In this document: piece after piece, positions 1 to 61,634 of the stretch
How positions within the stretch are numbered: the stretch's first letter is position 1
Layout of the letters: the number at the start of each line of letters is the position of its first letter
Origin: Methanothrix harundinacea
GTDB lineage: Archaea > Halobacteriota > Methanosarcinia > Methanotrichales > Methanotrichaceae
Direction of reading: 5' to 3'
Length of the DNA: 61,634 bases
Assembly: GCA_001509375.1 (NCBI GenBank)
Contig: LGFT01000003.1
Coordinates: 1 to 61,634, forward strand
The notes under the pieces: model-generated
Told to the model about the DNA's origin: nothing
The model's input: the letters and a program-made list of their open reading frames with translations, nothing else
The model's database searches: none
Translations under genes and position numbers: made by a program

Positions 1-31
1 TATATTGATTTATACATTTGATATCCAGCCA

Positions 32-1015
32 TTATAACAATCCCTCGTAAACCTCTCTGATCGTCTCCCTGTTGTCCTCCCACAACCTGTAGTCCTCATC
101 TCTCAACGGTTCTGGTTTCTGGTTGAGATATTCGCATACTGCGTCCTCTAAGTGAGAGCTCTTTACTACTATGAGGTTTTTCCTATCCTCTTCTTTCGTA
201 ATCCCAGAAGCGATCACAAGCTTTCCGAGATTTAGATATTCACTGACTTTCAAAACACTCCGGTCAGTTAAATAGGGAGTCATTGTGGTATCATTTATGG
301 TTACAAGGCACATCTTCGCCCGTCTCACAAGGGAAGGAATCTTCTCGTGTGGCTGCCAACCAAATGCTTTCACGTTTTTGGGCATCTTCCTCAGATGCCA
401 CCAGGCAAAGGGACTTCCCCCTACGATCCAAATCTCTTCATCAGGGACCTTCTTTGCGACTCGCAAGAGATTTTTAATTCCTTCTTTTCTGCAGATTCTT
501 CCCACAAATATTATAGCCTCATCTCCCAAGCCCTCGCTTTCACCCTTTTGAATAAATTTTTTTGTTGGGTAGTTGGGTATCACGTAGATCTCCTTTTTCC
601 CAGCTCCATCGTATGACCTCAGCTTCTCCTCCAAGGGCGTATTAACTGTGGTTATGGCATCAGCATTTATCGCCAATTTCCTCTCGAAATGCTCCCCGAA
701 TATTCTTCCTGGATATCCAAAACTCATCTGCACCGAAAGTCCCCAGGGAGACCTGTAATCGTAGATCAGTTTATCGAAGTAAGAGCCTTTCATCTTTGGA
801 ATGTTTCGATATATCACATCGGGAACATTGAAGACTTGAACCACGTCAGGTCTTTCTTTCTTTATAACGGCGTTAGCCTCTCTAGCAACGCGCTCCCAAT
901 TCATTGTGTCGAAATGAGGCACAATCACTTCATACCCCAGCTCTCCCAACGTCTCTTGGAATTTTTTAAGTCGAATGGTCATATTGGGCCTGTTGGCCAA
1001 GAGCATCAATCTCAT
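32..1015 (-). CDS. Glycosyltransferase, GT4-like (GT-B fold)
   Basis: Probable sugar transferase of the GT4 family, acting at the cytoplasmic face of the membrane on a glycan or lipid-linked acceptor. The C-terminal donor-binding half is recognisable: a strand-turn reading IIFVGRICRKEGIKNLL near residue 170, and KVSEYLNLGKLVIAS near residue 265, the position where GT4 enzymes carry the E-x7-E nucleotide-sugar motif. I start at the ATG at 1015, giving 327 residues and MRLMLLANRP at the N-terminus, rather than the upstream TTG at 1027. A TATA-like CTATTTAAGG lies about 40 nt upstream. It sits in AT-rich DNA next to another glycosyltransferase and a nucleotide-sugar operon, so a role in surface glycan assembly is likely. 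Donor and acceptor cannot be told from sequence. Confidence 0.8.
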   Translation of the reverse strand: MRLMLLANRPNMTIRLKKFQETLGELGYEVIVPHFDTMNWERVAREANAVIKKERPDVVQVFNVPDVIYRNIPKMKGSYFDKLIYDYRSPWGLSVQMSFGYPGRIFGEHFERKLAINADAITTVNTPLEEKLRSYDGAGKKEIYVIPNYPTKKFIQKGESEGLGDEAIIFVGRICRKEGIKNLLRVAKKVPDEEIWIVGGSPFAWWHLRKMPKNVKAFGWQPHEKIPSLVRRAKMCLVTINDTTMTPYLTDRSVLKVSEYLNLGKLVIASGITKEEDRKNLIVVKSSHLEDAVCEYLNQKPEPLRDEDYRLWEDNRETIREVYEGLL

Positions 1016-1221
1016 ATGAACCCCCAAATTAAATTATTATTTAATTATCTCCTTAAATAGAGCCACTGCGATAAATACTGGATTGCCACTTAAATTTTTA
1101 TATATTATGTCAGATTAATTACATGCCCAATCCGTTTTTCGTAATAATTCGTGATTATAAGTTGTCATCGATTCAGAAGGCCTTAATGCCGCCCCATGTC
1201 CTCGATATAGATCTGCTGAGG

Positions 1222-2370
1222 TCACCTATTTTTCCCAGCCACAAGATTCGCAATTATCGTCTCCATCTCCCTCGCCTTCCTCTTCCAGCTGTAGTTCGTC
1301 ATGTCCACCTCAAAGCTTCTCGGACTGTTCTTGATCTCCAGAACCTTGTCTGAGAACTCTTTCATATCCCGATAGATAAAAAGATTCTCGCCCCCGATCT
1401 TAATCATGTCAGGGATGGGCGTAGAGAGTATGGGCTTTCCACAGGCAGAATACTCAAAGAACTTGTTTGGAAGGGCTATGTCGACCCAATCGTCGGGCAG
1501 AAGAGGTATGAGGCACAGGTCCATAGCGGAGATATAGCTTGGAAGCTCCTCGTACTCGACTAAGCCCGAGAATACCACCTTATCTTCGATCCCAAGCTTC
1601 TTCGTCAGCTTTTCGAGCTCCTGGTCATAATCGGTGAATAGAGACCCACCTACGACCAATAATCGAAGGTCGCCCTCGCCTTCAGAAATTTTCGCGAAGC
1701 TTTTTATGACCTGGTCCAACGCATACCATCTTTCAACGCTGCCCGAAAAGCCTATGACGAAATCATCTTCATCCAGCCCCAACCTTCGTTTCCCCAAAAC
1801 TGAGTCCATGGGTTTGAAATAGTCGGTATTCACGCCGTTCGTGATCAATTTAGCGTCGAACCCGCGATCGTTCAAACGCTCGACAAGAGATGGCGAGACT
1901 GTCGTTATTTGATCGCTCATTCCCAGATTATACTTTGTAATCTGCCATACGCCGTTCCTCAGGGTCCATTTAAGCACCGGATTTTTGTAATATGATGCTG
2001 CAGAATCCGGAAACCAGTCTTTCAAATCGAATATCGTTGGAACCCCACACTTTTTGGCGGCCTTTACGGCTGCAGTTCCGGCCAGGACGTGAGAGGCAAC
2101 TACGGCGTCAATCTCTTCCTCCTCAATAAGGCCTTTGATCACCTTATAATGGTGGGGTGCATTAAACAGATAATGAAGTGCAGGGTTCTTGAATGGGTAC
2201 TTGGTGGCCTCATGTACGATGAGTCTTGTTTCTCGCTCCTTGCCTTCGCTTACGTGAAAATGAGGGACATGGACTTCATGTCTCTTTGCAAGCTCTTCAA
2301 ATATGTAGTGGTGTCGAGAGGGCACAGGATGATGTATATAATCCTGGGTGGATACGAGCAGTATTCTCAT
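1222..2370 (-). CDS. Glycosyltransferase, GT4 family
   Basis: A 382-residue GT-B glycosyltransferase. The N-terminal half starts MRILLVSTQD and carries an acceptor-side Rossmann fold. The C-terminal half shows LRLLVVGGSLF, then KVVFSGLVEYEELPSYIS, then PNKFFEYSACGKPILSTP, the usual GT4 order of strand, Y/F-P-x-I helix and E-x7-E donor loop. It probably adds one sugar during S-layer, N-glycan or exopolysaccharide assembly. It lies upstream of the other GT4 gene on the same strand (206 nt gap) and is divergent from the Wbp-like operon, from which it is separated by two back-to-back promoters. Its codon use is AT-richer than that of the genes beyond 6 kb. Substrate unknown. Confidence 0.85.
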   Translation of the reverse strand: MRILLVSTQDYIHHPVPSRHHYIFEELAKRHEVHVPHFHVSEGKERETRLIVHEATKYPFKNPALHYLFNAPHHYKVIKGLIEEEEIDAVVASHVLAGTAAVKAAKKCGVPTIFDLKDWFPDSAASYYKNPVLKWTLRNGVWQITKYNLGMSDQITTVSPSLVERLNDRGFDAKLITNGVNTDYFKPMDSVLGKRRLGLDEDDFVIGFSGSVERWYALDQVIKSFAKISEGEGDLRLLVVGGSLFTDYDQELEKLTKKLGIEDKVVFSGLVEYEELPSYISAMDLCLIPLLPDDWVDIALPNKFFEYSACGKPILSTPIPDMIKIGGENLFIYRDMKEFSDKVLEIKNSPRSFEVDMTNYSWKRKAREMETIIANLVAGKNR

Positions 2371-2401
2371 TTTTATGCGCCGCCCCGTAGATGAGTACTC
2401 T

Positions 2402-2412
2402 TAATATATAGG
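2402..2412 (-). promoter_or_regulatory. TATA box of the glycosyltransferase at 1222-2370
   Basis: On the minus strand the stretch reads CCTATATATTA, a good archaeal TATA element. Its centre is about 36 nt upstream of the ATG at 2370, which predicts a short leader of roughly 10 nt. Confidence 0.55.
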
Positions 2413-2497
2413 TTACTCTGCGTTTTAACCTTATTTCCATAATATTTTTGTGGAAATATTGCGAGTGGCGCGAAAGCGTGAAGGCTACTTGGGTGGA

Positions 2498-2508
2498 GTA
2501 TATATTTC
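2498..2508 (+). promoter_or_regulatory. TATA box of the nucleotide-sugar operon
   Basis: The stretch reads GTATATATTTC, about 46 nt upstream of the ATG at 2549. A start of transcription about 25 nt downstream would leave a leader of about 20 nt that includes the GAGG ribosome-binding site at 2537-2540. Confidence 0.55.
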
Positions 2509-2548
2509 AGTTCGTGTTTGACGTTAGCGGGACTTTGAGGTTGATTTG

Positions 2549-3610
2549 ATGATTCCCGTAGCAAAACCGGTACTTTCCGGAGAGGAGATAGAAGGGATAA
2601 AGGCGGTTCTCGATAGTGGAATCCTCGCCCAGGGAGATGTAGTGGCAAAGTTTGAAGAGAGGTTCGCCGGGTACGTGGGCGCAAGCTGCGGAGTTGCCAC
2701 GAACAGTGGGACCTCGGCCCTCCACGCAGCCCTCGCAGCCCTGGGCGTAGGGGAGGGCGACGAAGTGATAACAACCCCTTTCACCTTCATCGCGACCGCC
2801 ACCAGCATCTTGATGCAGAGGGCGAGGCCGGTCTTCTGCGACATAGATCCAGAGACTTACAACATGGATCCAGATCTCATCGCTGAGGCAGTGACGAAGA
2901 GGACGAAGGCCATCATCCCAGTCCACCTCTACGGCCTTCCATGCGATATGAAGCCGATCATGGAGATCGCCCAGGACTATGGACTGAAGGTGGTAGAGGA
3001 CGCCTGCCAGGCCCACGGCGCCGAATGCCACGGCCGAAAGGTCGGATCGATAGGTGAAGCTGGAGTCTTCAGCTTCTACCCCACAAAGAACATGACCACC
3101 GGCGAGGGGGGGATGATCACGACCTCAGACCCCCAACTGGCCGAGAGGGCCCGCATGATCAGGAATCATGGTCAGAGCCAGAGGTACCTTCACGTGATGA
3201 TGGGCTACAACTACCGGATGACAAATATCGCTGCGGCCATCGGCCTATCCCAGCTGGAGACGTTGGACCGATTCAACGCAAAAAGAAGGGAGAACGCCGG
3301 CTATTACGACGAGAACCTCAAGGTCAAAACCCCCTTTGTCCCCGAAGGGATGAAGCACGTCTACCACCAGTACACCATCGAGGTGGGGGGGCGAGAGGAA
3401 TTCTTGAAGCACCTCGAGAGCCACGGTGTGGGTTATGGTGTGTACTACCCCATCCCGGTGCATAAACAGCCCCTATTCAAAGATTACAACGATATCGCTC
3501 TTCCAAATGCAGAGGCGGCCGGCGAGAGGGTGGCGTCAATTCCGGTTCATCCTGGACTCGCCGAAGATGAGAGAGATCTGGTGGTTCAGACGGTGAACGG
3601 CTATGAGTGA
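2549..3610 (+). CDS. DegT/DnrJ/EryC1 PLP-dependent sugar aminotransferase
   Basis: Transfers an amino group to a keto-sugar nucleotide, using PLP. The pathway context suggests C3 amination of a UDP-3-keto-uronic acid, as WbpE does. The fold is typical: NSGTSALHAAL near residue 52, VEDACQAHGA near residue 149, and the PLP-binding lysine K180 in FYPTKNMTTGEGG. The length of 353 residues is normal. I start at the ATG at 2549, which has GAGG eight nt upstream; an in-frame TTG immediately precedes it. The stop overlaps the start of the acetyltransferase by 8 nt, so the two are translationally coupled. Pathway assignment rests on the four-gene order. Confidence 0.9.
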   Translation: MIPVAKPVLSGEEIEGIKAVLDSGILAQGDVVAKFEERFAGYVGASCGVATNSGTSALHAALAALGVGEGDEVITTPFTFIATATSILMQRARPVFCDIDPETYNMDPDLIAEAVTKRTKAIIPVHLYGLPCDMKPIMEIAQDYGLKVVEDACQAHGAECHGRKVGSIGEAGVFSFYPTKNMTTGEGGMITTSDPQLAERARMIRNHGQSQRYLHVMMGYNYRMTNIAAAIGLSQLETLDRFNAKRRENAGYYDENLKVKTPFVPEGMKHVYHQYTIEVGGREEFLKHLESHGVGYGVYYPIPVHKQPLFKDYNDIALPNAEAAGERVASIPVHPGLAEDERDLVVQTVNGYE

Positions 3611-4154
3611 GCCCCTCCTTCTCGGAGAAGTTCGCCTGGGAGTTGGATGCGTCATCCAGGATGGCGTGATCATCGGATCAGATGATGGAGTCGTCGTCAT
3701 CGGCGACGGTGCGACGATAAGAAGTGGAACCGTGATATACCCCTCCACGAGGATCGGCCACGGGCTTCGTACCGGCCATAACGTCCTGATCCGAGAGAAT
3801 ACGATAATAGGAAATCGCGTCCTCATCGGCACCAACGCTGTTGTGGACGGAAACTGCAAAATAGGGGACGATGTCAGCGTCCAGACGAACGTCTACATCA
3901 CCACCAACACCACCATCGAAGACGGGGTCTTCATGGGCCCCTGCTCTGTCACCTCCAACGACAAGTACATGGTCCGAGGGGCGAAGCTGATAGGGCCCCT
4001 GATAAAGAGGGGTGCCAGGATCGGAGCGAACGCCACCATACTGCCGGGCGTGGTCGTGGGCGAGGGCGCAGTAGTCGGCGCAGGGTCGGTGGTCACCCGG
4101 GACGTGGGAGATGGAGAGACGGTCGTGGGAAACCCAGCGAGAAGGCAAAGTTGA
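3603..4154 (+). CDS. Hexapeptide-repeat sugar N-acetyltransferase (WbpD-like)
   Basis: A 183-residue left-handed beta-helix acetyltransferase. Hexapeptide turns of the type [I/V]-G-x4 run almost the full length (for example IIGNRVLIGTNAVV, KIGDDVSVQTNVYI, RIGANATILPGVVVGEGAVVG). SNDKYMV near residue 118 sits at the loop between coils, where the WbpD/WlbB class binds the acceptor. The likely reaction is acetyl-CoA-dependent acetylation of the 3-amino group left by the preceding aminotransferase. The ATG overlaps the end of that gene. The Gfo/Idh gene follows after 18 nt. The family is certain; the exact sugar is inferred from neighbours. Confidence 0.85.
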   Translation: MSEPLLLGEVRLGVGCVIQDGVIIGSDDGVVVIGDGATIRSGTVIYPSTRIGHGLRTGHNVLIRENTIIGNRVLIGTNAVVDGNCKIGDDVSVQTNVYITTNTTIEDGVFMGPCSVTSNDKYMVRGAKLIGPLIKRGARIGANATILPGVVVGEGAVVGAGSVVTRDVGDGETVVGNPARRQS

Positions 4155-4172
4155 GAAGGTCGGGTAGAAGAG

Positions 4173-5075
4173 ATGAAAATTGGAGTAATTGGCACCGGAA
4201 ACATGGGAAGAAACCATGTGCGGGTATATTCTGAGATGAGGGATGTCGAAGGGGTGTACGTTTACGACCCCGATGAAAGGGCGGCAAAGAGGATGAGCGA
4301 ATCTTTCGGCGCTGCTTCTTGCGATTCAATCGGGTCTCTCCTAAAAAAGGTCGATGCAGTGAGCATATGCGTCCCGACCAGATACCATTTCGACGTCACC
4401 AAGGAGGCAGTAGAGACGGGCGTCAGCTGCCTGATCGAGAAGCCCATCGCCTCCGATTCAGAAGAAGGAGAGCGACTGCTCAGGATCATCCCCGAAGATC
4501 TGGTCGTGGGCGTGGGCCACATCGAGAGGTTCAACCCCATCGTAAGAGAGATCAAAAATCTTATAAAAACTCCGAGATATGTAGATATAAGACGCCATAA
4601 TCCCGCCTCATCGAGGATAACTGATGCTGGCGTTGTGGTAGATCTGATGATCCACGACATAGACCTCATCTGGAACTACTTCTTCGATGGCCAGCAGAGC
4701 TCTGATCTATGTTCTCTCGGAGACGACGACCTCCGAAAGATGATCGCCAGGTTCAACGGCTGCGTGGTCTCATTATCTGCGAGCAGGATAGCCTGCCGGA
4801 AGATAAGGACGATTCATGTCGAAGAGGAAGGAATCACCATAGACGGCGATTTCATGAACCAGGAGTTGTACATCTACAGAAAGCCGGATAAGTACGAGGT
4901 GGAGAATACCCGTTATTCTCAGGAGAACATCATCGAGAAGGTGCAGGTAAACAAGGTGGAACCTCTGAAAGAGGAGCTGAAAACCTTCATAGATTGTGTC
5001 AGGGGCGGAAGGCAGTTTCCAGTCACCCCCGACCAGGCGGTTCTCAACCTGAAGATCGCAGAGCAGGATGTATAG
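4173..5075 (+). CDS. Gfo/Idh/MocA oxidoreductase (WbpB-like UDP-sugar 3-dehydrogenase)
   Basis: An NAD(P)-dependent sugar oxidoreductase of 300 residues. The dinucleotide fold begins GVIGTGNMGRNH at residue 4. The EKP signature places the catalytic lysine at K90, and H161 in MIHDIDLIWNY matches the substrate-side histidine of the family. In the WbpB scheme it oxidises C3 of UDP-GlcNAcA so that the DegT protein can aminate it. It lies between the acetyltransferase and the 6-dehydrogenase in one plus-strand operon. The C-terminus (LNLKIAEQDV) stops a little earlier than in many homologues, where this helix runs longer; it could be natural or slightly truncated. Confidence 0.85.
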   Translation: MKIGVIGTGNMGRNHVRVYSEMRDVEGVYVYDPDERAAKRMSESFGAASCDSIGSLLKKVDAVSICVPTRYHFDVTKEAVETGVSCLIEKPIASDSEEGERLLRIIPEDLVVGVGHIERFNPIVREIKNLIKTPRYVDIRRHNPASSRITDAGVVVDLMIHDIDLIWNYFFDGQQSSDLCSLGDDDLRKMIARFNGCVVSLSASRIACRKIRTIHVEEEGITIDGDFMNQELYIYRKPDKYEVENTRYSQENIIEKVQVNKVEPLKEELKTFIDCVRGGRQFPVTPDQAVLNLKIAEQDV

Positions 5076-5129
5076 ATTGGCACGTGCTTTTTGGTCGACT
5101 ACGGAGATATTCTGAGGGGATGAATCATT

Positions 5130-6293
5130 GTGAAGATTGGAGTCGTGGGATTGGGCAAAGCCGGTCTGCCGCTGGCCTCTGTGGTGGCCGACAGCGGCCT
5201 GGAGGTGATCGGCATCGACGTCGACGAGAGAAGATGCGAGATGATCAACGAGGGCGTCAATCCGATACCTGAAGAGGCGGGGTTAGACGAGCTGATCAGA
5301 AAACACGGTGGAAAGACGCTCATAGCAACTCCCAGATACGAGGACGCCAGGGAGTGTACCAATTTCATAATAATTGTGCCCCTCTTCATCGATGAAGGCC
5401 ACCGTCCTGACTACTCCATTCTGGAAGGCGCCTTTAGGAACGTTGGCAAAATTCTCAAGAGGGGAGATCTGGTGGTTTTAGAGACGACGGTTCCGCCCAC
5501 CACGACCGAAACCATAGTCCGGGAGTGGCTTGAAGGGGAGAGCGACCTTCTGATGGGCGATTTTTATCTGGCCTATTCTCCAGAGAGGATAATGACCGGC
5601 TATAGTATATCCCGACTCAGGGGGTTTCCCAAGATAATCGGTGGAGTAGATGAGATGAGCGGGACTCGAGCCTTCGAGCTTTATGAAAAATTCATCCCAA
5701 ATCTTCAGAAGGTTTCCAGCTCCAGGACGGCGGAGTTCGTCAAGATCATCGAGGGAAGCTACAGGGACGTCAACATCGCCTTGGCCAACGAGATATTTAA
5801 GATCGCAGAGGAATTGGAGATCGACTTTTATGAGGCGAGGAGTTATGCGAACCACGAATATTGTCACATTCATCTGCCGTCGACGGGCGTTGGTGGGCAC
5901 TGCATCCCCGTATATCCCTGGTTTTTGATCAATGAGATGGAGAAGAGAGAGAAGTTCAGCCTTGCCGAGCTGCAGAGAACCTCAAGGAAGATCAACGACG
6001 AGATGGCAGGGCACTGGGCGGAGAAGATAATTCTCGGGGCTCTAAAGATAGATAGACCCTTGAGCCAGGTCAAGATCTGCCTCAAAGGGATAACTTATAG
6101 AAAAGGTGTAAAAGGTATCTACCACAGCAGAAACCTCGCCCTGGCGAAGCTTTTGGCGCGAAAAGAGCTTCGGGTTGGAGTCTACGATGATCTCTTCTCA
6201 AAGGAGGAGATCGAGAGCCTGGGCCTCAATTTCATGAATCCAGGTGATGCTGATCTGGTCTTCGACTGCTTTGAGCTGAGCTTTTCACAGTGA
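5130..6293 (+). CDS. UDP-N-acetyl-hexosamine 6-dehydrogenase (WbpA/WecC family)
   Basis: Oxidises the C6 hydroxyl of a UDP-HexNAc to the uronic acid in two NAD-dependent steps. The N-terminus GVVGLGKAGLPLA is the NAD fold. C258 in STGVGGHCIPVYP is the catalytic thiol, and VKIIEGSYRDVNIALANE is the inter-domain helix. At 387 residues it is shorter than bacterial members of about 430. The start is the GTG at 5130, with GAGGGG ten nt upstream. It is the last gene of the operon and ends 7 nt from the convergent glmS. With the three preceding genes it gives a set able to make UDP-GlcNAc3NAcA-like sugars, of the kind known from methanogen N-glycans. UDP-GlcNAc rather than UDP-ManNAc as substrate is an inference. 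Confidence 0.87.
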   Translation: MKIGVVGLGKAGLPLASVVADSGLEVIGIDVDERRCEMINEGVNPIPEEAGLDELIRKHGGKTLIATPRYEDARECTNFIIIVPLFIDEGHRPDYSILEGAFRNVGKILKRGDLVVLETTVPPTTTETIVREWLEGESDLLMGDFYLAYSPERIMTGYSISRLRGFPKIIGGVDEMSGTRAFELYEKFIPNLQKVSSSRTAEFVKIIEGSYRDVNIALANEIFKIAEELEIDFYEARSYANHEYCHIHLPSTGVGGHCIPVYPWFLINEMEKREKFSLAELQRTSRKINDEMAGHWAEKIILGALKIDRPLSQVKICLKGITYRKGVKGIYHSRNLALAKLLARKELRVGVYDDLFSKEEIESLGLNFMNPGDADLVFDCFELSFSQ

Positions 6294-6300
6294 AACCCGT

Positions 6301-8106
6301 TCATTCTACGGTAACGCTCTTTGCCAGGTTTCGCGGCTTGTCTATGGGAAGCCCCCTGGCATCGGCGGTGTAGTAGGCGAGGAGCTGCAGGGCCACAGTG
6401 CAGAGGACCGAGGAGAATACAGGCCTCGCCCCAGGGATCTCGACGACGGTGGTGGCGATCTTGGGAATGTCGGGATCGCCTTCAGAGGCAAAAGCGATGA
6501 CGTCTGCTCCTCTAGCCCTCACCTCCTTGATGTTGGCCTGGATCTTCTTTCCATGGGTTGCAAGAGCTACCACGGGGGTACCATCGGTGATCAGAGCGAG
6601 GGGGCCGTGCTTCAGCTCGCCTGCCGGGTAGCCCTCCGCAGGGATGTAAGAGATCTCTTTCATCTTGAGGGCACCTTCGAGGGCGATGGGATAGAGGAAA
6701 TCCCTGCCGATGAAGAAGTACTGGTTATTTTTGGCGTACTCTTCTGCGATCTCTCGTATGACATCTCGCCCGTCCAGCACCTCCTGGACCTGGCCCGGCA
6801 GCCTCGCCAGCTCCACCAGCATCTTTCTGGCATTTTCGTAGCTCAGATAGTTCCTGGCCCTGCCCAGCTTTATGGCCAGAAGGATCATGGCCACCAGCTG
6901 GCCTGTGAAGGTCTTGGTGGCTGCGACTCCGATCTCTGGGCCGCAGCGGGTGTAGATCGTCCCATCGACCATATTCGTCACGGTGCTGCCCACCACGTTG
7001 GTTATGGCGAGCCTCTTAACACCGAAGGTGCTGGCCTTCTTCATGGCGTTCAGGGTGTCGGCGGTCTCGCCGGACTGGGTGATGCTCAAGAGGAGGGTTC
7101 CGGGCTTCAGAAGTAGATGCTGGAACTCCGAGGCCACCTCGATATCCACGGGAAGGCCTGCAGCTTTGGGATATAGATATTTGGCCAGGAGACCCGCATG
7201 GTAAGAGGTCCCACAGGCGATGATCGAAAACCGATCGAGCGACTTTATCTCTAAGTCTGTAAGACCGATATCCATCCGAACCTCGCCGTCAATCTCCGAG
7301 GTCCTGGACGCCAAAGTCTCCTGAATCGCTCTGGGCTGTTCGTAAATCTCTTTGAGCATGAAATGAGGGTATCCCGCCTTCTCGGCGGCGTCGACGTCCC
7401 AGTCCACCCTCTCCAAATCGATAGGTAAAGACCTCCCAGCAACATCCCTCAGAGTTACGGTCTCGGCATCGATTATGGCGATCTCATCATCCTTCATCCT
7501 GATGACGTCCCGGGTATAGGGGAGAAGGGCTGAAACGTCGGAAGCCACGTAGTTTGCGCCTTCGCCGACGCCGATCACCAGCGGGCTCTCCTTCCGCGCA
7601 CAAACGAGCCGCGGCGAACCCTTGGCCATGACCGCAATTGCGAAGGACCCCTCCACCAGGGAGACCGCTGACGCTACAGCCTCCGCCAGATCCCCTCGAT
7701 AGCAGGATCCTATCAGGTGAGCCAAGACCTCGGTATCCGTCTCGGACCTGAACTCGACCCCCCCCCGCATGAGCTGCTCTTTCAATGCCAGGTAGTTCTC
7801 GATGATGCCGTTGTGGACCACGGCCACGTCATCGGAGACATGAGGATGGGCATTTACGGCGGTGGGGGGACCGTGGGTGGCCCACCGAGTGTGTCCTATG
7901 CCCATATTCTCCCCAGGGGAGCCGATGTCACGATAGATCTTCTCGAGGTCTTCTATCCTGCCAGCAGATTTGACGACCTGAATTTCGCCGTTGGATATTA
8001 TCGCCACCCCGGCAGAATCGTATCCACGGTATTCCAACCTTTTCAGAGTATCGAAGAGGATGGGTCCAGCCTTGTCGTGGCCCGCATATCCGACTATGCC
8101 GCACAT
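6301..8106 (-). CDS. glmS: Glutamine--fructose-6-phosphate aminotransferase (isomerizing)
   Basis: Makes glucosamine-6-phosphate from fructose-6-phosphate and glutamine, the entry to UDP-GlcNAc. The 601-residue protein starts MCGIVGYAGHDKAG, with Cys2 as the N-terminal nucleophile of the glutaminase half. GHTRWATHG and HNGIIENY follow. Two SIS domains occupy the C-terminal half, with CGTSYHAG, SQSGETADT and the closing DKPRNLAKSVTVE. It begins one base after the stop of the upstream GlmU-like gene, so the two are almost certainly cotranscribed. A run of eight G residues on the coding strand (7748-7755 region) encodes part of the loop MRGGVEF. Confidence 0.97.
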   Translation of the reverse strand: MCGIVGYAGHDKAGPILFDTLKRLEYRGYDSAGVAIISNGEIQVVKSAGRIEDLEKIYRDIGSPGENMGIGHTRWATHGPPTAVNAHPHVSDDVAVVHNGIIENYLALKEQLMRGGVEFRSETDTEVLAHLIGSCYRGDLAEAVASAVSLVEGSFAIAVMAKGSPRLVCARKESPLVIGVGEGANYVASDVSALLPYTRDVIRMKDDEIAIIDAETVTLRDVAGRSLPIDLERVDWDVDAAEKAGYPHFMLKEIYEQPRAIQETLASRTSEIDGEVRMDIGLTDLEIKSLDRFSIIACGTSYHAGLLAKYLYPKAAGLPVDIEVASEFQHLLLKPGTLLLSITQSGETADTLNAMKKASTFGVKRLAITNVVGSTVTNMVDGTIYTRCGPEIGVAATKTFTGQLVAMILLAIKLGRARNYLSYENARKMLVELARLPGQVQEVLDGRDVIREIAEEYAKNNQYFFIGRDFLYPIALEGALKMKEISYIPAEGYPAGELKHGPLALITDGTPVVALATHGKKIQANIKEVRARGADVIAFASEGDPDIPKIATTVVEIPGARPVFSSVLCTVALQLLAYYTADARGLPIDKPRNLAKSVTVE

Positions 8107-8107
8107 C

Positions 8108-9304
8108 TCAGATCACCCTGGTTCCCCTCTCGATCCAACCGCGAATCTCAGTCCCTGAACCTATCTTGGATCCGGTTCCCACCAGCGTCCCTGGATGCAT
8201 CAGCACCCTCCCACCTACGATCACGTTGTCGGCCACCACCGCTCCGAACTCTGCGCGATGAAACTCGTCTTCTATCGGCACCACCGATTCGCCCGATTCA
8301 GCTATCAGATGATCGCCGAAGCTGGAACTGGCCCCAAAAACAGAGCAGGATACGACAGATCCTGCCCCAATTCTAGCGCCGTTCATGATAATGCTGTTTC
8401 TGATCTCAGTGTGAGATCCGATCTTCACTGAGTCACCTATTGAGGTCGTCGGGAGAACTGTCACGTTCGGCCCCAGGTCGCAGTTCTTGCCTATAGATAC
8501 TGGACCTACGATGTAAGATCCCGACCTCACTATGCTCCCCCGCCCTATCTCCACAGGGCCTCGGAGCCGTGCTCCCTCCTCGATCTCACCCTCTACCTTC
8601 GGCTCGCCGATTTCTGGTACGCTGCTGTTCGCCTCCAGAAGGTCCCAGGCGAATATGGCGTCTGCCCATAAGCCGTCGGTAATCTTGGCCCTCACATCAA
8701 GGCCCTCCTCGATCATGAGGGCGATGGTCTGGGTCAGCTCATAAGAACCTCTCTCAGATATCGGTGTCCTGGGCAGCTCGTCGAAGATCTCAGGGCTGAA
8801 CCTGTAGACTCCCGTGTTGAGGATGCCTGCACAGGGGCGACCCGGCTTCTCAAGTATTTTTGTCACCTTCGCCCCCTCCACCGTCAGAACGCCGTAATCT
8901 CCAGCATGCTCTCGGAGAGCGGCCAGTATCACATTCTCGCCCTCCGCCAGAAGAATGTCCTCTACGGCCGTTTCGTCGACGAGATTGTCACCGTTGACCA
9001 CCAGGAGGGGACCATCGACGCGGGATTCGACCTTGCTCAAGGCGTCGGCGGTGCCGAGCTGCTCGTCTTGTACCACGTACTCGATCTCGACACCGTATTG
9101 GACGCCGTCCCCGAAGTAGTCCATGATCCGCTCTTTCTGGTAGCCGACGACGACCACCAGTTCGCGCACTCCTTTCGCTGCCAGAGCCCCGATTACGTAT
9201 TCCATGAAAGGCCTGTTTCTCACGGAGAGCATGACCTTGGGCCGCGTCTGGGTCAGGGGCCTGCATCTCCTGCCCTCTCCTGCCGCCAGTATAACCGCTT
9301 TCAA
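8108..9304 (-). CDS. Bifunctional sugar-1-phosphate nucleotidyltransferase/acetyltransferase (GlmU-like, copy 2)
   Basis: The N-terminal nucleotidyltransferase domain opens KAVILAAGEGRRCRPLT and carries RPKVMLSV and the acceptor loop NGDNLVDETA. The C-terminal third is a left-handed beta helix (IGKNCDLGPNVTVL, KIGSHTEIRNSII). This arrangement matches the archaeal GlmU-type enzymes that turn GlcN-1-P into UDP-GlcNAc. No ATG exists in frame: I start at the TTG at 9304 because it places the nucleotide loop at the usual distance (398 residues). A TTG at 9349 would add 15 residues not expected in the family. It is a paralogue of the next gene upstream; a different sugar for one copy is possible. 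Confidence 0.88.
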   Translation of the reverse strand: MKAVILAAGEGRRCRPLTQTRPKVMLSVRNRPFMEYVIGALAAKGVRELVVVVGYQKERIMDYFGDGVQYGVEIEYVVQDEQLGTADALSKVESRVDGPLLVVNGDNLVDETAVEDILLAEGENVILAALREHAGDYGVLTVEGAKVTKILEKPGRPCAGILNTGVYRFSPEIFDELPRTPISERGSYELTQTIALMIEEGLDVRAKITDGLWADAIFAWDLLEANSSVPEIGEPKVEGEIEEGARLRGPVEIGRGSIVRSGSYIVGPVSIGKNCDLGPNVTVLPTTSIGDSVKIGSHTEIRNSIIMNGARIGAGSVVSCSVFGASSSFGDHLIAESGESVVPIEDEFHRAEFGAVVADNVIVGGRVLMHPGTLVGTGSKIGSGTEIRGWIERGTRVI

Positions 9305-9407
9305 GATAAGATCACAGCCGAGATAGTATGATGACGTCTTAATTCCCAATATTTGGCTTTATACTTTTCCGGGATATGTTGAATCTCTGCGCCGATATCC
9401 GGAGACG

Positions 9408-10619
9408 CTATTTTCGCCTCTCTGTCGTGACCCGCCCCCGCAGCACCTCGCCGGGCTCGCTCCGATAGCCAGACCCGATCACAGTTCCAGGATATATCGA
9501 TGTATTGATTCCGGTCTTGACGTCGTCGCCCATTATGACACCCAGTTTATGTCTCGCGGTCTTCACCCACTCACCCCTGATGTAGGACTGGATGTCTCCA
9601 CGATCGTGACGGAGATTTGCAACAATCGTTCCAGCCCCGAAGTTGCAGTTCGATCCGATGACGCTATCTCCGACATAGCTCAGGTGGGCGACGTTGGTAT
9701 TTTCCATGATGGTGCTGTTTTTGATCTCTACGGCGTTTCCTATGCGGACGTTATCTCCTATGCACGTATAAGGCCTGATGAAACAGTTGGGCCCGATGTC
9801 GCAGTTCTCTCCGATCACCACAGGCCCCTCGATGTAAGAGCCAGACCTTATTCTCGTCCCGACGCCGACAGATACCCTTCCTGAGAGGGTGGCGTTCGGC
9901 TCCACGTCACCCAGGACGGAGTATTGCTCAGAGCTGAGCAGCTTTTCATTGGCGTTCAACAGGTCCCAGGGTCTGCCGATCTCTATCCACTCTTCGATCT
10001 CGGCCACCCGTATCTCTTCTCCCCTCGATACGAGGGCGTTCAAACCGTCGGTGAGCTCATACTCTCCCCTCTCGGAGACGGGAACGTCTCTCAGGACGTC
10101 GAAGATCTTCTCATTGAGGAGGTAGATTCCCGCATTGGCCAGATCTGATGGAGGTGACCTGCTCTTCTCCTTCACGGACTTTAGCTCCCCCCTCTCCACC
10201 TCGAATACGCCGTATCTTGAGGGATCCGGGACCCGTTTAGCAGCCACTGCAAGCCCGTCCGTCCCCACCATCCACTTCAGAGATGATTCATCGGTCAGAA
10301 CGTCGCCGTTGAGCACCAGGAACCGGTCTTTTGCCATCTCTTCGGCCACCATTAGAGCATGGCCTGTACCAAGCTGTTCTTTTTGGACTACGTACTCTAT
10401 CTTTGTTCCAAAATCGCTGCCGTCTTCGAACCTCTCCGTGATGGATTCCAATCGGTAGCCCACGACGAAGATGAACTCGGTTATTCCGGCGTTTGATGCT
10501 CTTTTGACCATATGTTCGAGGAAGGGCTTTCCCCCGGCGGGAAGCATGACCTTGGGCCGCGAAGAGGTGAGCGGCCTCATCCTCGAACCTTCGCCTGCTG
10601 CTAAAACGATCGCCTGCAT
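9408..10619 (-). CDS. Bifunctional sugar-1-phosphate nucleotidyltransferase/acetyltransferase (GlmU-like, copy 1)
   Basis: Same two-domain architecture as its neighbour. The N-terminus MQAIVLAAGEGSRMRPLTSSRPKVM binds the nucleotide, NGDVLTDESS follows, and a hexapeptide-repeat helix (VVIGENCDIGPNCFI, RIGNAVEIKNSTI) occupies roughly residues 245-390. The likely job is acetylation of GlcN-1-P and uridylylation to UDP-GlcNAc, feeding the sugar operon on the other strand. The ATG at 10619 has GAGGTGG about 11 nt upstream; the reading frame runs further 5' but without family support. The length of 403 residues is normal. It lies between tldD (51 nt gap) and copy 2 (about 100 nt gap). Confidence 0.9.
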   Translation of the reverse strand: MQAIVLAAGEGSRMRPLTSSRPKVMLPAGGKPFLEHMVKRASNAGITEFIFVVGYRLESITERFEDGSDFGTKIEYVVQKEQLGTGHALMVAEEMAKDRFLVLNGDVLTDESSLKWMVGTDGLAVAAKRVPDPSRYGVFEVERGELKSVKEKSRSPPSDLANAGIYLLNEKIFDVLRDVPVSERGEYELTDGLNALVSRGEEIRVAEIEEWIEIGRPWDLLNANEKLLSSEQYSVLGDVEPNATLSGRVSVGVGTRIRSGSYIEGPVVIGENCDIGPNCFIRPYTCIGDNVRIGNAVEIKNSTIMENTNVAHLSYVGDSVIGSNCNFGAGTIVANLRHDRGDIQSYIRGEWVKTARHKLGVIMGDDVKTGINTSIYPGTVIGSGYRSEPGEVLRGRVTTERRK

Positions 10620-10670
10620 GAATAGATTTCCACCTCGAATATCATTTTGGGCATCTTCACCCTCTTCCAA

Positions 10671-11993
10671 TCACCCCGAGCCGCCCACCGTCGCCTCTTC
10701 GATGAGGAGGTGGGGCGAGCCGTCGCTGACCGGCACCAACTGGCCGGACTTTCCACACCTTCCGCTATTGAATTTTAGATCGTCTCCGACAGCCTTGACC
10801 TTCTCCAGGATCTCCAGGATGTGACCCGAGAGGGAGACGTCCCTAAGAAGCGACCTGATCTCACCCTCCTCCACCAGGTAGCCGCGCTTGGCGTTGAACT
10901 GAAATACCCCCTCGGCGGTGCTCACCTGGCCACCTCTGCTCCCCAGAAGGTAGACCCCGTCTTTCATCTCCTCCAGGATCTCAGGGAGCTTCCAGCCGTC
11001 TTTGGCGGGAGCGATGTAGGTGTTGCTCATCCTCACCACAGGCCTTGCACACCCCTGGGCCCGGGCGTTCCGAGGGGTCCCCCCCAATCGACCCGCAGTC
11101 TCCCGGGAGTGGAGGTAGGACCGGAGAACTCCGTCCTCGACGATGACCGTCTCGCCTGAACTGGACCCCTCGTCGTCGAAGGGGTAGTGGCCATAGAGGG
11201 GGAGGCTCGGATCGTCCTTTACCGTCACCAGCTCTGAGCCGATCACATCGCCGATCTTCCCCTCCAGGATCGATCCCCCCTCGAGGACAATGTCCGCCTC
11301 GGCGGCGTGGCCCACTGCCTCGTGGACGAAGACGCCCCCTAGCTCCTGGTCGACGACGACGGGATAGCTCCCGCCCTTGGGTGCCTTCGCGTCCAGGAGG
11401 GCGACGGCGGTCTCCCCAGCCCTCCGGGCGAGGCCCACAGCATCGACCTCATCGAAGAGCTCAAGGCCCATGGTTCCGGCCTTGCTCTCCATCCCGGCCT
11501 GATAAAGCCCCGCCCGGCTCGCCACGGCGGTGACGTAGAAGCCGACCCTCGTCGTCTCATGCTCGAGATCTCTCCCGTCAGAGCTGGTATAATGGGTATT
11601 CACCAAAACCTCGTTGTAGACCGCCTGGGTGCTGGATACCCCTTCCACCTTCGCTGCGTCTTCGACCTCCCGGATCAGCCCGACCTTCTCCTCCAGGGAG
11701 AGGTCGCCCGGGTCCTTCTTCACCCGGATTTTTTCGCTTTTTCCGGGCAGCGAAGACGCTAGTTTTAGCGTCTCCTCTCCGCCTATCCTCAGAGCGGTCC
11801 TTTTTGCAGTCTCTAGACATCCCGGCAGATCGTCCAGGCTCTCGGTCTGGACGAATCCCCAGGACCCTCCGAATAGGGCCCTGATGGCAGCCCCAAGAAA
11901 GAAGCTCTCAGAGATCTCATCCAGCTCCCCGTTGTCGAGGACTATCCTGGTGCTCTTGCCCCGTAGCACCCTAAGATCGTGAAACTCGTCCAT
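10671..11993 (-). CDS. tldD: TldD-type metalloprotease
   Basis: A TldD/PmbA-family zinc protease. The TldD hallmark HEAVGHAAE is present at residues 224-232 of the 440-residue form, supplying the HExxxH metal ligands. The C-terminal beta-sandwich half includes SSSGETVIVEDGVLRSYLHSRETA in pieces around residues 285-310. In bacteria TldD works with TldE to degrade unfolded or peptide substrates. Here no TldE/PmbA partner lies next to it, which is unusual. I start at the ATG at 11993, which has GGTGAGG eight nt upstream, instead of a GTG 39 nt earlier. It sits downstream of lonB and VAT on the same strand, consistent with a proteolysis cluster. Confidence 0.9.
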   Translation of the reverse strand: MDEFHDLRVLRGKSTRIVLDNGELDEISESFFLGAAIRALFGGSWGFVQTESLDDLPGCLETAKRTALRIGGEETLKLASSLPGKSEKIRVKKDPGDLSLEEKVGLIREVEDAAKVEGVSSTQAVYNEVLVNTHYTSSDGRDLEHETTRVGFYVTAVASRAGLYQAGMESKAGTMGLELFDEVDAVGLARRAGETAVALLDAKAPKGGSYPVVVDQELGGVFVHEAVGHAAEADIVLEGGSILEGKIGDVIGSELVTVKDDPSLPLYGHYPFDDEGSSSGETVIVEDGVLRSYLHSRETAGRLGGTPRNARAQGCARPVVRMSNTYIAPAKDGWKLPEILEEMKDGVYLLGSRGGQVSTAEGVFQFNAKRGYLVEEGEIRSLLRDVSLSGHILEILEKVKAVGDDLKFNSGRCGKSGQLVPVSDGSPHLLIEEATVGGSG

Positions 11994-12149
11994 CTGATGT
12001 ACCTCACCAAGCCATCTCGATGAGAGGATCACATTGGTACGACTTAACCCTGTCTATGGGCAGATATAGAATGGCATAATATGAACAATTTCTTAAAAAA
12101 AGAGGTGACCCGCGGGGTTGGAGGGGGCCAGGCTAATCTGGCCACCCCT

Positions 12150-14072
12150 CTACAGGCTTTTGCTCGGGGTCGTTATCGGCTCGGGCAGGATTATACCAAG
12201 CTTCTTCTCCGCGGCGAACTTCTTCAACTTCTCCAGAAGCTTCGGCTTTTGGCCCGAGAAGCTGTACTCGAAGACCTCGCTGATGGAGGTGACCGGGATG
12301 ATCTTGATCCTGTCCTTGAAGGTGTCGTCGATGAGGACATCCCCCTCGTTGGACTTGGGGATGAGGACGGTGGTGATCCCGGCCTGAGCCGCGGCCTCGA
12401 TCTTCTGGGTGACGCCTCCGACTGGGAGGACGTCGCCCCTCACCGAGAGGGAGCCGGTCATGGCTATGTTCTGCTTGATGGGGACGCTCTCAAGAGCCGA
12501 TATCACGGCTGTAGCTATGGATATGGAGGCGCTGTCCCCCTCGACCCCCTCGTAGGTCCCTATGAACTGGATGTGGACGTCCTTGTTGGTGATGTCCTCG
12601 CCGAGGAACTTCTTTATCAGGGCGGAGACGTTCTGGACCGCCTCCTTGGCGATCTCCTGGAGCCTTCCGGTGGCGATCACCTTCCCCTCCTCTTTGGACT
12701 GGGCGGGGGTCACCTCGGCCATGATGGGGAGGACTATCCCCGAGTCGCCGACGACGGCGAGGCCGTTTACCCTGCCGATCTCGGCGCCGGCGTTCTTGAA
12801 CATGCTGTAGTCCTTCCTCCTCTCCAGGTACATGTCGGCGAGCTGCTGCTCGACGGACCGGGCCATCTTCTTCGCCTCCAGGACGTGCCTCGTCTCGGTG
12901 AGGGGCGCTCCCTCAGACCGTGCGACGTCGCCAGCCACCCTGATCAGGCCGCCCAAATCCCGGAGGAGAAGGGTGAGGTGGCCCTTCCTCCCGGCCCTTC
13001 TCTTCGCCTCTCTCACGATCTCGGCGACGGCGTCCCTGGTGAAGTGGGGGATCTTCCCGTCCCGGATCACCTCCTGGGCGACGAACCGGACGAGCTTCTC
13101 CCGGTTCTCGACGGTGTCGTCCATGGTGTCCCTCATGTAGACCTCGTAGCCGTACCCCTTGATCCTGGACCGAAGAGCGGGGTGCATCCCGCCCATGGCG
13201 TCGAGGTTTCCTGCGGCGATCATCACGAAGTCGCAAGGCACGGGGTCGGTCCTGACAAGGGCTCCTGAGGACCGCTCGCTCTGGCCGGTGATGGGGTACT
13301 CGCCTTCCTGAAGAGAGGTGAGGAGGCTCTGCTGGGACTCGAGCCTCAGGGTGTTCACCTCGTCGATGAAGAGAACGCCCTTGTGGGCCCTGTGGATGGC
13401 GCCACACTCGACCCTATCGTGGCTGGGGGTCTCGAGGCCGCCGGACTGGAAAGGATCGTGCCGGACGTCGCCGAGGAGGGCCCCGGCGTGGGCCCCCGTG
13501 GCGTCGACGTAAGGAGCCTTATTCTGTTTGCTGTTGTCCACGAGGAGCTTCGGCACCAGGGAGTCGTCCTTGGGGATGAGGTAGCGCATGGAGAGGAAGA
13601 TCAGGGCCGCGGCTATGATCCCGAAGAGGAGCTGGCCAGTATAGTAGGCGTAGACGAGGAGGCCCATCATGATAAGCATGAAGAACATGTTCCTGGTTTG
13701 GGTCTTCTTCCGTGCCTCCATCTTGTGGGCGTCCACTATCTGTCTGCCCCTTCCCGCAGGGACCACCCTGACCTTGGGGTTGTTGTTGTCCTCGGGGTTG
13801 TTGTATACCAGGACGTCCTGAAGCTCCTCGACAGGGAGAAGCTCGCTCATGGCTCTTCCCAGCATCGATTTGCCCGTACCGGGAGAGCCGATGAGCATCA
13901 CGTGGCGGCGCTGGTGGGCCGCCTTCTTGATCACCTCCACCGCCTCGTCCTGGCCGATCACCTGGTCGATCAGGCTCTCGGACACCTTGACTCCGCTGGT
14001 GTCTTCAAACTCGGTGTTTCCCAACAGATTACTCTTCTCGTCGTCCAACAAAATATCGGCCCTCTCCTCCAT
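12150..14072 (-). CDS. lonB: Archaeal membrane-anchored Lon protease (LonB)
   Basis: An ATP-dependent protease tethered to the inner face of the membrane. In the 640-residue form, Walker A GSPGTGKS is at 62-69 and the Walker B strand GVLFIDEVN at 232-240. Two adjacent membrane spans (about 129-146 and 149-165) are inserted between them, the LonB arrangement. The catalytic dyad is S514 in EGVEGDSASIS and K557 in GGVTQKIEAA; the 43-residue spacing agrees with the family. I start at the ATG at 14072, with GGAAGGT six nt upstream. VAT ends 63 nt upstream and tldD follows, so the genes probably form one quality-control transcription unit. Length and motifs are normal. Confidence 0.96.
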   Translation of the reverse strand: MEERADILLDDEKSNLLGNTEFEDTSGVKVSESLIDQVIGQDEAVEVIKKAAHQRRHVMLIGSPGTGKSMLGRAMSELLPVEELQDVLVYNNPEDNNNPKVRVVPAGRGRQIVDAHKMEARKKTQTRNMFFMLIMMGLLVYAYYTGQLLFGIIAAALIFLSMRYLIPKDDSLVPKLLVDNSKQNKAPYVDATGAHAGALLGDVRHDPFQSGGLETPSHDRVECGAIHRAHKGVLFIDEVNTLRLESQQSLLTSLQEGEYPITGQSERSSGALVRTDPVPCDFVMIAAGNLDAMGGMHPALRSRIKGYGYEVYMRDTMDDTVENREKLVRFVAQEVIRDGKIPHFTRDAVAEIVREAKRRAGRKGHLTLLLRDLGGLIRVAGDVARSEGAPLTETRHVLEAKKMARSVEQQLADMYLERRKDYSMFKNAGAEIGRVNGLAVVGDSGIVLPIMAEVTPAQSKEEGKVIATGRLQEIAKEAVQNVSALIKKFLGEDITNKDVHIQFIGTYEGVEGDSASISIATAVISALESVPIKQNIAMTGSLSVRGDVLPVGGVTQKIEAAAQAGITTVLIPKSNEGDVLIDDTFKDRIKIIPVTSISEVFEYSFSGQKPKLLEKLKKFAAEKKLGIILPEPITTPSKSL

Positions 14073-14135
14073 ATGTAGACCTTCCAACCTATATAACTGA
14101 TGCTGAGATCGCTTATCCTCGGACGTCAATTTGCT

Positions 14136-16298
14136 TCACACCTCAAACTCTTTCATCACCCTCTGATAATCTGCCGCCATCTCCGGGGTAAGGTGAGGCT
14201 TCGCCCTAAGAAAAGCATCCCGGAAGTGGCGTTCTTCGACGAGGATCCGGTCGAGGATCAGATCCTCCCTTCTCATCCCCGGGGTGATGCTCTCTCTGAG
14301 GGCGATCATCCCCGCCTCCCGGCAGAGGGTCTCGATATCGGCTCCGGTCCACCCCCCCGTCATCTCCGAGAGGTCGGCGACGGAGACGTCCTCGGCGAGG
14401 GGCATCCCCGAGAGGTGGATCTCGAAGATCCTCTCTCTCGCCACCCCGTCGGGGACCGGAATCCTTATCAGCCTATCGAACCGTCCCGGCCGCAGGAGCG
14501 ACGGATCCACCAGGTCGGGCCTGTTGGTGGCGGCGAGGACCACCACGTCCTTCAGCTCGACAACGCCGTCCAGCTCCGTCAAAATCTGGCTCACCACCCT
14601 CTCGGTGGCGTGAGAGTCGAGCCCCGACCCTCGGGCGGGGACTATCGAGTCCACCTCGTCGAAGAAGATGAGAGATGGAGCCGCCTGCTTCGCCTTCCGG
14701 AATACCTCTCTCACCGCCCGTTCCGACTCTCCGACCCACTTGGAGAGGAGCTCCGGGCCCTTCACGGAGATGAAGTTGACGCCGCTCTCGGTGGCCACGG
14801 CCTTGGCGAGGAGGGTCTTTCCCGTCCCCGGTGGGCCGAAGAGGAGAACGCCTCGGGGAGGCCTGATTCCGATCGCTTCGAAGGCCTCGGGGTACTTGAG
14901 GGGCCACTCGACCGCCTCCACCAGCTCCTGCTTCGCTCTTTCGAGGCCGCCCACCTGGTGCCAGTGGACCTCCGCCACCTCCACGAAGACCTCTCTCATG
15001 GCGGAGGGCTCGATCATCTTGAGGGCGAACCGAAAGTCGTCGTCTGTCACCTTCAAGCCTTCGAGGACTCTGATGGGTATCAACTCCTCGGAGTCGAGGT
15101 CCGGGATCAACCTTTTTAGGGTGTGCATCGCCGCCTCTTTGCATAGCGACGCGAGGTCCGCCCCCACAAATCCGTGGGTCATCTCGGCAATCGCCTCCAG
15201 GTCCACCTCCTCGGCGAGGGGCATCCCTCGAGTGTGGACGTAGAGGATCTCTAGCCTCCCGTTCTTGTCCGGGATCCCGATCTCGATCTCCCGGTCAAAT
15301 CTCCCTCCCCGCCTGATGGCAGGATCGAGGGAGTTGGGCCTGTTGGTGGCGGCGACGACTATCACCTCCCCCCGGGAGGCGAGGCCGTCCATGAGAGATA
15401 GAAGCTGGGCCACCACCCTCCGTTCCAGGTCGCCCGCCACCTCCTCTCTCTTAGGGGCTATCGAGTCGATCTCGTCGATGAAGATGATCGAAGGGGCGCT
15501 CCTCTCCGCCTCTTCGAAGATCTCCCGGAGCCTCTTCTCAGACTCGCCGTAAAACTTAGAAGTGATCTCGGGGCCGCTGATGCTGATGAAGTTCGCCTCC
15601 GTCTCGCTCGCCACAGCTCTGGCGATCAGGGTCTTTCCCGTCCCCGGCGGGCCGAAGAGGAGGAGGCCCTGTGGAGGGCGGATTCCGAGCTTTTGGAATA
15701 TCTCGGGATGTCTGAGAGGAAGCTCAATCATCTCTCTGACCATCCTGATCTCTCTTGCGAGACCGCCTATATCCTCGTAGGAGACGTCTCTGACCGCCAT
15801 CTCCTCGATGGTCTCTTTGAGGATCTTGATCTCGGTCTCGGCTGCGACCACCACCGGCCCCTTGGGGGCGGTGCTCACCACCACAAAACCCAGGGATGAG
15901 GAGATCATCTCCACCTTCAGCTGCTCGCCCTTAACGATGGGCCTTCCCAGGAGGGTCCTGTGGAGGTACTGGGGCCCTCCGATCAGCCTGGTCCTGGTGG
16001 TGGGCGCCACGACGATCCTTTTGGCGGGCCGGGCCTCGCTCTTTGCTACAGCGACTTTGTCGTCTATCCCGACGCCGAGGTTGCTTCGAAGGTTTCCGTC
16101 TATCCTGATGATGTCGGGAGAGTCCTTGGGCGAAGCCTGCCAGGCGACGGCGTAGATGCTCTTTTTGCCCAGAATCTCCACAACGCCACCGCCCTCGACG
16201 CCCATGTCGCGGATCAGATCCAAAGAGAGGCGAGCGATCCCTCGGCCGACGTCCCTGTGGTAGGCCTCCGCCACCTTGAGTGTGATGGTCTTATTCAT
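14136..16298 (-). CDS. CDC48/VAT AAA+ ATPase
   Basis: The archaeal homologue of p97/Cdc48, a hexameric unfoldase that hands substrates to the proteasome or other proteases. The N-domain (1-170) has the double-psi barrel and a second subdomain. Walker A motifs GPPGTGKT are at 216-223 (D1) and 488-495 (D2). Walker B motifs are [12 protein letters not shown] and [12 protein letters not shown], and both second-region-of-homology arginine motifs ([20 protein letters not shown]) are present. The 720 residues are close to the usual 740. It begins 31 nt after a winged-helix regulator gene and is followed by lonB. The context suggests regulated protein quality control. Confidence 0.96.
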
Positions 16299-16329
16299 GC
16301 TGATCTATATCCAAAATCGTTCATATCGT

Positions 16330-16998
16330 TCATATCGTCCAGGCATCGTCCCGCTTCTGAACCTTGCCCTGGGCGGCGAGCCTTCCGAGCCGCTCCTCCA
16401 CCACGGCCGGTGGGATCCCAAGCCTTCTCGCCAGAGGTTCCGCCCTGGAATCGCCAGATATGAGGGCGGTGAGTATCTCGGCCTCCAGCTGGTCGGAGGC
16501 GCACCTTTCGATAAGGCCGGTGGCCAGCCTCTTGATCAGCATTTCCTTGGAGTCTATCTCCTCCATCAGCTTTCTCAGCCGGAGCCTCTCCTCCTCCAGA
16601 TCTCGTAGGCGGGAGCATATCTCCTCCAGCTCCCCCGACCGTCCCGTCTCCCCCTCCAATGAGCTTCGAGAAGGGGCGCTGGAAGGTTGGGCTGAGATCT
16701 TCTGAGAGACATGGGGTCGATAGGTCCGGATCCCGTAGGAATGGGGCGAGAAGGCCACCTCCAGTACGATGTTCTCGGCTATCCTGAAGTACTTCCGGCG
16801 CCGGTCGTCCCGGTAGCACTCGATGAGGCCCGCCCGCTCCAGCATCTCCAGGTGATCTATCACCGCCTTCGGTCCCAGGTCAAGCCTCTTTGCCATCTCG
16901 TTGAAGTAGAAGGGACGGAAGGAGAGGAGCTGCAGAATGCGCCTGCGGTTCTCGTTCCCCAGTATGTCCAGAATCTCTACGGGATCCAAAACGATCAC
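16330..16998 (-). CDS. Winged-helix (ArsR-like) transcriptional regulator with coiled coil
   Basis: A 222-residue DNA-binding protein. Residues 8-85 form a winged helix (LDILGNENRRRILQLLS, then YFNEMAKRLDLGPKAVIDHLEMLERAGLIEC and the basic wing YRDDRRRKYFRI). A predicted coiled coil spans about 125-170, and a second small helical domain around 180-222 (AEPLARRLGIPPAVVEERLGRLAAQG) resembles another helix-turn-helix. It is the first gene of the VAT-lonB unit, with the stop 31 nt from the VAT start. It may control that unit and itself: its promoter region holds three GGTARTT direct repeats. The ligand or stress signal is unknown; no metal-binding cysteine cluster is visible. Confidence 0.82.
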   Translation of the reverse strand: MIVLDPVEILDILGNENRRRILQLLSFRPFYFNEMAKRLDLGPKAVIDHLEMLERAGLIECYRDDRRRKYFRIAENIVLEVAFSPHSYGIRTYRPHVSQKISAQPSSAPSRSSLEGETGRSGELEEICSRLRDLEEERLRLRKLMEEIDSKEMLIKRLATGLIERCASDQLEAEILTALISGDSRAEPLARRLGIPPAVVEERLGRLAAQGKVQKRDDAWTI

Positions 16999-17004
16999 TC
17001 AAAA

Positions 17005-17043
17005 GGTAATTGGTAGTTAGTAACCTCAGGTAATTATATAAAG
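17005..17043 (-). promoter_or_regulatory. Promoter and candidate operator of the winged-helix regulator
   Basis: On the minus strand a TATA element CCTTTATATAAT lies at about 17033-17043. Between it and the start codon are three direct repeats of the form GGTARTT (plus-strand coordinates 17005-17011, 17012-17018 and 17029-17035). They straddle the predicted transcription start. That position suits binding of a repressor to its own promoter. The assignment is an inference. Confidence 0.4.
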
Positions 17044-17065
17044 GTTTCGTCGATGGTAGAAGCGA

Positions 17066-18385
17066 TTAAGCTCCACCAACATAATCTACATTGGACCCCT
17101 TTTTCGGCAGGACCAAGATCTTATCAACACGGTTGTAGTCCATGTCCACCACCTCGAAACGAAGATCGCCCCAGTCGAAGTGGTCTCCGGGGGAGGGAAT
17201 CCGCTCAAAGTGTATTATCACAAACCCCCCCAGGGTATGATATAGGCCGCCGTCCTCGTCGGGGAGCTTCTCTATCCCGAAGGCCTCCTCGAACTCGTCT
17301 ATCGGCATCATCCCGTCTATAAGCCAGGATCCGTCCTCCCTCCTGGTCATCTGAGGCTCTGTAAGCTCGTCGATGTGGGGAATGTCCCCCACTATCGCCT
17401 CGAGGATGTCTGTGAGAGCCACCACCCCCTGAACCGCCCCGTACTCGTCCACGACGATGGCCAGGTGGATCCCCGTCTCCTTGAACCGTTCCAAGACCTT
17501 CAGGCCCCTCATGCTCTCGGGGACGAAGAGGGGTGGAAGAACGGCTCCTGCGAGGTTGAACTCCTCCCCCCCATCGGCGTATAGAAGGAGGTCTTTTGCC
17601 TGGACCACCCCGACGACGCTGTCCAGATCGCCTTCGCATACGGGAAAGAGGGAGTATGACCTGCCGGATATCTTCTCCCGGATCGCCTCCGGTTTATCAT
17701 CGGCGTTCAGCCATACGATCTTAGACCTCGGGGTCATAAATGTAGCAACCCTCCGATCTCCGAGGCGGAAGACCCTTTCCACCATATCCTTCTCCGCCTC
17801 CTCGAAGACCCCGGCCCCCGTTCCCTGGTCTATCAGGATCTTTATCTCCTCCTCGGTGACTGGAGGCTCATTGTTCGGCTTTATGCCCAGGAGCTTTATC
17901 GAGAGATTCGTCGAGACGCTCAGAACAAACACTAGAGGGGCAGCGATCTTGGAGAGGAGGCTCATGGGCGAGGCGACGATGGATGCGATCTTCTCGGGGT
18001 TAGTGAGGGCCAGCCTCTTTGGAACCAGCTCTCCGAGGACGAGGGTCGCATACGCGATCCCCACCACCACGATCCCGATGCTGAAGAGCTCGCTGTGAGA
18101 TGCCAAGGCTGGGACCCCGTCCAACCTCAGGGCGAGATCCCTGGCTATGGTGGCACCTCCAAAGGCCCCTGTCAGGATGCCGACGAGGGTTATACCGATC
18201 TGGATCGTTGAGAGGAAGGGGGTGGGCTCATTTGCGAGATCAAGGGCGGTCTTGGCCCCCGAACTTCCCTCCGCCCCCATCTGCTGAAGCCTCGCCTTCC
18301 GGGAGGATACGACGGCTATCTCGGACATGGCAAAGATGCCGTTAGCGATTATTAGCAAAATTATAATTATAATCTCAGTGGCCAT
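17066..18385 (-). CDS. CNNM/CorC-HlyC family membrane protein with CBS pair
   Basis: A 439-residue protein of the hemolysin-III-like/CNNM family, thought to act in divalent cation efflux. The N-terminal DUF21 domain (1-190) has about four hydrophobic segments, starting IIIIILLIIANGIFAMSEIAVVSS. A CBS pair follows (about 205-330; FMTPRSKIVWLNADD, then GIHLAIVVDEYGAVQGVVALTDILEAIVG). The C-terminal CorC_HlyC domain (about 345-430) contains IDGMMPIDEFEEAFGI. The start is the ATG at 18385, with a TATA-like CCTATATATTTT about 45 nt upstream. It lies between the VAT operon and htpX on the same strand. Transported ion unknown. Confidence 0.88.
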   Translation of the reverse strand: MATEIIIIILLIIANGIFAMSEIAVVSSRKARLQQMGAEGSSGAKTALDLANEPTPFLSTIQIGITLVGILTGAFGGATIARDLALRLDGVPALASHSELFSIGIVVVGIAYATLVLGELVPKRLALTNPEKIASIVASPMSLLSKIAAPLVFVLSVSTNLSIKLLGIKPNNEPPVTEEEIKILIDQGTGAGVFEEAEKDMVERVFRLGDRRVATFMTPRSKIVWLNADDKPEAIREKISGRSYSLFPVCEGDLDSVVGVVQAKDLLLYADGGEEFNLAGAVLPPLFVPESMRGLKVLERFKETGIHLAIVVDEYGAVQGVVALTDILEAIVGDIPHIDELTEPQMTRREDGSWLIDGMMPIDEFEEAFGIEKLPDEDGGLYHTLGGFVIIHFERIPSPGDHFDWGDLRFEVVDMDYNRVDKILVLPKKGSNVDYVGGA

Positions 18386-18478
18386 GGAGGATTTCTCTTT
18401 TCGGCTTTAATGCAATTCGACCTTAAAATATATAGGCCGATCTCCGCCGGAGGTCCCGGCAGAGGTCGACTTTGAGCG

Positions 18479-19315
18479 TTACTGCATCGCAGAGAGCCTC
18501 GCAATCCTCTCTTCGGTGCTCGGATGGGTCGAAAAGAGAGATGCGAGCTTCTTTCCCTTGAGGGGATTAACGATGAACATGTGGGCCGTCGACGGGTTCA
18601 CGTCGGCAGGAGCCCTCCCTGCGGCCTGCTCCAGCTTCGAGAGGGCGCGGGCTAAGGCCATGGGATGGCCGGAAAGCTCCGCCGCGCCAGCGTCTGCTCC
18701 AAATTCCCGACTCCGTGATATCGCCATCTGGATTATGAGGGCCGCGATGGGTGCGAGGATAGCCATGGCGATGATCCCGACGATGTTGCCGCCGTCGTCG
18801 TCGTTCCCGCCCCCAAATATCAGCGACCACTGGGCCATGTTGGCGACGAAGGTTATGACCCCGGCGATAGTGGCGGCGACGGAGCTGATCAGGGTATCTC
18901 TGTTCCTGACGTGAGATAGCTCATGGGCCATCACCGCCTCCAATTCCTCTTTATCGAGGACCCTCATGATCCCGGTGGTGGCCGCCACGGCGGCGTGGGA
19001 AGGGTTCCTCCCTGTCGCAAAGGCATTGGGCATCGGGGTGTCGACGATGTAAACCTTCGGCATCGGCATCTTCGCCCGGTCGACGAGACCCCGGACGATG
19101 CTGTATAGCTCCGGCGCCTCGGCGGGAGTCACCTCCTTCGCGTGGTACATCTTCAGTACAATTTTATCGCTGTACCAGTATGTCCCCATGTTCATCACCA
19201 GGGAGAAGAGGAGGGCAATCATCATGCCGCCTCTCCCCCCAAGGGCTCCCCCGATCAGAAGCATCAGCCCCGTGAGGCTGGCCAAAAGTAGGGTAGTCCT
19301 GATTCCGTTCATCAT
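18479..19315 (-). CDS. htpX: HtpX membrane zinc metalloprotease
   Basis: An M48 integral-membrane protease that degrades misfolded membrane proteins. The zinc site HELSH is at residues 131-135 in [14 protein letters not shown], and the third ligand lies in [15 protein letters not shown]. Two hydrophobic hairpins flank the site: residues 5-47 at the N-terminus and two helices after the HEXXH. The 278 residues are normal. It is placed directly downstream of the 628-residue TPR gene (27 nt gap) and upstream of the CNNM gene. Together with VAT, LonB and TldD it makes four proteolysis-related genes within about 8.7 kb. Confidence 0.95.
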
Positions 19316-19342
19316 AGCGACGCCATCTTTTCGGCTTATCGC

Positions 19343-21229
19343 TCAAATACCTTGCGGACTTGGAACTGCCTGCATCTTCCGAAGGGCTGCCACCCTGTTA
19401 GCCTTGGCATCGATGAAGACGGGGTCGATCTCGAGCGCCCTCTCGTAGCAGTCAACCGCCTCCTCGTACCGTCCGAGGTTATAGAGGGCTGCCCCCTTGT
19501 TGTTCCAGGCGCTGGAGTGAGCCGGATTCAGCTCGGTCGTTCTGTTGTAGCAGAGGAGGGCCTCCTCATTTCGGCCCAGGGATGAGAGAACGACCCCTTT
19601 GTTGTTCCAGGCCTCCCCCAGATCCGGATCTGCCTCCAGAGCCCGATCGAGAGAATCGAGGGCCCCCTCATTTCGGCCGAGGGTGTAGAGGATCCAACCC
19701 TTGTTGTTCCAAGCCTCGGCATGATCGGGATTGAGGTCCGCTGCCCGGCTGAAGAGCTCTAAGGCCTCCTCGACCTGGCCAGAACCGTAGGCCAGAATCC
19801 CTCTCCTGTACCAGGCGGCCTCATACTCAGGATTTATCTCCACCGCCCGCTCGCACGCCTCCATCGCCTCACCAACTTTTTTAATCTCAGCGAGGGCGAC
19901 GCCCTTGGAAAGCCACGTCTCGGCCCTCTCGGGATCTATCTCAAGAGCCTCGTCGTAGCACCATATGGCTTCGCTCGGGCGGTCCAGTTTGAAGAGGACG
20001 TGCCCCTTGCTGTGCCAGGCGTCGGCGTCGTTGGGATCTATCCTGATCACCTCGTCGTAACACTTCAGAGAATCAAAGAACCGGTCCTGGCTGTAGAGGG
20101 CCGAGGCCTTGTTGTACCAGGCGATCTCGTACTCTGGAGTGATTCCTATCGCCTTCTCGTAACATTCGACAGCCTCATCGATCCTCCCCAGGTCGACGAG
20201 GGCGACTCCCTTGTTATTCCAGGCAAGGTAAAAAGAGGGGTCGGCCTCCAGGGCGGAGTCATAAGCCTCAATCGCCTCGTCGGCCCTTCCCAGGTCGTAG
20301 AGGGCCCTTCCCCTGTTGTACCAGGCGAGGACGAAGTGGGGGTCGATGGCGAGGGTTCGGTTGTAACATTCCAGGGCCTCTTCAGGCCTCCTCAGGTTGT
20401 GGAGGGCGAGCCCCTTGTTGTTCCAGGCCAGAATGTAGCCGGGATTGATGGAGATCGCAGAGTCGAAACTTTCGACCGCCTCCTCGTACCTGCCCAAAAA
20501 TCCCAGCACAAGTCCCCTCTCATTCCATGCGGTCTCGTCTTTAGAATCGATCTCCAGGGCCTCGTCGAGGCGTTCGAGGGCCTCTTCATCTCTGCCCAGA
20601 GCCCTGAGGACGTCGGCGGACCCCTTCCATGATCCACCAAGCTCGGAGTTGATCTTGAGGGCCTCATCGAAGTTCTCCAGGGCCTCTTCGTACATGCCCT
20701 GCGCCCGAAGGGCGTTTCCCCTGTTCTGCCACGCCTCTGCGAGGTCAGGGTTCACATCAATGGCTCGACCAAAACAGAGCGCAGCATCCTCGTAACTGCC
20801 AAAAACCCCCAGGATAAGCCCCTTGTTATTCCAGGCCTTCTCATTGTTGGGATCGATGGCGAGGGTTCGGTTGTAGCAGTCCAGGGCCTCTTCGGCCCTC
20901 CCAAGAAAGCTGAGGGAGTTTCCCATTTCGTACCAGACCTTGGCGTTCTGGGGATCTATAGCCAGGGCCCGGGCGAAGGATTCGGCTGCAAGATCTCGAT
21001 CGCTGAGGTTATAGAGCGCGATCTCGCCTCTGAGGACCCAGGCCTCGGCTTGATCTGGGTCGAGTTCAAGAGATCTGTTCAGATGCTGGAGAGCAAGATC
21101 GAAAGAGCCCTTCTGATACGACCGGTTCGCATCTTCTAGGAGGTCGGAGGCCGAGAGGTCCTCGCCCTGAGCCGAGATGGAAGAAGCGAGGATCAGGATC
21201 AGCACGATGAGAAGGGCTCCGCGTCTCAT
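19343..21229 (-). CDS. Secreted tetratricopeptide-repeat protein (about 17 TPRs)
   Basis: A 628-residue protein with a clear Sec signal peptide (MRRGALLIVLILILASSISAQG) and then almost nothing but 34-residue TPR units, about 17 of them. The consensus is AW-NKG-AL--LGR-EEAL-CY-RALEIDP. TPR arrays form superhelical scaffolds for protein binding; the signal peptide places this one outside the cytoplasm, perhaps at the S-layer or sheath. No membrane anchor or catalytic domain follows, and the C-terminus ends shortly after the last repeat. It shares an exact promoter with the adjacent larger TPR gene. Partner unknown. Confidence 0.85.
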   Translation of the reverse strand: MRRGALLIVLILILASSISAQGEDLSASDLLEDANRSYQKGSFDLALQHLNRSLELDPDQAEAWVLRGEIALYNLSDRDLAAESFARALAIDPQNAKVWYEMGNSLSFLGRAEEALDCYNRTLAIDPNNEKAWNNKGLILGVFGSYEDAALCFGRAIDVNPDLAEAWQNRGNALRAQGMYEEALENFDEALKINSELGGSWKGSADVLRALGRDEEALERLDEALEIDSKDETAWNERGLVLGFLGRYEEAVESFDSAISINPGYILAWNNKGLALHNLRRPEEALECYNRTLAIDPHFVLAWYNRGRALYDLGRADEAIEAYDSALEADPSFYLAWNNKGVALVDLGRIDEAVECYEKAIGITPEYEIAWYNKASALYSQDRFFDSLKCYDEVIRIDPNDADAWHSKGHVLFKLDRPSEAIWCYDEALEIDPERAETWLSKGVALAEIKKVGEAMEACERAVEINPEYEAAWYRRGILAYGSGQVEEALELFSRAADLNPDHAEAWNNKGWILYTLGRNEGALDSLDRALEADPDLGEAWNNKGVVLSSLGRNEEALLCYNRTTELNPAHSSAWNNKGAALYNLGRYEEAVDCYERALEIDPVFIDAKANRVAALRKMQAVPSPQGI

Positions 21230-24200
21230 GAGGGTCAGATCCTCCCTATCTATCGATATATCTTGTGGTGGGGCTTATCTTGTGGCGGGCCTCGCCATCA
21301 CCCGCTCGAGACTCGACTATGTCGAGCTGAGCTCGATGAACTTGTCGTAACACTCGAGGGCCTTCTTGTGCTGGCCCAGCTTGTAGAAGTCGTCGCCTTT
21401 CCTGTTCCAGCTCTTCATATCCCGCGGATCGACGGCGAGAGCCTGATCGTAACTATCAACCGCCTCGTCGTAGCGGCCCAGCCCGTCGAGGGCCGTCCCT
21501 CTGGTGTACCAGATCTCGGCGATCTTCGGGTCGATCTCCGTCGCCCGGTCGTAGCTCTCTACTGCCTCTTCAAGTCTCCCGAGGCTCTGGAGGGTGAGGC
21601 CCCTCTCGTACCAGACCGTCCCATTGGAGGGGTCGATCTCAACAGCCCGGTCGTAATTCTCCAGGGCTTCAGCGTACCTTTCCGAAGTGAAGAAGAGGTG
21701 CCCTCTGCTCCGCCAGGCCTTGACGAAAGACGGATCAGCTTCGATCGCCATCTCGTAACCATTGAGGGCCTCTTTTCCCCGCCCCAACCCCTCGAAAACA
21801 GACCCCTTCCGGTACCAGGATTCAGCATCTGAGGGATCAGCCTCAATCGCCTTCTCGTAACACGTTATTGCGTCTTCGGCCTTCCCCTGGCCCTCAAAGA
21901 TGGCGCCTTTGCCGCGCCAGGCTCCACCCCGGGTCGGATCGATGGCGATCGCCTCGTCATAAGAGCCAAGGGCCTCTTCCAGCCATCCTGACTCCGAGAG
22001 GACGAGCCCCTTCTGGTACCATGCTCCCGCATCCAGCGGATCGATGGCGATGGCACGATCATATGACGATATCGCATCGTCGAGCTTGCCCATATCTTCA
22101 TATGCAGCTCCTTTGTCGATCCAAAACTCCTTCGCCGAGGAGTTGATTGCGATCGCCTCATCGTAACATCCTACGGCCTCGTCGTATCTCTCGAGATGGC
22201 GGAGGACGAGTCCCTTGCTGCTCCAGGCCTCGGCATCGCCGGGGTCGACCTTCACGATCTCATCGTAGCAGGCCAGGGCTTCTTCGTATCGTTCGAGGTT
22301 TTGGAGGGCCCGCCCCTTGCCGCGACAGGCTTCGATGTCCGATGGATCCCTTTCGAGGACCCGGTCATAGCAGGCGACGGAGTCGTTGTAATCCCCCAGC
22401 ATCTGTAGTACAAAGCCCTTCTTCTTCCAGACGCCTTCGTAAGATGGATCGATACCTATGACGCGATCATAACACTCGCCAGCTTTGTCGTAATCGCCCA
22501 AGCTCTGAAGGGCTGAGCCCTTGTTGAACCAGGCCTCAGCCTCCAGGGGTGCCACCTCTATCACCTTGTCGTAACAATCCGCGGCTTCTTCGTACCTTCC
22601 CAGGCTGTAGAGGGCGTCTCCTTTCTCGTACCGATCAATCTCGATGACCTTGTCGTAGCATTCGACGGCCTCATAGTACCTTTCCAGGCTGTAGAGGGCG
22701 ACGCCCTTATTGTACCAGAGGGAGACGTCCGACGGGTCGATCTCGAGGGCTTCGTCGTAACATTCGAAGGCCTCCTCGAACCTGCCCAGATCGTAGAGGG
22801 CGAGCCCCTTCAGCTGCCAGACTCCCTCATAAGATGGATCGATCTCGATGACTTTGTTGTAGCTCTCGACGGCCTCCTGGTGCTTGCTGGCGTTGTAGAG
22901 GACAAAACCCCGGTTGTACCAGACGTCCGGGTCGCCGGGATCTAAGGCGACCGCCCTGTCGTAAGATTCGACCGCTCCATCGAATTCGCCGATGTTGGCG
23001 AGGGCATCGCCCCTCCCCCTCCAAGCATCCATCCGGGAGGCGTTGATCGAGATCGCCTTGTCGTAGCAAATCGCCGCCTCTCGATGCATTCCAAGCCTGT
23101 ATAGGGCCGCGCCCTTGTTGTACCAGGCGCACTCATAAGCGGGGTCGACCCCGATCACATCATCGTAACAACTGATAGAATCGTTATATCTGCCCAGGTT
23201 GTAAAGGGTGCTGCACTTGTTGTTCAAAACGTCCGTTTGGTGCGGGTCCGTCTTGAGGGCCTCCTCGTAACAGCTGAGGGCCTCCTCGTACCTGCCCAGA
23301 CGGCCCAGAGCGAGCCCCTTATTGTACCAGGCGTTCACGTTCTCGGGGTTCGTCTCCAGGACGAAGTCGAAGGCCTCAATCGCCTCCTCGTACCGGCCGA
23401 GGCTGTAGAGGCCGAGCCCCTTGTTGTACCATACGTCTTTATATGCCGGATCGATCCCGATCACCCGGTCGTATGCTTCGACAGCCTCGTCCCATCTTCC
23501 GAGAAGGTCGAGGACCACGCCCTTGTTGAACCAGGCGTTTGAATAATCCGGATCGATCCTCACCGCTCTCTCGTAACAATCCAAGGCTTCGTCGAGACTG
23601 CCGAGGGCGTAGAGGGCGTTGCCCTTGTTGTTCAGGGTGGCGACCAGAGACGGATCGATCCTGAGAGCCTCGTCGTAAGATGATATCGCCTCATCGTATC
23701 TGCCGAGGCTGTAAAGGGCTAGCCCTTTGTTGTACCAGGCTGCATGATAAAGGGGATCTATCTGGACGGCGGCGGCGTAGCATTTGAAGGCCTCCTCATA
23801 CCTCTCCAGGCTGCTGAGGACGATGCCCTTATTATACCAGACATCAGTATAGGAGGGATCGATCGCTATAGCTCGGTCGTAAGATTGGATAGCCTCCTCC
23901 GGCCGTCCCAGACTGTAGAGGGCGAAGCCCTTCGCGTGCCATGAGGCGGCGTCCGATTCATCGATCTTGATAACGAAATCGTAACATTCAATCGACTTTT
24001 CGTATTTTCCCATGCCGCCGAGGGCGAGCCCCTTGTTGTACCAGACGTCCATCTGAGTGGGGTCGATCAATAGCGCCTCGTCGTAGGACGCCGCAGCTTC
24101 GCCATACCTTCCGAGGCTGTAGAGGGCGAGCCCCCTCGCCCGCCAGAAGTTCAGGTCGGAGGAGTTGAGCTCGAGGGCGCGGTCATAGCATTCCACCGCC

Positions 24201-24440
24201 TCTTCGTACCTCTCCAAGTTGTGAAGGGCGAAACCCTGGCTGTACCAGATGTAAGCGTCTGAGGGATCGATATCTAGGGATCGGCTGAAACAGTTGGCAG
24301 CCTCGTCGTACCTGCCCAGGTCGCTGAGGATGTAGCCCTTCAGATCCCACGCATCCGGATAGCCAGGATCGATATCCAGAGACTTGTTGACATAAAGAAG
24401 GGCCAGCTCGTAAGATCCGCTGGAGTAGAAGTCTATGGCC
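19440..24440 (-). repeat. About 5 kb of imperfect 102-bp tandem repeats encoding TPRs
   Basis: The coding sequence of the two TPR genes consists of 102-bp units (34 codons) that are strongly similar at DNA level, for example recurring plus-strand strings such as gttgtaccaggc and tcgtaacattc. Such arrays can expand, contract or convert by recombination; the 18-nt deletion noted in the larger gene fits this. Confidence 0.75.
21254..21270 (-). promoter_or_regulatory. Shared-type promoter of the 628-residue TPR gene
   Basis: The plus-strand text is tcgatatatcttgtggt; read on the minus strand it gives a BRE-like ACCACA followed by the TATA element AGATATATCGA. The same 17 nt occur upstream of the neighbouring TPR gene. 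The TATA centre is about 30 nt from the ATG at 21229 in this gene and about 30 nt from the ATG at 24532 in the other, predicting a leaderless or nearly leaderless mRNA. Confidence 0.6.
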
Positions 24441-24532
24441 TTGCCAAGCCAGCCTCCTGACTGATCCTCTCCGGATGCGGGAAAGGAGCAGACGAGAGCG
24501 ATGATCAAGATTGGCATGGCCCAGCGCTTCAT
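21317..24532 (-). CDS. Secreted large tetratricopeptide-repeat protein (about 30 TPRs)
   Basis: A 1071-residue extracytoplasmic TPR array. The signal peptide starts MKRWAMPILIIALVCSFPASG, followed by about 30 tandem 34-residue repeats (consensus W-NKG-ALY-LGRYEEA-ECYDKAIEIDP) to the end, with no other domain. I choose the ATG at 24532, not one five codons upstream, because its distance to the promoter equals that of the sister gene. One repeat near nt 22600-22680 is only 28 residues long: IEIDRYEKGDALYSLGRYEEA lacks the six residues that normally follow IEIDP, an in-frame 18-nt loss. The sister TPR gene lies downstream after 87 nt. Likely a scaffold at the cell surface; partners unknown. Confidence 0.85.
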   Translation of the reverse strand: MKRWAMPILIIALVCSFPASGEDQSGGWLGKAIDFYSSGSYELALLYVNKSLDIDPGYPDAWDLKGYILSDLGRYDEAANCFSRSLDIDPSDAYIWYSQGFALHNLERYEEAVECYDRALELNSSDLNFWRARGLALYSLGRYGEAAASYDEALLIDPTQMDVWYNKGLALGGMGKYEKSIECYDFVIKIDESDAASWHAKGFALYSLGRPEEAIQSYDRAIAIDPSYTDVWYNKGIVLSSLERYEEAFKCYAAAVQIDPLYHAAWYNKGLALYSLGRYDEAISSYDEALRIDPSLVATLNNKGNALYALGSLDEALDCYERAVRIDPDYSNAWFNKGVVLDLLGRWDEAVEAYDRVIGIDPAYKDVWYNKGLGLYSLGRYEEAIEAFDFVLETNPENVNAWYNKGLALGRLGRYEEALSCYEEALKTDPHQTDVLNNKCSTLYNLGRYNDSISCYDDVIGVDPAYECAWYNKGAALYRLGMHREAAICYDKAISINASRMDAWRGRGDALANIGEFDGAVESYDRAVALDPGDPDVWYNRGFVLYNASKHQEAVESYNKVIEIDPSYEGVWQLKGLALYDLGRFEEAFECYDEALEIDPSDVSLWYNKGVALYSLERYYEAVECYDKVIEIDRYEKGDALYSLGRYEEAADCYDKVIEVAPLEAEAWFNKGSALQSLGDYDKAGECYDRVIGIDPSYEGVWKKKGFVLQMLGDYNDSVACYDRVLERDPSDIEACRGKGRALQNLERYEEALACYDEIVKVDPGDAEAWSSKGLVLRHLERYDEAVGCYDEAIAINSSAKEFWIDKGAAYEDMGKLDDAISSYDRAIAIDPLDAGAWYQKGLVLSESGWLEEALGSYDEAIAIDPTRGGAWRGKGAIFEGQGKAEDAITCYEKAIEADPSDAESWYRKGSVFEGLGRGKEALNGYEMAIEADPSFVKAWRSRGHLFFTSERYAEALENYDRAVEIDPSNGTVWYERGLTLQSLGRLEEAVESYDRATEIDPKIAEIWYTRGTALDGLGRYDEAVDSYDQALAVDPRDMKSWNRKGDDFYKLGQHKKALECYDKFIELSST

Positions 24533-24555
24533 GACCAATAAAATCATTCTTTTCG

Positions 24556-24572
24556 TCGATATATCTTGTGGT
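24556..24572 (-). promoter_or_regulatory. Shared-type promoter of the 1071-residue TPR gene
   Basis: Contains the same 17-nt plus-strand string, tcgatatatcttgtggt, that precedes the 628-residue TPR gene. It reads as BRE plus TATA on the minus strand and is centred about 30 nt from the ATG at 24532. Confidence 0.6.
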
Positions 24573-24610
24573 TTGAGAGATAATCTGATACACCGAGGAT
24601 GAAGCCCCCC

Positions 24611-25042
24611 CTATTTCAGCCTCTTTGCCATCAGAAGGGCGTCATCGCCTGGTCCGTAGTAGTCCTCCATTACGGCAGCCTTCGCATAGCCGAGCTTCGC
24701 GTAGAGGGCGAGAGCCTCTCGATTCTCTACTGCGACCTCCAGAAGGGAGAACCTCGCCCCTACCGATGCGAACTCCTTCTCCAGGGCCTCCATGAGCCTT
24801 CTTCCAAGCCCCTCTCCGCGACGTTCGGGGAGTACTTCCAGGGTCACCACCTTCCCTCCCTCGCCCCTCACAAAGCCCATGACGAAACCCACCACATCGC
24901 CGTCTTCAGCCACCAGAGTCGTCGCCTCCTCCAGCAGGAGGAATAAGGTCTCGGGCGGGAAGGAGATGTCTCGGGGAAAACAGGCGTTTTCAGCGGCGAG
25001 GATCGAGGGCAGATCCCGAGCTTCCGCCCTCCTGATCCTCAT
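24611..25042 (-). CDS. rimI: GNAT acetyltransferase, RimI-like
   Basis: A 143-residue GNAT-fold N-acetyltransferase. The acetyl-CoA loop is in TLEVLPERRGEGLGRRLMEALE (the R-x-x-G-x-G/A motif), preceded by strand VGFVMGFVRG and followed by LLEVAVENREALALYAKLGY, which is characteristic of RimI/ArdI-type protein N-terminal acetyltransferases. In archaea this enzyme is expected to acetylate protein N-termini broadly. It overlaps the DUF2111 gene by 4 nt (ATGA), so the two are coupled. The specific substrate is not visible. Confidence 0.85.
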   Translation of the reverse strand: MRIRRAEARDLPSILAAENACFPRDISFPPETLFLLLEEATTLVAEDGDVVGFVMGFVRGEGGKVVTLEVLPERRGEGLGRRLMEALEKEFASVGARFSLLEVAVENREALALYAKLGYAKAAVMEDYYGPGDDALLMAKRLK

Positions 25043-25419
25043 CTCTTCTGCGATACCTCTTTGACGACCTCGGTGTAAGCACCGAAGACTGCAGGAATGT
25101 CAATGGTGCCTACGACGTCAACGACCCCCATCGCCGCGACCACTTTTCCGTCCGGGTCCATTATGGGGGCGACGGACACAGGAATTCCTTTGTAAACGCC
25201 GCTTTTGGGAACGGTCCTTACGGGCCTCCCGGACCTCATCACCTCTTCTAGAACCGGTCCCGAATACTCGTCGTCGAGGACCTTCCCCTCTTCTACCCTC
25301 ACCCCAGGAGCCTCCACGCTTCTCAGGGTGACCGGAAGCCCCAGAATCTGGTTTACGGCCAGGGCGAGAGGGGCGAGGTCCGAGGCCCCCGACTTTTCTG
25401 ATATTACCAGCTCAGCCAT
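25039..25419 (-). CDS. DUF2111 protein, methanogen-type
   Basis: A 126-residue soluble protein of unknown function that I match to the DUF2111 family, known mainly from methanogens. Features include LAVNQILGLPVTLRSVEAPGVRVEEG and GIPVSVAPIMDPDGKVVAAMGVVDVVGTID. The second part has the strand pattern of a PAS/GAF-like or roadblock-like small domain (alternating strands with a DPDGKVVAAMGVVD turn), which is only a resemblance. It overlaps rimI by 4 nt and starts about 40 nt after the end of argG, so it may belong to an argG-DUF2111-rimI unit. No active-site residues can be named. Confidence 0.7.
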   Translation of the reverse strand: MAELVISEKSGASDLAPLALAVNQILGLPVTLRSVEAPGVRVEEGKVLDDEYSGPVLEEVMRSGRPVRTVPKSGVYKGIPVSVAPIMDPDGKVVAAMGVVDVVGTIDIPAVFGAYTEVVKEVSQKR

Positions 25420-25459
25420 GGTTGGATTTCAGGCTCTAATTGTTGATATAGTCTGCCCC

Positions 25460-26632
25460 TCAGCGCTTCTGCAAGAACCGAGCCTGGAAGCCGTGATACT
25501 TGGCAAACCCCTCCGCATCCCTCTGGCTCAGGGTCTGGCTGTCGAATGAGACCATCTCCTGGTCGTATATGGCGTCCGGCGACTTTCTTCCGACGGAGAA
25601 AGCCCTTCCTGAGGAGAGCTTCATCTTGACGACTCCGTTCACCCTCTTTTGGCTTTCGTCGACGAAGGCGCAGAGGTCCGCGTAGAGGGGATCGTTCACA
25701 AGACCCATGTAGGCGAGCTCCGACCAGGCCTCATCTACCATCGCCTTGAACCGTAGCTCCGCCCGCGAGAGGACCAGCCGTTCCAGGTCCGAGTGGGCGT
25801 TTAGAAGGACCGTTGCCGCCGGGTGCTCATAGTTCTCCCGTGCCTTGAGGCCGAGGACCCGATCCTCGATCATGTCGGTCCTGCCGACGCCATGCTCTCC
25901 CGCGATTTTGTTGAGCCTCTCGATCAGCTCGACCCCACCCATCTTCTCTCCGTCCAGGGCCACAGGAACCCCCTCTCTGAACTCTATCTCCACCTTCGCG
26001 GGGGGGATGCCCCTCTCCGGAGATTTGGTCCAGGCATAGATCTCCTCGGGGGGCTCGCTGAAGGGGTCCTCGAGGAGGCCGCCCTCGATGCTCCTGGACC
26101 AGAGGTTCTCGTCTATGCTCCAGGGCCTCTCCCGGGTCACAGGCACATCGATCCCGTGGTCTCTCGCGTAGTCGATCTCCCATTCGCGGCTCAGGTCCAG
26201 GTCGCGCATCGGCGCCACCACCCGCATATTCGTCGCCCTGAAGATCGCCTCAAACCTCAGCTGGTCGTTGCCCCTGCCGGTGCAGCCGTGGCCCAAGGCG
26301 TCGGCGCCGAGCTTCTCCGCGATCTCCACCGTCTTTCTCGCTATGAGAGGGCGCGCGATGGCCGTGCCGAGGACGTAACCCTCGTAGGAGCCGTTGGCCT
26401 TGATGGCGGGAAAGATGTAACCTTCGACGAACTCCTCCCTGGCATCGATGACGTAATGCTCATCGCTCAGATTCTTGGCCCTCTCGTTTCCCCTCTCGAT
26501 GTCCTCCTTCGGCTGGCCGACATCAGTCAGGACCGTTATCACTTTATCAAAACCGTAACGCTCCCTGAGGAGCGGAACGCAGACGGAGGTGTCGAGGCCT
26601 CCAGAGTAAGCGAGGACGATAACTTCAGACAA
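25460..26632 (-). CDS. argG: Argininosuccinate synthase
   Basis: Joins citrulline and aspartate with ATP to form argininosuccinate, the penultimate step of arginine synthesis. The N-terminal PP-loop [11 protein letters not shown] binds [18 protein letters not shown] and [14 protein letters not shown] are conserved substrate segments. The 390 residues are normal. The start is a TTG at 26632 with GGGTGAT nearby; no ATG is available in frame at that position. It is divergent from the radical SAM gene, and a TTTAAAAT-type TATA lies in between. argH is not in the window. Confidence 0.96.
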
Positions 26633-26734
26633 TTCAATATCACCCGGGGCCTACTCGGTGCTCAGTTATTTTAAATCTGCGGCTTTGGTGGATCGATCGA
26701 TAACTCTATAACTCCTCAGCCGAGATGGACATCG

Positions 26735-27835
26735 ATGACCCCTCTATTGAAGACCACCGCCCTGACGGTAGACTACGACCAGGATACGAGGATGCTCCAG
26801 GCCCGAGGGGCGATCTCGGTGCTGGTCCAGCCGGCTCTGAACAAGATCAACCAGAGGCTGGCCGAGGAGAAGCCCGCCCTGGTGAGGGAGGAAGACATCG
26901 TCGCTTCCACCTGGCTTCCGCCGATTCCGAGCGGTCCCTTCAAACGGCTCGTCCTCAGCGAGGCGAAGATCGCCATAGGCAGATTCGTGCCTCAGACTGT
27001 GAGCATCGAGGTCACGAGGGCGTGCGGCTGTGCTTGCGATCACTGCCTCATCAAAGACGGCGAGGGTGAGCTGGAGACAGAGGAGATCAAAACGGTCATC
27101 GAAGAAGCCCAAGATCTGGGAGCGTCCATAATCACCTTCACCGAGGGCGACCCCCTGCTGAGAGAGGACATCTTCGAACTGATACGCCACGTAGATCCAG
27201 AGCGATCGGTGGTCAACATGTTCACGCCGGGCCTCGAGATGACGCCAGAGATAGCGATACAGCTGAAGGAGGCAGGTCTGTACAACATTTTAATAGGGGT
27301 CTATAGCACCGGTCCTGAGGTCCATGATCGGATTCGCGGCGTCCATGGAGCCCACAAGAGGGCAATCGAGGCGATAGAGATGGCTTTGGATGCGGGCCTC
27401 CTCGTCACAATGTCCGTCCACGTTAAGGGCGATGGGGTTTCAGAGATCTTCGACCTCTACGACTATGCAAAGGATTTGGGGGTCCACGAGTTTTCAATCT
27501 GGGAGGGGATACCAAAATCCTCCGAAGAATGCCTTAGCCGGATAGACCGGGAGGCGATCCTCAGGTTCTACAGGAAGGTCAACCGCACCCCGGGCGGCCC
27601 AAGGGTCTTTGCCAGCACCTACTTCGAGGGGCAGATGTTGGGATGCATGGCGGGACGCCGCTGGATTCACGTGGGCGTAGACGGCAAAGTGAGTTCCTGT
27701 CCTTACATCGGCGACGATTGGGGAAACGTTCGGGACCGATCTTTGAAAGAGATTTGGAGCGAAATCAGAGAATCAGGCGACTTCGATGATTTGCGGTCCG
27801 ATTGTCCCGCCCAGAGCCAGCACCTCGACGGATGA
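26735..27835 (+). CDS. Radical SAM protein with SPASM-like C-terminus
   Basis: A 366-residue radical SAM enzyme. The 4Fe-4S site CX3CX2C is C97, C101 and C104 in TRACGCACDHC; an extra C99 lies inside the motif. FTEGDPLLREDI is the GGEP-equivalent SAM-binding strand. An unusual N-terminal extension of about 85 residues precedes the barrel. The C-terminal part (GCMAGRRWIHVGVDGKVSSCPYIG, then DCPAQSQHL) resembles a SPASM/twitch domain with few cysteines. Such proteins often modify peptides or build cofactors. The gene stands alone, divergent from argG, and no precursor peptide is evident nearby. Function unknown. Confidence 0.8.
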   Translation: MTPLLKTTALTVDYDQDTRMLQARGAISVLVQPALNKINQRLAEEKPALVREEDIVASTWLPPIPSGPFKRLVLSEAKIAIGRFVPQTVSIEVTRACGCACDHCLIKDGEGELETEEIKTVIEEAQDLGASIITFTEGDPLLREDIFELIRHVDPERSVVNMFTPGLEMTPEIAIQLKEAGLYNILIGVYSTGPEVHDRIRGVHGAHKRAIEAIEMALDAGLLVTMSVHVKGDGVSEIFDLYDYAKDLGVHEFSIWEGIPKSSEECLSRIDREAILRFYRKVNRTPGGPRVFASTYFEGQMLGCMAGRRWIHVGVDGKVSSCPYIGDDWGNVRDRSLKEIWSEIRESGDFDDLRSDCPAQSQHLDG

Positions 27836-28145
27836 GGGATCGCTGAAATCAGGCGATCTGGCAAGTCAGGGATGTCGGTGGCCCCCGTTTTTTGGCCATA
27901 GGGCCCTTCTTTGCCATCTAATTCATCCCAACAGCGAAGAGTATTTAAAGCGGTCGCTTCCTCTGTCGTTGAAAGTCAAAAATATAAACTTCATCAACGT
28001 TCACTCATGCCGACTCCTGGATTAAAAGATCGGAATGCATCGAAATCTTGCAAAATAGCCGAAATTAACTTATCATTGCCGACTATAAAAAAGTAGTGGA
28101 AAATTATTAGTATACACATGATCATCTCTCAAGAGAGGATTGGGC
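27836..28145 (+). promoter_or_regulatory. Intergenic region with promoter of the ArvABC-like operon
   Basis: About 310 nt without a convincing gene. It is clearly AT-richer than its flanks. A TATA element ACTATAAAAAA at about 28082-28092 lies about 58 nt before the ATG at 28146, leaving a leader that includes GAGAGGA. Further upstream are two other TATA-like strings, AGTATTTAAAGC near 27938 and AAAATATAAAC near 27979, which could drive a short RNA; no fold or ORF supports one. Confidence 0.45.
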
Positions 28146-28781
28146 ATGAGCGTCATCAGAAGTCTCAAGATGAACTTCGGCATTTGGATAAAATGGATCT
28201 TTGGTAAAAAAAGGGCCAGGATAGGCATATACGGCCCGCCCAACGCCGGAAAGACGACTTTGGCGAACAGGATCGTGAAGGACTGGAGCGGGATGGATGT
28301 CGGAGGGATATCCCATGTGCCCCACGAGACTAGAAGGGCCATGAGGACGGACGGCGTGGCCATAAACGCCAACGGGTCGAGCGTCGAGCTGGACATAGTG
28401 GACACGCCGGGGATGGCGACTAAGATCGATTTCAGGGAGTTCATGGCTTACGGGCTGGAAGAGGAAGAAGCAAAAAGGAGGGCCAAGGAGGCGACAGAAG
28501 GGGTTATAGAGGCGATAAAATGGCTGGAAGACCTGGACGGTGTTCTTTTGGTGATGGACTCTACAGAAGACCCCTACACCCAGGTGAACGTCACGGTGGT
28601 GGGAAACATGGAGGCGAGAAAGCTGCCCCTCCTGATAGTCGCCAACAAGATGGATCTGCCCAAAGCCTCTCCCTCCAGGATAAAGGCGGCCTTTCCTCAA
28701 CATCCCCTGGTAACCATCTCTGCACTGGATGGGTCGAACATCGATGAGCTGTACGTGGCCATAGCAAGGCACTTCGGGTGA
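28146..28781 (+). CDS. Era-like small GTPase (ArvA-type)
   Basis: A 211-residue GTPase of the Era/TrmE-related branch. G1 is GPPNAGKT at 30-37, G2 a Thr in PHETRRA, G3 DTPG at 86-89, and G4 NKMD at 167-170. A short hydrophobic stretch at the N-terminus (NFGIWIKWIFG) may contact membrane. The next two genes encode a DUF2073 protein and a zinc-ribbon protein, and this trio is conserved in Euryarchaeota. I recall that it has been linked to extracellular vesicle formation in haloarchaea under the names ArvA/B/C. I start at the ATG at 28146 (GAGAGGA six nt upstream), not the TTG two codons earlier. The stop is followed directly by the next start. Confidence 0.85.
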   Translation: MSVIRSLKMNFGIWIKWIFGKKRARIGIYGPPNAGKTTLANRIVKDWSGMDVGGISHVPHETRRAMRTDGVAINANGSSVELDIVDTPGMATKIDFREFMAYGLEEEEAKRRAKEATEGVIEAIKWLEDLDGVLLVMDSTEDPYTQVNVTVVGNMEARKLPLLIVANKMDLPKASPSRIKAAFPQHPLVTISALDGSNIDELYVAIARHFG

Positions 28782-28782
28782 G

Positions 28783-29148
28783 ATGATGCGAGAAGTACAG
28801 ATGGATCTGATATCCGCCGAGAGGCTTGAGAACATGCCCTCCATGGAGAAGATCCGGCTAATACTGAGCAAAGTCAAGAGAGGGAACATCGTGGTGCTGG
28901 AGCTGGGACTAACCCCAGAGGAGGAGGTCAAGCTGATCGAGATGACGATGACCGAGATACGCCTCGATGAGTTCTCTGGGATAGAGATCGAGAGCTATCC
29001 GGTCAAGAGCGAGTCGACCTTCATAAACAAGCTCCTGGGCAAATCCAGCGTTAAGACGAGGATGACGGTCATCGGACCTGCTAATCAGCTGCGTACCGTC
29101 GAGAAGGACAAGTACCAGATCAGCACCAAGGTTTCGGTCGGTGACTGA
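28783..29148 (+). CDS. DUF2073 protein (OapB/ArvB-type)
   Basis: A 121-residue conserved archaeal protein, second gene of the GTPase operon, starting one base after the GTPase stop. Visible features are an N-terminal helix (SMEKIRLILSKVKRGNIVVLELGLTPEEE) and a C-terminal strand-rich part (KTRMTVIGPANQLRTVEKDKYQISTKVS) suggesting a compact alpha/beta fold. No catalytic motif is seen. Family genes are almost always linked to the Era-like GTPase and the zinc-ribbon protein, so it probably works as a partner or regulator of the GTPase. Family assignment is from memory. Confidence 0.75.
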   Translation: MMREVQMDLISAERLENMPSMEKIRLILSKVKRGNIVVLELGLTPEEEVKLIEMTMTEIRLDEFSGIEIESYPVKSESTFINKLLGKSSVKTRMTVIGPANQLRTVEKDKYQISTKVSVGD

Positions 29149-29153
29149 TCCTT

Positions 29154-29702
29154 ATGCCCCACATGTGCACTCGATGCAACAGCGTCTTCGAAGACGGGAT
29201 GGACGTTCTTGAAGGATGTCCCGTCTGCGGCTGGAACAAATTTCTCTTTGTTAAGTCCAACGATAAGATAAAAGAGGTTCGGGGTGCGCTGAAGGCTTCA
29301 GAGATCGGTGGGCCTTACGAGCCCTGGCCTGAGGGCGACGATTCGCTCCGACATATACTAAAATCAAGTCCGCGCCAAGACCGCAAAAAGGACCGCCCCA
29401 ACGAGGAGCGTAAGGGCAGAACAAACAGAAAAGGGCGGCGAATTGAGAACGCCAAAAGCAAGCATGGGTTTTTCGATATCGATTCTCCCAACGACCTATC
29501 ACAAAAATCTCCGATTCGAAGATCTGATAAAACCCAGCATGACGAAGATAAGACGTTGGAGAGCATCAGGATGCCAGAGCCCGGCTCCTACGAGCTGAAC
29601 CTCCCCTCCCTCTTCGAACGGGACGAACTGGTGATGGCCATAAAAGAGGGCACATACTTGATAGACCTCTCCTCTGCCTTCAAAAAGTCCAAGAAGGAGT
29701 GA
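29154..29702 (+). CDS. Zinc-ribbon protein (OapC/ArvC-type)
   Basis: A 182-residue protein with an N-terminal zinc ribbon: C5, C8, C22 and C25 in MCTRCNSVFEDG and LEGCPVCGWNKF. The middle (about 55-135) is a highly charged, low-complexity linker rich in Lys, Arg, Asp and Ser, probably disordered. The C-terminus (SYELNLPSLFERDELVMAIKEGTYLIDLSSAF) looks like a short folded docking segment. It is the third gene of the ArvABC-like operon, 5 nt after the second. Family members keep the two ends while the linker varies. Biochemical role unknown. Confidence 0.8.
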   Translation: MPHMCTRCNSVFEDGMDVLEGCPVCGWNKFLFVKSNDKIKEVRGALKASEIGGPYEPWPEGDDSLRHILKSSPRQDRKKDRPNEERKGRTNRKGRRIENAKSKHGFFDIDSPNDLSQKSPIRRSDKTQHDEDKTLESIRMPEPGSYELNLPSLFERDELVMAIKEGTYLIDLSSAFKKSKKE

Positions 29703-29708
29703 AGTCGA

Positions 29709-29873
29709 TCAGTCGGCCGATAAACCTCGATCCATCTCGACGACCATCTTCTTCCACTCGGGGTCCACCCCTCGCAGAGATTCTGCAACGCCCGAGACGA
29801 CCTTTTCCATGATCTCTTGAGTGAAGTGGTTCATCGGGATCTCCTCCCCATCCACCACCAGTTTGACCTTCAG
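29709..29873 (-). CDS. Small conserved-looking protein, probable CTG start
   Basis: A short frame on the minus strand reading LKVKLVVDGEEIPMNHF, then TQEIMEKVVSGVAESLRGVD and PEWKKMVVEMDRGLSAD, ending TGA at 29709. The pattern (an N-terminal strand with VDGEEIPMN followed by one amphipathic helix) resembles small conserved archaeal proteins. No ATG, GTG or TTG precedes the first strand: an in-frame TGA lies six codons upstream of the CTG at 29873. Alternative starts are GTG at 29858 or ATG at 29834, which would cut the strand. It is convergent with the zinc-ribbon gene (6 nt apart). Function unknown; real gene likely, exact start unsure. Confidence 0.6.
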   Translation of the reverse strand: MKVKLVVDGEEIPMNHFTQEIMEKVVSGVAESLRGVDPEWKKMVVEMDRGLSAD

Positions 29874-29942
29874 GCTTCTACACCCCCATCATCTCAGCAC
29901 CCGATCCTCTAAGCACCGAGTTTTCGGGTCTTCCTAAGGCCT

Positions 29943-30335
29943 TCACGCCCCTCCAAATATCATCGGTGCCGGAGTGGTAATGGTCCTGTTCCCTATGGCG
30001 AAGGAGGGGGTGTAGAGCGTAACCCGAGAAGAGGTCCTGTTGCTCACGGAGATCGCGAAGCTGGGCGTGTAAGTTATGGGATTGGATGCTCCCAGCTCCA
30101 TCGGCTGGACGTTGAGCCCAGAGAAGGTGCCAAAGCTTCTGCCCAGGGTCCTCACGTCTACAGCATCCGTGGTGGTTTTGGGCTCGTCTCGAGTGTACGT
30201 TATGACCACGGGGGTCATGCTGGACTTAATCTCCGACTTTTTGCCCAGAGTGCTCAGATCAATTGGAGTTTCGGCAGCTGCAACCATGCCCACCAGGAGC
30301 ATGGTGGCCAACAAAGCCGTCAAAATTATTTTCAT
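29943..30335 (-). CDS. Small secreted protein with YTPSFAI repeats
   Basis: A 130-residue protein I do not recognise. The signal peptide (MKIILTALLATMLLVGMVAAAE) is clear. The mature part is beta-rich and internally repeated: DLSTLG/DVRTLG near 26 and 60, then ITYTPSFAI near 87 and LYTPSFAI near 107. Two N-glycosylation sequons, NRT at 99 and 116, each follow or precede a repeat, so it may carry the N-glycan made by the window's sugar genes. The start ATG has GGGAGG about 11 nt upstream. No anchor is seen. Perhaps a small surface or secreted structural protein. Confidence 0.6.
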   Translation of the reverse strand: MKIILTALLATMLLVGMVAAAETPIDLSTLGKKSEIKSSMTPVVITYTRDEPKTTTDAVDVRTLGRSFGTFSGLNVQPMELGASNPITYTPSFAISVSNRTSSRVTLYTPSFAIGNRTITTPAPMIFGGA

Positions 30336-30475
30336 GGATAACCTAACCTCCCTATTCCTATGGGCCGGGTCTTTGAGTTATTACCATTTATTCCTTTTGA
30401 TTAAAGCCGCAAGACAAGTTCTGATCATACCCGAAGTTCCCTATCCATCCATCCGGATCCTCGACGTGGATCTTC

Positions 30476-30492
30476 GTTCCTTCAAAAAAAGC
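30476..30492 (-). terminator. T-run terminator after the CcdA-type gene
   Basis: Downstream of the stop at 30527, the minus strand reads GCTTTTTTTGAAGG (A7 at 30484-30490 on the plus strand), the T-rich type of archaeal terminator. Confidence 0.4.
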
Positions 30493-30526
30493 AAGATATG
30501 GGGTCTCAGAGGGCAGGGCTCGAAGC

Positions 30527-31960
30527 TCACCAGAAGGCGTAGCCGAAGTACCTGGCCGCAAAGACCACGCCCGTCGCTATGATCAAAATCCCGAAACCTC
30601 CCGTGATCCACTTTCCCAGCGCGATGTACCTCTCGCCGATGGCTCCACAGAAGGATCGAGAGAATGTGGATATGGGTATTATCGGAACGCCGTGCCCCAA
30701 GCCGAAGACGAAGAGCATCATACCTCCTGTGATCGGGGTGACGTTCTGAGCCATCAGCCAGATCAGGACCGGAAAGACCAGAGATACGGCGCAGGGGGCC
30801 CATCCCAGGGCGAAGAAGACCCCCAGGACGAAGGCCCCCACGAAAGCCGAGTACTTGAAGAGGCCGACGGAGATGTTTATGAACTGCTCCATGAAGCTCT
30901 TCTTAGATCTCACGTATTCAGGCTCCACAGATCGTCGTCGATGGAGCCGGGAGGTCAAAGGCTCGAGGATCTCGCTGAGGGGTTTGAAGCTGGTGATGCC
31001 CAAGATTATCATAAGAACGCCGGCTGCGAGGTCGAAGGACCGGGAGTCCCTTACGAAGATCCCCAGGTTCGATATGAAGAGGCCTATGACGAAGAAGACC
31101 ATCGCCATCCCCAAAGTAAAGGCGACCCCGATCAAAAGCCCCTCTTTGGGGGAGGACTTCCCCTCGTCGGGCATCAGTATCTTTCTCCGGTGAGAGGTCA
31201 TCAGGTAACTGAATACCGCGATCATCAGAGCGAGAGAACAGGGCGCGAGGGACGTTACGATGCCAAGGCCGAACATGCCGATGAAGGTCACCTCCTGGGC
31301 CGTGGCTGAGCCAACAACGCCCATCGGCCCACCATCGTCATCGGGATTTTGAAGGAACGAAAAGGCGTTCTGGAGGGTCTCGGCTGTCTGTACCCCCTCC
31401 ACCATCCCCACTCCGATCTGGTATACGTGGTAGACCCTCGATATCTGACCCTGATCGTTCACGAGAATTAGGGTGGGATTTGCAAAGCCGCTCCCCCGGC
31501 TCCAGTAATCGATGTACTTGCCCGCCACAGGAAATGGATCGAAGTCCTCAATCCAGGGCCACGAGATGTCAACGCCCCACCAAGACTCCGAGAGCGATCG
31601 TCCGTCTTTGGAGTAGGGGTTCTTCCTCATGTTTACGGTGACGATCGCAGCTTCTGGATTCTCCTCTTTCAGCCTGGAGAGCTCTTCGACTTGGGCCTTG
31701 AGCGCCTCTTCACATTCCATGCAGAGAGGAGTCTCTATGTTGGTTATGTGAAGGATCAGGGCCACTCCATCGAAATCCCCGAGTTCGATGGGGCTTCCGT
31801 CCAGATCGACCGCCTCAAAGTTCGGCAGGGGAATGGCGCCGCCCCTCGCGTCCGAGACGGCGAACCAGGCTGGAATTAGGCCGAAGACGGTCAGAAGCGT
31901 CGCAATCCTCAAGATCAGGACTGCCTTGCCCCCCAGGTTCAACGATCTCACCGGTCCCAT
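30527..31960 (-). CDS. Thioredoxin-CcdA fusion, DsbD-like thiol transporter
   Basis: A 477-residue membrane protein. An N-terminal hydrophobic segment (15-35) precedes an extracytoplasmic thioredoxin-like domain with C80 and C83 in PLCMECEEA. From about 225 a CcdA-type domain follows with about six to seven spans. Its two expected reactive cysteines are C241 in VTSLAPCSLAL and C390 in ALGWAPCAVSL. CcdA/DsbD proteins carry electrons from cytoplasmic thioredoxin across the membrane; here donor membrane domain and acceptor thioredoxin are fused with the thioredoxin first. It overlaps the upstream secreted thioredoxin gene by 13 nt, so the two probably form one relay. A large charged loop at about 257-272 splits the first spans. 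Confidence 0.85.
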   Translation of the reverse strand: MGPVRSLNLGGKAVLILRIATLLTVFGLIPAWFAVSDARGGAIPLPNFEAVDLDGSPIELGDFDGVALILHITNIETPLCMECEEALKAQVEELSRLKEENPEAAIVTVNMRKNPYSKDGRSLSESWWGVDISWPWIEDFDPFPVAGKYIDYWSRGSGFANPTLILVNDQGQISRVYHVYQIGVGMVEGVQTAETLQNAFSFLQNPDDDGGPMGVVGSATAQEVTFIGMFGLGIVTSLAPCSLALMIAVFSYLMTSHRRKILMPDEGKSSPKEGLLIGVAFTLGMAMVFFVIGLFISNLGIFVRDSRSFDLAAGVLMIILGITSFKPLSEILEPLTSRLHRRRSVEPEYVRSKKSFMEQFINISVGLFKYSAFVGAFVLGVFFALGWAPCAVSLVFPVLIWLMAQNVTPITGGMMLFVFGLGHGVPIIPISTFSRSFCGAIGERYIALGKWITGGFGILIIATGVVFAARYFGYAFW

Positions 31961-32529
31961 TTGGCGGAGTTCTCCTCGTAAAGAGCGATGGCGTCGTTCA
32001 GATAAGATCTGATCTGCCTCTCGCCACTGTAGCCGGTGACGCTGTGCCAGGCGACCTCGGCCTCACCGCTGGGTCCGGAGACCAGAGTGAGAAAGATGGT
32101 AACTGGGACATAGGTCATAACGCCGCCGTTGGGATCGTAGATGTTAATTCCCTCCCAAGCCTTCTGGTCGCCGTTGTCGATTAAAAGGTCGCGGTAGGCC
32201 GTCTCATCCCCAAGCTCTTCGAGAACCTTTTTGATGTCTGGCTCCTGTACGGCGCAGGATGGGCAGTTATTTTTGTGAATGAAAACGAGCACAGCCTTCT
32301 CTTCCAGAAGGTCAAGAGCCCACGAGGGGTGATCGACCGCAGATCCCGCATTTGAATGTTGGGCTGGGTACTCGATCCACCACTCCTTGGGACCCGACCC
32401 CACGGGATGCTCTGCTCCGCCTGATGCGGAGACAACCGGGAAGAGGATGCTGGTTAGCAGGATGAATGTCAAGGTCAGAGATGTGAGGTTCTTCGCTTTA
32501 ATCGATGACAAAATTTTACCAACTCCCAC
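31948..32529 (-). CDS. Secreted thioredoxin-fold protein (CPSC)
   Basis: A 193-residue protein with an N-terminal signal or anchor (SLTLTFILLTSILFPVVSAS). The thioredoxin fold has active site C89-P-S-C92 in LVFIHKNNCPSCAVQEPDIKKVLEELG. The cis-proline loop is probably YVPVTIFLTLV. It should reduce, form or isomerise disulfides outside the cell and likely exchanges electrons with the fused CcdA protein whose gene it overlaps. The start is a GTG at 32529, with an in-frame TTG at 32511 as alternative. Substrates unknown; the rhodanese-type lipoprotein is divergently encoded 520 nt away. Confidence 0.83.
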   Translation of the reverse strand: MGVGKILSSIKAKNLTSLTLTFILLTSILFPVVSASGGAEHPVGSGPKEWWIEYPAQHSNAGSAVDHPSWALDLLEEKAVLVFIHKNNCPSCAVQEPDIKKVLEELGDETAYRDLLIDNGDQKAWEGINIYDPNGGVMTYVPVTIFLTLVSGPSGEAEVAWHSVTGYSGERQIRSYLNDAIALYEENSAKWDR

Positions 32530-33052
32530 TCCCTATCATACTATTTTGGGATTTATCTTCTTTTCTCTCGCTTATCAAACCGCCAGGATGCCCTTGGGCC
32601 CTTTCCCCTTTCAAGATTCAAGGGTACAAAACCCAAGATCCGAATCAGTAAATCTTATGGCCTGTCCTGAAATCAGCCCAACCCTTTCAAGACGCCCTGC
32701 CTTCCCACCGGCCCTTGGTGAGGCATCCCTCTCAGCCGGATCAGATCTAAAAACATGCAAAATCGACAACTTTGGACATTCGGACATCTCAAAGGGCGCA
32801 AAGTAGTCAATAATCAGGATCATCTTGTTCGAACTGAGGTCTTGTTGTGCCAACTGCATCAAAGATAAATAGAAAGATATGAATGAGCCGATAGTCCCTA
32901 AGGCGCCCTCCACGAAAGGTGGGAAAAAGGAGATGGGGCGAGACGGCTTTGAGATAGCGGAATCTGCGGCAGATGATGCCAGATCCATCATCTTGTAGGC
33001 TTGAAAATCCGGTCGAAAGAAGGATCAGATATCTTAACGGAGGATATACCAG
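32530..33052. other. Intergenic region, 520 nt, with one possible micro-ORF
   Basis: Separates two divergent redox genes. No convincing long gene is seen. On the plus strand an ATG at 32879 opens a 39-codon frame ending at 32998 (MNEPIVPKAPSTKGGKKEMG, then RDGFEIAESAADDARSIIL) downstream of an AAGATAAATAG TATA-like string. Its composition is protein-like but nothing else supports it. Before the rhodanese gene lies GGAGG at 33040-33044. It may be remnant sequence of a lost gene. Confidence 0.35.
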
Positions 33053-33973
33053 ATGCGAAATGACAGAAGATTGTTATGGAGGATTGGAGCGCTCTTGGTT
33101 GTTGGAGCCTCCCTGATCGGCGGCGCTCTCGCCGGCTGCAGCAGCTGCAGCGGCGGTGGAAGCGGAGGAACATGGTCGTCGGGTCTCGCCTTCATAGGCG
33201 CGTCTCCGGAAGCCGTCTCCGTGATGGAGAAGACCTCGGGGACCGAGGCGGTCCAAGCGGAAGAATCAAATACGGCATCGTATGCGATCGCCTCAGATGC
33301 GCTCTCGGAGTATCAAAGAGAGGGCTCGAAGAGGTTGATGGCTTACGTCGGCGTTCCCGAGGGGGAACCCTATATCGAGGGATCAATCCACATGCCCCTG
33401 GAACGGGTATTCAACCAGGACGGCACCCTCAAGCCGCCAGCCGAGATCGCCAGCCTCTTCGGAGCTGCTGGAATATCTGAGGACGAGCCGCTGATCATTT
33501 ACGGCGACTATTTCGTCAACGGTTACGACACCTTTGCCTTCTGGATCATGAAATGGCTGGGCCACGAGGAGGTCGACCTCCTGGAGGGGACGAAGGAGAC
33601 GCGGGAAAGGGAGGGGATTATGTTCGTCGCGAACCCCACGCCTAAGGCGGCTGAGACCTATACGCCCGATTCTGACCTCAATCTCCTCGCCACCGCCGAT
33701 CAGCTCGAGGGCGCCCAGGTGGTGGATGCGAGGAGCCCGGCCGAGTACGCCGCGGGGCATCTGGAAGGGGCGATCAACATCGACTATTCAAAGGTCATGG
33801 GCGCCGATGGTCTCGCCGACGAGCAGGCTCTGAGGCAGACGTTCAGCGGCCTTGACAAGAACCTGCCTGTGGTCGTCTACTCCAACAAGGGTGGTCAAGC
33901 ATCTATCGTATGGTATGCTCTCTATACGCAGGGATACCAAGTCAGCCTTTACATCCTGGATAACCAGAGCTGA
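33053..33973 (+). CDS. Tandem rhodanese-domain lipoprotein lacking the catalytic cysteine
   Basis: A 306-residue exported protein. The signal peptide ends in a lipobox-like LAGC with C29 as probable lipid anchor, followed by a Gly/Ser linker. Two rhodanese domains follow (about 75-190 and 205-300), as in thiosulfate sulfurtransferases. The second has the conserved VVDARSPAEYAAGHLEGAINI, but the active-site position reads VVVYSNKGG, with S277 where Cys is expected. The first domain has IIYGDYFVNG, also without Cys. It is therefore unlikely to transfer sulfur and may bind ligands or act as a structural partner. GGAGG lies eight nt before the ATG. Confidence 0.8.
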   Translation: MRNDRRLLWRIGALLVVGASLIGGALAGCSSCSGGGSGGTWSSGLAFIGASPEAVSVMEKTSGTEAVQAEESNTASYAIASDALSEYQREGSKRLMAYVGVPEGEPYIEGSIHMPLERVFNQDGTLKPPAEIASLFGAAGISEDEPLIIYGDYFVNGYDTFAFWIMKWLGHEEVDLLEGTKETREREGIMFVANPTPKAAETYTPDSDLNLLATADQLEGAQVVDARSPAEYAAGHLEGAINIDYSKVMGADGLADEQALRQTFSGLDKNLPVVVYSNKGGQASIVWYALYTQGYQVSLYILDNQS

Positions 33974-34032
33974 ACTGACGATCAGAACCAAACGGATCCT
34001 GGGAAAGATGGAGGGTCTCGGCGATCTCTGAA

Positions 34033-34072
34033 CTGCAGCCTTGCAGATTAGAGACCGTATCCGTCTTTTTTT
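34033..34072 (+). terminator. Hairpin and T-run after the rhodanese gene
   Basis: A small stem CTGCA/TGCAG at 34033-34046 is followed by a T7 run at 34066-34072, between two convergent genes. The T-run alone would serve as an archaeal terminator. Confidence 0.45.
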
Positions 34073-34093
34073 AAAAATGGGTTCAGGTAATCA

Positions 34094-34375
34094 TTATTTT
34101 TTATCTAGAATCTTTATCAAATGGTAGCCGAAATCGGTCTTCACCGGACCGACGACCTTCCCCTTCTCTCCCTCGAAGGCGGCCCGCTCGAACTCGGGAA
34201 CCATCTTTCCCTTGCCGAACCAGCCCAGATCGCCTTTGTTCTTCGCCGAAGGGCAGTCGGAGTACTTTCGGGCCATCTCCGCGAAGCTTTCACCCTTGTT
34301 TATCTTGGCGAGGACTTCCTTCGCCTTCTTATCGGTTTTTACGAGGATATGGGCTGCATGAACCTGTTTTGTCAT
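34094..34375 (-). CDS. Parvulin-type peptidyl-prolyl isomerase
   Basis: A 93-residue single-domain PpiC/parvulin that isomerises peptidyl-prolyl bonds. Family signatures are [52 protein letters not shown] (in pieces), and the closing [16 protein letters not shown]. Residues H8 (AAHIL) and H84 (GYHLI) are the paired histidines of the active site. There is no signal peptide, so it acts in the cytoplasm. It stands alone, convergent with the rhodanese gene. Confidence 0.95.
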
Positions 34376-34604
34376 GGAGCTTCGAGAGGTCTGTCAGAAT
34401 AAAAAGGTTGTGAGAATCTGATTATCCTCGAAGGAAGGTTTTCCGCGCTGTAATGCTCATTTTAGGATCCTTTATCTCTAACTAGCTCCCGTTCCCTCTC
34501 CCCCGGTCTCTGATATCGAATTCCTTTAGTTATATTCGTCCTTCACAGAAGAACGCGGAAAGAAACGGAAACCTTCATCACCTTCCTTCTCCCATCAAGT
34601 AGCC

Positions 34605-35765
34605 GTGAACTGCGACGTCTTGGTGGTGGGAGCCTCCCCCTCGGGGATTGCGGCCGCCGCATCGGCCGCTAGAAATGGGGCTGAGACGATCCTGCTGGAC
34701 AGACACATGGGCGGCGAGTTCGACCATCCGGCCAACACATTCTTTGACGGGATGTTCTCCCGTTCGGGCCTAACTGTCGAAGGGGATTACGTCCTCCACG
34801 ACCTGGATGGGATGCACATAATCTCACCCGGTGGGTGCTGCCTTTCGATCCCGGCGCCGGGGAGGTTCATCGACCGGGCCAGGTTCGATGCCCTCTATCT
34901 CGAAAGGGCTGAGATGGCCGGGACCGAGCTTCTCCGGGGCACGGCAAGGAGCGCCCCCCTTGGGGGCTCCGGTCGAAGGGTCGAGACCGACTCTTGCGAG
35001 ATCGAGGCCCGAGTCGTGATCGACGCCTCCGGGGTAGATGGTGCCATTGCAAGGGGGGTGGGGCTCGAGCCGCTGAAGCATCCTGAAGACGTCGCCTGGG
35101 CTGCCGAGGCGGTCGTCGAGCTTCCGGGCATCGGCGAGGAGAAATACTTCGAGTACTTCGTCGGGTCGATCTCGCCAGGCTGGAAGGCCACCTTCTCCCC
35201 CGGCGGCGGGGATCGTGCAACTCTGGGCGTCTTCGTGCGGGGCCACGGTCGGGACGTCCGACCCTTCCTGGATCGGTTCGTGAAAATCTTCAAGCAGCAC
35301 AAGTTCGCCGACTACGACGTTGGCGAGATGAAGATCGTCTCCATAAACCGGGGCGGGGATGCGATAGCGGCGCTGCCCGGAGAGATCGTCTCCGACTCAC
35401 TGATGGCTACGGGTGCTGCGGCGGGGATGAGCGGCATGGCTTACGCCATGCGATCGGGGACGATTGCGGGAGAGGTAGCCGCCCTGGCCGCCGCGTCGGG
35501 GGACGTCTCGAAAAGAAGCCTATCGGCTTACGTCCAGAGGTGGAATCGGGAGTTCGGTCTGGAGTATCGGATGGGCCGGGCCTCTTTATTGACCCTCGGC
35601 AGAATGGCAGACGAGGAGATCGATCGGCTGGCGGCGGGCTTAGCGAAACGGGATCTTGACCTTTCTGGCTCTTTTTTCAGGAAAGGCCTCTCGGCTGGGA
35701 TCGCCCTGGCTCGGTCCCGCCCAGGGACGATCCCCCCCCTGATCCAAAGCCTCGCCGAGGGCTGA
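34605..35765 (+). CDS. FAD-dependent geranylgeranyl-reductase-family protein
   Basis: A 386-residue flavoprotein of the geranylgeranyl reductase superfamily, which saturates isoprenoid chains of archaeal lipids. The FAD-binding N-terminus is CDVLVVGASPSGIAAAASAARNGAE, with the usual GxGPxG altered to GASPSG. DARFD-type and VVIDASGVDG segments follow, and MATGAAAGMSGMAYAMRSG near 270 is the second FAD-contact motif. The first start is a GTG at 34605. Methanogens often carry several paralogues with other roles, so the substrate is unproven. It is convergent with the DUF3467 gene. Confidence 0.75.
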   Translation: MNCDVLVVGASPSGIAAAASAARNGAETILLDRHMGGEFDHPANTFFDGMFSRSGLTVEGDYVLHDLDGMHIISPGGCCLSIPAPGRFIDRARFDALYLERAEMAGTELLRGTARSAPLGGSGRRVETDSCEIEARVVIDASGVDGAIARGVGLEPLKHPEDVAWAAEAVVELPGIGEEKYFEYFVGSISPGWKATFSPGGGDRATLGVFVRGHGRDVRPFLDRFVKIFKQHKFADYDVGEMKIVSINRGGDAIAALPGEIVSDSLMATGAAAGMSGMAYAMRSGTIAGEVAALAAASGDVSKRSLSAYVQRWNREFGLEYRMGRASLLTLGRMADEEIDRLAAGLAKRDLDLSGSFFRKGLSAGIALARSRPGTIPPLIQSLAEG

Positions 35766-35817
35766 AGAGCACCTTGAGATCCAAAAGGCCGGAGGAAGTT
35801 TGAGCTTTAAGGTTAGG

Positions 35818-36123
35818 TTAAGCCACCTCGACGTGGCTGCTCTCCTCCCTAGCACCGCCGTCCTCGGGGAGCTTGATCTCGCCGTAGGTCGCCTCGTATC
35901 TCTTCAGGTTCGCGGACAATGCCCTCAGAAGCCTCTTCGCGTGCTGGGGAGTTATGGTAACGATCGCCCTTCCCTGGGCCAGGCTCGTCTCGGGGATCTT
36001 GTGCAGAAAGGTCAGGGTAACCTCGTCGTCGGCGTGGCTTATCTTGATCAGGTTAGAGTAGACCGGCTCCAGGCTCTCGGGTATCCTGACCCCCAGCTGC
36101 TGCGTCCTCTTCTTCTCCGTCAA
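35818..36123 (-). CDS. DUF3467 small protein
   Basis: A 101-residue soluble protein that I match to DUF3467. Typical parts are PVYSNLIKISHADDEVTLTFLHKIPE and AIVTITPQHAKRLLRALSANLKRYEATYGEI. The conserved SPxHAK-like helix and the strand pair point to a small alpha/beta fold. The start is a TTG at 36123 with GGTGA eight nt upstream. It is divergent from the nuclease-like gene, 46 nt apart. The family function is unknown. Confidence 0.75.
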   Translation of the reverse strand: MTEKKRTQQLGVRIPESLEPVYSNLIKISHADDEVTLTFLHKIPETSLAQGRAIVTITPQHAKRLLRALSANLKRYEATYGEIKLPEDGGAREESSHVEVA

Positions 36124-36169
36124 ATCATTTTCACCAGAAGCTCCGTTAGAAAGAGGTCTGTCTTATCCT

Positions 36170-36823
36170 TTGCCCCGAGATGAAAAGAGGTGGAGGAAGG
36201 AAGGTGGAAGGGTGGAACAGAAAGAAAGGGTGGAAAGAGAGGATGGGAGGAAAGGAGGAAAGGAAAATCCTTTAACCGACGAGGCGACTCTCACCTTCAT
36301 GATTGAGCTGAGGAGTGACCCTTACGTCTTGAAATCCAGGACCGTCCAGGATACGGAGCTGGACTTCAGGCTCAACCTTAACCTCTCCTGGTGCCGCGGC
36401 GTCCTCTTCAACGTGGTGGCCCAGAAGAACTCCGTCGCCATCGTCGAGTACGACGCCATCCTCTGGACCGATGAAGCTCTCATGTTCATAGAGTACAAAG
36501 ACTCGGTCGCCGCCTACAAGAACCTCTCCACCAGGAGGATCCAGCAGATCGGAAGCTTCGCCAAGAACATCACGGCAGGTCTCGGCTACAAGGCCTACAC
36601 CTTCCTGGTGGTGGTGAACGGGTTGACGGAGCAGACGAACAGGGGCGGAGCCGTCGTCATACCCCTATTCCTACTCGGAAGCTACGAGCCCGTCTTCAGT
36701 TCCGCCATATCTGAGCTGGAGATGATCGAGAAGTTGATCGAGAAGTACACCAAAGGCGGAAATCCCGAGGTGGCCGGAGACTTTGAGAAGCTGAAGACCA
36801 TGATTGAGTCGGGGTTATCTTGA
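36170..36823 (+). CDS. Uncharacterised protein with PD-(D/E)xK nuclease-like core
   Basis: I do not recognise this 217-residue protein as a named family. The core from about residue 36 includes SVAIVEYDAILWTDEALMF then IEYKDS: D95, E108 and K110 are spaced D-x12-E-x-K, the pattern of restriction-endonuclease-like folds. A helix (NLSTRRIQQIGSFAKNI) and a strand (AYTFLVVVNGL) follow in the order expected for that fold. The first 35 residues are Lys/Arg/Glu-rich and come from a purine-only DNA tract, so the true start may be GTG at 36212. The stop overlaps the shikimate kinase start (TTGA), indicating coupling. Nuclease activity is inference. Confidence 0.6.
   Translation: MPRDEKRWRKEGGRVEQKERVEREDGRKGGKENPLTDEATLTFMIELRSDPYVLKSRTVQDTELDFRLNLNLSWCRGVLFNVVAQKNSVAIVEYDAILWTDEALMFIEYKDSVAAYKNLSTRRIQQIGSFAKNITAGLGYKAYTFLVVVNGLTEQTNRGGAVVIPLFLLGSYEPVFSSAISELEMIEKLIEKYTKGGNPEVAGDFEKLKTMIESGLS
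36177..36272 (+). repeat. Nearly pure purine tract
   Basis: About 90 nt consist almost only of A and G on the plus strand, made of GGAGG, GGAAGG and GAAAG units with a few T residues. It covers the N-terminal part of the nuclease-like ORF. Such a tract could form triplex DNA or produce slippage, and it contains many SD-like strings. Confidence 0.6.
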
Positions 36824-37677
36824 AGCGAAGGGGAACGGCGACAGCCCTCGGGGCGGCCACGATCCTGAACGCCGTCGCCAACTGGAAGGGCTCAGCCTTT
36901 GGGGTGGACCTGAAGACCTCCGCCGAGGTGGTCTTGGACGACTCCCCGCAAGTGAAGGGGGACGTCCCCGGGATAGACGACCGGCTGATAGTCAGGTCCG
37001 TGGAGCGAGTTTTACAGAGGTTCGGCGTCGATGCCGGGGGAATCGTCCGAACCGAAAGCGAGATTCCTCTCGCCCGGGGCCTCAAGAGCAGCAGCAGCGC
37101 CGCCAACGCCGCAGTCCTCGCGACCCTCGACGCCCTGGATGAAGAGCTTGACCCCCTGGAGGCCACGAGGATCGGGGTGGCGGCGGCAAAAGACGCCGGG
37201 GTCACCATCACCGGGGCCTTCGACGACGCCACCGCATCGATGCTGGGCGGCGTCGTGGTCACCGACAACCGGGAGATGGAACTGCTCAAAAGAGAGGAAC
37301 TGAAGTCTTGGGTCCTCCTCCTGGTTCCCGAGGAGAAGATATTCTCCAAAGACACCGACGTCAGAAGGTCGAGGCTCATCGCGCCTATCGCAGACCTCAT
37401 CTTCGACCTCGCCCTCGCCGGCGACTACGCCAGGGCCATGACCATCAACGGCCTAGTCTACTGCAGCGCCCTCCGACTCTCCTCGGAACCGATATTTGCG
37501 GCCCTCAATTCTGGCGCCAGGGGTGCGAGCCTCTCGGGGACGGGCCCCGCCTATGCGGCCCTCGCGGATGACGAAAATATCGACGAGGTCGAGGCTGCAT
37601 GGCTCAAACTTGGCGGAAGGGTGATAAGGACGAAGGTGGAGAACAGAGGCTCATCCAAAGCGTCGAGGTGGCGATGA
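36820..37677 (+). CDS. aroK: Shikimate kinase, archaeal GHMP type
   Basis: Phosphorylates shikimate on the way to chorismate. Archaea use a GHMP-superfamily enzyme unrelated to bacterial AroK, and this 285-residue protein matches it. The ATP-binding motif is PLARGLKSSSSAANA at 83-97. The N-terminus GTATALGAATILNAVANWKG and the C-terminal GARGASLSGTGPAYAAL are typical GHMP elements. The start is a TTG that overlaps the preceding stop (TTGA). The stop overlaps the chorismate mutase start (ATGA). The pair thus supplies two steps of aromatic amino acid synthesis. Confidence 0.93.
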   Translation: MKRRGTATALGAATILNAVANWKGSAFGVDLKTSAEVVLDDSPQVKGDVPGIDDRLIVRSVERVLQRFGVDAGGIVRTESEIPLARGLKSSSSAANAAVLATLDALDEELDPLEATRIGVAAAKDAGVTITGAFDDATASMLGGVVVTDNREMELLKREELKSWVLLLVPEEKIFSKDTDVRRSRLIAPIADLIFDLALAGDYARAMTINGLVYCSALRLSSEPIFAALNSGARGASLSGTGPAYAALADDENIDEVEAAWLKLGGRVIRTKVENRGSSKASRWR

Positions 37678-37961
37678 TGAGCCTGGAAGATCTTCGCGCA
37701 AATGTTCAGAGGGTTGACCAAGAGATAATAAGGCTGATAGACGAACGGGTGAGGCTTGCGGAAGAGATCTTCGAGGCCAAGAGGGCCCTGGGGGTCGGGA
37801 TCGAGGACAAGAACCAGGAGAAGATGGTGATGAAGAGGGCCCTGGACATGGCGACGGAGCTGGGGCTTGACGCCGGCGCGACGAAGGAGATCTTCGCAAC
37901 CCTGATCAGGATGAGTCTTGAAAAGCAGCATGAGCTGCTGGGGGAGAACAACCTCCCCTAG
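37674..37961 (+). CDS. Chorismate mutase, AroQ type
   Basis: A 95-residue all-helical chorismate mutase, converting chorismate to prephenate. LEDLRANVQRVDQEIIRLIDERVRLAEEI is the long first helix with the conserved Arg and the D/E-R-V-x-L pattern; EDKNQEKMVMKRA and KEIFATLIRMSLEKQHELL follow. The ATG at 37674 overlaps the shikimate kinase stop by ATGA; the reading frame is open further upstream inside that gene but has no family similarity there. Its product feeds the prephenate dehydratase encoded 6 kb downstream. Confidence 0.93.
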   Translation: MMSLEDLRANVQRVDQEIIRLIDERVRLAEEIFEAKRALGVGIEDKNQEKMVMKRALDMATELGLDAGATKEIFATLIRMSLEKQHELLGENNLP

Positions 37962-38001
37962 ATAGTCGCAAAGAAAGCTTGACTTTTGAGGGTTTGGGCG
38001 C

Positions 38002-38391
38002 ATGACCGAAATTGCCGTCATATCCGGATCCAAATCGGACAGGCCCGTGGTGGAGAAGGTCCTCCGGATTCTCGAGGAGAGAGGGATCGACTACGATGAG
38101 AGGATCCTCTCAGCTCACAGAAACCCCGAGGAGCTGGAGCGCTACATCGAAGGGACCGACGCGAAGATCTTCATAGCCGTGGCAGGCCTCTCCGCCGCCC
38201 TCCCCGGCTTCATCGCCTCCCGGACGGAGAGGCCAGTGATAGGGGTCCCTGTCAGCGCAAAGCTGGGTGGCCTGGACGCGCTCCTGGCCATCTCCCAGAT
38301 GCCGCCGGGAGTTCCCGTCGCCTGCGTGGGGATTGACTCCGGGGAGAACGCCGCCCTCCTGGCTCTGAGGATGCTGCTACCGAAAAGATAG
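38002..38391 (+). CDS. purE: Phosphoribosylaminoimidazole carboxylase, PurE family
   Basis: A 129-residue PurE-type protein of purine synthesis that produces CAIR. The motifs SGSKSDRP at the N-terminus, [11 protein letters not shown], and [32 protein letters not shown] are clear. The loop that reads GAGGAAHLPG in bacteria is [11 protein letters not shown] here, which is usual for archaeal/class II-like members acting directly on AIR. purK is absent from the window. It is 40 nt downstream of chorismate mutase, possibly in the same transcript. Confidence 0.93.
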
Positions 38392-38392
38392 T

Positions 38393-38401
38393 TTTTTATA
38401 C
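38393..38401 (+). promoter_or_regulatory. TATA box of the first UspA gene
   Basis: TTTTTATAC immediately after the purE stop, about 38 nt upstream of the ATG at 38435. It predicts a short leader and an independent transcript for this UspA gene. Confidence 0.45.
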
Positions 38402-38434
38402 GGACGGCGAGAAGTAACCTCTCGGCGGGATTGG

Positions 38435-38875
38435 ATGTACAGGAAGATTCTGATCGCCACTGATGGCTCCGACAGATCGATGAAGTCCAGCAGGCACGGA
38501 GTAAAGCTCGCGAAGTCCCTGGGTTCTGACGTTCTTGTCCTCCACGTCATTAACGAGATGGCGATCTCGAAGGTCATAGCCTCCCTATTACGCAAGGGAA
38601 CTTCCGAGGAGGATCTGAGGGAGACCCTCAAGGCCTCCGCAGAGAGGATCGTGGCGGAGGTCGCTAAGATGGGAGAGGCCTCAGGGGTCCGGGTAGAGCC
38701 TTTGATCAGGGAAGGCGATCCGGCGTCCAGGATCCTCGACGCGGCGAGGGTCGAGAACGTCGACCTGATCCTAATGGGAAGCCACGGCGAGGGAGGGATC
38801 ACAAAGAGGCTGATCGGCAGCGTGGCCCAGAAGGTCCTGAACTGGTCTGATGCGCCTGTGATGATAGTGAGATGA
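38435..38875 (+). CDS. Universal stress protein UspA family (copy 1)
   Basis: A 146-residue ATP-binding stress protein. The N-terminus MYRKILIATDGSDRSMKSSRHG and the C-terminal LMGSHGEGGITKRLIGSVAQKVL give the G-x2-G-x9-G-S nucleotide motif, so it is an ATP-binding Usp. It is about half identical by eye to the second copy downstream. Function in methanogens is unspecified stress or signalling; it may dimerise with the paralogue. A TATA box overlaps the end of purE. Confidence 0.93.
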   Translation: MYRKILIATDGSDRSMKSSRHGVKLAKSLGSDVLVLHVINEMAISKVIASLLRKGTSEEDLRETLKASAERIVAEVAKMGEASGVRVEPLIREGDPASRILDAARVENVDLILMGSHGEGGITKRLIGSVAQKVLNWSDAPVMIVR

Positions 38876-38920
38876 AGAGGTTGTCCAATCGCTCGATATA
38901 TGTCCTTTATAAGGCTACTA

Positions 38921-38953
38921 GATACCGGTATCGGAAAGATACCTATTTATATC
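38921..38953 (+). promoter_or_regulatory. Promoter and palindromic operator of the second UspA gene
   Basis: A perfect 12-bp palindrome GATACCGGTATC (38921-38932) is followed by a third half site GATACC at 38938-38943, which runs into the TATA element CTATTTATATC at 38943-38953. A regulator bound here would cover the BRE. The ATG at 39019 lies further down after GAGAGGTG. Confidence 0.5.
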
Positions 38954-39018
38954 AAAGGCGTAATGGATAAACTCAAAAGGCGAAGAAGGTTGTAGGGAGA
39001 TTTGAGAGGTGTGATAAA

Positions 39019-39450
39019 ATGTACGCTCGGATTTTAGTTGCTACAGACGGCTCCGCAAAGTCCAAGGTCGCTGTACAGCACGGCGTGGACCTGGCGAAGG
39101 CGGTCGGCGCGAAGGTGCTCGGAGTTTACGTGGTGAACGAAGTGGTCGTGGCCAGCGCTGTGAGGCAGCTGGGCGCTGACAAGAAGGAGATCGAAGCCAA
39201 GCTCCAGGCTGGCGGTGAGAAGGCCGTAGCCGAGATCAAGAAGATGGCCGATGAAGCTGGCGTGGAAGTGGAGACGATGGTAAAGTCCGGTGCGCCCGCC
39301 AACATGATCGTCGATCTCGCCAGGACCGAAGGGGTCGATCTGATCGTCATGGGAAGCCACGGTGAGAGCGGCGTCACAAAGCTCCTCATCGGAAGCGTAG
39401 TCCAGAAGGTCCTTTACTGGGCAACCTGCCCCGTCCTCGTAGTGAGATGA
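39019..39450 (+). CDS. Universal stress protein UspA family (copy 2)
   Basis: A 143-residue Usp. The N-terminus is MYARILVATDGSAKSKVAVQHG; the ATP site is MGSHGESGVTKLLIGSVVQKVLYW. The GAGAGGTG ribosome-binding site is well placed and the promoter is strong, with a palindromic site upstream, so expression is probably regulated separately from copy 1. Its stop overlaps (ATGA) the start of a small membrane protein, which suggests joint translation. Confidence 0.93.
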   Translation: MYARILVATDGSAKSKVAVQHGVDLAKAVGAKVLGVYVVNEVVVASAVRQLGADKKEIEAKLQAGGEKAVAEIKKMADEAGVEVETMVKSGAPANMIVDLARTEGVDLIVMGSHGESGVTKLLIGSVVQKVLYWATCPVLVVR

Positions 39451-39566
39451 TCAAGATGGCAGTAGAGATGATTTCATCGGGGATCGCCTATCCCGCCTTC
39501 GCGGTGGTTTTCATCGTCGGGACGCTCCTCGCCTACACGGTCATCAGCCTGATAGGCAGCAGCTAG
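39447..39566 (+). CDS. Single-span membrane micro-protein coupled to UspA
   Basis: A 39-codon frame starting at an ATG inside the uspA stop (ATGA at 39447-39450). The product starts MIKMAVEMISSGIAYPAF and continues AVVFIVGTLLAYTVISLIGSS, giving one transmembrane helix of about 20 residues. A second in-frame ATG lies at 39456. A strong terminator hairpin follows 20 nt after the stop, which supports its being the last gene of the unit. It may anchor UspA at the membrane; that is a guess. Confidence 0.6.
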   Translation: MIKMAVEMISSGIAYPAFAVVFIVGTLLAYTVISLIGSS

Positions 39567-39585
39567 TCCGAAATTAATATCTCCG

Positions 39586-39624
39586 CGTCCTCCCATGGGG
39601 AGGACGTTCTTGTCCCTATTTTTG
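39586..39624 (+). terminator. Hairpin terminator of the UspA unit
   Basis: A 9-bp perfect stem, CGTCCTCCC paired with GGGAGGACG around a 3-nt loop at 39586-39606, is followed by a T-rich stretch ending TATTTTT. A G9 run at 39639-39647 lies just beyond. Confidence 0.6.
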
Positions 39625-39761
39625 AGGCCGTTTTCAGTGGGGGGGGGCGCAAACTTGAGTTTCTCCGATAGTCCTCTATGGGATGGCCTTATTTCCGTGA
39701 TATTCTATAAAATTTTTGAGAAAGGCCAGCAAACCGAGTTGGCCCAATCCTGAACCCAAAA

Positions 39762-39790
39762 AGGTCGATCTGCCTTCCCGGGGGGAAGGC
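39762..39790 (-). terminator. Hairpin terminator of the M42 peptidase gene
   Basis: On the minus strand, eight bases after the stop, a perfect 8-bp stem (plus-strand arms GCCTTCCC 39772-39779 and GGGAAGGC 39783-39790) is followed by a T5 run. Confidence 0.55.
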
Positions 39791-39798
39791 CGCTTTAA

Positions 39799-40854
39799 TC
39801 ACCCTCTCTTGAAGTATCTCGGCGCCGTCTCCAGGGCCCTTGCGATCAGCTCGGCAGAGGCCTCGAGATCTTTGATGCTCAAAACCTCGACGGGAGAGTG
39901 GATATAACGCGTGGCGACGCTTATGAGCCCCGTATGGATCCCCTCCCTCGTCAGCTGGATGGCGGTGGCGTCGGTGGTCCCGCCTCCGGAGACGTCCATC
40001 TGGACGGCGATCTCGAACTCCCGAGCCGTCTCTGCCAGCCAGTCCACCACCTTCTCCGATGCGATGAGCCCCCGCCCCGATGCATCGGCGATGGTGATAA
40101 CGGCCCCTTTCCCGATCTCGAGGGCCGAGTCCTTCTTCTCGATCCCCGGATGGTCGCCGGGGATGGTGACGTCTGTCGCAAGGGCCACGTCGGGACGGAG
40201 GTCGAAGGCGCTCGTCTTCGCTCCCTTCAGCCCCACCTCCTCCTGGACCGTTCCCACTGCGTAGATCGTGGACTTCGACCTCGTCCTCTTCAGCGCCTCG
40301 ATCATCATGACGACCCCGGCCCGGTTATCGAGGGCCTTTCCCGTCACCCTGTCCCCCGCAAGGGTCGTGAAGGTCCGATCGATGCTCATGGGGGTTCCGG
40401 GCTTGATCCCCAGGGCCTTCGCCTCGTCCTGATCGACGCAGCCGGCGTCGACGAACATATCCTTGATCTCGATCGGCTTCTTTCTGTCTTCGGGCGTCAT
40501 CACGTGGGGGGGCTTAGACCCGATGACCCCACAAACAGGACCCGAGTCGGCGTGGACGATCACCCTCTGGTTTAAGAGGGTCTGGTCGAACCAGCCCCCG
40601 ATGGTGACGAACCGAATGAAACCCTTCTCGTCGACATACTTGGTCATGAGGCCGATCTCGTCCATGTGGGCTGCCACCATCACCGAGGGGCGCTCGCCCT
40701 TCTTGGTGGCGACGAGGTTTCCGAGGTTATCCACCCTAATCTCGTCGACGAGGGGGCCGATCTCCTCTCGCACTATCTCCTGAATGGAACCCTCTCGCCC
40801 CGATATTCCATGGGCGTTGCTCAGCCGTTCAAGAAGCCTTTGAATCTCGTTCAT
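39799..40854 (-). CDS. M42-family metallo-aminopeptidase
   Basis: A cytosolic dodecameric-type aminopeptidase (TET family), releasing N-terminal residues from peptides. The expected ligands are all present: H63 in MVAAHMDEIG, D176 in GKALDNRAG, the catalytic pair E205/E206 in GTVQEEVGLKG, D228 in LATDVT, and H319 in TRYIHSP. The length of 351 residues is normal. It probably completes peptide recycling downstream of proteasome and Lon. The adjacent fused lyase/RFAP synthase gene lies 38 nt upstream on the same strand; cotranscription is possible. Confidence 0.95.
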   Translation of the reverse strand: MNEIQRLLERLSNAHGISGREGSIQEIVREEIGPLVDEIRVDNLGNLVATKKGERPSVMVAAHMDEIGLMTKYVDEKGFIRFVTIGGWFDQTLLNQRVIVHADSGPVCGVIGSKPPHVMTPEDRKKPIEIKDMFVDAGCVDQDEAKALGIKPGTPMSIDRTFTTLAGDRVTGKALDNRAGVVMMIEALKRTRSKSTIYAVGTVQEEVGLKGAKTSAFDLRPDVALATDVTIPGDHPGIEKKDSALEIGKGAVITIADASGRGLIASEKVVDWLAETAREFEIAVQMDVSGGGTTDATAIQLTREGIHTGLISVATRYIHSPVEVLSIKDLEASAELIARALETAPRYFKRG

Positions 40855-40892
40855 CGTTGATCATCTCAATAATAGACATATTTTCGATAAGA

Positions 40893-42428
40893 TCAGGCGG
40901 ATCTCGTCCGCGCCCCCGAGTTTCTGGGTCTGGTGACGACGACCTCGCCCCCCACGTCCCTCATAACCTCCATCGCCGCAGCCTGGATATCCCTCGTCCC
41001 CGAATCGACGATGGCGTAGACGGTGGGGCCAAAGGAGCTAAGCCCGGCACCGACAGCTCCCGCAGACCTCATCTCCTCCATGAGGCTTCGGATCAGCGGG
41101 TGCTGCAGCCCCACCTCAACCTTCTTGAACCCCAGCTCCTGGACCCTGTTCACGGCGGTGCCGAAGCTCTCCAGATCCTCCTCCAGGACGGCGGGGATCA
41201 TCCTCACCAGGATCTCTCGGCATAGCTCCGCGACCTCATCTCTTGGGACGGGACAGAAGGTCCCAAATACGTCCAATTCCCTTTTGCCGTGGGCCCCTTT
41301 GGGGATATCCGGCATCGCCAGAAGAAAACACCAGGACTCCGGTAGGTCGGCCTGCAATATCACCGGCGGGGGGGCGACCCCCACCGAGGCGGAGGAGGGG
41401 CGATAGTCCTCCTTCTCCTTGCCGGGGCCAAAGGAGTGGCCGCCGTCGACGATGAACCCTCCCCTATCGAAAGCGGCGACCCCTATCCCGCTCGTTCCAC
41501 CCCGGCCGACGGCGGAGGCGATCTCGCGGGCTGATGCGGGCATGCCGTATAGCTCGCAGAGAGCCTTTCCCACGGCCATGGCGAGCTGCGTTCCCCCGCC
41601 GAGGCCGACGTGCTGCTTGTAGGAGTGCCGGACCGTAATCTCGGCGCCGCCGAGATCGAACCGGTCCATTACGGCTTTTGCCGCCGCTCTCGCCCGGTCG
41701 GCGTTCTCTCCTCGGACGGTGAGCTCCTCACCCCTCTCCGCCTCCACCACAATGCAGGGATCATCCAGGGTCACCCCCACGCCGCCGTCGACCCTGCCGC
41801 GGTCTCCGGCGAGGTCGGTGAGGGTCATGTGTATCCGAGAGGGGGTCTCCACCACCACCCTCCTTTTATCCTGGAAGTTGTTGTAGGGGAAGGTCTCGGT
41901 GATGGACATCAGAGGCAGGCCATGCCTGATGATCTTGTAGTCTCTCGATAGCATCGGCTCTTTTCCGAAGACGTTGAAGATCCCCTTCAGCTCCCCCGCA
42001 TCCGAGAAAGCTCTGACCCTCAAAAGGTCGCGCCTCGACTCGATCCTATGCTTCTTGAGGATGGTCCCTATGGGGATGTCTGCCCTCATCAGGTCGGTTC
42101 TAAAACGGTCTTCGAGCCTCTTGAGGGGAGTGAAGGAGGTGGCATGAATCAGGGTCTCCCCAGAGACGGAGTTTTTGAGCTTGACTACCCTGTAATTCAC
42201 CTCGTCCCCGGGCTCGACCTCCAGCTCGGAAGAGACGAGCTCGTCGGCTGCCACCACCTTCTGGACCAGGGTCTCGAGCTCAACGGGACTTCCAGTGACG
42301 ACCTCGAGAAGGCACGTCACGGAGCCGTCAGTCCCCAGGAGCATCTTCTGGACGGGGCTGAGCCTGCCCACGGTCTCTTCGAGCCTTTCGATCTCCTCGT
42401 CGATCTTCAGGGGAGCTTGTTCTGGCAC
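40893..42428 (-). CDS. Chorismate lyase fused to beta-RFAP synthase (methanopterin pathway)
   Basis: A 511-residue protein with two domains. Residues about 10-185 match the chorismate-pyruvate-lyase-like family (DUF98), with LLGTDGSVTCLLE, DIPIGTIL and SITETFPYN; this would give 4-hydroxybenzoate and pyruvate. Residues about 188-505 are a GHMP-type beta-ribofuranosylaminobenzene 5'-phosphate synthase: SRIHMTLTDL, HVGLGGGTQLAMAVG at 273-287, and SGIGVAAFDRGGFIVDGGHSFG. That enzyme couples an aromatic acid to PRPP in tetrahydromethanopterin synthesis, so the fusion joins substrate supply to use. I start at the GTG at 42428; the frame also opens at an ATG at 42524 but that would run into the divergent HMG-CoA reductase promoter. 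Confidence 0.9.
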   Translation of the reverse strand: MPEQAPLKIDEEIERLEETVGRLSPVQKMLLGTDGSVTCLLEVVTGSPVELETLVQKVVAADELVSSELEVEPGDEVNYRVVKLKNSVSGETLIHATSFTPLKRLEDRFRTDLMRADIPIGTILKKHRIESRRDLLRVRAFSDAGELKGIFNVFGKEPMLSRDYKIIRHGLPLMSITETFPYNNFQDKRRVVVETPSRIHMTLTDLAGDRGRVDGGVGVTLDDPCIVVEAERGEELTVRGENADRARAAAKAVMDRFDLGGAEITVRHSYKQHVGLGGGTQLAMAVGKALCELYGMPASAREIASAVGRGGTSGIGVAAFDRGGFIVDGGHSFGPGKEKEDYRPSSASVGVAPPPVILQADLPESWCFLLAMPDIPKGAHGKRELDVFGTFCPVPRDEVAELCREILVRMIPAVLEEDLESFGTAVNRVQELGFKKVEVGLQHPLIRSLMEEMRSAGAVGAGLSSFGPTVYAIVDSGTRDIQAAAMEVMRDVGGEVVVTRPRNSGARTRSA

Positions 42429-42514
42429 ATAAAAAAGAAGTGCTGGCTGGCATAAAGTTTTTCCCCTCCGATGACGAGCTTTTCCCTCTCTCCGGCTTTG
42501 TGGAGGTTGTTTGA

Positions 42515-43771
42515 TTGAAGACATCGAGAATTTCCGGGTTTTACAAGCTTCCAGCTTCGGATCGGCTCAGGATGGTGGCGGAGAACGCCGGCCTCTCCGA
42601 GGAGGAGGCCGAGACGATCGCAAGACGAGGCCTCTCTCTCGACCAGGCCGACAAGATGATCGAAAACGTCATCGGCCTATTCCAGATCCCCCTGGGGATA
42701 GCGACGAACTTTCTGATCGACGGTCGGGAAGTTCTGATCCCCATGGCGACTGAAGAGCCGTCGGTGATCGCAGCCGCCAGCAACGGGGCAAGGATGGCCT
42801 TCGCCGGCGGAGGCTTTGTCACCAGCAGCACGCGACCCGTGATGAGGGCCCTCATACAGGTGACGGGGGTCGAGGACCCCCACGGCGCGCGGCTCGCCAT
42901 ACTGGCCCGAACTGAAGAGATCGCGGCCAGGGCGAACGAGAAGGACCCGATGCTGGTCAGGTACGGGGGAGGCGTCGTAGGCGTCGAGGCGAACGTCGTA
43001 TCCACCCGGAAGGGCCCGATGGTGGTCGTTCACCTGCTCGTCGACTGCAGGGACGCCATGGGGGCCAACGCTGTCAACACCATGGCTGAGGCCCTGGCCC
43101 CCTTCATCGAGGAGATCACCGGGGGGAAGGTATATCTCAGGATCATTTCGAACCTCGCCGACCTCCGGCTCGCCCGGGCCCGGGCCGTCTTCAAGGCAGA
43201 TGAGATAGGAGGATCCGAGGTCGTCGATGCCATCGTTCTTGCGAGCGCCCTTGCCGAGAGCGATCCCTATCGGGCTGCGACCCACAACAAAGGGATCATG
43301 AACGGCGTGACGGCGGTGACGATGGCCAGCGGGAACGATACCAGGGCCATCGAGGCAGGTGCCCACTCTTACGCTGCCCGGGGCGGTGTCTATAGATCTT
43401 TATCGACGTACGAGAAGAACCGAGACGGTGACCTGGTGGGCACCATCGAGCTTCCTGTCGCCGTCGGGACCGTCGGCGGAGCGACGCGGGTCCATCCCGT
43501 GGCCAGGGCCAACATGAAGATCCTGGGGCTCAAATCCGCCGACGACCTGGGACGGATTTTGGCCTCGGTGGGCCTCGCCCAGAACTTCGCCGCCCTCCGG
43601 GCCCTCGCCACCGAGGGGATCCAGAGGGGGCACATGTCGCTCCACGCCAAAAACGTCGCCGTCCAGGCGGGAGCCGTCGGCGACGAGATCGAGGTCGTGG
43701 CCGGCAAAATGGCGGCTGAGAAGAAGATAAACGTCGAGAGGGCAAAGGAGCTTTTAAGTGAGATGAAATGA
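42515..43771 (+). CDS. 3-Hydroxy-3-methylglutaryl-CoA reductase, class II
   Basis: Reduces HMG-CoA to mevalonate for archaeal lipids. The sequence is of the bacterial-type class II (Pseudomonas mevalonii / Archaeoglobus) rather than the usual archaeal class I. The catalytic residues are E81 in ATEEPSVIAAAS, K259 in ATHNKGIMNG, D275 in ASGNDTRA, and H377 in RGHMSLHAKN. The 418 residues suit the class. The start is a TTG at 42515 with GGAGG nine nt upstream. The stop overlaps prephenate dehydratase (ATGA). NADH use is typical of the class, though some members take NADPH. Confidence 0.95.
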   Translation: MKTSRISGFYKLPASDRLRMVAENAGLSEEEAETIARRGLSLDQADKMIENVIGLFQIPLGIATNFLIDGREVLIPMATEEPSVIAAASNGARMAFAGGGFVTSSTRPVMRALIQVTGVEDPHGARLAILARTEEIAARANEKDPMLVRYGGGVVGVEANVVSTRKGPMVVVHLLVDCRDAMGANAVNTMAEALAPFIEEITGGKVYLRIISNLADLRLARARAVFKADEIGGSEVVDAIVLASALAESDPYRAATHNKGIMNGVTAVTMASGNDTRAIEAGAHSYAARGGVYRSLSTYEKNRDGDLVGTIELPVAVGTVGGATRVHPVARANMKILGLKSADDLGRILASVGLAQNFAALRALATEGIQRGHMSLHAKNVAVQAGAVGDEIEVVAGKMAAEKKINVERAKELLSEMK

Positions 43772-44601
43772 ACCGATCGATCGGAGTTTTGGGGCCGGAA
43801 GGGACCTTTTCGGAGAAGGCCGCAAAAAGGTACAGTCCCGAGGCCAGCCTTCGGTACTACCGGGACTTCGAGGAGGTGATCGCCGCCGTCGAGGGAGGCG
43901 AGGTGGATCTCGGGGTCGTCCCCCTGGAAAACAGCCTGGAGGGGTCGGTGGGAATGACCCTCGACGCCCTCCTCCGCCGTGACGTCAAGATCACAGGCGA
44001 GATCAACTTGAGGGTGAGACATTGCCTTTTGGGCATCGGAAGGCCCGAGGAGGTGAAGGTGATCCTCTCCCACCCCCAGGCCCTGGCCCAGTGCAGGAGC
44101 TACCTCAAACGCAGGTTTCCCCAGGTCGAGCTGAGGACGACGGGCTCCACCAGCCACGCCGCAAAGCTCGCTGGGGAGTTCTCCGAGATGGCGGCCATCG
44201 CCGACGCTGAGGCTGCGGAGCAGTATGATCTTTCGGTGATCGAGAGAGACGTCCAGGACTCAGACCAGAATGTGACCCGTTTTGTGGTGGTGGGCCGGGA
44301 GGCGCCGGAGCCGAGCGGAAGAGACAAGACCTCTCTGGCCGTATACCTGGAGAGGGCCGAGCCCGGAGCCCTCTGGGAGGTCTTGGGAGAGTTTGCGAAG
44401 AGGGGGATAAACCTCACCAAGATCGAGTCCCGGCCCAGCAAAAGGGGCCTCGGAGATTATTACTTCTTCATCGACCTGGAGGGGCATGTATCCGACCCCC
44501 TCGTCGAAGAGGCGCTGGCTCGGATAAGGGAGAGGGCGGCCATGACCAAGGTTCTGGGGTCCTACCCTCGGACGGACCCCGGCGGGACCTCGGAGAGATG
44601 A
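43768..44601 (+). CDS. pheA: Prephenate dehydratase with ACT domain
   Basis: Converts prephenate to phenylpyruvate for phenylalanine. The N-terminal catalytic domain includes GVLGPEGTFSEKAA, GVVPLENSLEGSVGMT and SDQNVTRFVVV with the conserved T-R-F. The C-terminal ACT domain (about 185-265) contains the regulatory ESRPSKRGLGDYYFFID, where phenylalanine binds. The 277 residues are normal for a monofunctional enzyme. It is translationally coupled to the class II HMG-CoA reductase gene, an unusual metabolic pairing. Confidence 0.96.
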   Translation: MNRSIGVLGPEGTFSEKAAKRYSPEASLRYYRDFEEVIAAVEGGEVDLGVVPLENSLEGSVGMTLDALLRRDVKITGEINLRVRHCLLGIGRPEEVKVILSHPQALAQCRSYLKRRFPQVELRTTGSTSHAAKLAGEFSEMAAIADAEAAEQYDLSVIERDVQDSDQNVTRFVVVGREAPEPSGRDKTSLAVYLERAEPGALWEVLGEFAKRGINLTKIESRPSKRGLGDYYFFIDLEGHVSDPLVEEALARIRERAAMTKVLGSYPRTDPGGTSER

Positions 44602-44608
44602 TGGGAAT

Positions 44609-45088
44609 ATGAAGAACGAGAGGCCGAGGGAGGGGAAAGCGCGGGTGGAGGAAGATACAAAACCTCAAAAGATCACGGCCTCCCTGAATAAGACCGCCAC
44701 AAGCTTCGCCCAAGTCTTTCCCATCCTCATCGGGGTTATGCTCCTCATCTCACTCATACTGGTCTTGGTCCCGCAATCCTTCTACGGGGCGGTCTTCACC
44801 GGAGACGAGATCTTCGACCCCTTGGTCGGAGCTCTTATCGGGAGCGTTGCCGCCGGAAACCCCATAACCAGCTACATCATCGGCGGAGAGCTGCTAGATA
44901 GGGGCGTGAGCCTTCTGGCGGTGACGGCCTTCATAGCTGCCTGGGTGACCGTCGGCATAGCTCAGCTTCCTGCCGAGGGTATGGTATTGGGAAAGAGGTT
45001 CGCCTTGATCAGAAACGTCATCTCCTTCCTCTCGGCGGTGCTCGTGGCCATTCTCACCTCCTTAACCCTGGAGCTGATCTGGCCTTGA
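44609..45088 (+). CDS. Permease-like membrane protein, N-terminal half
   Basis: A 159-residue integral membrane protein with four to five spans (VFPILIGVMLLISLILVLVP, LVGALIGSVAAGNPITSYIIGG, LLAVTAFIAAWVTVGIAQLP, NVISFLSAVLVAILTSL). The GNPITSYIIGGELLDRG segment resembles a half of the ArsP/YraQ-type permease family (PF03773-like). It overlaps the next gene, which encodes a similar half, by TTGA. Together they could make one heteromeric permease. The substrate is unknown. The first 30 residues are charged and cytoplasmic. Confidence 0.65.
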   Translation: MKNERPREGKARVEEDTKPQKITASLNKTATSFAQVFPILIGVMLLISLILVLVPQSFYGAVFTGDEIFDPLVGALIGSVAAGNPITSYIIGGELLDRGVSLLAVTAFIAAWVTVGIAQLPAEGMVLGKRFALIRNVISFLSAVLVAILTSLTLELIWP

Positions 45089-45579
45089 CCATCCGAAACC
45101 CCACCGCCAAGCACTTCCTGGCTCTGCTGACAGCCATTTATCTGGGGCTTGCTGCCGTTGACTTCGACATCTTTTTGAGGGCGATCTCAGTCTTCACCAA
45201 GCTCCTTTCAAACGTCCTGCCGATTCTGGCCCTCGTCCTCTTGATCATGTCCCTTTTGAACCTGAAGATCAAGCCGAGGATTGCTAAGAGGATGCTGGGG
45301 AAGGGGTCGGGTCTGAAGGGTTGGACCTTCGCCGTGGTGGGGGGCATCCTCTCGTCGGGCCCCGTATACGTCTGGTATCCCCTACTCGCAGACCTCAGAG
45401 AGGAGGGGATGAGAGACTCTCTAGTTGCCGCCTTTATGTACGCTCGGGCGATCAAGATCCCTATGATTCCCCTACTTGTATACTACTTCGGCTGGAATTT
45501 CACCCTCCTCTTCACCCTCTACCTTTTGATCTTCTCAGTCCTGAACGGGCTTTTGGTCGAGAGGCTGACGGAAAGATGA
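45085..45579 (+). CDS. Permease-like membrane protein, C-terminal half
   Basis: A 164-residue membrane protein with four to five spans. The repeat motif GGILSSGPVYVWYPLLADLREEGM corresponds in position to GSVAAGNPITSYIIGG of the preceding protein, so the two halves are likely related by the internal duplication typical of the ArsP/YraQ permeases. The start is a TTG that overlaps the preceding stop. No frameshift remnant is visible between the halves: both begin and end cleanly. Transported solute unknown. Confidence 0.65.
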   Translation: MTIRNPTAKHFLALLTAIYLGLAAVDFDIFLRAISVFTKLLSNVLPILALVLLIMSLLNLKIKPRIAKRMLGKGSGLKGWTFAVVGGILSSGPVYVWYPLLADLREEGMRDSLVAAFMYARAIKIPMIPLLVYYFGWNFTLLFTLYLLIFSVLNGLLVERLTER

Positions 45580-45855
45580 GACGAGTCAGAGCCTCGGAGT
45601 ATGCCGGGCCTGGAAAGGGGCGCTATATATCAGATAGAGATACGAACTCACCTCGACGATCCAAAACCTCCTTCGACCTTAAGATTCTCCTGAGCCTGGA
45701 CCGCCAGCCAGAGGGGCTAAAAAAAGCGATCTCAGCACCCTCCGAAAGATTAATTACGACGTCAGGATGGCCTATAGATTTATCTAATAGAAATGTAGCA
45801 TACTCGATAGCGCGTCAAGCTTTACTACTTCAGGCGAATTTGGGAGGCGATGTGG

Positions 45856-47010
45856 TTGAAAAAAATAAAATTAGCAATTGCCGGTCTCGGCAACTGCGCC
45901 AGCTCTCTCATCCAAGGGATTGAATATTATAAAAATTCTGATGATGAAAATTGTATCGGCCTCATGCACCAGTCCGTCGGCGGCTACCAGCCGGGCGACA
46001 TCGAGGTGGTTGCGGCCTTTGACATAGACGAACGAAAGGTGAGAAAGGACGTCAGCGAGGCGATCTTCGCACCGCCCAACTGCACCAAGGTATTCTATCC
46101 CGACGTACCTTACATGGGCGTGGAGGTGAAGAAGGGGCCTGTCCTGGACGGAGTAGCCCCTCACATGTCCTCTTACGACGACAACAAGACTTTCGTCGTC
46201 TCGGACCTGGAGCCCTGTGACGTGGTGGGCGAGCTGGAAGATAGCGGCGCCGAGGTTCTTATCAACTACATGCCCGTCGGCTCCGAAGAGGCGAGCCGTT
46301 TTTACGCCCAGGCCGCCCTGGACGCTCGAGTCGGATACGTCAACTGCATGCCGGTATTCATCGCCTCCGATCCCGCCTGGGCGAAGAAGTTCAAGGACGC
46401 CAACGTTCCGATAGTCGGCGACGACGTCAAGAGCCAGATAGGCGCGACCATAGTCCACAGGTCCCTCACCAAGCTCTTCAGCGACCGGGGATGCAAACTC
46501 GATAGGACGTACCAGCTCAACACCGGCGGAAACACCGACTTTTTGAACATGCTCAATCAGGAGAGGCTCAAGTCCAAGAGGATCTCCAAGACCGAGGCGG
46601 TCCAGTCGGTCCTCGACGTCCCCCTCATGGCCGACGACATCCACATAGGACCCTCAGACTACGTCCCGTGGCAGAAGGACAACAAGATCTGTTTTCTGAG
46701 GATGGAGGGGAGGATCTTCGGCGACGTACCCATAAACCTGGAGCTGAGGCTCTCGGTAGAGGACTCCCCCAACAGCGGCGGGTCCACCATCGACGCCATA
46801 AGGATCTGCAAATTGGCCATCGACAGAAAGATCGGAGGGCCTCTGATCGAGATATCGGCCTACACCATGAAGCATCCGCCGATCCAGTACCCCGATCACC
46901 TGGCGAGAGAGCTGGTGGAGAAGTTCATAAAAGGAGAGGTATATGACGTCGCCCCCGACGCCCTCCTGAGGCCCGAGATCGCCACCGCCATCCAGGACAA
47001 GGGCGAGTGA
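45856..47010 (+). CDS. Myo-inositol-1-phosphate synthase
   Basis: Converts glucose-6-phosphate to inositol-1-phosphate using NAD, for inositol phospholipid headgroups or the solute di-myo-inositol phosphate. The 384-residue protein begins KKIKLAIAGLGNCASSLIQG, the NAD-binding fold. VGDDVKSQIGATIVHRSL, QLNTGGNTDFLNML and DDIHIGPSDYVPWQKDNKICFL are family signatures, with the active-site lysines in the last two. I start at the TTG at 45856, since GGGAGG sits eight nt upstream, rather than an ATG six bases earlier that would be only two nt from that site. A hairpin terminator follows the gene. Confidence 0.94.
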   Translation: MKKIKLAIAGLGNCASSLIQGIEYYKNSDDENCIGLMHQSVGGYQPGDIEVVAAFDIDERKVRKDVSEAIFAPPNCTKVFYPDVPYMGVEVKKGPVLDGVAPHMSSYDDNKTFVVSDLEPCDVVGELEDSGAEVLINYMPVGSEEASRFYAQAALDARVGYVNCMPVFIASDPAWAKKFKDANVPIVGDDVKSQIGATIVHRSLTKLFSDRGCKLDRTYQLNTGGNTDFLNMLNQERLKSKRISKTEAVQSVLDVPLMADDIHIGPSDYVPWQKDNKICFLRMEGRIFGDVPINLELRLSVEDSPNSGGSTIDAIRICKLAIDRKIGGPLIEISAYTMKHPPIQYPDHLARELVEKFIKGEVYDVAPDALLRPEIATAIQDKGE

Positions 47011-47028
47011 GCATAAAATATCAGCATC

Positions 47029-47057
47029 GAGTCGTGCGCCTTCGCACCACTCGTTTT
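47029..47057 (+). terminator. Hairpin terminator after inositol-phosphate synthase
   Basis: Arms GAGT-C-GTGCG and CGCAC-C-ACTC pair around a CCTT loop (47029-47052) with one internal mismatch, followed directly by GTTTTC. It lies 20 nt after the stop. Confidence 0.55.
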
Positions 47058-47284
47058 CTCCGGAGCGTATGATCCAGATCCCAGCAAACGGGATCGAGAC
47101 CATTAGATTCGATCGAAGCCGGAGTATTCCCTCCCTTGGGGGGATTTCTTGAATTTCTCGGCTGGGATGGGCATCATAATTGTCCACGGACCGAAAACGG
47201 ATGATTAATAAGTGGAGATGAGTCGGATATGCTTGCCCATCGCCATGAAAATGGTGACGTTCCCGCTTCCATTATTCTCCGCCC

Positions 47285-47536
47285 TCACACCTCCCCCGCC
47301 GCCTCCTCCAGCTTCCTCGTGCACTCGTCCATCAGCTCTGCCGCCTCCCGGACCTTCGCCGCAGCCCCGGGGCTCGCCGCCTCTATTTCTTTCGCCCTGG
47401 CCCGGAAGCTCTCGCTGTGGCTCTTGTTGTGCTCGATCCAGTGCTCCAGAAGATGCTCGATCTCGTGCTTGTTCAGCTCGTGGCCGTGCTCTTGCGACCC
47501 GTGCTCGTGCAGTTCGTCGTGATCATGCTCGTGCAA
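47285..47536 (-). CDS. Small His-rich metal-binding-type protein
   Basis: An 83-residue protein whose first 40 residues contain 12 histidines (MHEHDHDELHEHGSQEHGHE, then LNKHEIEHLLEHWIEHNKSH), mixed with Glu and Asp, which is a metal-binding composition. The rest forms two helices (FRARAKEIEAASPGAAAKVREAAELMDECTRKL, in parts). HLLEHWIEHNKSHSESF is conserved in small archaeal proteins I recall but cannot name. The start is a TTG at 47536 with GGGAGG eight nt upstream. It may buffer zinc, nickel or cobalt. It lies between inositol-phosphate synthase (convergent) and the idsA gene, same strand as idsA. Confidence 0.7.
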   Translation of the reverse strand: MHEHDHDELHEHGSQEHGHELNKHEIEHLLEHWIEHNKSHSESFRARAKEIEAASPGAAAKVREAAELMDECTRKLEEAAGEV

Positions 47537-47644
47537 TTTGAACGCCTCCCTATCGCGCCTTAGCCGCGGACTTAAGCCTCTGACCTGAACCTAGCGTGAC
47601 CCTTGACCGCGCCCAGCTACGATCTCTGTTGTTCTTTTTATGGA

Positions 47645-48616
47645 TTAATAACTTCTGCTTATCATGTAGTCGGCCAGCTCTAGAAGGAGGTGCTTGGCGT
47701 CTGAGTCCGGAAGTACCGCCAGGGCCTCTTTGCCCTCCTCGACGAGGCTTATCGCCCTGGAGCGGGCGTAGTCGATGGAGCCGCTGGCCCGCAAGGCCTC
47801 CAGAGCGCTCTCGACCTCTTTGCCGGTCGCGTTCCTCTTGCCGAATATCTCGATCTCGGCGCCGCCGGCCATGGCGTGGATCATGATCAGGGTCTTCTTC
47901 CCCTCGGCGAGATCCCCACCCCTCGGCTTTCCCAGAACCTTTGCCGGGGCCGTAAGGTCCAGGACGTCGTCTTGGATCTGGAAGGCCATCCCCACCAGGC
48001 GGCCGAACCTCTCCAGCCCCTCCGCCTGCTTCTCCGGGGCACCACTGAGACGGGCGCCCATCCAGGCGGCGGCCCCGTAGAGGACCCCGGTCTTCTTCTC
48101 GATCATCTCCAGATACTCGGCTTCTGTGACCCGGTCCCTCCTCTCAAACTCCATGTCCAGCCACTGCCCCTCGCATATGTAGGCGCAGGTCCTGGCCAGC
48201 ATCTTCACAGAGGCGACCATATCCTGGGGGGCTGGGGCCTCAGCCGCCGTAAGGATCTCGAAGGCCTTGGAGTAGAGGGTGTCCCCAGCCAGGATGGCGC
48301 CAGCCTCGTCCCACTTGACGTGGACCGAGGGCCTCCCCCGACGGGTCTCGGCGTTGTCCATGATGTCATCGTGGATCAGGGTGAAGTTGTGGACCAGCTC
48401 TATCGATACCGCCGCCGGGACGACCACCTTCGGGTCGCCCCCCACTGCCTCCGCGGCCATCAGCAGCATGCTGGGCCGGAGCCTCTTTCCCCCAGCATCG
48501 ACCAGGTGCCTTCCGGCAGCGTAGAGCTCCCTCGGGTGTACGACGGGCAGATGGTCTTCAATAGCCTCGGAGATCATGCTGGCCCTAGCCTTCAGCTCAT
48601 CGTCAAGGATCACCAT
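47645..48616 (-). CDS. idsA: Geranylgeranyl/farnesyl diphosphate synthase
   Basis: Elongates DMAPP with IPP to the C20 (or C15) prenyl diphosphate of archaeal lipids. The two aspartate-rich motifs are DDIMD at 83-87 (in HDDIMDNAETRRGRPSVH) and DDVLD in AFQIQDDVLDLTAP. GGKRLRPSMLL is the IPP-binding region. The 323 residues are normal. It is the last gene of the ribosomal/isoprenoid superoperon, 56 nt after the RNase J gene. Confidence 0.95.
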   Translation of the reverse strand: MVILDDELKARASMISEAIEDHLPVVHPRELYAAGRHLVDAGGKRLRPSMLLMAAEAVGGDPKVVVPAAVSIELVHNFTLIHDDIMDNAETRRGRPSVHVKWDEAGAILAGDTLYSKAFEILTAAEAPAPQDMVASVKMLARTCAYICEGQWLDMEFERRDRVTEAEYLEMIEKKTGVLYGAAAWMGARLSGAPEKQAEGLERFGRLVGMAFQIQDDVLDLTAPAKVLGKPRGGDLAEGKKTLIMIHAMAGGAEIEIFGKRNATGKEVESALEALRASGSIDYARSRAISLVEEGKEALAVLPDSDAKHLLLELADYMISRSY

Positions 48617-48672
48617 TTTATCGAGCCTCTTTCCTCCACATTCATCCTTCCTGCTCCCTCCGTCTCGCCCCT

Positions 48673-50013
48673 TCAGGGGAGGACCAGCTCCTGGCCGTTC
48701 CTCATGATGTGGAAGGTGTAGCCCAGCTCATAACCCGTATCCTCGGCCATCGATAGGTACTTGCCGTGGCTTTGGAAATTCCCGTGGCTGGGGATGACGT
48801 GCTCGGGGTTGATCATCCTCAAAAGCTCCCAGTGGTCCTCGACGCAGGCGTGGCCCGAGACGTGGACGTTGTCGTAGACTCTCGCCCCCTTCATCTTGAG
48901 CTTAGTCACCGCGATGTGACGGTTGGAGACGTTGAGGGGCTGGGGTATGGTGCCAGCGCTGAAGATCACCTTGTCTCCGGACTCGATCTGGTAGTCAGTC
49001 TCGCCGCTGGCGACGCGACTCAAGACCGCCCCCGGCTCTCCCTGGTGGCCCGTCATGATGGGGAGGTACTTGTCCTTTCCCTCCTGCATCATCCTCTTGA
49101 AGAACTTGTCGACGCTCTTTCTCCGGCCGTAGACGGGGAGGTCGTTGGACTTGGGGGCATACCCCGTCCTCTTCGCCGTGCTCCAGTACTTCTCCATCGA
49201 CCTGCCCAGAAGGACCGGCTTTCGCCCCATCTCGTGGGCGGCCTCGATGATCGCCCTGATCCTTGCTATGTGGGACGAAAAAGTGGTCAGAAGAACCCCA
49301 GACTTCGTCTCCTCCGTCCCCATCAGGACGTCCCAGACCAGGTCCTTTGCGATCTGCTCGGAAGGGGTCTTCCCCGAGACCCCTGCGTTCGTCGTCTCGG
49401 TGATCAGGGCCAAAACCCCCTCAGATTCGAGCTTCTTCAGCCGTGCGAAGTCCGGGGGCTGTCCCAGGGTGGGGCTCCGATCCATCTTGAAATCGTTGGC
49501 GTAGAGGATCACACCTCTCGGGGTGTGAACAGCGGCGAAGACGCAGTCGACTATGCTATGTTGGACCCTTATGAACTCCAGCTCGATGTCGGGGGCTATC
49601 TGTCTCGTCTTGCCGGCGTTCATGGTTATCACCTCGTTCTTAGTCGCCTGGAGCTTCTCGGCCTCGATCTCCTGCTTGATCAGGTCTGCAGTGAATGGGG
49701 TACCGATGATGGGCGCCCTGTACTTGTTGGCTAGCTTCGATATCGCCCCGATGTGATCGAGGTGGCCGTGGGTGCAGGCTATCGCCCTCACCCTCCCGTC
49801 CACGTCCTTCATGACGCTGTCGTTGGGGATCGCCCCCAGAGATATCAGCTCGGAGGGGCGGAGCCTCTCCAGATCTGTATCTTCGTGAATCTGAACCCGG
49901 TCCAATCGGATGCCCATGTCCATTATCAGGATGTCATGACCGATCCTTATGGCGGTCATGTTCCTTCCAATCTCTTCGTAGCCTCCGATCGCTACAATTC
50001 CAATATCCTTCAT
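48673..50013 (-). CDS. Archaeal RNase J (beta-CASP ribonuclease)
   Basis: A 446-residue metallo-beta-lactamase/beta-CASP nuclease with 5'-3' exoribonuclease activity in euryarchaea. The metal-binding motif THGHLDHIG has H82, H84, D86 and H87. The beta-CASP part includes TTFSSHIARIRAI and the late motifs VSGHACVEDHWELLRMINPEHVIPSHGN (in pieces), with the third histidine. The start overlaps the fni stop by 4 nt. Location among isoprenoid genes is common in euryarchaea. Confidence 0.95.
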   Translation of the reverse strand: MKDIGIVAIGGYEEIGRNMTAIRIGHDILIMDMGIRLDRVQIHEDTDLERLRPSELISLGAIPNDSVMKDVDGRVRAIACTHGHLDHIGAISKLANKYRAPIIGTPFTADLIKQEIEAEKLQATKNEVITMNAGKTRQIAPDIELEFIRVQHSIVDCVFAAVHTPRGVILYANDFKMDRSPTLGQPPDFARLKKLESEGVLALITETTNAGVSGKTPSEQIAKDLVWDVLMGTEETKSGVLLTTFSSHIARIRAIIEAAHEMGRKPVLLGRSMEKYWSTAKRTGYAPKSNDLPVYGRRKSVDKFFKRMMQEGKDKYLPIMTGHQGEPGAVLSRVASGETDYQIESGDKVIFSAGTIPQPLNVSNRHIAVTKLKMKGARVYDNVHVSGHACVEDHWELLRMINPEHVIPSHGNFQSHGKYLSMAEDTGYELGYTFHIMRNGQELVLP

Positions 50014-51098
50014 TTTGACATCTCTCTGTAAATGGAAAACTTTCGTGTGTCAAACCCTCTCTGCTCCAGGACCTCTCTCGTTCTTCCTAAAACGATGACC
50101 GGCGCAGATCGAAGGTCCATGATGTTCTTTGAGGCGGTCAAAAACATGGTCGTCCTGAAGGCCCTCTCGTAGATCCGGAGGGCTTCGGCCACCTGGAGAG
50201 GGCCCTTCGTCGCCGGGGCCAGGAAGGGGAGGGCCGCCCCGGCAAGGCTCGCCCCCAGGGCGATGCTCTTGGCCATATCTATACCGCTTCGAACCCCTCC
50301 CGAGGATATGACCTCCGCACCGAGAGCGGCACACTCTACAACGCTGACGGGAGTTCTTACCCCCCAGTCCCAGAATAGCCGCCCCATCGTTGTGGATTCG
50401 CCATCGCCTCGTTCCTCCGCCCGATAGGCCTCAACACCTGACCAGCTGGTCCCGCCCAAGCCTCCAACGTCGATGATCTTCACCCCCGCATCGATGAGGG
50501 CCCGAGCATCCTCTCTGGATATCCCCGCCCCCGTCTCCTTGGCGATGATGGGAACCCTGCCGTCGGTGGCAGACCTGATCGCCTCGATGGCGCCCCGAGC
50601 CTCAGTCTCCCCCTCTGGTTGGATGCTCTCCTGGAGGAAGTTCAGGTGGACGGCTATGGCATCGGCATCGATCATCTCCGCCAGATGGTCGATCACTTCG
50701 GGTCCACCCCTCTTGAGCTGGACGGCTCCGATGTTCCCGATTATGGGGATCTTCGGCGCTGCATCCCTCACCGCTGAGAAGGTCTCCTCGACCTCGGCAC
50801 TCTCGAGGGCGGCCCTCTGGGATCCGACCCCCATAGCCACCCCCACCTCCTGGGCTGCCAGGGCCAAATTGACGTTGATATCTTTGGTATCGGGGTGGCC
50901 CCCCGTCATCCCGGAGATCATCAGGGGCATGGCGAGATCCTTGCCAAGGAATCGGCAGCTAGTATCGATCTCATCGGCGTCGATTCCCGGAAGAGTTCTA
51001 TGGACGAAGGCGAGGTCATTGAAGGGCTTGCTCCTCCCCTCCACTTCCTTTTCTAGACATATCCTTATGTGGTCGAGCTTTCTGTTTCCTGTGGTCAC
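50010..51098 (-). CDS. fni: Type 2 isopentenyl-diphosphate delta-isomerase
   Basis: FMN- and NADPH-dependent isomerase of IPP and DMAPP. The 362-residue protein has RKLDHIRICLEKEVEGR near the N-terminus, MISGMTGGHPDTKDIN, HLNFLQESIQPEG, and the FMN-phosphate loops GLGGTSWSGVEAYRA and SSGGVRSGIDMAKSIALGAS. Length and motifs are normal for the archaeal enzyme. The GTG start overlaps the stop of the isopentenyl phosphate kinase gene (GTGA), and its stop overlaps RNase J. Confidence 0.96.
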   Translation of the reverse strand: MTTGNRKLDHIRICLEKEVEGRSKPFNDLAFVHRTLPGIDADEIDTSCRFLGKDLAMPLMISGMTGGHPDTKDINVNLALAAQEVGVAMGVGSQRAALESAEVEETFSAVRDAAPKIPIIGNIGAVQLKRGGPEVIDHLAEMIDADAIAVHLNFLQESIQPEGETEARGAIEAIRSATDGRVPIIAKETGAGISREDARALIDAGVKIIDVGGLGGTSWSGVEAYRAEERGDGESTTMGRLFWDWGVRTPVSVVECAALGAEVISSGGVRSGIDMAKSIALGASLAGAALPFLAPATKGPLQVAEALRIYERAFRTTMFLTASKNIMDLRSAPVIVLGRTREVLEQRGFDTRKFSIYREMSK

Positions 51099-51853
51099 GC
51101 CTTCACCTCCACCAAGGTTCCCGCCCTCTCACCACCGAGAACTCTTTCGATCATGCCCGCCTTCTCAGCGTTGAATATCAGAGAAGAGATGCCCTCGTCG
51201 GCCAGGTCCAGAAGCTCTTCGAGCTTTCCCCTCATGCCGCCGGTGACGTCGACCCCGGCCGACGGGCCCAGCTCCGAGCCGATCTCGGGCAGGTCCTCTC
51301 GCTTCACCTCGGCCAGGACCTTGCCATTGAAGATTACCCCATCGACTGCCGTTCCCAGGGCCACAATCTCCGGCTCTAAGGACCGCGCAAGATGAGTGAC
51401 GAGCTGGTCGCCGGAGACGATCCCGGCCCCTCTCGACCGGTCCACAGCGACGTCGCCATGGAGGACCGGAACGAGCCCCCAATCCACCATCTCACCGAAC
51501 TGATCGGTTTGCATCGCCTCTATCCTCCCATCCCTGAGAATTGTGCAGCTGAGGGGGTGGACCGGGACGGGGCTCGACCCCGCCCTTCTCAGGGCCTCGA
51601 CGACGAGGTCGTTCAGCCTGACCACAGACCTGTGGGTCTCTAGTACTCCCTCTCTGCTGAGCCTCTCGACGAGACTGTAGTTCTTCGCGTGAATGTGGCC
51701 GAATGAGCCAGCCCCGTGAACCAGTATGAGGCCGGAGTCGTGGCCAGCTATCTCGGCGGCGATCCTCTCGATAGCCTCCATCTTCGCCGATTCGAGCACA
51801 GTCTTGTCGGTCAGGACGCTTCCGCCGATCTTGAGAATTTTGATCTCGGTCAT
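51095..51853 (-). CDS. Isopentenyl phosphate kinase
   Basis: Phosphorylates isopentenyl phosphate to IPP, the last step of the archaeal mevalonate route. The 252-residue amino-acid-kinase-fold protein starts MTEIKILKIGGSVLTDK, and the catalytic histidine is in LVHGAGSFGHIHAKNY. GIVSGDQLVTHLARSLEPE and DVTGGMRGKLEELLDLA are family segments. The ATG at 51853 overlaps the mevalonate kinase stop (ATGA); the reading frame runs further upstream inside mevalonate kinase but without similarity. It is one of a run of coupled isoprenoid genes. Confidence 0.95.
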   Translation of the reverse strand: MTEIKILKIGGSVLTDKTVLESAKMEAIERIAAEIAGHDSGLILVHGAGSFGHIHAKNYSLVERLSREGVLETHRSVVRLNDLVVEALRRAGSSPVPVHPLSCTILRDGRIEAMQTDQFGEMVDWGLVPVLHGDVAVDRSRGAGIVSGDQLVTHLARSLEPEIVALGTAVDGVIFNGKVLAEVKREDLPEIGSELGPSAGVDVTGGMRGKLEELLDLADEGISSLIFNAEKAGMIERVLGGERAGTLVEVKA

Positions 51854-52839
51854 ATCTCGTCCGCCGAATCTTCGAGCCTCAGCCCCGGGCATCCAGTGAC
51901 CACGGAGAAGGGCTCTCCCCTCGCCTGGGCGATGGCGGTCATCACTCTCAGAACATTCTCGGGGCCGGGCCCCGGCAGAGCTATCATGCATCCTCCACCG
52001 CCCGCGCCTGTAATCTTTGCACCAAACGCCCTGCCAGCCCCTCGAGAGGCATAGACGAGTTCAGAGAGCTCCCGGGTCCCGACGCCGATCGACTCCAGAA
52101 GACCGTGGTTCGCGTCAAAAAGCCGCCCCAGCTCCTCGAGGCTACCACCTCTTATGCAGCCCACAGCCCTCGTCGATATCTCGCCGATGGCTCGAAATAT
52201 GGGATCCACGATCTCGGGATACCTGGCCCCGAAGCTCTGGACCTTCTCGACCTCGGCCCGGGTGTCGTGAGGCCTCCCCGTAAACCCTACCACGAGCCTC
52301 ATCTCCGGAAGGTCAATCAACTTCGCCGATCCCTCAACGATCTGATAGCCGCCGAAGGTGGCAAGGGCGGTGTCCATGGGCGATCCCAGGCCGTTCTGGA
52401 CGGACTTCTCTATCCTGTGGGCTTCATCCGCGATCTCGTCCAAGGAGAGATCCAAAGACAGGTGTCGGCTCAGGGCCCCCAGGGTAGCGACGACGACGGA
52501 AGCCGAGGAGCCGAGGCCTGAGGCCGGAGGGACCTCAGACACCACAGTGACCCGGAGATCTCTCGCCCCAAACTCCTTCAGCACTGCTGAGATGTATCTC
52601 GTGGCATGAACGGCACCCTCTTTGATGCTATTGCCGAGAATAGCGCCTGAAAAGGGGTCTACGGCTATCCCGGCGAGGGTCACCCTGAGGTCTGGGGCCG
52701 ATATCTCAACTCTTCCCGGCAGATCCTCGATCCCGGCTCGAACCCTCAGATCCACCGCCGCTCCCAGGGCCGCAGCTCCGGAAACGACGGCGTGCTCCCC
52801 GAAGAGGATCACTTTGCCGGGAGCAGAGGCGGATGTCAG
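51850..52839 (-). CDS. mvk: Mevalonate kinase, apparent CTG start
   Basis: GHMP kinase that phosphorylates mevalonate. The N-terminus reads TSASAPGKVILFGEHAVVSG, the conserved substrate and nucleotide region; PPASGLGSSASVVVATLGA is the ATP loop, and TGAGGGGCMIAL is motif 3. The conserved APGKV lies upstream of the first in-frame GTG, so the real start must be earlier. The only candidate is a CTG at 52839, preceded by GGAGG with a 7-nt spacer, in frame and 11 nt after the MEMO stop. It gives 329 residues, which is normal. The stop overlaps the isopentenyl phosphate kinase ATG. Confidence 0.93.
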   Translation of the reverse strand: MTSASAPGKVILFGEHAVVSGAAALGAAVDLRVRAGIEDLPGRVEISAPDLRVTLAGIAVDPFSGAILGNSIKEGAVHATRYISAVLKEFGARDLRVTVVSEVPPASGLGSSASVVVATLGALSRHLSLDLSLDEIADEAHRIEKSVQNGLGSPMDTALATFGGYQIVEGSAKLIDLPEMRLVVGFTGRPHDTRAEVEKVQSFGARYPEIVDPIFRAIGEISTRAVGCIRGGSLEELGRLFDANHGLLESIGVGTRELSELVYASRGAGRAFGAKITGAGGGGCMIALPGPGPENVLRVMTAIAQARGEPFSVVTGCPGLRLEDSADEI

Positions 52840-52850
52840 ATTTTCGCCTC

Positions 52851-53648
52851 CTATAAGAAGGCTATCGCCCCGTAACCCACCACCTGGCTGAAATCTCCGA
52901 TAACGTCGCCGCTGGTGGAGTAGCGGAGAAGCTTGCCGGTCTCTGCGCCCAGGATTTTGGATGCTGTTATGGCCGCCGAGATGGGGCCGTACCCACAGGC
53001 AGTGAGGTTCAGGCCGTAGACGATCTCGTAAATGCTTGATACGTCCATCCTCAGAATCGCCTCGATCACCCGGGCGTCTTTCCTCCTCGCATCTTCCTGG
53101 GGCTCGTAATGGGAGAAGTCACTGCTGGCGATGACGGTACATTCTCGGCCCAGCTTTTCGGCGGCCTTCCCCACTGCCTCCCCCACCTCAACGGCCGTCT
53201 CCTCATCCTGCAGCCCCATGCATATCGGGAGAATCTTGAAATCACCAAATCGAGCTTGGAGAAACGGTATCTGTACCTCCAGGGAGTGCTCATATAGGTG
53301 GGCCGACTCATCCACCTCGATGATGCTTCCAGTCAGCAGATCGGCCAGCTCGGTGTCGCATTCAGCAACGCCCAACGGCGTCATCCACGAGTCCCGAGAG
53401 AGGGCGACAGGGAGGCCGAGGCCGTGGTGGTTCGGCCCAATCAGGACGAAGGTATCCCTCTTGGGGAGCCTGGCGTAGACCTCCGCGGCGACGGCTCCAG
53501 AGTAGATGTAGCCGGCGTGAGGAACGACGGCTCCTCGAATCGGGAGGGTTTCGCTGCCGGAGGCTCCGCTGAAAGCGGCCTTTAACGCCTCCCTCAGTTC
53601 CTCGGGGTGGCGGGGGTAGAACTGACCAGCCACTGCTGGACTTCTCAT
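52851..53648 (-). CDS. MEMO-family protein (AmmeMemoRadiSam system protein B)
   Basis: A 265-residue protein of the MEMO1 family, related to extradiol dioxygenases. Metal ligands in the family are two histidines and a cysteine; here H44 in VVPHAGYIYSG, H74/H75 in GPNHHGLGL, and a Cys in NLTACGYGPISA match. The function in archaea is unknown. It often occurs with AMMECR1 and a radical SAM gene, neither adjacent here. It starts 4 nt after the rpsB stop and ends 11 nt before mevalonate kinase, so it is inside the superoperon. Confidence 0.93.
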   Translation of the reverse strand: MRSPAVAGQFYPRHPEELREALKAAFSGASGSETLPIRGAVVPHAGYIYSGAVAAEVYARLPKRDTFVLIGPNHHGLGLPVALSRDSWMTPLGVAECDTELADLLTGSIIEVDESAHLYEHSLEVQIPFLQARFGDFKILPICMGLQDEETAVEVGEAVGKAAEKLGRECTVIASSDFSHYEPQEDARRKDARVIEAILRMDVSSIYEIVYGLNLTACGYGPISAAITASKILGAETGKLLRYSTSGDVIGDFSQVVGYGAIAFL

Positions 53649-53652
53649 TATC

Positions 53653-54279
53653 TCAAAACTCCATCTCGAAGTCTGAAACTGAGTATCTGAACCTATCTTC
53701 TTCTCCCCTCTCCTTGAGTATCTCTTTTGCCAGGAGCCAGTAGATCAGGGTCAAAGCCTTTCTGCCTTTGTTGTTGGTGGGTATCACCAGATCGACGTTC
53801 GATGTCAGGTTGTTGGTGTCACATAAGGCTACGACAGGAATTCCGACGTCTATGGCCTCGTTTATCGCCTGACTGTCGCCACTGGGGTCTGTGACCACCA
53901 CTACATCGGGCTCGACGTAGTCGTAGAAGTTCGGGTTGGTCAGGGTGTTGGGTATAAACCGGCCGACGATCGCCCTTGCTCCGACCGACTTGGAGAACAT
54001 CGTCGCAGGACGCTGGCCATACTGCCTCGCCGAGACCACCAGGATCTTGCTGGGATCATACTTGGCCAGGAACTTGGCTGCGAGCCTGATCCTCTTGTCT
54101 GTGGATTGGACATCGAGGACGTAAAGGCCGTCGGTTCTGACTCTGTAGATGTAATCCTTCATGCTCTTCGTCTTCTGCTGAGTGCCTATGTGTATGCCTG
54201 CCGCGAGATACTCATCTATGGGGATAAGCGTCTCATAGTCTTCAGTTGGCGTTATCACTTCATCATCCAAAAATGTCAC
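53653..54279 (-). CDS. rpsB: 30S ribosomal protein S2 (uS2)
   Basis: Small-subunit ribosomal protein. The 208 residues include [26 protein letters not shown] (in parts), [21 protein letters not shown], and [27 protein letters not shown], all typical of archaeal S2. The last residues are short and acidic. It begins right after rpoK. The enolase gene that often lies between these two in euryarchaea is absent. Confidence 0.97.
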
Positions 54280-54477
54280 CTACCTAGAGGTTCTACGATC
54301 CCGTTTAACGGTTATGGGAACAAATCCCAATCTCATCTCTTCCAGGGCAATTTCGAGGGGGTCTATGGACTCGGTCTTGATCAATACCGGGGCGCCCATC
54401 AGAATCTGTAAAGCTCGAGCCCCCACTATCCGTGCGCGTTCATATCGCGTATATTCTTTATCCATCGAATCCGTCAA
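54280..54477 (-). CDS. rpoK: DNA-directed RNA polymerase subunit K (RpoK/omega)
   Basis: A 65-residue subunit that stabilises the polymerase core. [22 protein letters not shown] and [21 protein letters not shown] are the conserved omega-like core. The start is a TTG at 54477 with GAGGTGG four nt upstream; an ATG four codons in (MDKEYTRYE) is an alternative. Its stop abuts the rpsB start. The tRNA-Pro gene lies just upstream. Confidence 0.95.
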
Positions 54478-54502
54478 GTGGCCACCTCAAAAGAAAGGGA
54501 AA

Positions 54503-54580
54503 TGGTGGGGTTGCTGAGATTCGAACTCAGGTTACGGCGTCCCGAACGCCGAGGGATGGACCAGGCTACCCCACAACCCC
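54503..54580 (-). tRNA. tRNA-Pro (anticodon CGG), CCA encoded
   Basis: The minus strand folds into a complete cloverleaf. The acceptor arms are GGGGTTG and CAACCCC with discriminator A and an encoded CCA. The anticodon stem CGGCG/CGCCG holds the loop TTCGGGA, so the anticodon is CGG for proline. The T arm carries GTTCGAATC. It has no visible intron. It sits between rpoN and rpoK inside the operon, so it is probably cut out of the transcript by RNase P and tRNase Z. Confidence 0.96.
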
Positions 54581-54588
54581 AATGCCTT

Positions 54589-54783
54589 TTACTGATACCG
54601 CCGAAGCACTTCAACGATCTCCACGTGGGTCAGGAGCATACGACGACAACAGTAGCTTTCGATGCCCAGATCGTCCATCACCTTCCCCGGTGGCTCAGTC
54701 TTGGTCCGCTCCTTGTACTCCTCCCATACATCAGAAATGACGTTTCCACACGTGAAACATCGGACAGGTATCAAGTTCCTCAC
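54589..54783 (-). CDS. rpoN: DNA-directed RNA polymerase subunit N (RpoN/RPB10)
   Basis: A 64-residue zinc-bundle subunit. The zinc ligands are C9 and C12 in [11 protein letters not shown] and C45-C46 in [14 protein letters not shown], the signature of RPB10. The start overlaps the S9 stop by 4 nt. Length is normal. Confidence 0.97.
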
Positions 54784-55178
54784 CTGTAAGACTTCTGATA
54801 TTTGGCTCTAGCACCAGGTCCGCCGACCTTCTTCCGCTCTTTCTGCCGATGATCGTTTACCAGGAGAGATCGATCGTACTCCATGTAGGCCTCTTTCAGG
54901 GCTGTATCGCCGGTCCACTCCACAATTCCACGAGCAATGGCGGTCCGGGCGGCGGCAGCCTGACCCATGAATCCTCCTCCTCGAACTTTGACGTCTATGT
55001 CAAGCCCAGAGACCTTATCCTGGGCTATCATCACCGGCTCTGCGATCTTTGTTCTGACGAGGATGGGCTCAAGGATCTCCAGAGGTTTGCTGTTTATCCT
55101 CACCCTGCCTTTTCCTTCGGTCAAGGTGGCCCTGGCGATCGCCGTTCTGTTTTTCCCCGACGAGTTGGTTATCTTCAT
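54780..55178 (-). CDS. rpsI: 30S ribosomal protein S9 (uS9)
   Basis: A 132-residue small-subunit protein that contacts P-site tRNA through its tail. [47 protein letters not shown] and the C-terminal [17 protein letters not shown] with the conserved tail are diagnostic. It follows rplM by 10 nt and overlaps rpoN. Confidence 0.97.
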
Positions 55179-55188
55179 GCTGACCCTC

Positions 55189-55605
55189 TTAGAATTTGGA
55201 TCCGAATTTTCGGCTTACGTCGCCAAGTTCCACGTATTTGGCGGTCCCAAGGCGCGTCATCTTCGCGGCCGCTGGCCGCTCCATCTCCATCCCCTCGAAC
55301 TCCGACGGGACTCCCACGTAGATTTTGAGCCTAGTCATGGCATCGCGACCGCGCTTCGTCTTGTGAGGGAGCATCCCGCGGACGGTCCTCTTCATGATCC
55401 TCTCGGGCCGCTTGGGGTAGTGAGGGCCCTTCTCGGTGGAGCCCTTGCTCTTCATCTCCTCGTACTCCCTGTAAACGCTCTCCCTTCGACCTGAGATTAT
55501 GGCCTTCTCGGCGTTGACGATTGCGATCTCCTTTCCCGCGAGAAGCTCGGCTGCGGCGAGGCTTGCCAGACGTCCCAGGATCATCCCAGATGCGTCGATA
55601 ATCAT
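55189..55605 (-). CDS. rplM: 50S ribosomal protein L13 (uL13)
   Basis: A 138-residue large-subunit protein. [39 protein letters not shown] (in parts) and [29 protein letters not shown] are the archaeal L13 signatures. It starts 4 nt after the L18e stop. Confidence 0.97.
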
Positions 55606-55609
55606 CAGA

Positions 55610-55972
55610 TCACCTTAAAATAATTATGCCGGAACCTTTCGGGTGTTTCTCGGCCAGCTCTTTTATCTTGAGACATTCGCCACCAGCCGACTTTATCTTC
55701 GATGCGGCCTGTTCGCTGAACTGGAGCGCTGCCACGGTCACCTTGTGGTCGATATCTCCCGACCCCAGCACCTTTCCCGTTACGAGAACCAGATCGTCGG
55801 GGGAAGTGTGTCGGTTAATCTTGCTGACGTTTACTGCGGCGTAGTTTCGCCTCGGCTTCTCGAGCCTTATGGCGACGTCGCGCCAGATGGCCGTCCCGTT
55901 CTCCCGGGTGACGGCCTTGAGGTCATCGATAAGAGCGACCAATATCGGGTTTGTCTTCTTGACCATCTTCAT
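55610..55972 (-). CDS. rpl18e: 50S ribosomal protein L18e (eL18)
   Basis: A 120-residue archaeal/eukaryotic-type ribosomal protein. MKMVKKTNPILVALIDDLKAVTRENGTAIWRDVA and VTGKVLGSGDIDHKVTVAALQFSEQA (in pieces) are typical. I start at the ATG at 55972, which has GGAGG six nt upstream; the frame continues five codons further. It is the first gene of the superoperon and is preceded by a structured leader. rpoD, which often precedes it in euryarchaea, is not upstream here. Confidence 0.96.
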   Translation of the reverse strand: MKMVKKTNPILVALIDDLKAVTRENGTAIWRDVAIRLEKPRRNYAAVNVSKINRHTSPDDLVLVTGKVLGSGDIDHKVTVAALQFSEQAASKIKSAGGECLKIKELAEKHPKGSGIIILR

Positions 55973-55988
55973 TCTAATCCTCCGCAAA

Positions 55989-56080
55989 AGCCTCCTTTGA
56001 CGGAGGCTGACTCACGCGCGTGAGCGCGTTCAGACCTTCAGGTCCATGCGCCAGAGAGGGGGCGAGCTTCCGCTCCCTCT
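55989..56080 (-). promoter_or_regulatory. Structured 5' leader of the ribosomal superoperon
   Basis: Four stems lie in tandem between promoter and start: AGAGGG-GCG paired with CGCTCCCTCT at 56054-56080, GACCT/AGGTC at 56033-56044, the perfect palindrome CTCACGCGCGTGAG at 56011-56024, and AGCCTCC/GGAGGCT at 55989-56008, the last just upstream of the L18e ribosome-binding site. Its GGAGGCT arm copies the SD sequence. An autoregulatory binding site is plausible. Confidence 0.5.
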
Positions 56081-56108
56081 GCGGATCGCTACAACCACCT
56101 GATTAACA

Positions 56109-56126
56109 GTATTTAAGGGTTTTCAC
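56109..56126 (-). promoter_or_regulatory. Promoter of the ribosomal superoperon
   Basis: The minus strand reads GTGAAAACCCTTAAATAC: an A-rich BRE followed by the TATA element CTTAAATAC. Transcription would start near 56088, giving a leader of about 115 nt. Confidence 0.5.
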
Positions 56127-56208
56127 ATCCCCAGAGCGCCTTCCCTACTGGAGATGCGGGATGGATTTCGTTCGAATTTAGTGGCGGAAATCTTTTATCA
56201 GTCTTTGA

Positions 56209-57489
56209 ATGACACTTATACAGAAAATGGCAGAAATTCTACTGGTGATATCAGTGGTGTGCGGCTTTCTTCTGGGTATCTGCAGCGGCCTTACCCCTGG
56301 CCTTCACACCAACAACTTTGCGGCCCTGATGCTGGCCCTATCGTCCACGTTCCTCAGTCTCGGGCTCGATCCCTTCGACCTGGCGGCGGCGATCTTGGCG
56401 GCAAGCGTCGCCCACACCTTCCTGGACATAGTCCCCTCGGTATTCATAGGCGCTCCAGATGCCGATACCGCTCTTGCCGTCCTTCCCGGCCACGGGATGA
56501 TGCTCGAGGGAAGGGGGATCGAGGCTGTCCGCCTCTCGGCCCTGGGGAGCGCATCCTCCATCCTGGTGGCCCTGGTCCTCATAATTCCCTTATCCTTCCT
56601 CTTTCGAAGCGTCTACGACCCCTTCATGAATCACATCGGCCTGATCCTCCTCTCCATCGCTGCCGTTATGATCTTGACGGAGCGAGGCAGGGTTATCGAG
56701 GGACAGGGGTCTCTTGTCGCCATCAAGTACAAGCTCTTCGCTCTCGTCCTCTTTTTGACGAGCGGCCTATTGGGCGTATTCGCCTTCGGCCATCAGGATC
56801 TCGCCCAATCACCCCTGGCTCTCCAACCAGAGGTGCTCCTTCCCCTCCTCGGCGGCCTCTTCGGGGCCTCGATGCTTCTCTTGAGCCTCGCCTCTCAGGC
56901 CAAGGTCCCCGACCAGAGGGAGACGGAGTTCGATCTGCAGGCGCGGACGATCGCGAGGTCGGCCTTCCTCGGGGGGCTCGCGGGGTCGGTGGTGGCCTGG
57001 GTTCCCGGGGTGACCCCGGCCGTGGCCACCGTCGTCACCAGGCTAGGGTCGGAGGGGTCGGACAAGGAGTTTCTCATATCCATCTCGGGGGTGAACACCG
57101 CCAACTCCCTCTTCACACTGGTGGCGCTACTGGTGGTGGGAAGGCCGCGGAGCGGCGCGGCCGTCGCCATAGAAGAGCTGGTGGACCTGGACGGCCGCAG
57201 TCTTCTGGTGATGGTGACGATCATCCTATTGGTCTCGATCCTCTCCTACTTCGCCACTCTGCAGGCGGGACGGGCGGCGGCGAAGGTCGTGAGAGATCTG
57301 AACTACAGAAGGCTCTGCCTCTTTGTTCTCCTCTTTCTGACGGCGATGACCTTTGGCTTCACCGGTCCCTTCGGCCTCTTCCTCTTCTTCGTCTCGACGG
57401 TCGTGGGCCTGGTGGCGCCCTTCGCCGGCATCAGGAGAACTCACGCCATGGGCGTCCTGATGGTGCCGCTTTTGGCATACTATCTTTGA
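56209..57489 (+). CDS. TctA-like membrane permease (tripartite tricarboxylate transporter family)
   Basis: A 426-residue membrane protein with about ten spans, related to the TctA/DUF112 permeases. GLLLG-type GFLLGICSGLTPGLHTNNFAAL and the second half GGLAGSVVAWVPGVTPAVATVVT form the duplicated G-x-P-G-x-x loops of the family. No TctB or TctC partners are nearby, as is usual for archaeal members; they may work alone or have another substrate. The start could be the ATG at 56209 or one six codons later (MAEILLV). It is divergent from the superoperon. Confidence 0.8.
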   Translation: MTLIQKMAEILLVISVVCGFLLGICSGLTPGLHTNNFAALMLALSSTFLSLGLDPFDLAAAILAASVAHTFLDIVPSVFIGAPDADTALAVLPGHGMMLEGRGIEAVRLSALGSASSILVALVLIIPLSFLFRSVYDPFMNHIGLILLSIAAVMILTERGRVIEGQGSLVAIKYKLFALVLFLTSGLLGVFAFGHQDLAQSPLALQPEVLLPLLGGLFGASMLLLSLASQAKVPDQRETEFDLQARTIARSAFLGGLAGSVVAWVPGVTPAVATVVTRLGSEGSDKEFLISISGVNTANSLFTLVALLVVGRPRSGAAVAIEELVDLDGRSLLVMVTIILLVSILSYFATLQAGRAAAKVVRDLNYRRLCLFVLLFLTAMTFGFTGPFGLFLFFVSTVVGLVAPFAGIRRTHAMGVLMVPLLAYYL

Positions 57490-57524
57490 TCCGTCCCGCA
57501 AAGCCCCCGCCATCAAATACGGCA

Positions 57525-58517
57525 CTAAAAGGAGTTCTCGATCTCGCTGACGGATATCGAGGCCATCCCCAGCTCCCGGAGGTGGTGGGCCATCATGTTC
57601 GCCCTACTCCCCTCTGGGTGGTATATTAGGGCGGCCTCCGGAGAGATCTTCTCCACCATCCTCATGAGACCCTTGAAGTCGAGGTGGTCGCTGATCCTGA
57701 TCTGGGTGAAGGGAAGGTCGCTTCTCCCGGTGAGGACGTACTTCCTCGTTGACCTCACGCTGGAGAGCTCCCAGGGGGATACGACGTTGATCTCGGTCCC
57801 GTTATCCTCCACCTGCGAGAAGGGGCCGAAGCCGGGCAGGAGCTCCTGGGTGAGGGCGAGGCTCTTTTTGTCCATCCCTATCTCCTCCTTGCATCCCAGA
57901 GCCCGGATCAGGGAGACGGCCCTCTGGGCCTTGCCGAAGGCGTAGGCTCCGAAGGTGGCGCCCATCTCGACAGCGTCGCCGAAGCCGACGATGTCGTCCT
58001 CGAACCGGCAGCCCGGGTCCCAGGGGTCGCCGTAGTTCGCCTCCGTCACCAGAAGGTCACATTTGGGGAGTTTCTCGTAGTTTTTGACGTCGCCTGTGAC
58101 CAGGACCCGAGTCCCCACCTCCGTCTCCCAGCCGAAGGCGATGGAGCCTATGGTGTGGCCGGTGGAGTACGTCTTCACCTCCAGCTCGTCCACAAAAATG
58201 CTCCCACCGACAGGGAAGGTCCGACCCTCGTATCTCCGCTCATGCCTGATCTCCAGGGCCCGGGCCGTCTCCCTCGACGCAATGGAATCGGGCGAGATCA
58301 TGGCGGATTTGCCGTAGTGGTCGCTGTGGGCGTGGGTTATGAGGTAGGCGTCGGGATGGACGGAGCTTTTGGGCGAGCGGCTGGTGTCGATCGAGAATAG
58401 GTGGGAGTCGAACCTGAGGGACAGGTGAGGCGCGGGCCTCCCGCTCTTATTCAACCTCCGAAAGGGCCTCACTCCCAGGTCCTTGAAGATGTCATTTTCC
58501 GTGAAAGTCCCTCCCAC
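57525..58517 (-). CDS. Metallo-beta-lactamase-fold hydrolase (exonuclease-like)
   Basis: A 330-residue MBL-fold protein. The first metal motif THAHSDHYGKS has H62, H64, D66 and H67. STGHTIGSIAFGW is motif 3 region, VLVTGDVKNYEKLPKCDLLVTEANYG includes the bridging Asp, and ISDHLDFKGLMRMVEKISPEAALIYHPEGSRA the C-terminal histidines. The order resembles mRNA 3'-processing-like/RNA exonuclease members (YSH1 branch) without a full beta-CASP insertion. Substrate (RNA, DNA or small molecule) unknown. The start is a GTG at 58517; convergent with the TctA-like gene. Confidence 0.8.
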   Translation of the reverse strand: MGGTFTENDIFKDLGVRPFRRLNKSGRPAPHLSLRFDSHLFSIDTSRSPKSSVHPDAYLITHAHSDHYGKSAMISPDSIASRETARALEIRHERRYEGRTFPVGGSIFVDELEVKTYSTGHTIGSIAFGWETEVGTRVLVTGDVKNYEKLPKCDLLVTEANYGDPWDPGCRFEDDIVGFGDAVEMGATFGAYAFGKAQRAVSLIRALGCKEEIGMDKKSLALTQELLPGFGPFSQVEDNGTEINVVSPWELSSVRSTRKYVLTGRSDLPFTQIRISDHLDFKGLMRMVEKISPEAALIYHPEGSRANMMAHHLRELGMASISVSEIENSF

Positions 58518-58668
58518 TCGGTGAGAGGGCCAGAAGGGGATAAATAGATGGCCCTATAGACCGGCCTGATCCTGCCAAACATTTTTTTTGTTGTCCGCTC
58601 CTTCCGGGTCGGCGGCCGACTATCGGGATATTGAAGGCAATCCGGTCTCTCTCCTCAGACTATGAACC

Positions 58669-61404
58669 CTACGCCGAACCGCCCATCCTCCTCCTGGCCA
58701 CCAGCTTTCTCAATTCGTCCCCGAAGAGGACGGTGCTGGATACGGCAAAGATCATCGCCCAATCGACGAGAGAGAGGGAGACGGTCCCAAGGGCCAACTG
58801 GAAGGCGGGGACGACGGTCACCAGCATCTGGAGAGTTAAGGATACAACTATCGCCCCCATCAGATGCCTGTTTGAGAGGAAACCCAGCTTGAAGACGGAT
58901 TCGGTCCTGGACCTGCAGTTCAGAGCGTTGAAGATCTGGAACATGGCCATGGTGGTAAACCCCATCGTCTGGGCCCTCAGTACCTCGCCGCCGTTCCATT
59001 CCCTGGTGAATACGAAGAGGGTTCCCGCAGCCATGAAGATCGCCACGAAGATGACGTTCGTGAGGATCTCCCGGTTGATTATCTTCTCTTTGGGCCTCCT
59101 CGGAGGCTGATCCATGATCTTCTTCTCCTTCGGCTCCATGGCGAGGGTTATCCCCATCAGGCCGTCGGTGACCAGGTTGACCCAGAGGATCTGGACCGGA
59201 GTGAAGATGAGGGTGTTGATCGTCAGGATGGTGATGGCGGTGAGGATCGTCAGGATCTCCCCGGCGTTGGTGCTGATGAGGTACTTGACCACCTTCCGGA
59301 TGTTCTCGAAGATCACCCTCCCCTCTTCGACAGCGCTGACGATGCTCCTGAAGTTGTCGTCGGTGAGGATCATGTCCGCCGTCTCCTTGGTGACGTCGGT
59401 TCCTGCGATTCCCATGGCTATCCCCACCTCCGCCAACTTGAGGGCGGGGGCGTCGTTCGCCCCATCGCCGGTCATGGCGACGATGTGCCCCCGCTTCCTC
59501 AGGGCCTCCACGATCCTGTACTTGTGCTCTGGGGAGACCCGGGCGAAGACGGCGACCTCCTCGATCACCTCAGCGAGGGCGTCGTCGTCCATATCGTCGA
59601 GGTCGGAGCCTGCGAGGGTCTTCGACCCCTCCGAGGCGATCCCGATCTCCTTTGCGATCGCCTCGGCGGTGACCCTGTGGTCGCCGGTGGCCATCATCAC
59701 CCTGATCCCGGCCCGTTGGCAGAGGGCGATGGAGGTTATCGCCTCGGGCCTCGGGGGGTCTATCATCCCGGAGAAGCCAGCAAAGACGAGATCTTTCGGT
59801 CTCGCCTCCTTGAAGGCTCCGATCTCGGCCTCGTCCAGCTCTCGATAGGCCATGGCCAGGACCCTCAGGGCCCCCTCGGCCATGCCGCCGCTCGCCTTGA
59901 GGAGATCCTCCTTAAGGCTCTGGTCCAGCCTCTCGGCCCGGCCGTCGACGAGGATATCGGAGGAAAAGCCCAGGATCACCTCGGGGGCGCCTTTGAGGTA
60001 GGCGACAGCTCCCCCCTCCGGGGTCCGGTGGATGGTGGCCATGTACTTTTTGCTGGAGTCGAAGGGGATCTCGTCGATCCTGGGACGATCTTCTGCCAGC
60101 CGGTCCCTCTCAAGGCCGGCCTTGGCCGCAACCACCACCAGGGCGCCTTCGGTGGGATCGCCGAGGATCTCCCACCTCTCGCCGTCCCCGTCCTCCGAGG
60201 CCTTGAGGACGGAGTCGTTGCATAGGGCCGCGATCTGGAGGAATCTCGAGAGGTCCGGGTCCCCGGTAGGGTCGATCCGGGCGCCATCCATCTCAAACTC
60301 CCCCTGGGGGCGGAAGCCGGCGCCTGAGACGTCCACCATCCCCTTCCCCAGGAAGATCTTCTGGACAGTCATCTGGTTGGTGGTGAGGGTCCCGGTCTTG
60401 TCGGTGCAGATGGCGGTGACGGAGCCGAGGGCCTCTACGGCGTCGAGCTTCCGGATGATGGCGTTCCTCTTCGCCATCCTGCCTACCCCCACCGCCAGAG
60501 TGACGGTTATCACCGCCGGGAGACCCTCGGGGATAGCCGAGACCGCCATCGCCAGGGTGAAGAGGGCGAGCTCGATGAACTCAAAGCCCCTGAGGAGCCC
60601 CGCCGCCAGGGTTACGCTGCTGGCGACCAGGGCGAGGATCATCAGCTTCTTGCTCAGGTCCAGGGTCCGGCCCTTCAGGGGCGTGGCGGTCTTTCCGGTC
60701 TTTGTGATCATCCCGGCGATCTTTCCCATCTCGGTGGCCATCCCCGTCGAGAAGACGAGGGCCTTCGCCCTCCCCTGAGTGATGATCGTCCCGGCAAAGA
60801 GGAGGTTATCCCGATCGCCGATGGGAAGGTCCCCGGGGAGGGGCTCGACCTTCTTCCTCGTGGGGACCGACTCGCCAGTGAGCATAGACTCGTCCGCCTC
60901 GAGGTTTGCGGCCTCGATGATCCGGGCGTCGGCGGGAACCCGGGACCCCGCCTCCAGGAGGATGACGTCGCCGGGGACGAGCTCCCTCGCTTTGATCCGC
61001 GTCTCCTTCCGCGGGCCGGAATCAGAAGAGTCCCGGAGGGCCCTCGCCTCGGGGGAGGCCTGGGACTGGAGGGCGAGGATCGCCTCCTCGGCCTTGTACT
61101 CCTTATAAAATCCGAGGATGGTGTTTATGCTGATCACGCCGACGATGACGATGGCGTCTATCGTCTTGCCCGCCAGGAGGGATATGACGGCGGCAAAGGC
61201 GAGGACGGCGATGAGGGGGTTTTTGACCTGCTCTGCCAAAAGGGCGAGCCTGCCCGTCCCCTTCTCCTCTTGAAGCTCGTTTGGGCCGTACTCCTCCAAC
61301 CTCCTCTCGGCCTCCGAGGTGGCGAGGCCCCTAGGACCTGATTTCAGGGCTTCGAACGCCTCTTCGATGCTCAGAGAATGCCATCTTTTTTCGTCATCGA
61401 CCAC
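58669..61404 (-). CDS. P-type cation-transporting ATPase (P2A, Ca2+-type)
   Basis: A 911-residue ion pump. The phosphorylation site is D335 in ICTDKTGTLTTNQM. The actuator TGES motif is at 176-179, the membrane motif SAIPEGLPAVITVTLAVG near 289-306 is the P2A calcium-type sequence, and GDGANDAPALKLAEVGIAMG is the hinge. VNLVTDGLMGITLAMEP matches the N-x-x-T-D of TM6. An N-terminal cation-ATPase domain (RWHSLSIEEAFEAL) is present. Ca2+ or Mn2+ export is the likely role. The GTG at 61404 has GGAGG eight nt upstream and a TATA-like GGTATTTAAATC about 75 nt upstream. Confidence 0.93.
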   Translation of the reverse strand: MVDDEKRWHSLSIEEAFEALKSGPRGLATSEAERRLEEYGPNELQEEKGTGRLALLAEQVKNPLIAVLAFAAVISLLAGKTIDAIVIVGVISINTILGFYKEYKAEEAILALQSQASPEARALRDSSDSGPRKETRIKARELVPGDVILLEAGSRVPADARIIEAANLEADESMLTGESVPTRKKVEPLPGDLPIGDRDNLLFAGTIITQGRAKALVFSTGMATEMGKIAGMITKTGKTATPLKGRTLDLSKKLMILALVASSVTLAAGLLRGFEFIELALFTLAMAVSAIPEGLPAVITVTLAVGVGRMAKRNAIIRKLDAVEALGSVTAICTDKTGTLTTNQMTVQKIFLGKGMVDVSGAGFRPQGEFEMDGARIDPTGDPDLSRFLQIAALCNDSVLKASEDGDGERWEILGDPTEGALVVVAAKAGLERDRLAEDRPRIDEIPFDSSKKYMATIHRTPEGGAVAYLKGAPEVILGFSSDILVDGRAERLDQSLKEDLLKASGGMAEGALRVLAMAYRELDEAEIGAFKEARPKDLVFAGFSGMIDPPRPEAITSIALCQRAGIRVMMATGDHRVTAEAIAKEIGIASEGSKTLAGSDLDDMDDDALAEVIEEVAVFARVSPEHKYRIVEALRKRGHIVAMTGDGANDAPALKLAEVGIAMGIAGTDVTKETADMILTDDNFRSIVSAVEEGRVIFENIRKVVKYLISTNAGEILTILTAITILTINTLIFTPVQILWVNLVTDGLMGITLAMEPKEKKIMDQPPRRPKEKIINREILTNVIFVAIFMAAGTLFVFTREWNGGEVLRAQTMGFTTMAMFQIFNALNCRSRTESVFKLGFLSNRHLMGAIVVSLTLQMLVTVVPAFQLALGTVSLSLVDWAMIFAVSSTVLFGDELRKLVARRRMGGSA

Positions 61405-61473
61405 AAGCTCAGCCTCCAGAAAGTGCGATCAAGATCGTCTGCGAAATGAACCCTGGCTTTATTGGCGTTTAAT

Positions 61474-61486
61474 GATTTAAATACCT
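61474..61486 (-). promoter_or_regulatory. TATA box of the P-type ATPase gene
   Basis: The minus strand reads GGTATTTAAATCA, centred about 76 nt from the GTG at 61404. The implied leader is about 50 nt and includes the GGAGG site. Confidence 0.45.
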
Positions 61487-61577
61487 ACCAGCAGGAGAGG
61501 GGGATCGATGGAGATGCCTCCGTTGGATATAAATTAATTCAAATATAATCTCGGAGAAGGTAGGAGTCAAGGAGAAG

Positions 61578-61634
61578 TTAAATGCGCAGCTCCACGAAGT
61601 TGCCCTCCCTCTCTATTCTGTCCATATCGAGGAA
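61578..61634 (-). CDS. C-terminal end of an unidentified gene (cut by the window edge)
   Basis: On the minus strand the last 57 nt read FLDMDRIEREGNFVELRI and then TAA at 61578. The charged, amphipathic sequence looks like a genuine protein tail, and the strand agrees with the P-type ATPase. A competing plus-strand frame starts at the ATG at 61581 with AAGGAG upstream but gives a less protein-like product. The gene body lies outside the window. Confidence 0.45.
   Translation of the reverse strand, partial: FLDMDRIEREGNFVELRI

Follow-up and report, generated by a model that had tools for sequence, protein, structure and literature searches.

A single gene of Methanothrix harundinacea encodes both a chorismate-lyase-like DUF98 domain and a beta-RFAP synthase, and we propose from its sequence that the product is very probably a bifunctional enzyme, with both activities predicted and 4-hydroxybenzoate as the presumed physiological substrate. 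The N-terminal DUF98 domain would convert chorismate to 4-hydroxybenzoate and pyruvate, and the C-terminal synthase domain would convert 4-hydroxybenzoate and PRPP to beta-RFH-P, CO2, and PPi. With these two steps, the fused protein would serve in making the arylamine half of tetrahydromethanopterin. The gene lies in a window of 61,634 nucleotides, the whole stretch of DNA that was analysed (Table 1). The fusion is real and widespread; a search of open-access papers found no prior description, and within these papers it is apparently new.

Table 1. Features of the window around the fused gene; residue numbers (R112, E210, D237, R244) follow the 543-aa frame
Feature	Position	Strand	Basis or remark
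Fused DUF98/RFAP synthase gene	40893..42428	-	Start probably the GTG at 42428, 511 aa
Longest alternative of fused gene	ATG at 42524	-	543 aa, open frame 40893-42524
DUF98 / Rv2949c-like chorismate pyruvate-lyase domain, N-terminal	41883..42338	-	PF01947, PDB 2nwi
beta-RFAP synthase domain (GHMP fold), C-terminal	40908..41855	-	NF040726, TIGR00144, ForT 6yqq/8ap0
Codon of Arg112	42189..42191	-	Aligned with UbiC Arg76
Codon of Glu210	41895..41897	-	Aligned with UbiC Glu155
Asp237...Arg244, D-x6-R motif of RFAP synthases	41793..41816	-	D19, R26 of MTH0830 (PMC6787355)
M42 aminopeptidase gene, just downstream	39799..40854	-	Conserved neighbour; no known pathway part
HMG-CoA reductase gene, divergent	42515..43771	+	Conserved neighbour in Methanotrichaceae
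Prephenate dehydratase gene	43768..44601	+	Conserved neighbour in Methanotrichaceae

Gene structure and domains of the fused protein

Both domains were located inside one stop-free minus-strand frame of 543 codons (40893-42524). The GTG at 42428, the start given in the first-pass annotation, is in frame with this ORF and yields a protein of 511 aa. Judging from the sequence, this shorter start is more likely than the ATG at 42524, because the latter would overlap the divergent HMG-CoA reductase ORF (from 42515) and because the open N-termini of homologues are short; in L132 and L144, for example, just 17 open codons lie ahead of the conserved domain.

PF01947 matched residues 63-214 of the 543-aa ORF with 96.9 bits against a cut-off of 22 (1.4e-27, Pfam), and a second PF01947 search of the N-domain gave 1.3e-28. 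The N-domain also matched PDB 2nwi (A. fulgidus AF1396) at 2.7e-39 by sequence and, by fold (Foldseek), with a TM score of 0.94 over the target, an rmsd of 1.5-1.6, and 43-47% identity. No match of the fused protein to PF04345 (UbiC) was obtained in the Pfam search. Against NF037993, the cyanobacterial chorismate lyase equivalog, the fused protein scored 39.1 bits, below the cut-off of 175; by this score the N-domain is related to that equivalog yet outside it. In UbiC, Arg76 and Glu155 bind 4-hydroxybenzoate (PMC7879144). Their mapping onto R112 and E210 comes from a weak hhalign match (probability 10%, E 0.003) in which the residue correspondence is sensible. The first-pass annotation had regarded a domain lacking the lyase active-site residues as an argument against its reading; however, these UbiC equivalents were invariant in 39/39 DUF98 domains and in 51/51 fused proteins aligned, and the reading withstood this check.

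The C-terminal part was matched by the NF040726 equivalog over residues 224-539 (391.5 bits, cut-off 328, NCBIfam) and by TIGR00144 at 8.1e-109, and Pfam placed two GHMP domains downstream of PF01947 in the fused ORF. The ForT structures 6yqq and 8ap0 matched the synthase domain by sequence as well as by fold, and the ForT-PRPP complex was its best fold match (Foldseek). In the alignment of fused proteins, the motif residue D192 was conserved at a level of at least 90%, and R199 was invariant. For the 498 conserved residues of the fused protein, an AlphaFold2 model had a mean pLDDT of 93.3 and a pTM of 0.90.

Gene order around the fusion is conserved in Methanotrichaceae, running from prephenate dehydratase through HMG-CoA reductase and the fused gene to the M42 peptidase. 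Elsewhere in the window, two consecutive half-size ORFs (44609-45579, plus strand) resemble the ArsP_1 permease (PF03773), the first scoring below the cut-off, and from their sequence they are perhaps a two-part permease. In several Methanomicrobiales (L233, L234, L235), the fused gene lies ~2 kb upstream of mch, which encodes an H4MPT enzyme, and a phosphoglycerate-mutase-like gene is found on its other side.

Distribution of fused and separate forms

We searched 295 genomes of the phylum with TIGR00144 and with PF01947, and PF01947 was present in 157 of them. The first-pass annotation had suggested a comparison of fused and separate forms in archaea, and within the phylum this comparison was made. 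When a frame of 500 aa or more was taken as fused, the 148 DUF98-bearing genomes listed with frame length comprised 55 fused and 93 separate forms. No family among these genomes was mixed; each was wholly fused (f1, f5, f9, f13, f16, f22, f23, and f24) or wholly separate, and in f1, the family of M. harundinacea itself, all 11 of 11 were fused. The fused forms were found in Methanotrichaceae, Methanomicrobiales, and one further family, with that of G272 cut by a contig end. In addition, named genomes were scanned with an alignment of DUF98, which yielded 80 loci, from Methanothrix/Methanosaeta/Methanocrinis, Methanoculleus, Methanoregula, Methanolinea, and other Methanomicrobiales.

The source of the window is a draft assembly of 118 contigs, and an assembly error or frameshift could in principle have united two adjacent genes. 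Such an artefact is, however, excluded here: the same fusion occurs in 78 of the 80 named relatives, which come from independent assemblies (the other two run off contigs), and in single-contig genomes; no indel is present at the DUF98/synthase junction among relatives, and the flanks are conserved. These relatives and the complete genomes also ruled out chance. With PF01947 and NF040726 both scoring over their cut-offs, the original description of a chorismate-lyase-like domain joined to an RFAP synthase was borne out.

Among the separate forms, the six genomes of f4 and one f7 genome carry a free DUF98 gene directly after the RFAP synthase gene on the same strand. This order (synthase, then DUF98) is the reverse of that in the fusion, so lyase and synthase became associated outside the fusion as well. 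In f2, f3, f6, f17, f19, f27, and most of f7, the genes lie apart. In eight f7 genomes (G255, G175, G215, G190, G137, G088, G269, and G284), one or two stop codons fall within the DUF98 match, probably because the gene's own end lies inside the alignment.

Substrate of the fused protein

4-Hydroxybenzoate was already proposed from biochemical work as the substrate by White in 2011 (10.1021/bi200362w, as reported in PMC3261824); in the route as reported there, beta-RFH-P is converted to beta-RFSA-P, from which PurB forms beta-RFA-P in the final step (PMC3261824). The first-pass annotation had taken the fusion itself as evidence for this substrate. Since the 4-hydroxybenzoate route was proposed in 2011 (10.1021/bi200362w, according to PMC3261824), the fusion corroborates the substrate but does not discover it, and is not the primary evidence. 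The claim that 4-hydroxybenzoate is the substrate is otherwise supported. Exactly one Chorismate_bind protein was found in 17/17 fused genomes tested, UbiC (PF04345) was absent from 30/30 genomes tested, that of M. harundinacea among them, and the unfused genes are adjacent in some lineages. The lone chorismate-binding enzyme is presumably TrpE, and its being the only one per fused genome therefore leaves no separate PabB. Three haloarchaea-like genomes without DUF98 had three Chorismate_bind proteins each. Chorismate synthase is present in the M. harundinacea genome.

Two other readings of these data have to be weighed. RFAP synthases of the NF040726 family take p-aminobenzoate in vitro, and the published assays that we found use this compound (PMC6787355). 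p-Aminobenzoate might thus be the true substrate of the synthase, with the 4-hydroxybenzoate of the lyase serving elsewhere and the fusion incidental; one TrpE could in principle do both jobs, or the cell might take up p-aminobenzoate or synthesise it by other means. For Methanococcus, the title of Porat 2006 suggests a route to p-aminobenzoate with unusual early steps. However, 17/17 fused genomes lack a second chorismate-binding enzyme (PabB), the fusion has been retained in both Methanotrichaceae and Methanomicrobiales, and in other lineages the genes lie side by side; p-aminobenzoate is therefore a very unlikely physiological substrate. The other reading concerns the N-domain, which could be a non-catalytic, UTRA-like ligand binder, regulating the synthase in response to 4-hydroxybenzoate or chorismate. 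The chorismate-lyase fold is common to the UTRA sensor domains of GntR regulators, and weak PDB matches to yurK (2ikk) and to a GntR regulator (3lhe) were obtained. Neither match was significant (E 0.79 and 0.83, respectively), and a UTRA-type sensor was rejected on this ground. Moreover, fused and free DUF98 domains share the same product-binding residues without exception, and the family matched at the gathering level includes lyase members. Nearly all fused genomes have a single DUF98 match, and a dead N-domain would leave the cell with no lyase, because there is neither a second DUF98 copy nor, in the M. harundinacea genome, a UbiC. A purely regulatory N-domain is therefore very unlikely.

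For a bifunctional protein using 4-hydroxybenzoate, we tentatively consider a further, rather doubtful possibility, namely that 4-hydroxybenzoate passes directly from lyase to synthase, or that the fusion relieves product retention by the lyase. The path from chorismate to beta-RFH-P would then be one channelled step, fixing the cell on 4-hydroxybenzoate and not p-aminobenzoate. Such channelling, which the first-pass annotation had likewise read from the fusion, would be compatible with a junction that is rigid and free of indels and with a model that places the two domains confidently relative to each other. The choice between p-aminobenzoate and 4-hydroxybenzoate as methanopterin precursor has so far been argued from assays accepting both. 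Retained in both Methanotrichaceae and Methanomicrobiales, the fusion speaks for 4-hydroxybenzoate on independent, genomic grounds, and the fused protein offers a single polypeptide for assaying the coupled reaction. The physiological substrate matters because RFAP synthase is discussed as a target of methane inhibitors (PMC6787355).

Genomes lacking the lyase or both enzymes

In f11, f14, f18, f8, and parts of f6 (genera g16 and g53), RFAP synthase was present and both DUF98 and UbiC were absent, so these lineages must obtain the aromatic acid in some other way. UbiC as a back-up lyase was rejected, as none of 30 genomes contained it. These lineages (f6 in part) also have a single chorismate-binding enzyme, and this count alone therefore does not prove the 4-hydroxybenzoate route. 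Two further genomes, G136 and G218 (L117 and L212), carry a canonical RFAP synthase without a lyase domain. They have zero Chorismate_bind proteins and hence no TrpE, which suggests that they import aromatic compounds. A secondary loss of the lyase domain was rejected for both, with no recognisable DUF98 remnant upstream of their synthase.

Furthermore, 12 near-complete, Methanomicrobiales-like, H4MPT-using genomes (G056, G145, G164, G213, G267, G253, G091, G101, G121, G203, G223, and G096) were found to be without both the canonical RFAP synthase and DUF98. Mch and chorismate synthase are kept in 12/12 of them, and G253 retains the genes on either side, with the fused gene alone cleanly missing (L232, gap 9549-10138). 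A distant RFAP-synthase-like paralogue (50-85 bits) was detected in 11 of the 12, as well as in their fused relatives; in G096 no such paralogue was seen. This protein of ~360 aa (PARIHLTVLDMNRF...PGGGG) is encoded at L215-L225 and L229-L231 (e.g., L218:1366-2439:+). It scores below the NF040726 and TIGR00144 cut-offs and occurs whether or not the genome has the fused gene. On its sequence, the paralogue is a candidate for supplying the missing RFAP synthase activity.

Origin of the fusion

In the synthase-domain tree, the fusions of Methanotrichaceae and Methanomicrobiales formed one clade (100/99). The Methanosarcinaceae-like f2 lies outside this clade despite being nearer taxonomically, which implies transfer of the fused gene or its loss in f2. 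The f9 fusions were placed elsewhere with weak support and may represent a second fusion event; however, a tree in which all fused rows were held as one clade was not rejected (p-AU 0.41 and 0.47, one value per domain), which also allows one origin.

Comparison with known systems

The N-terminal domain resembles the DUF98 family (PF01947; AF1396, 2nwi) in scoring over the gathering cut-off, in its fold, and in its invariant residues. Whereas 2nwi is a free-standing chain of 172 residues, the Methanothrix domain forms one chain with the enzyme presumed to act after it. E. coli UbiC (PF04345) would share the reaction predicted for the fused protein, and its Arg76 and Glu155 have aligned equivalents. 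By contrast, UbiC belongs to another Pfam family with weak profile similarity and is unfused, and PF04345 is absent from the M. harundinacea genome.

The C-terminal domain is like the beta-RFAP synthases (NF040726; M. thermautotrophicus MTH0830 and M. jannaschii MJ1427) in passing the equivalog cut-off and in retaining the D19/R26 motif. The characterised RFAP synthases in the literature consulted are free-standing, whereas that of Methanothrix bears an N-terminal lyase domain. The likeness to ForT, the C-glycoside synthase of formycin biosynthesis, lies in the GHMP fold and in PRPP-dependent decarboxylative C-glycosylation of an aromatic acid. ForT differs in its heteroaromatic substrate, in belonging to a bacterial antibiotic pathway, in its sequence (~30% identity), and in being without a lyase domain.
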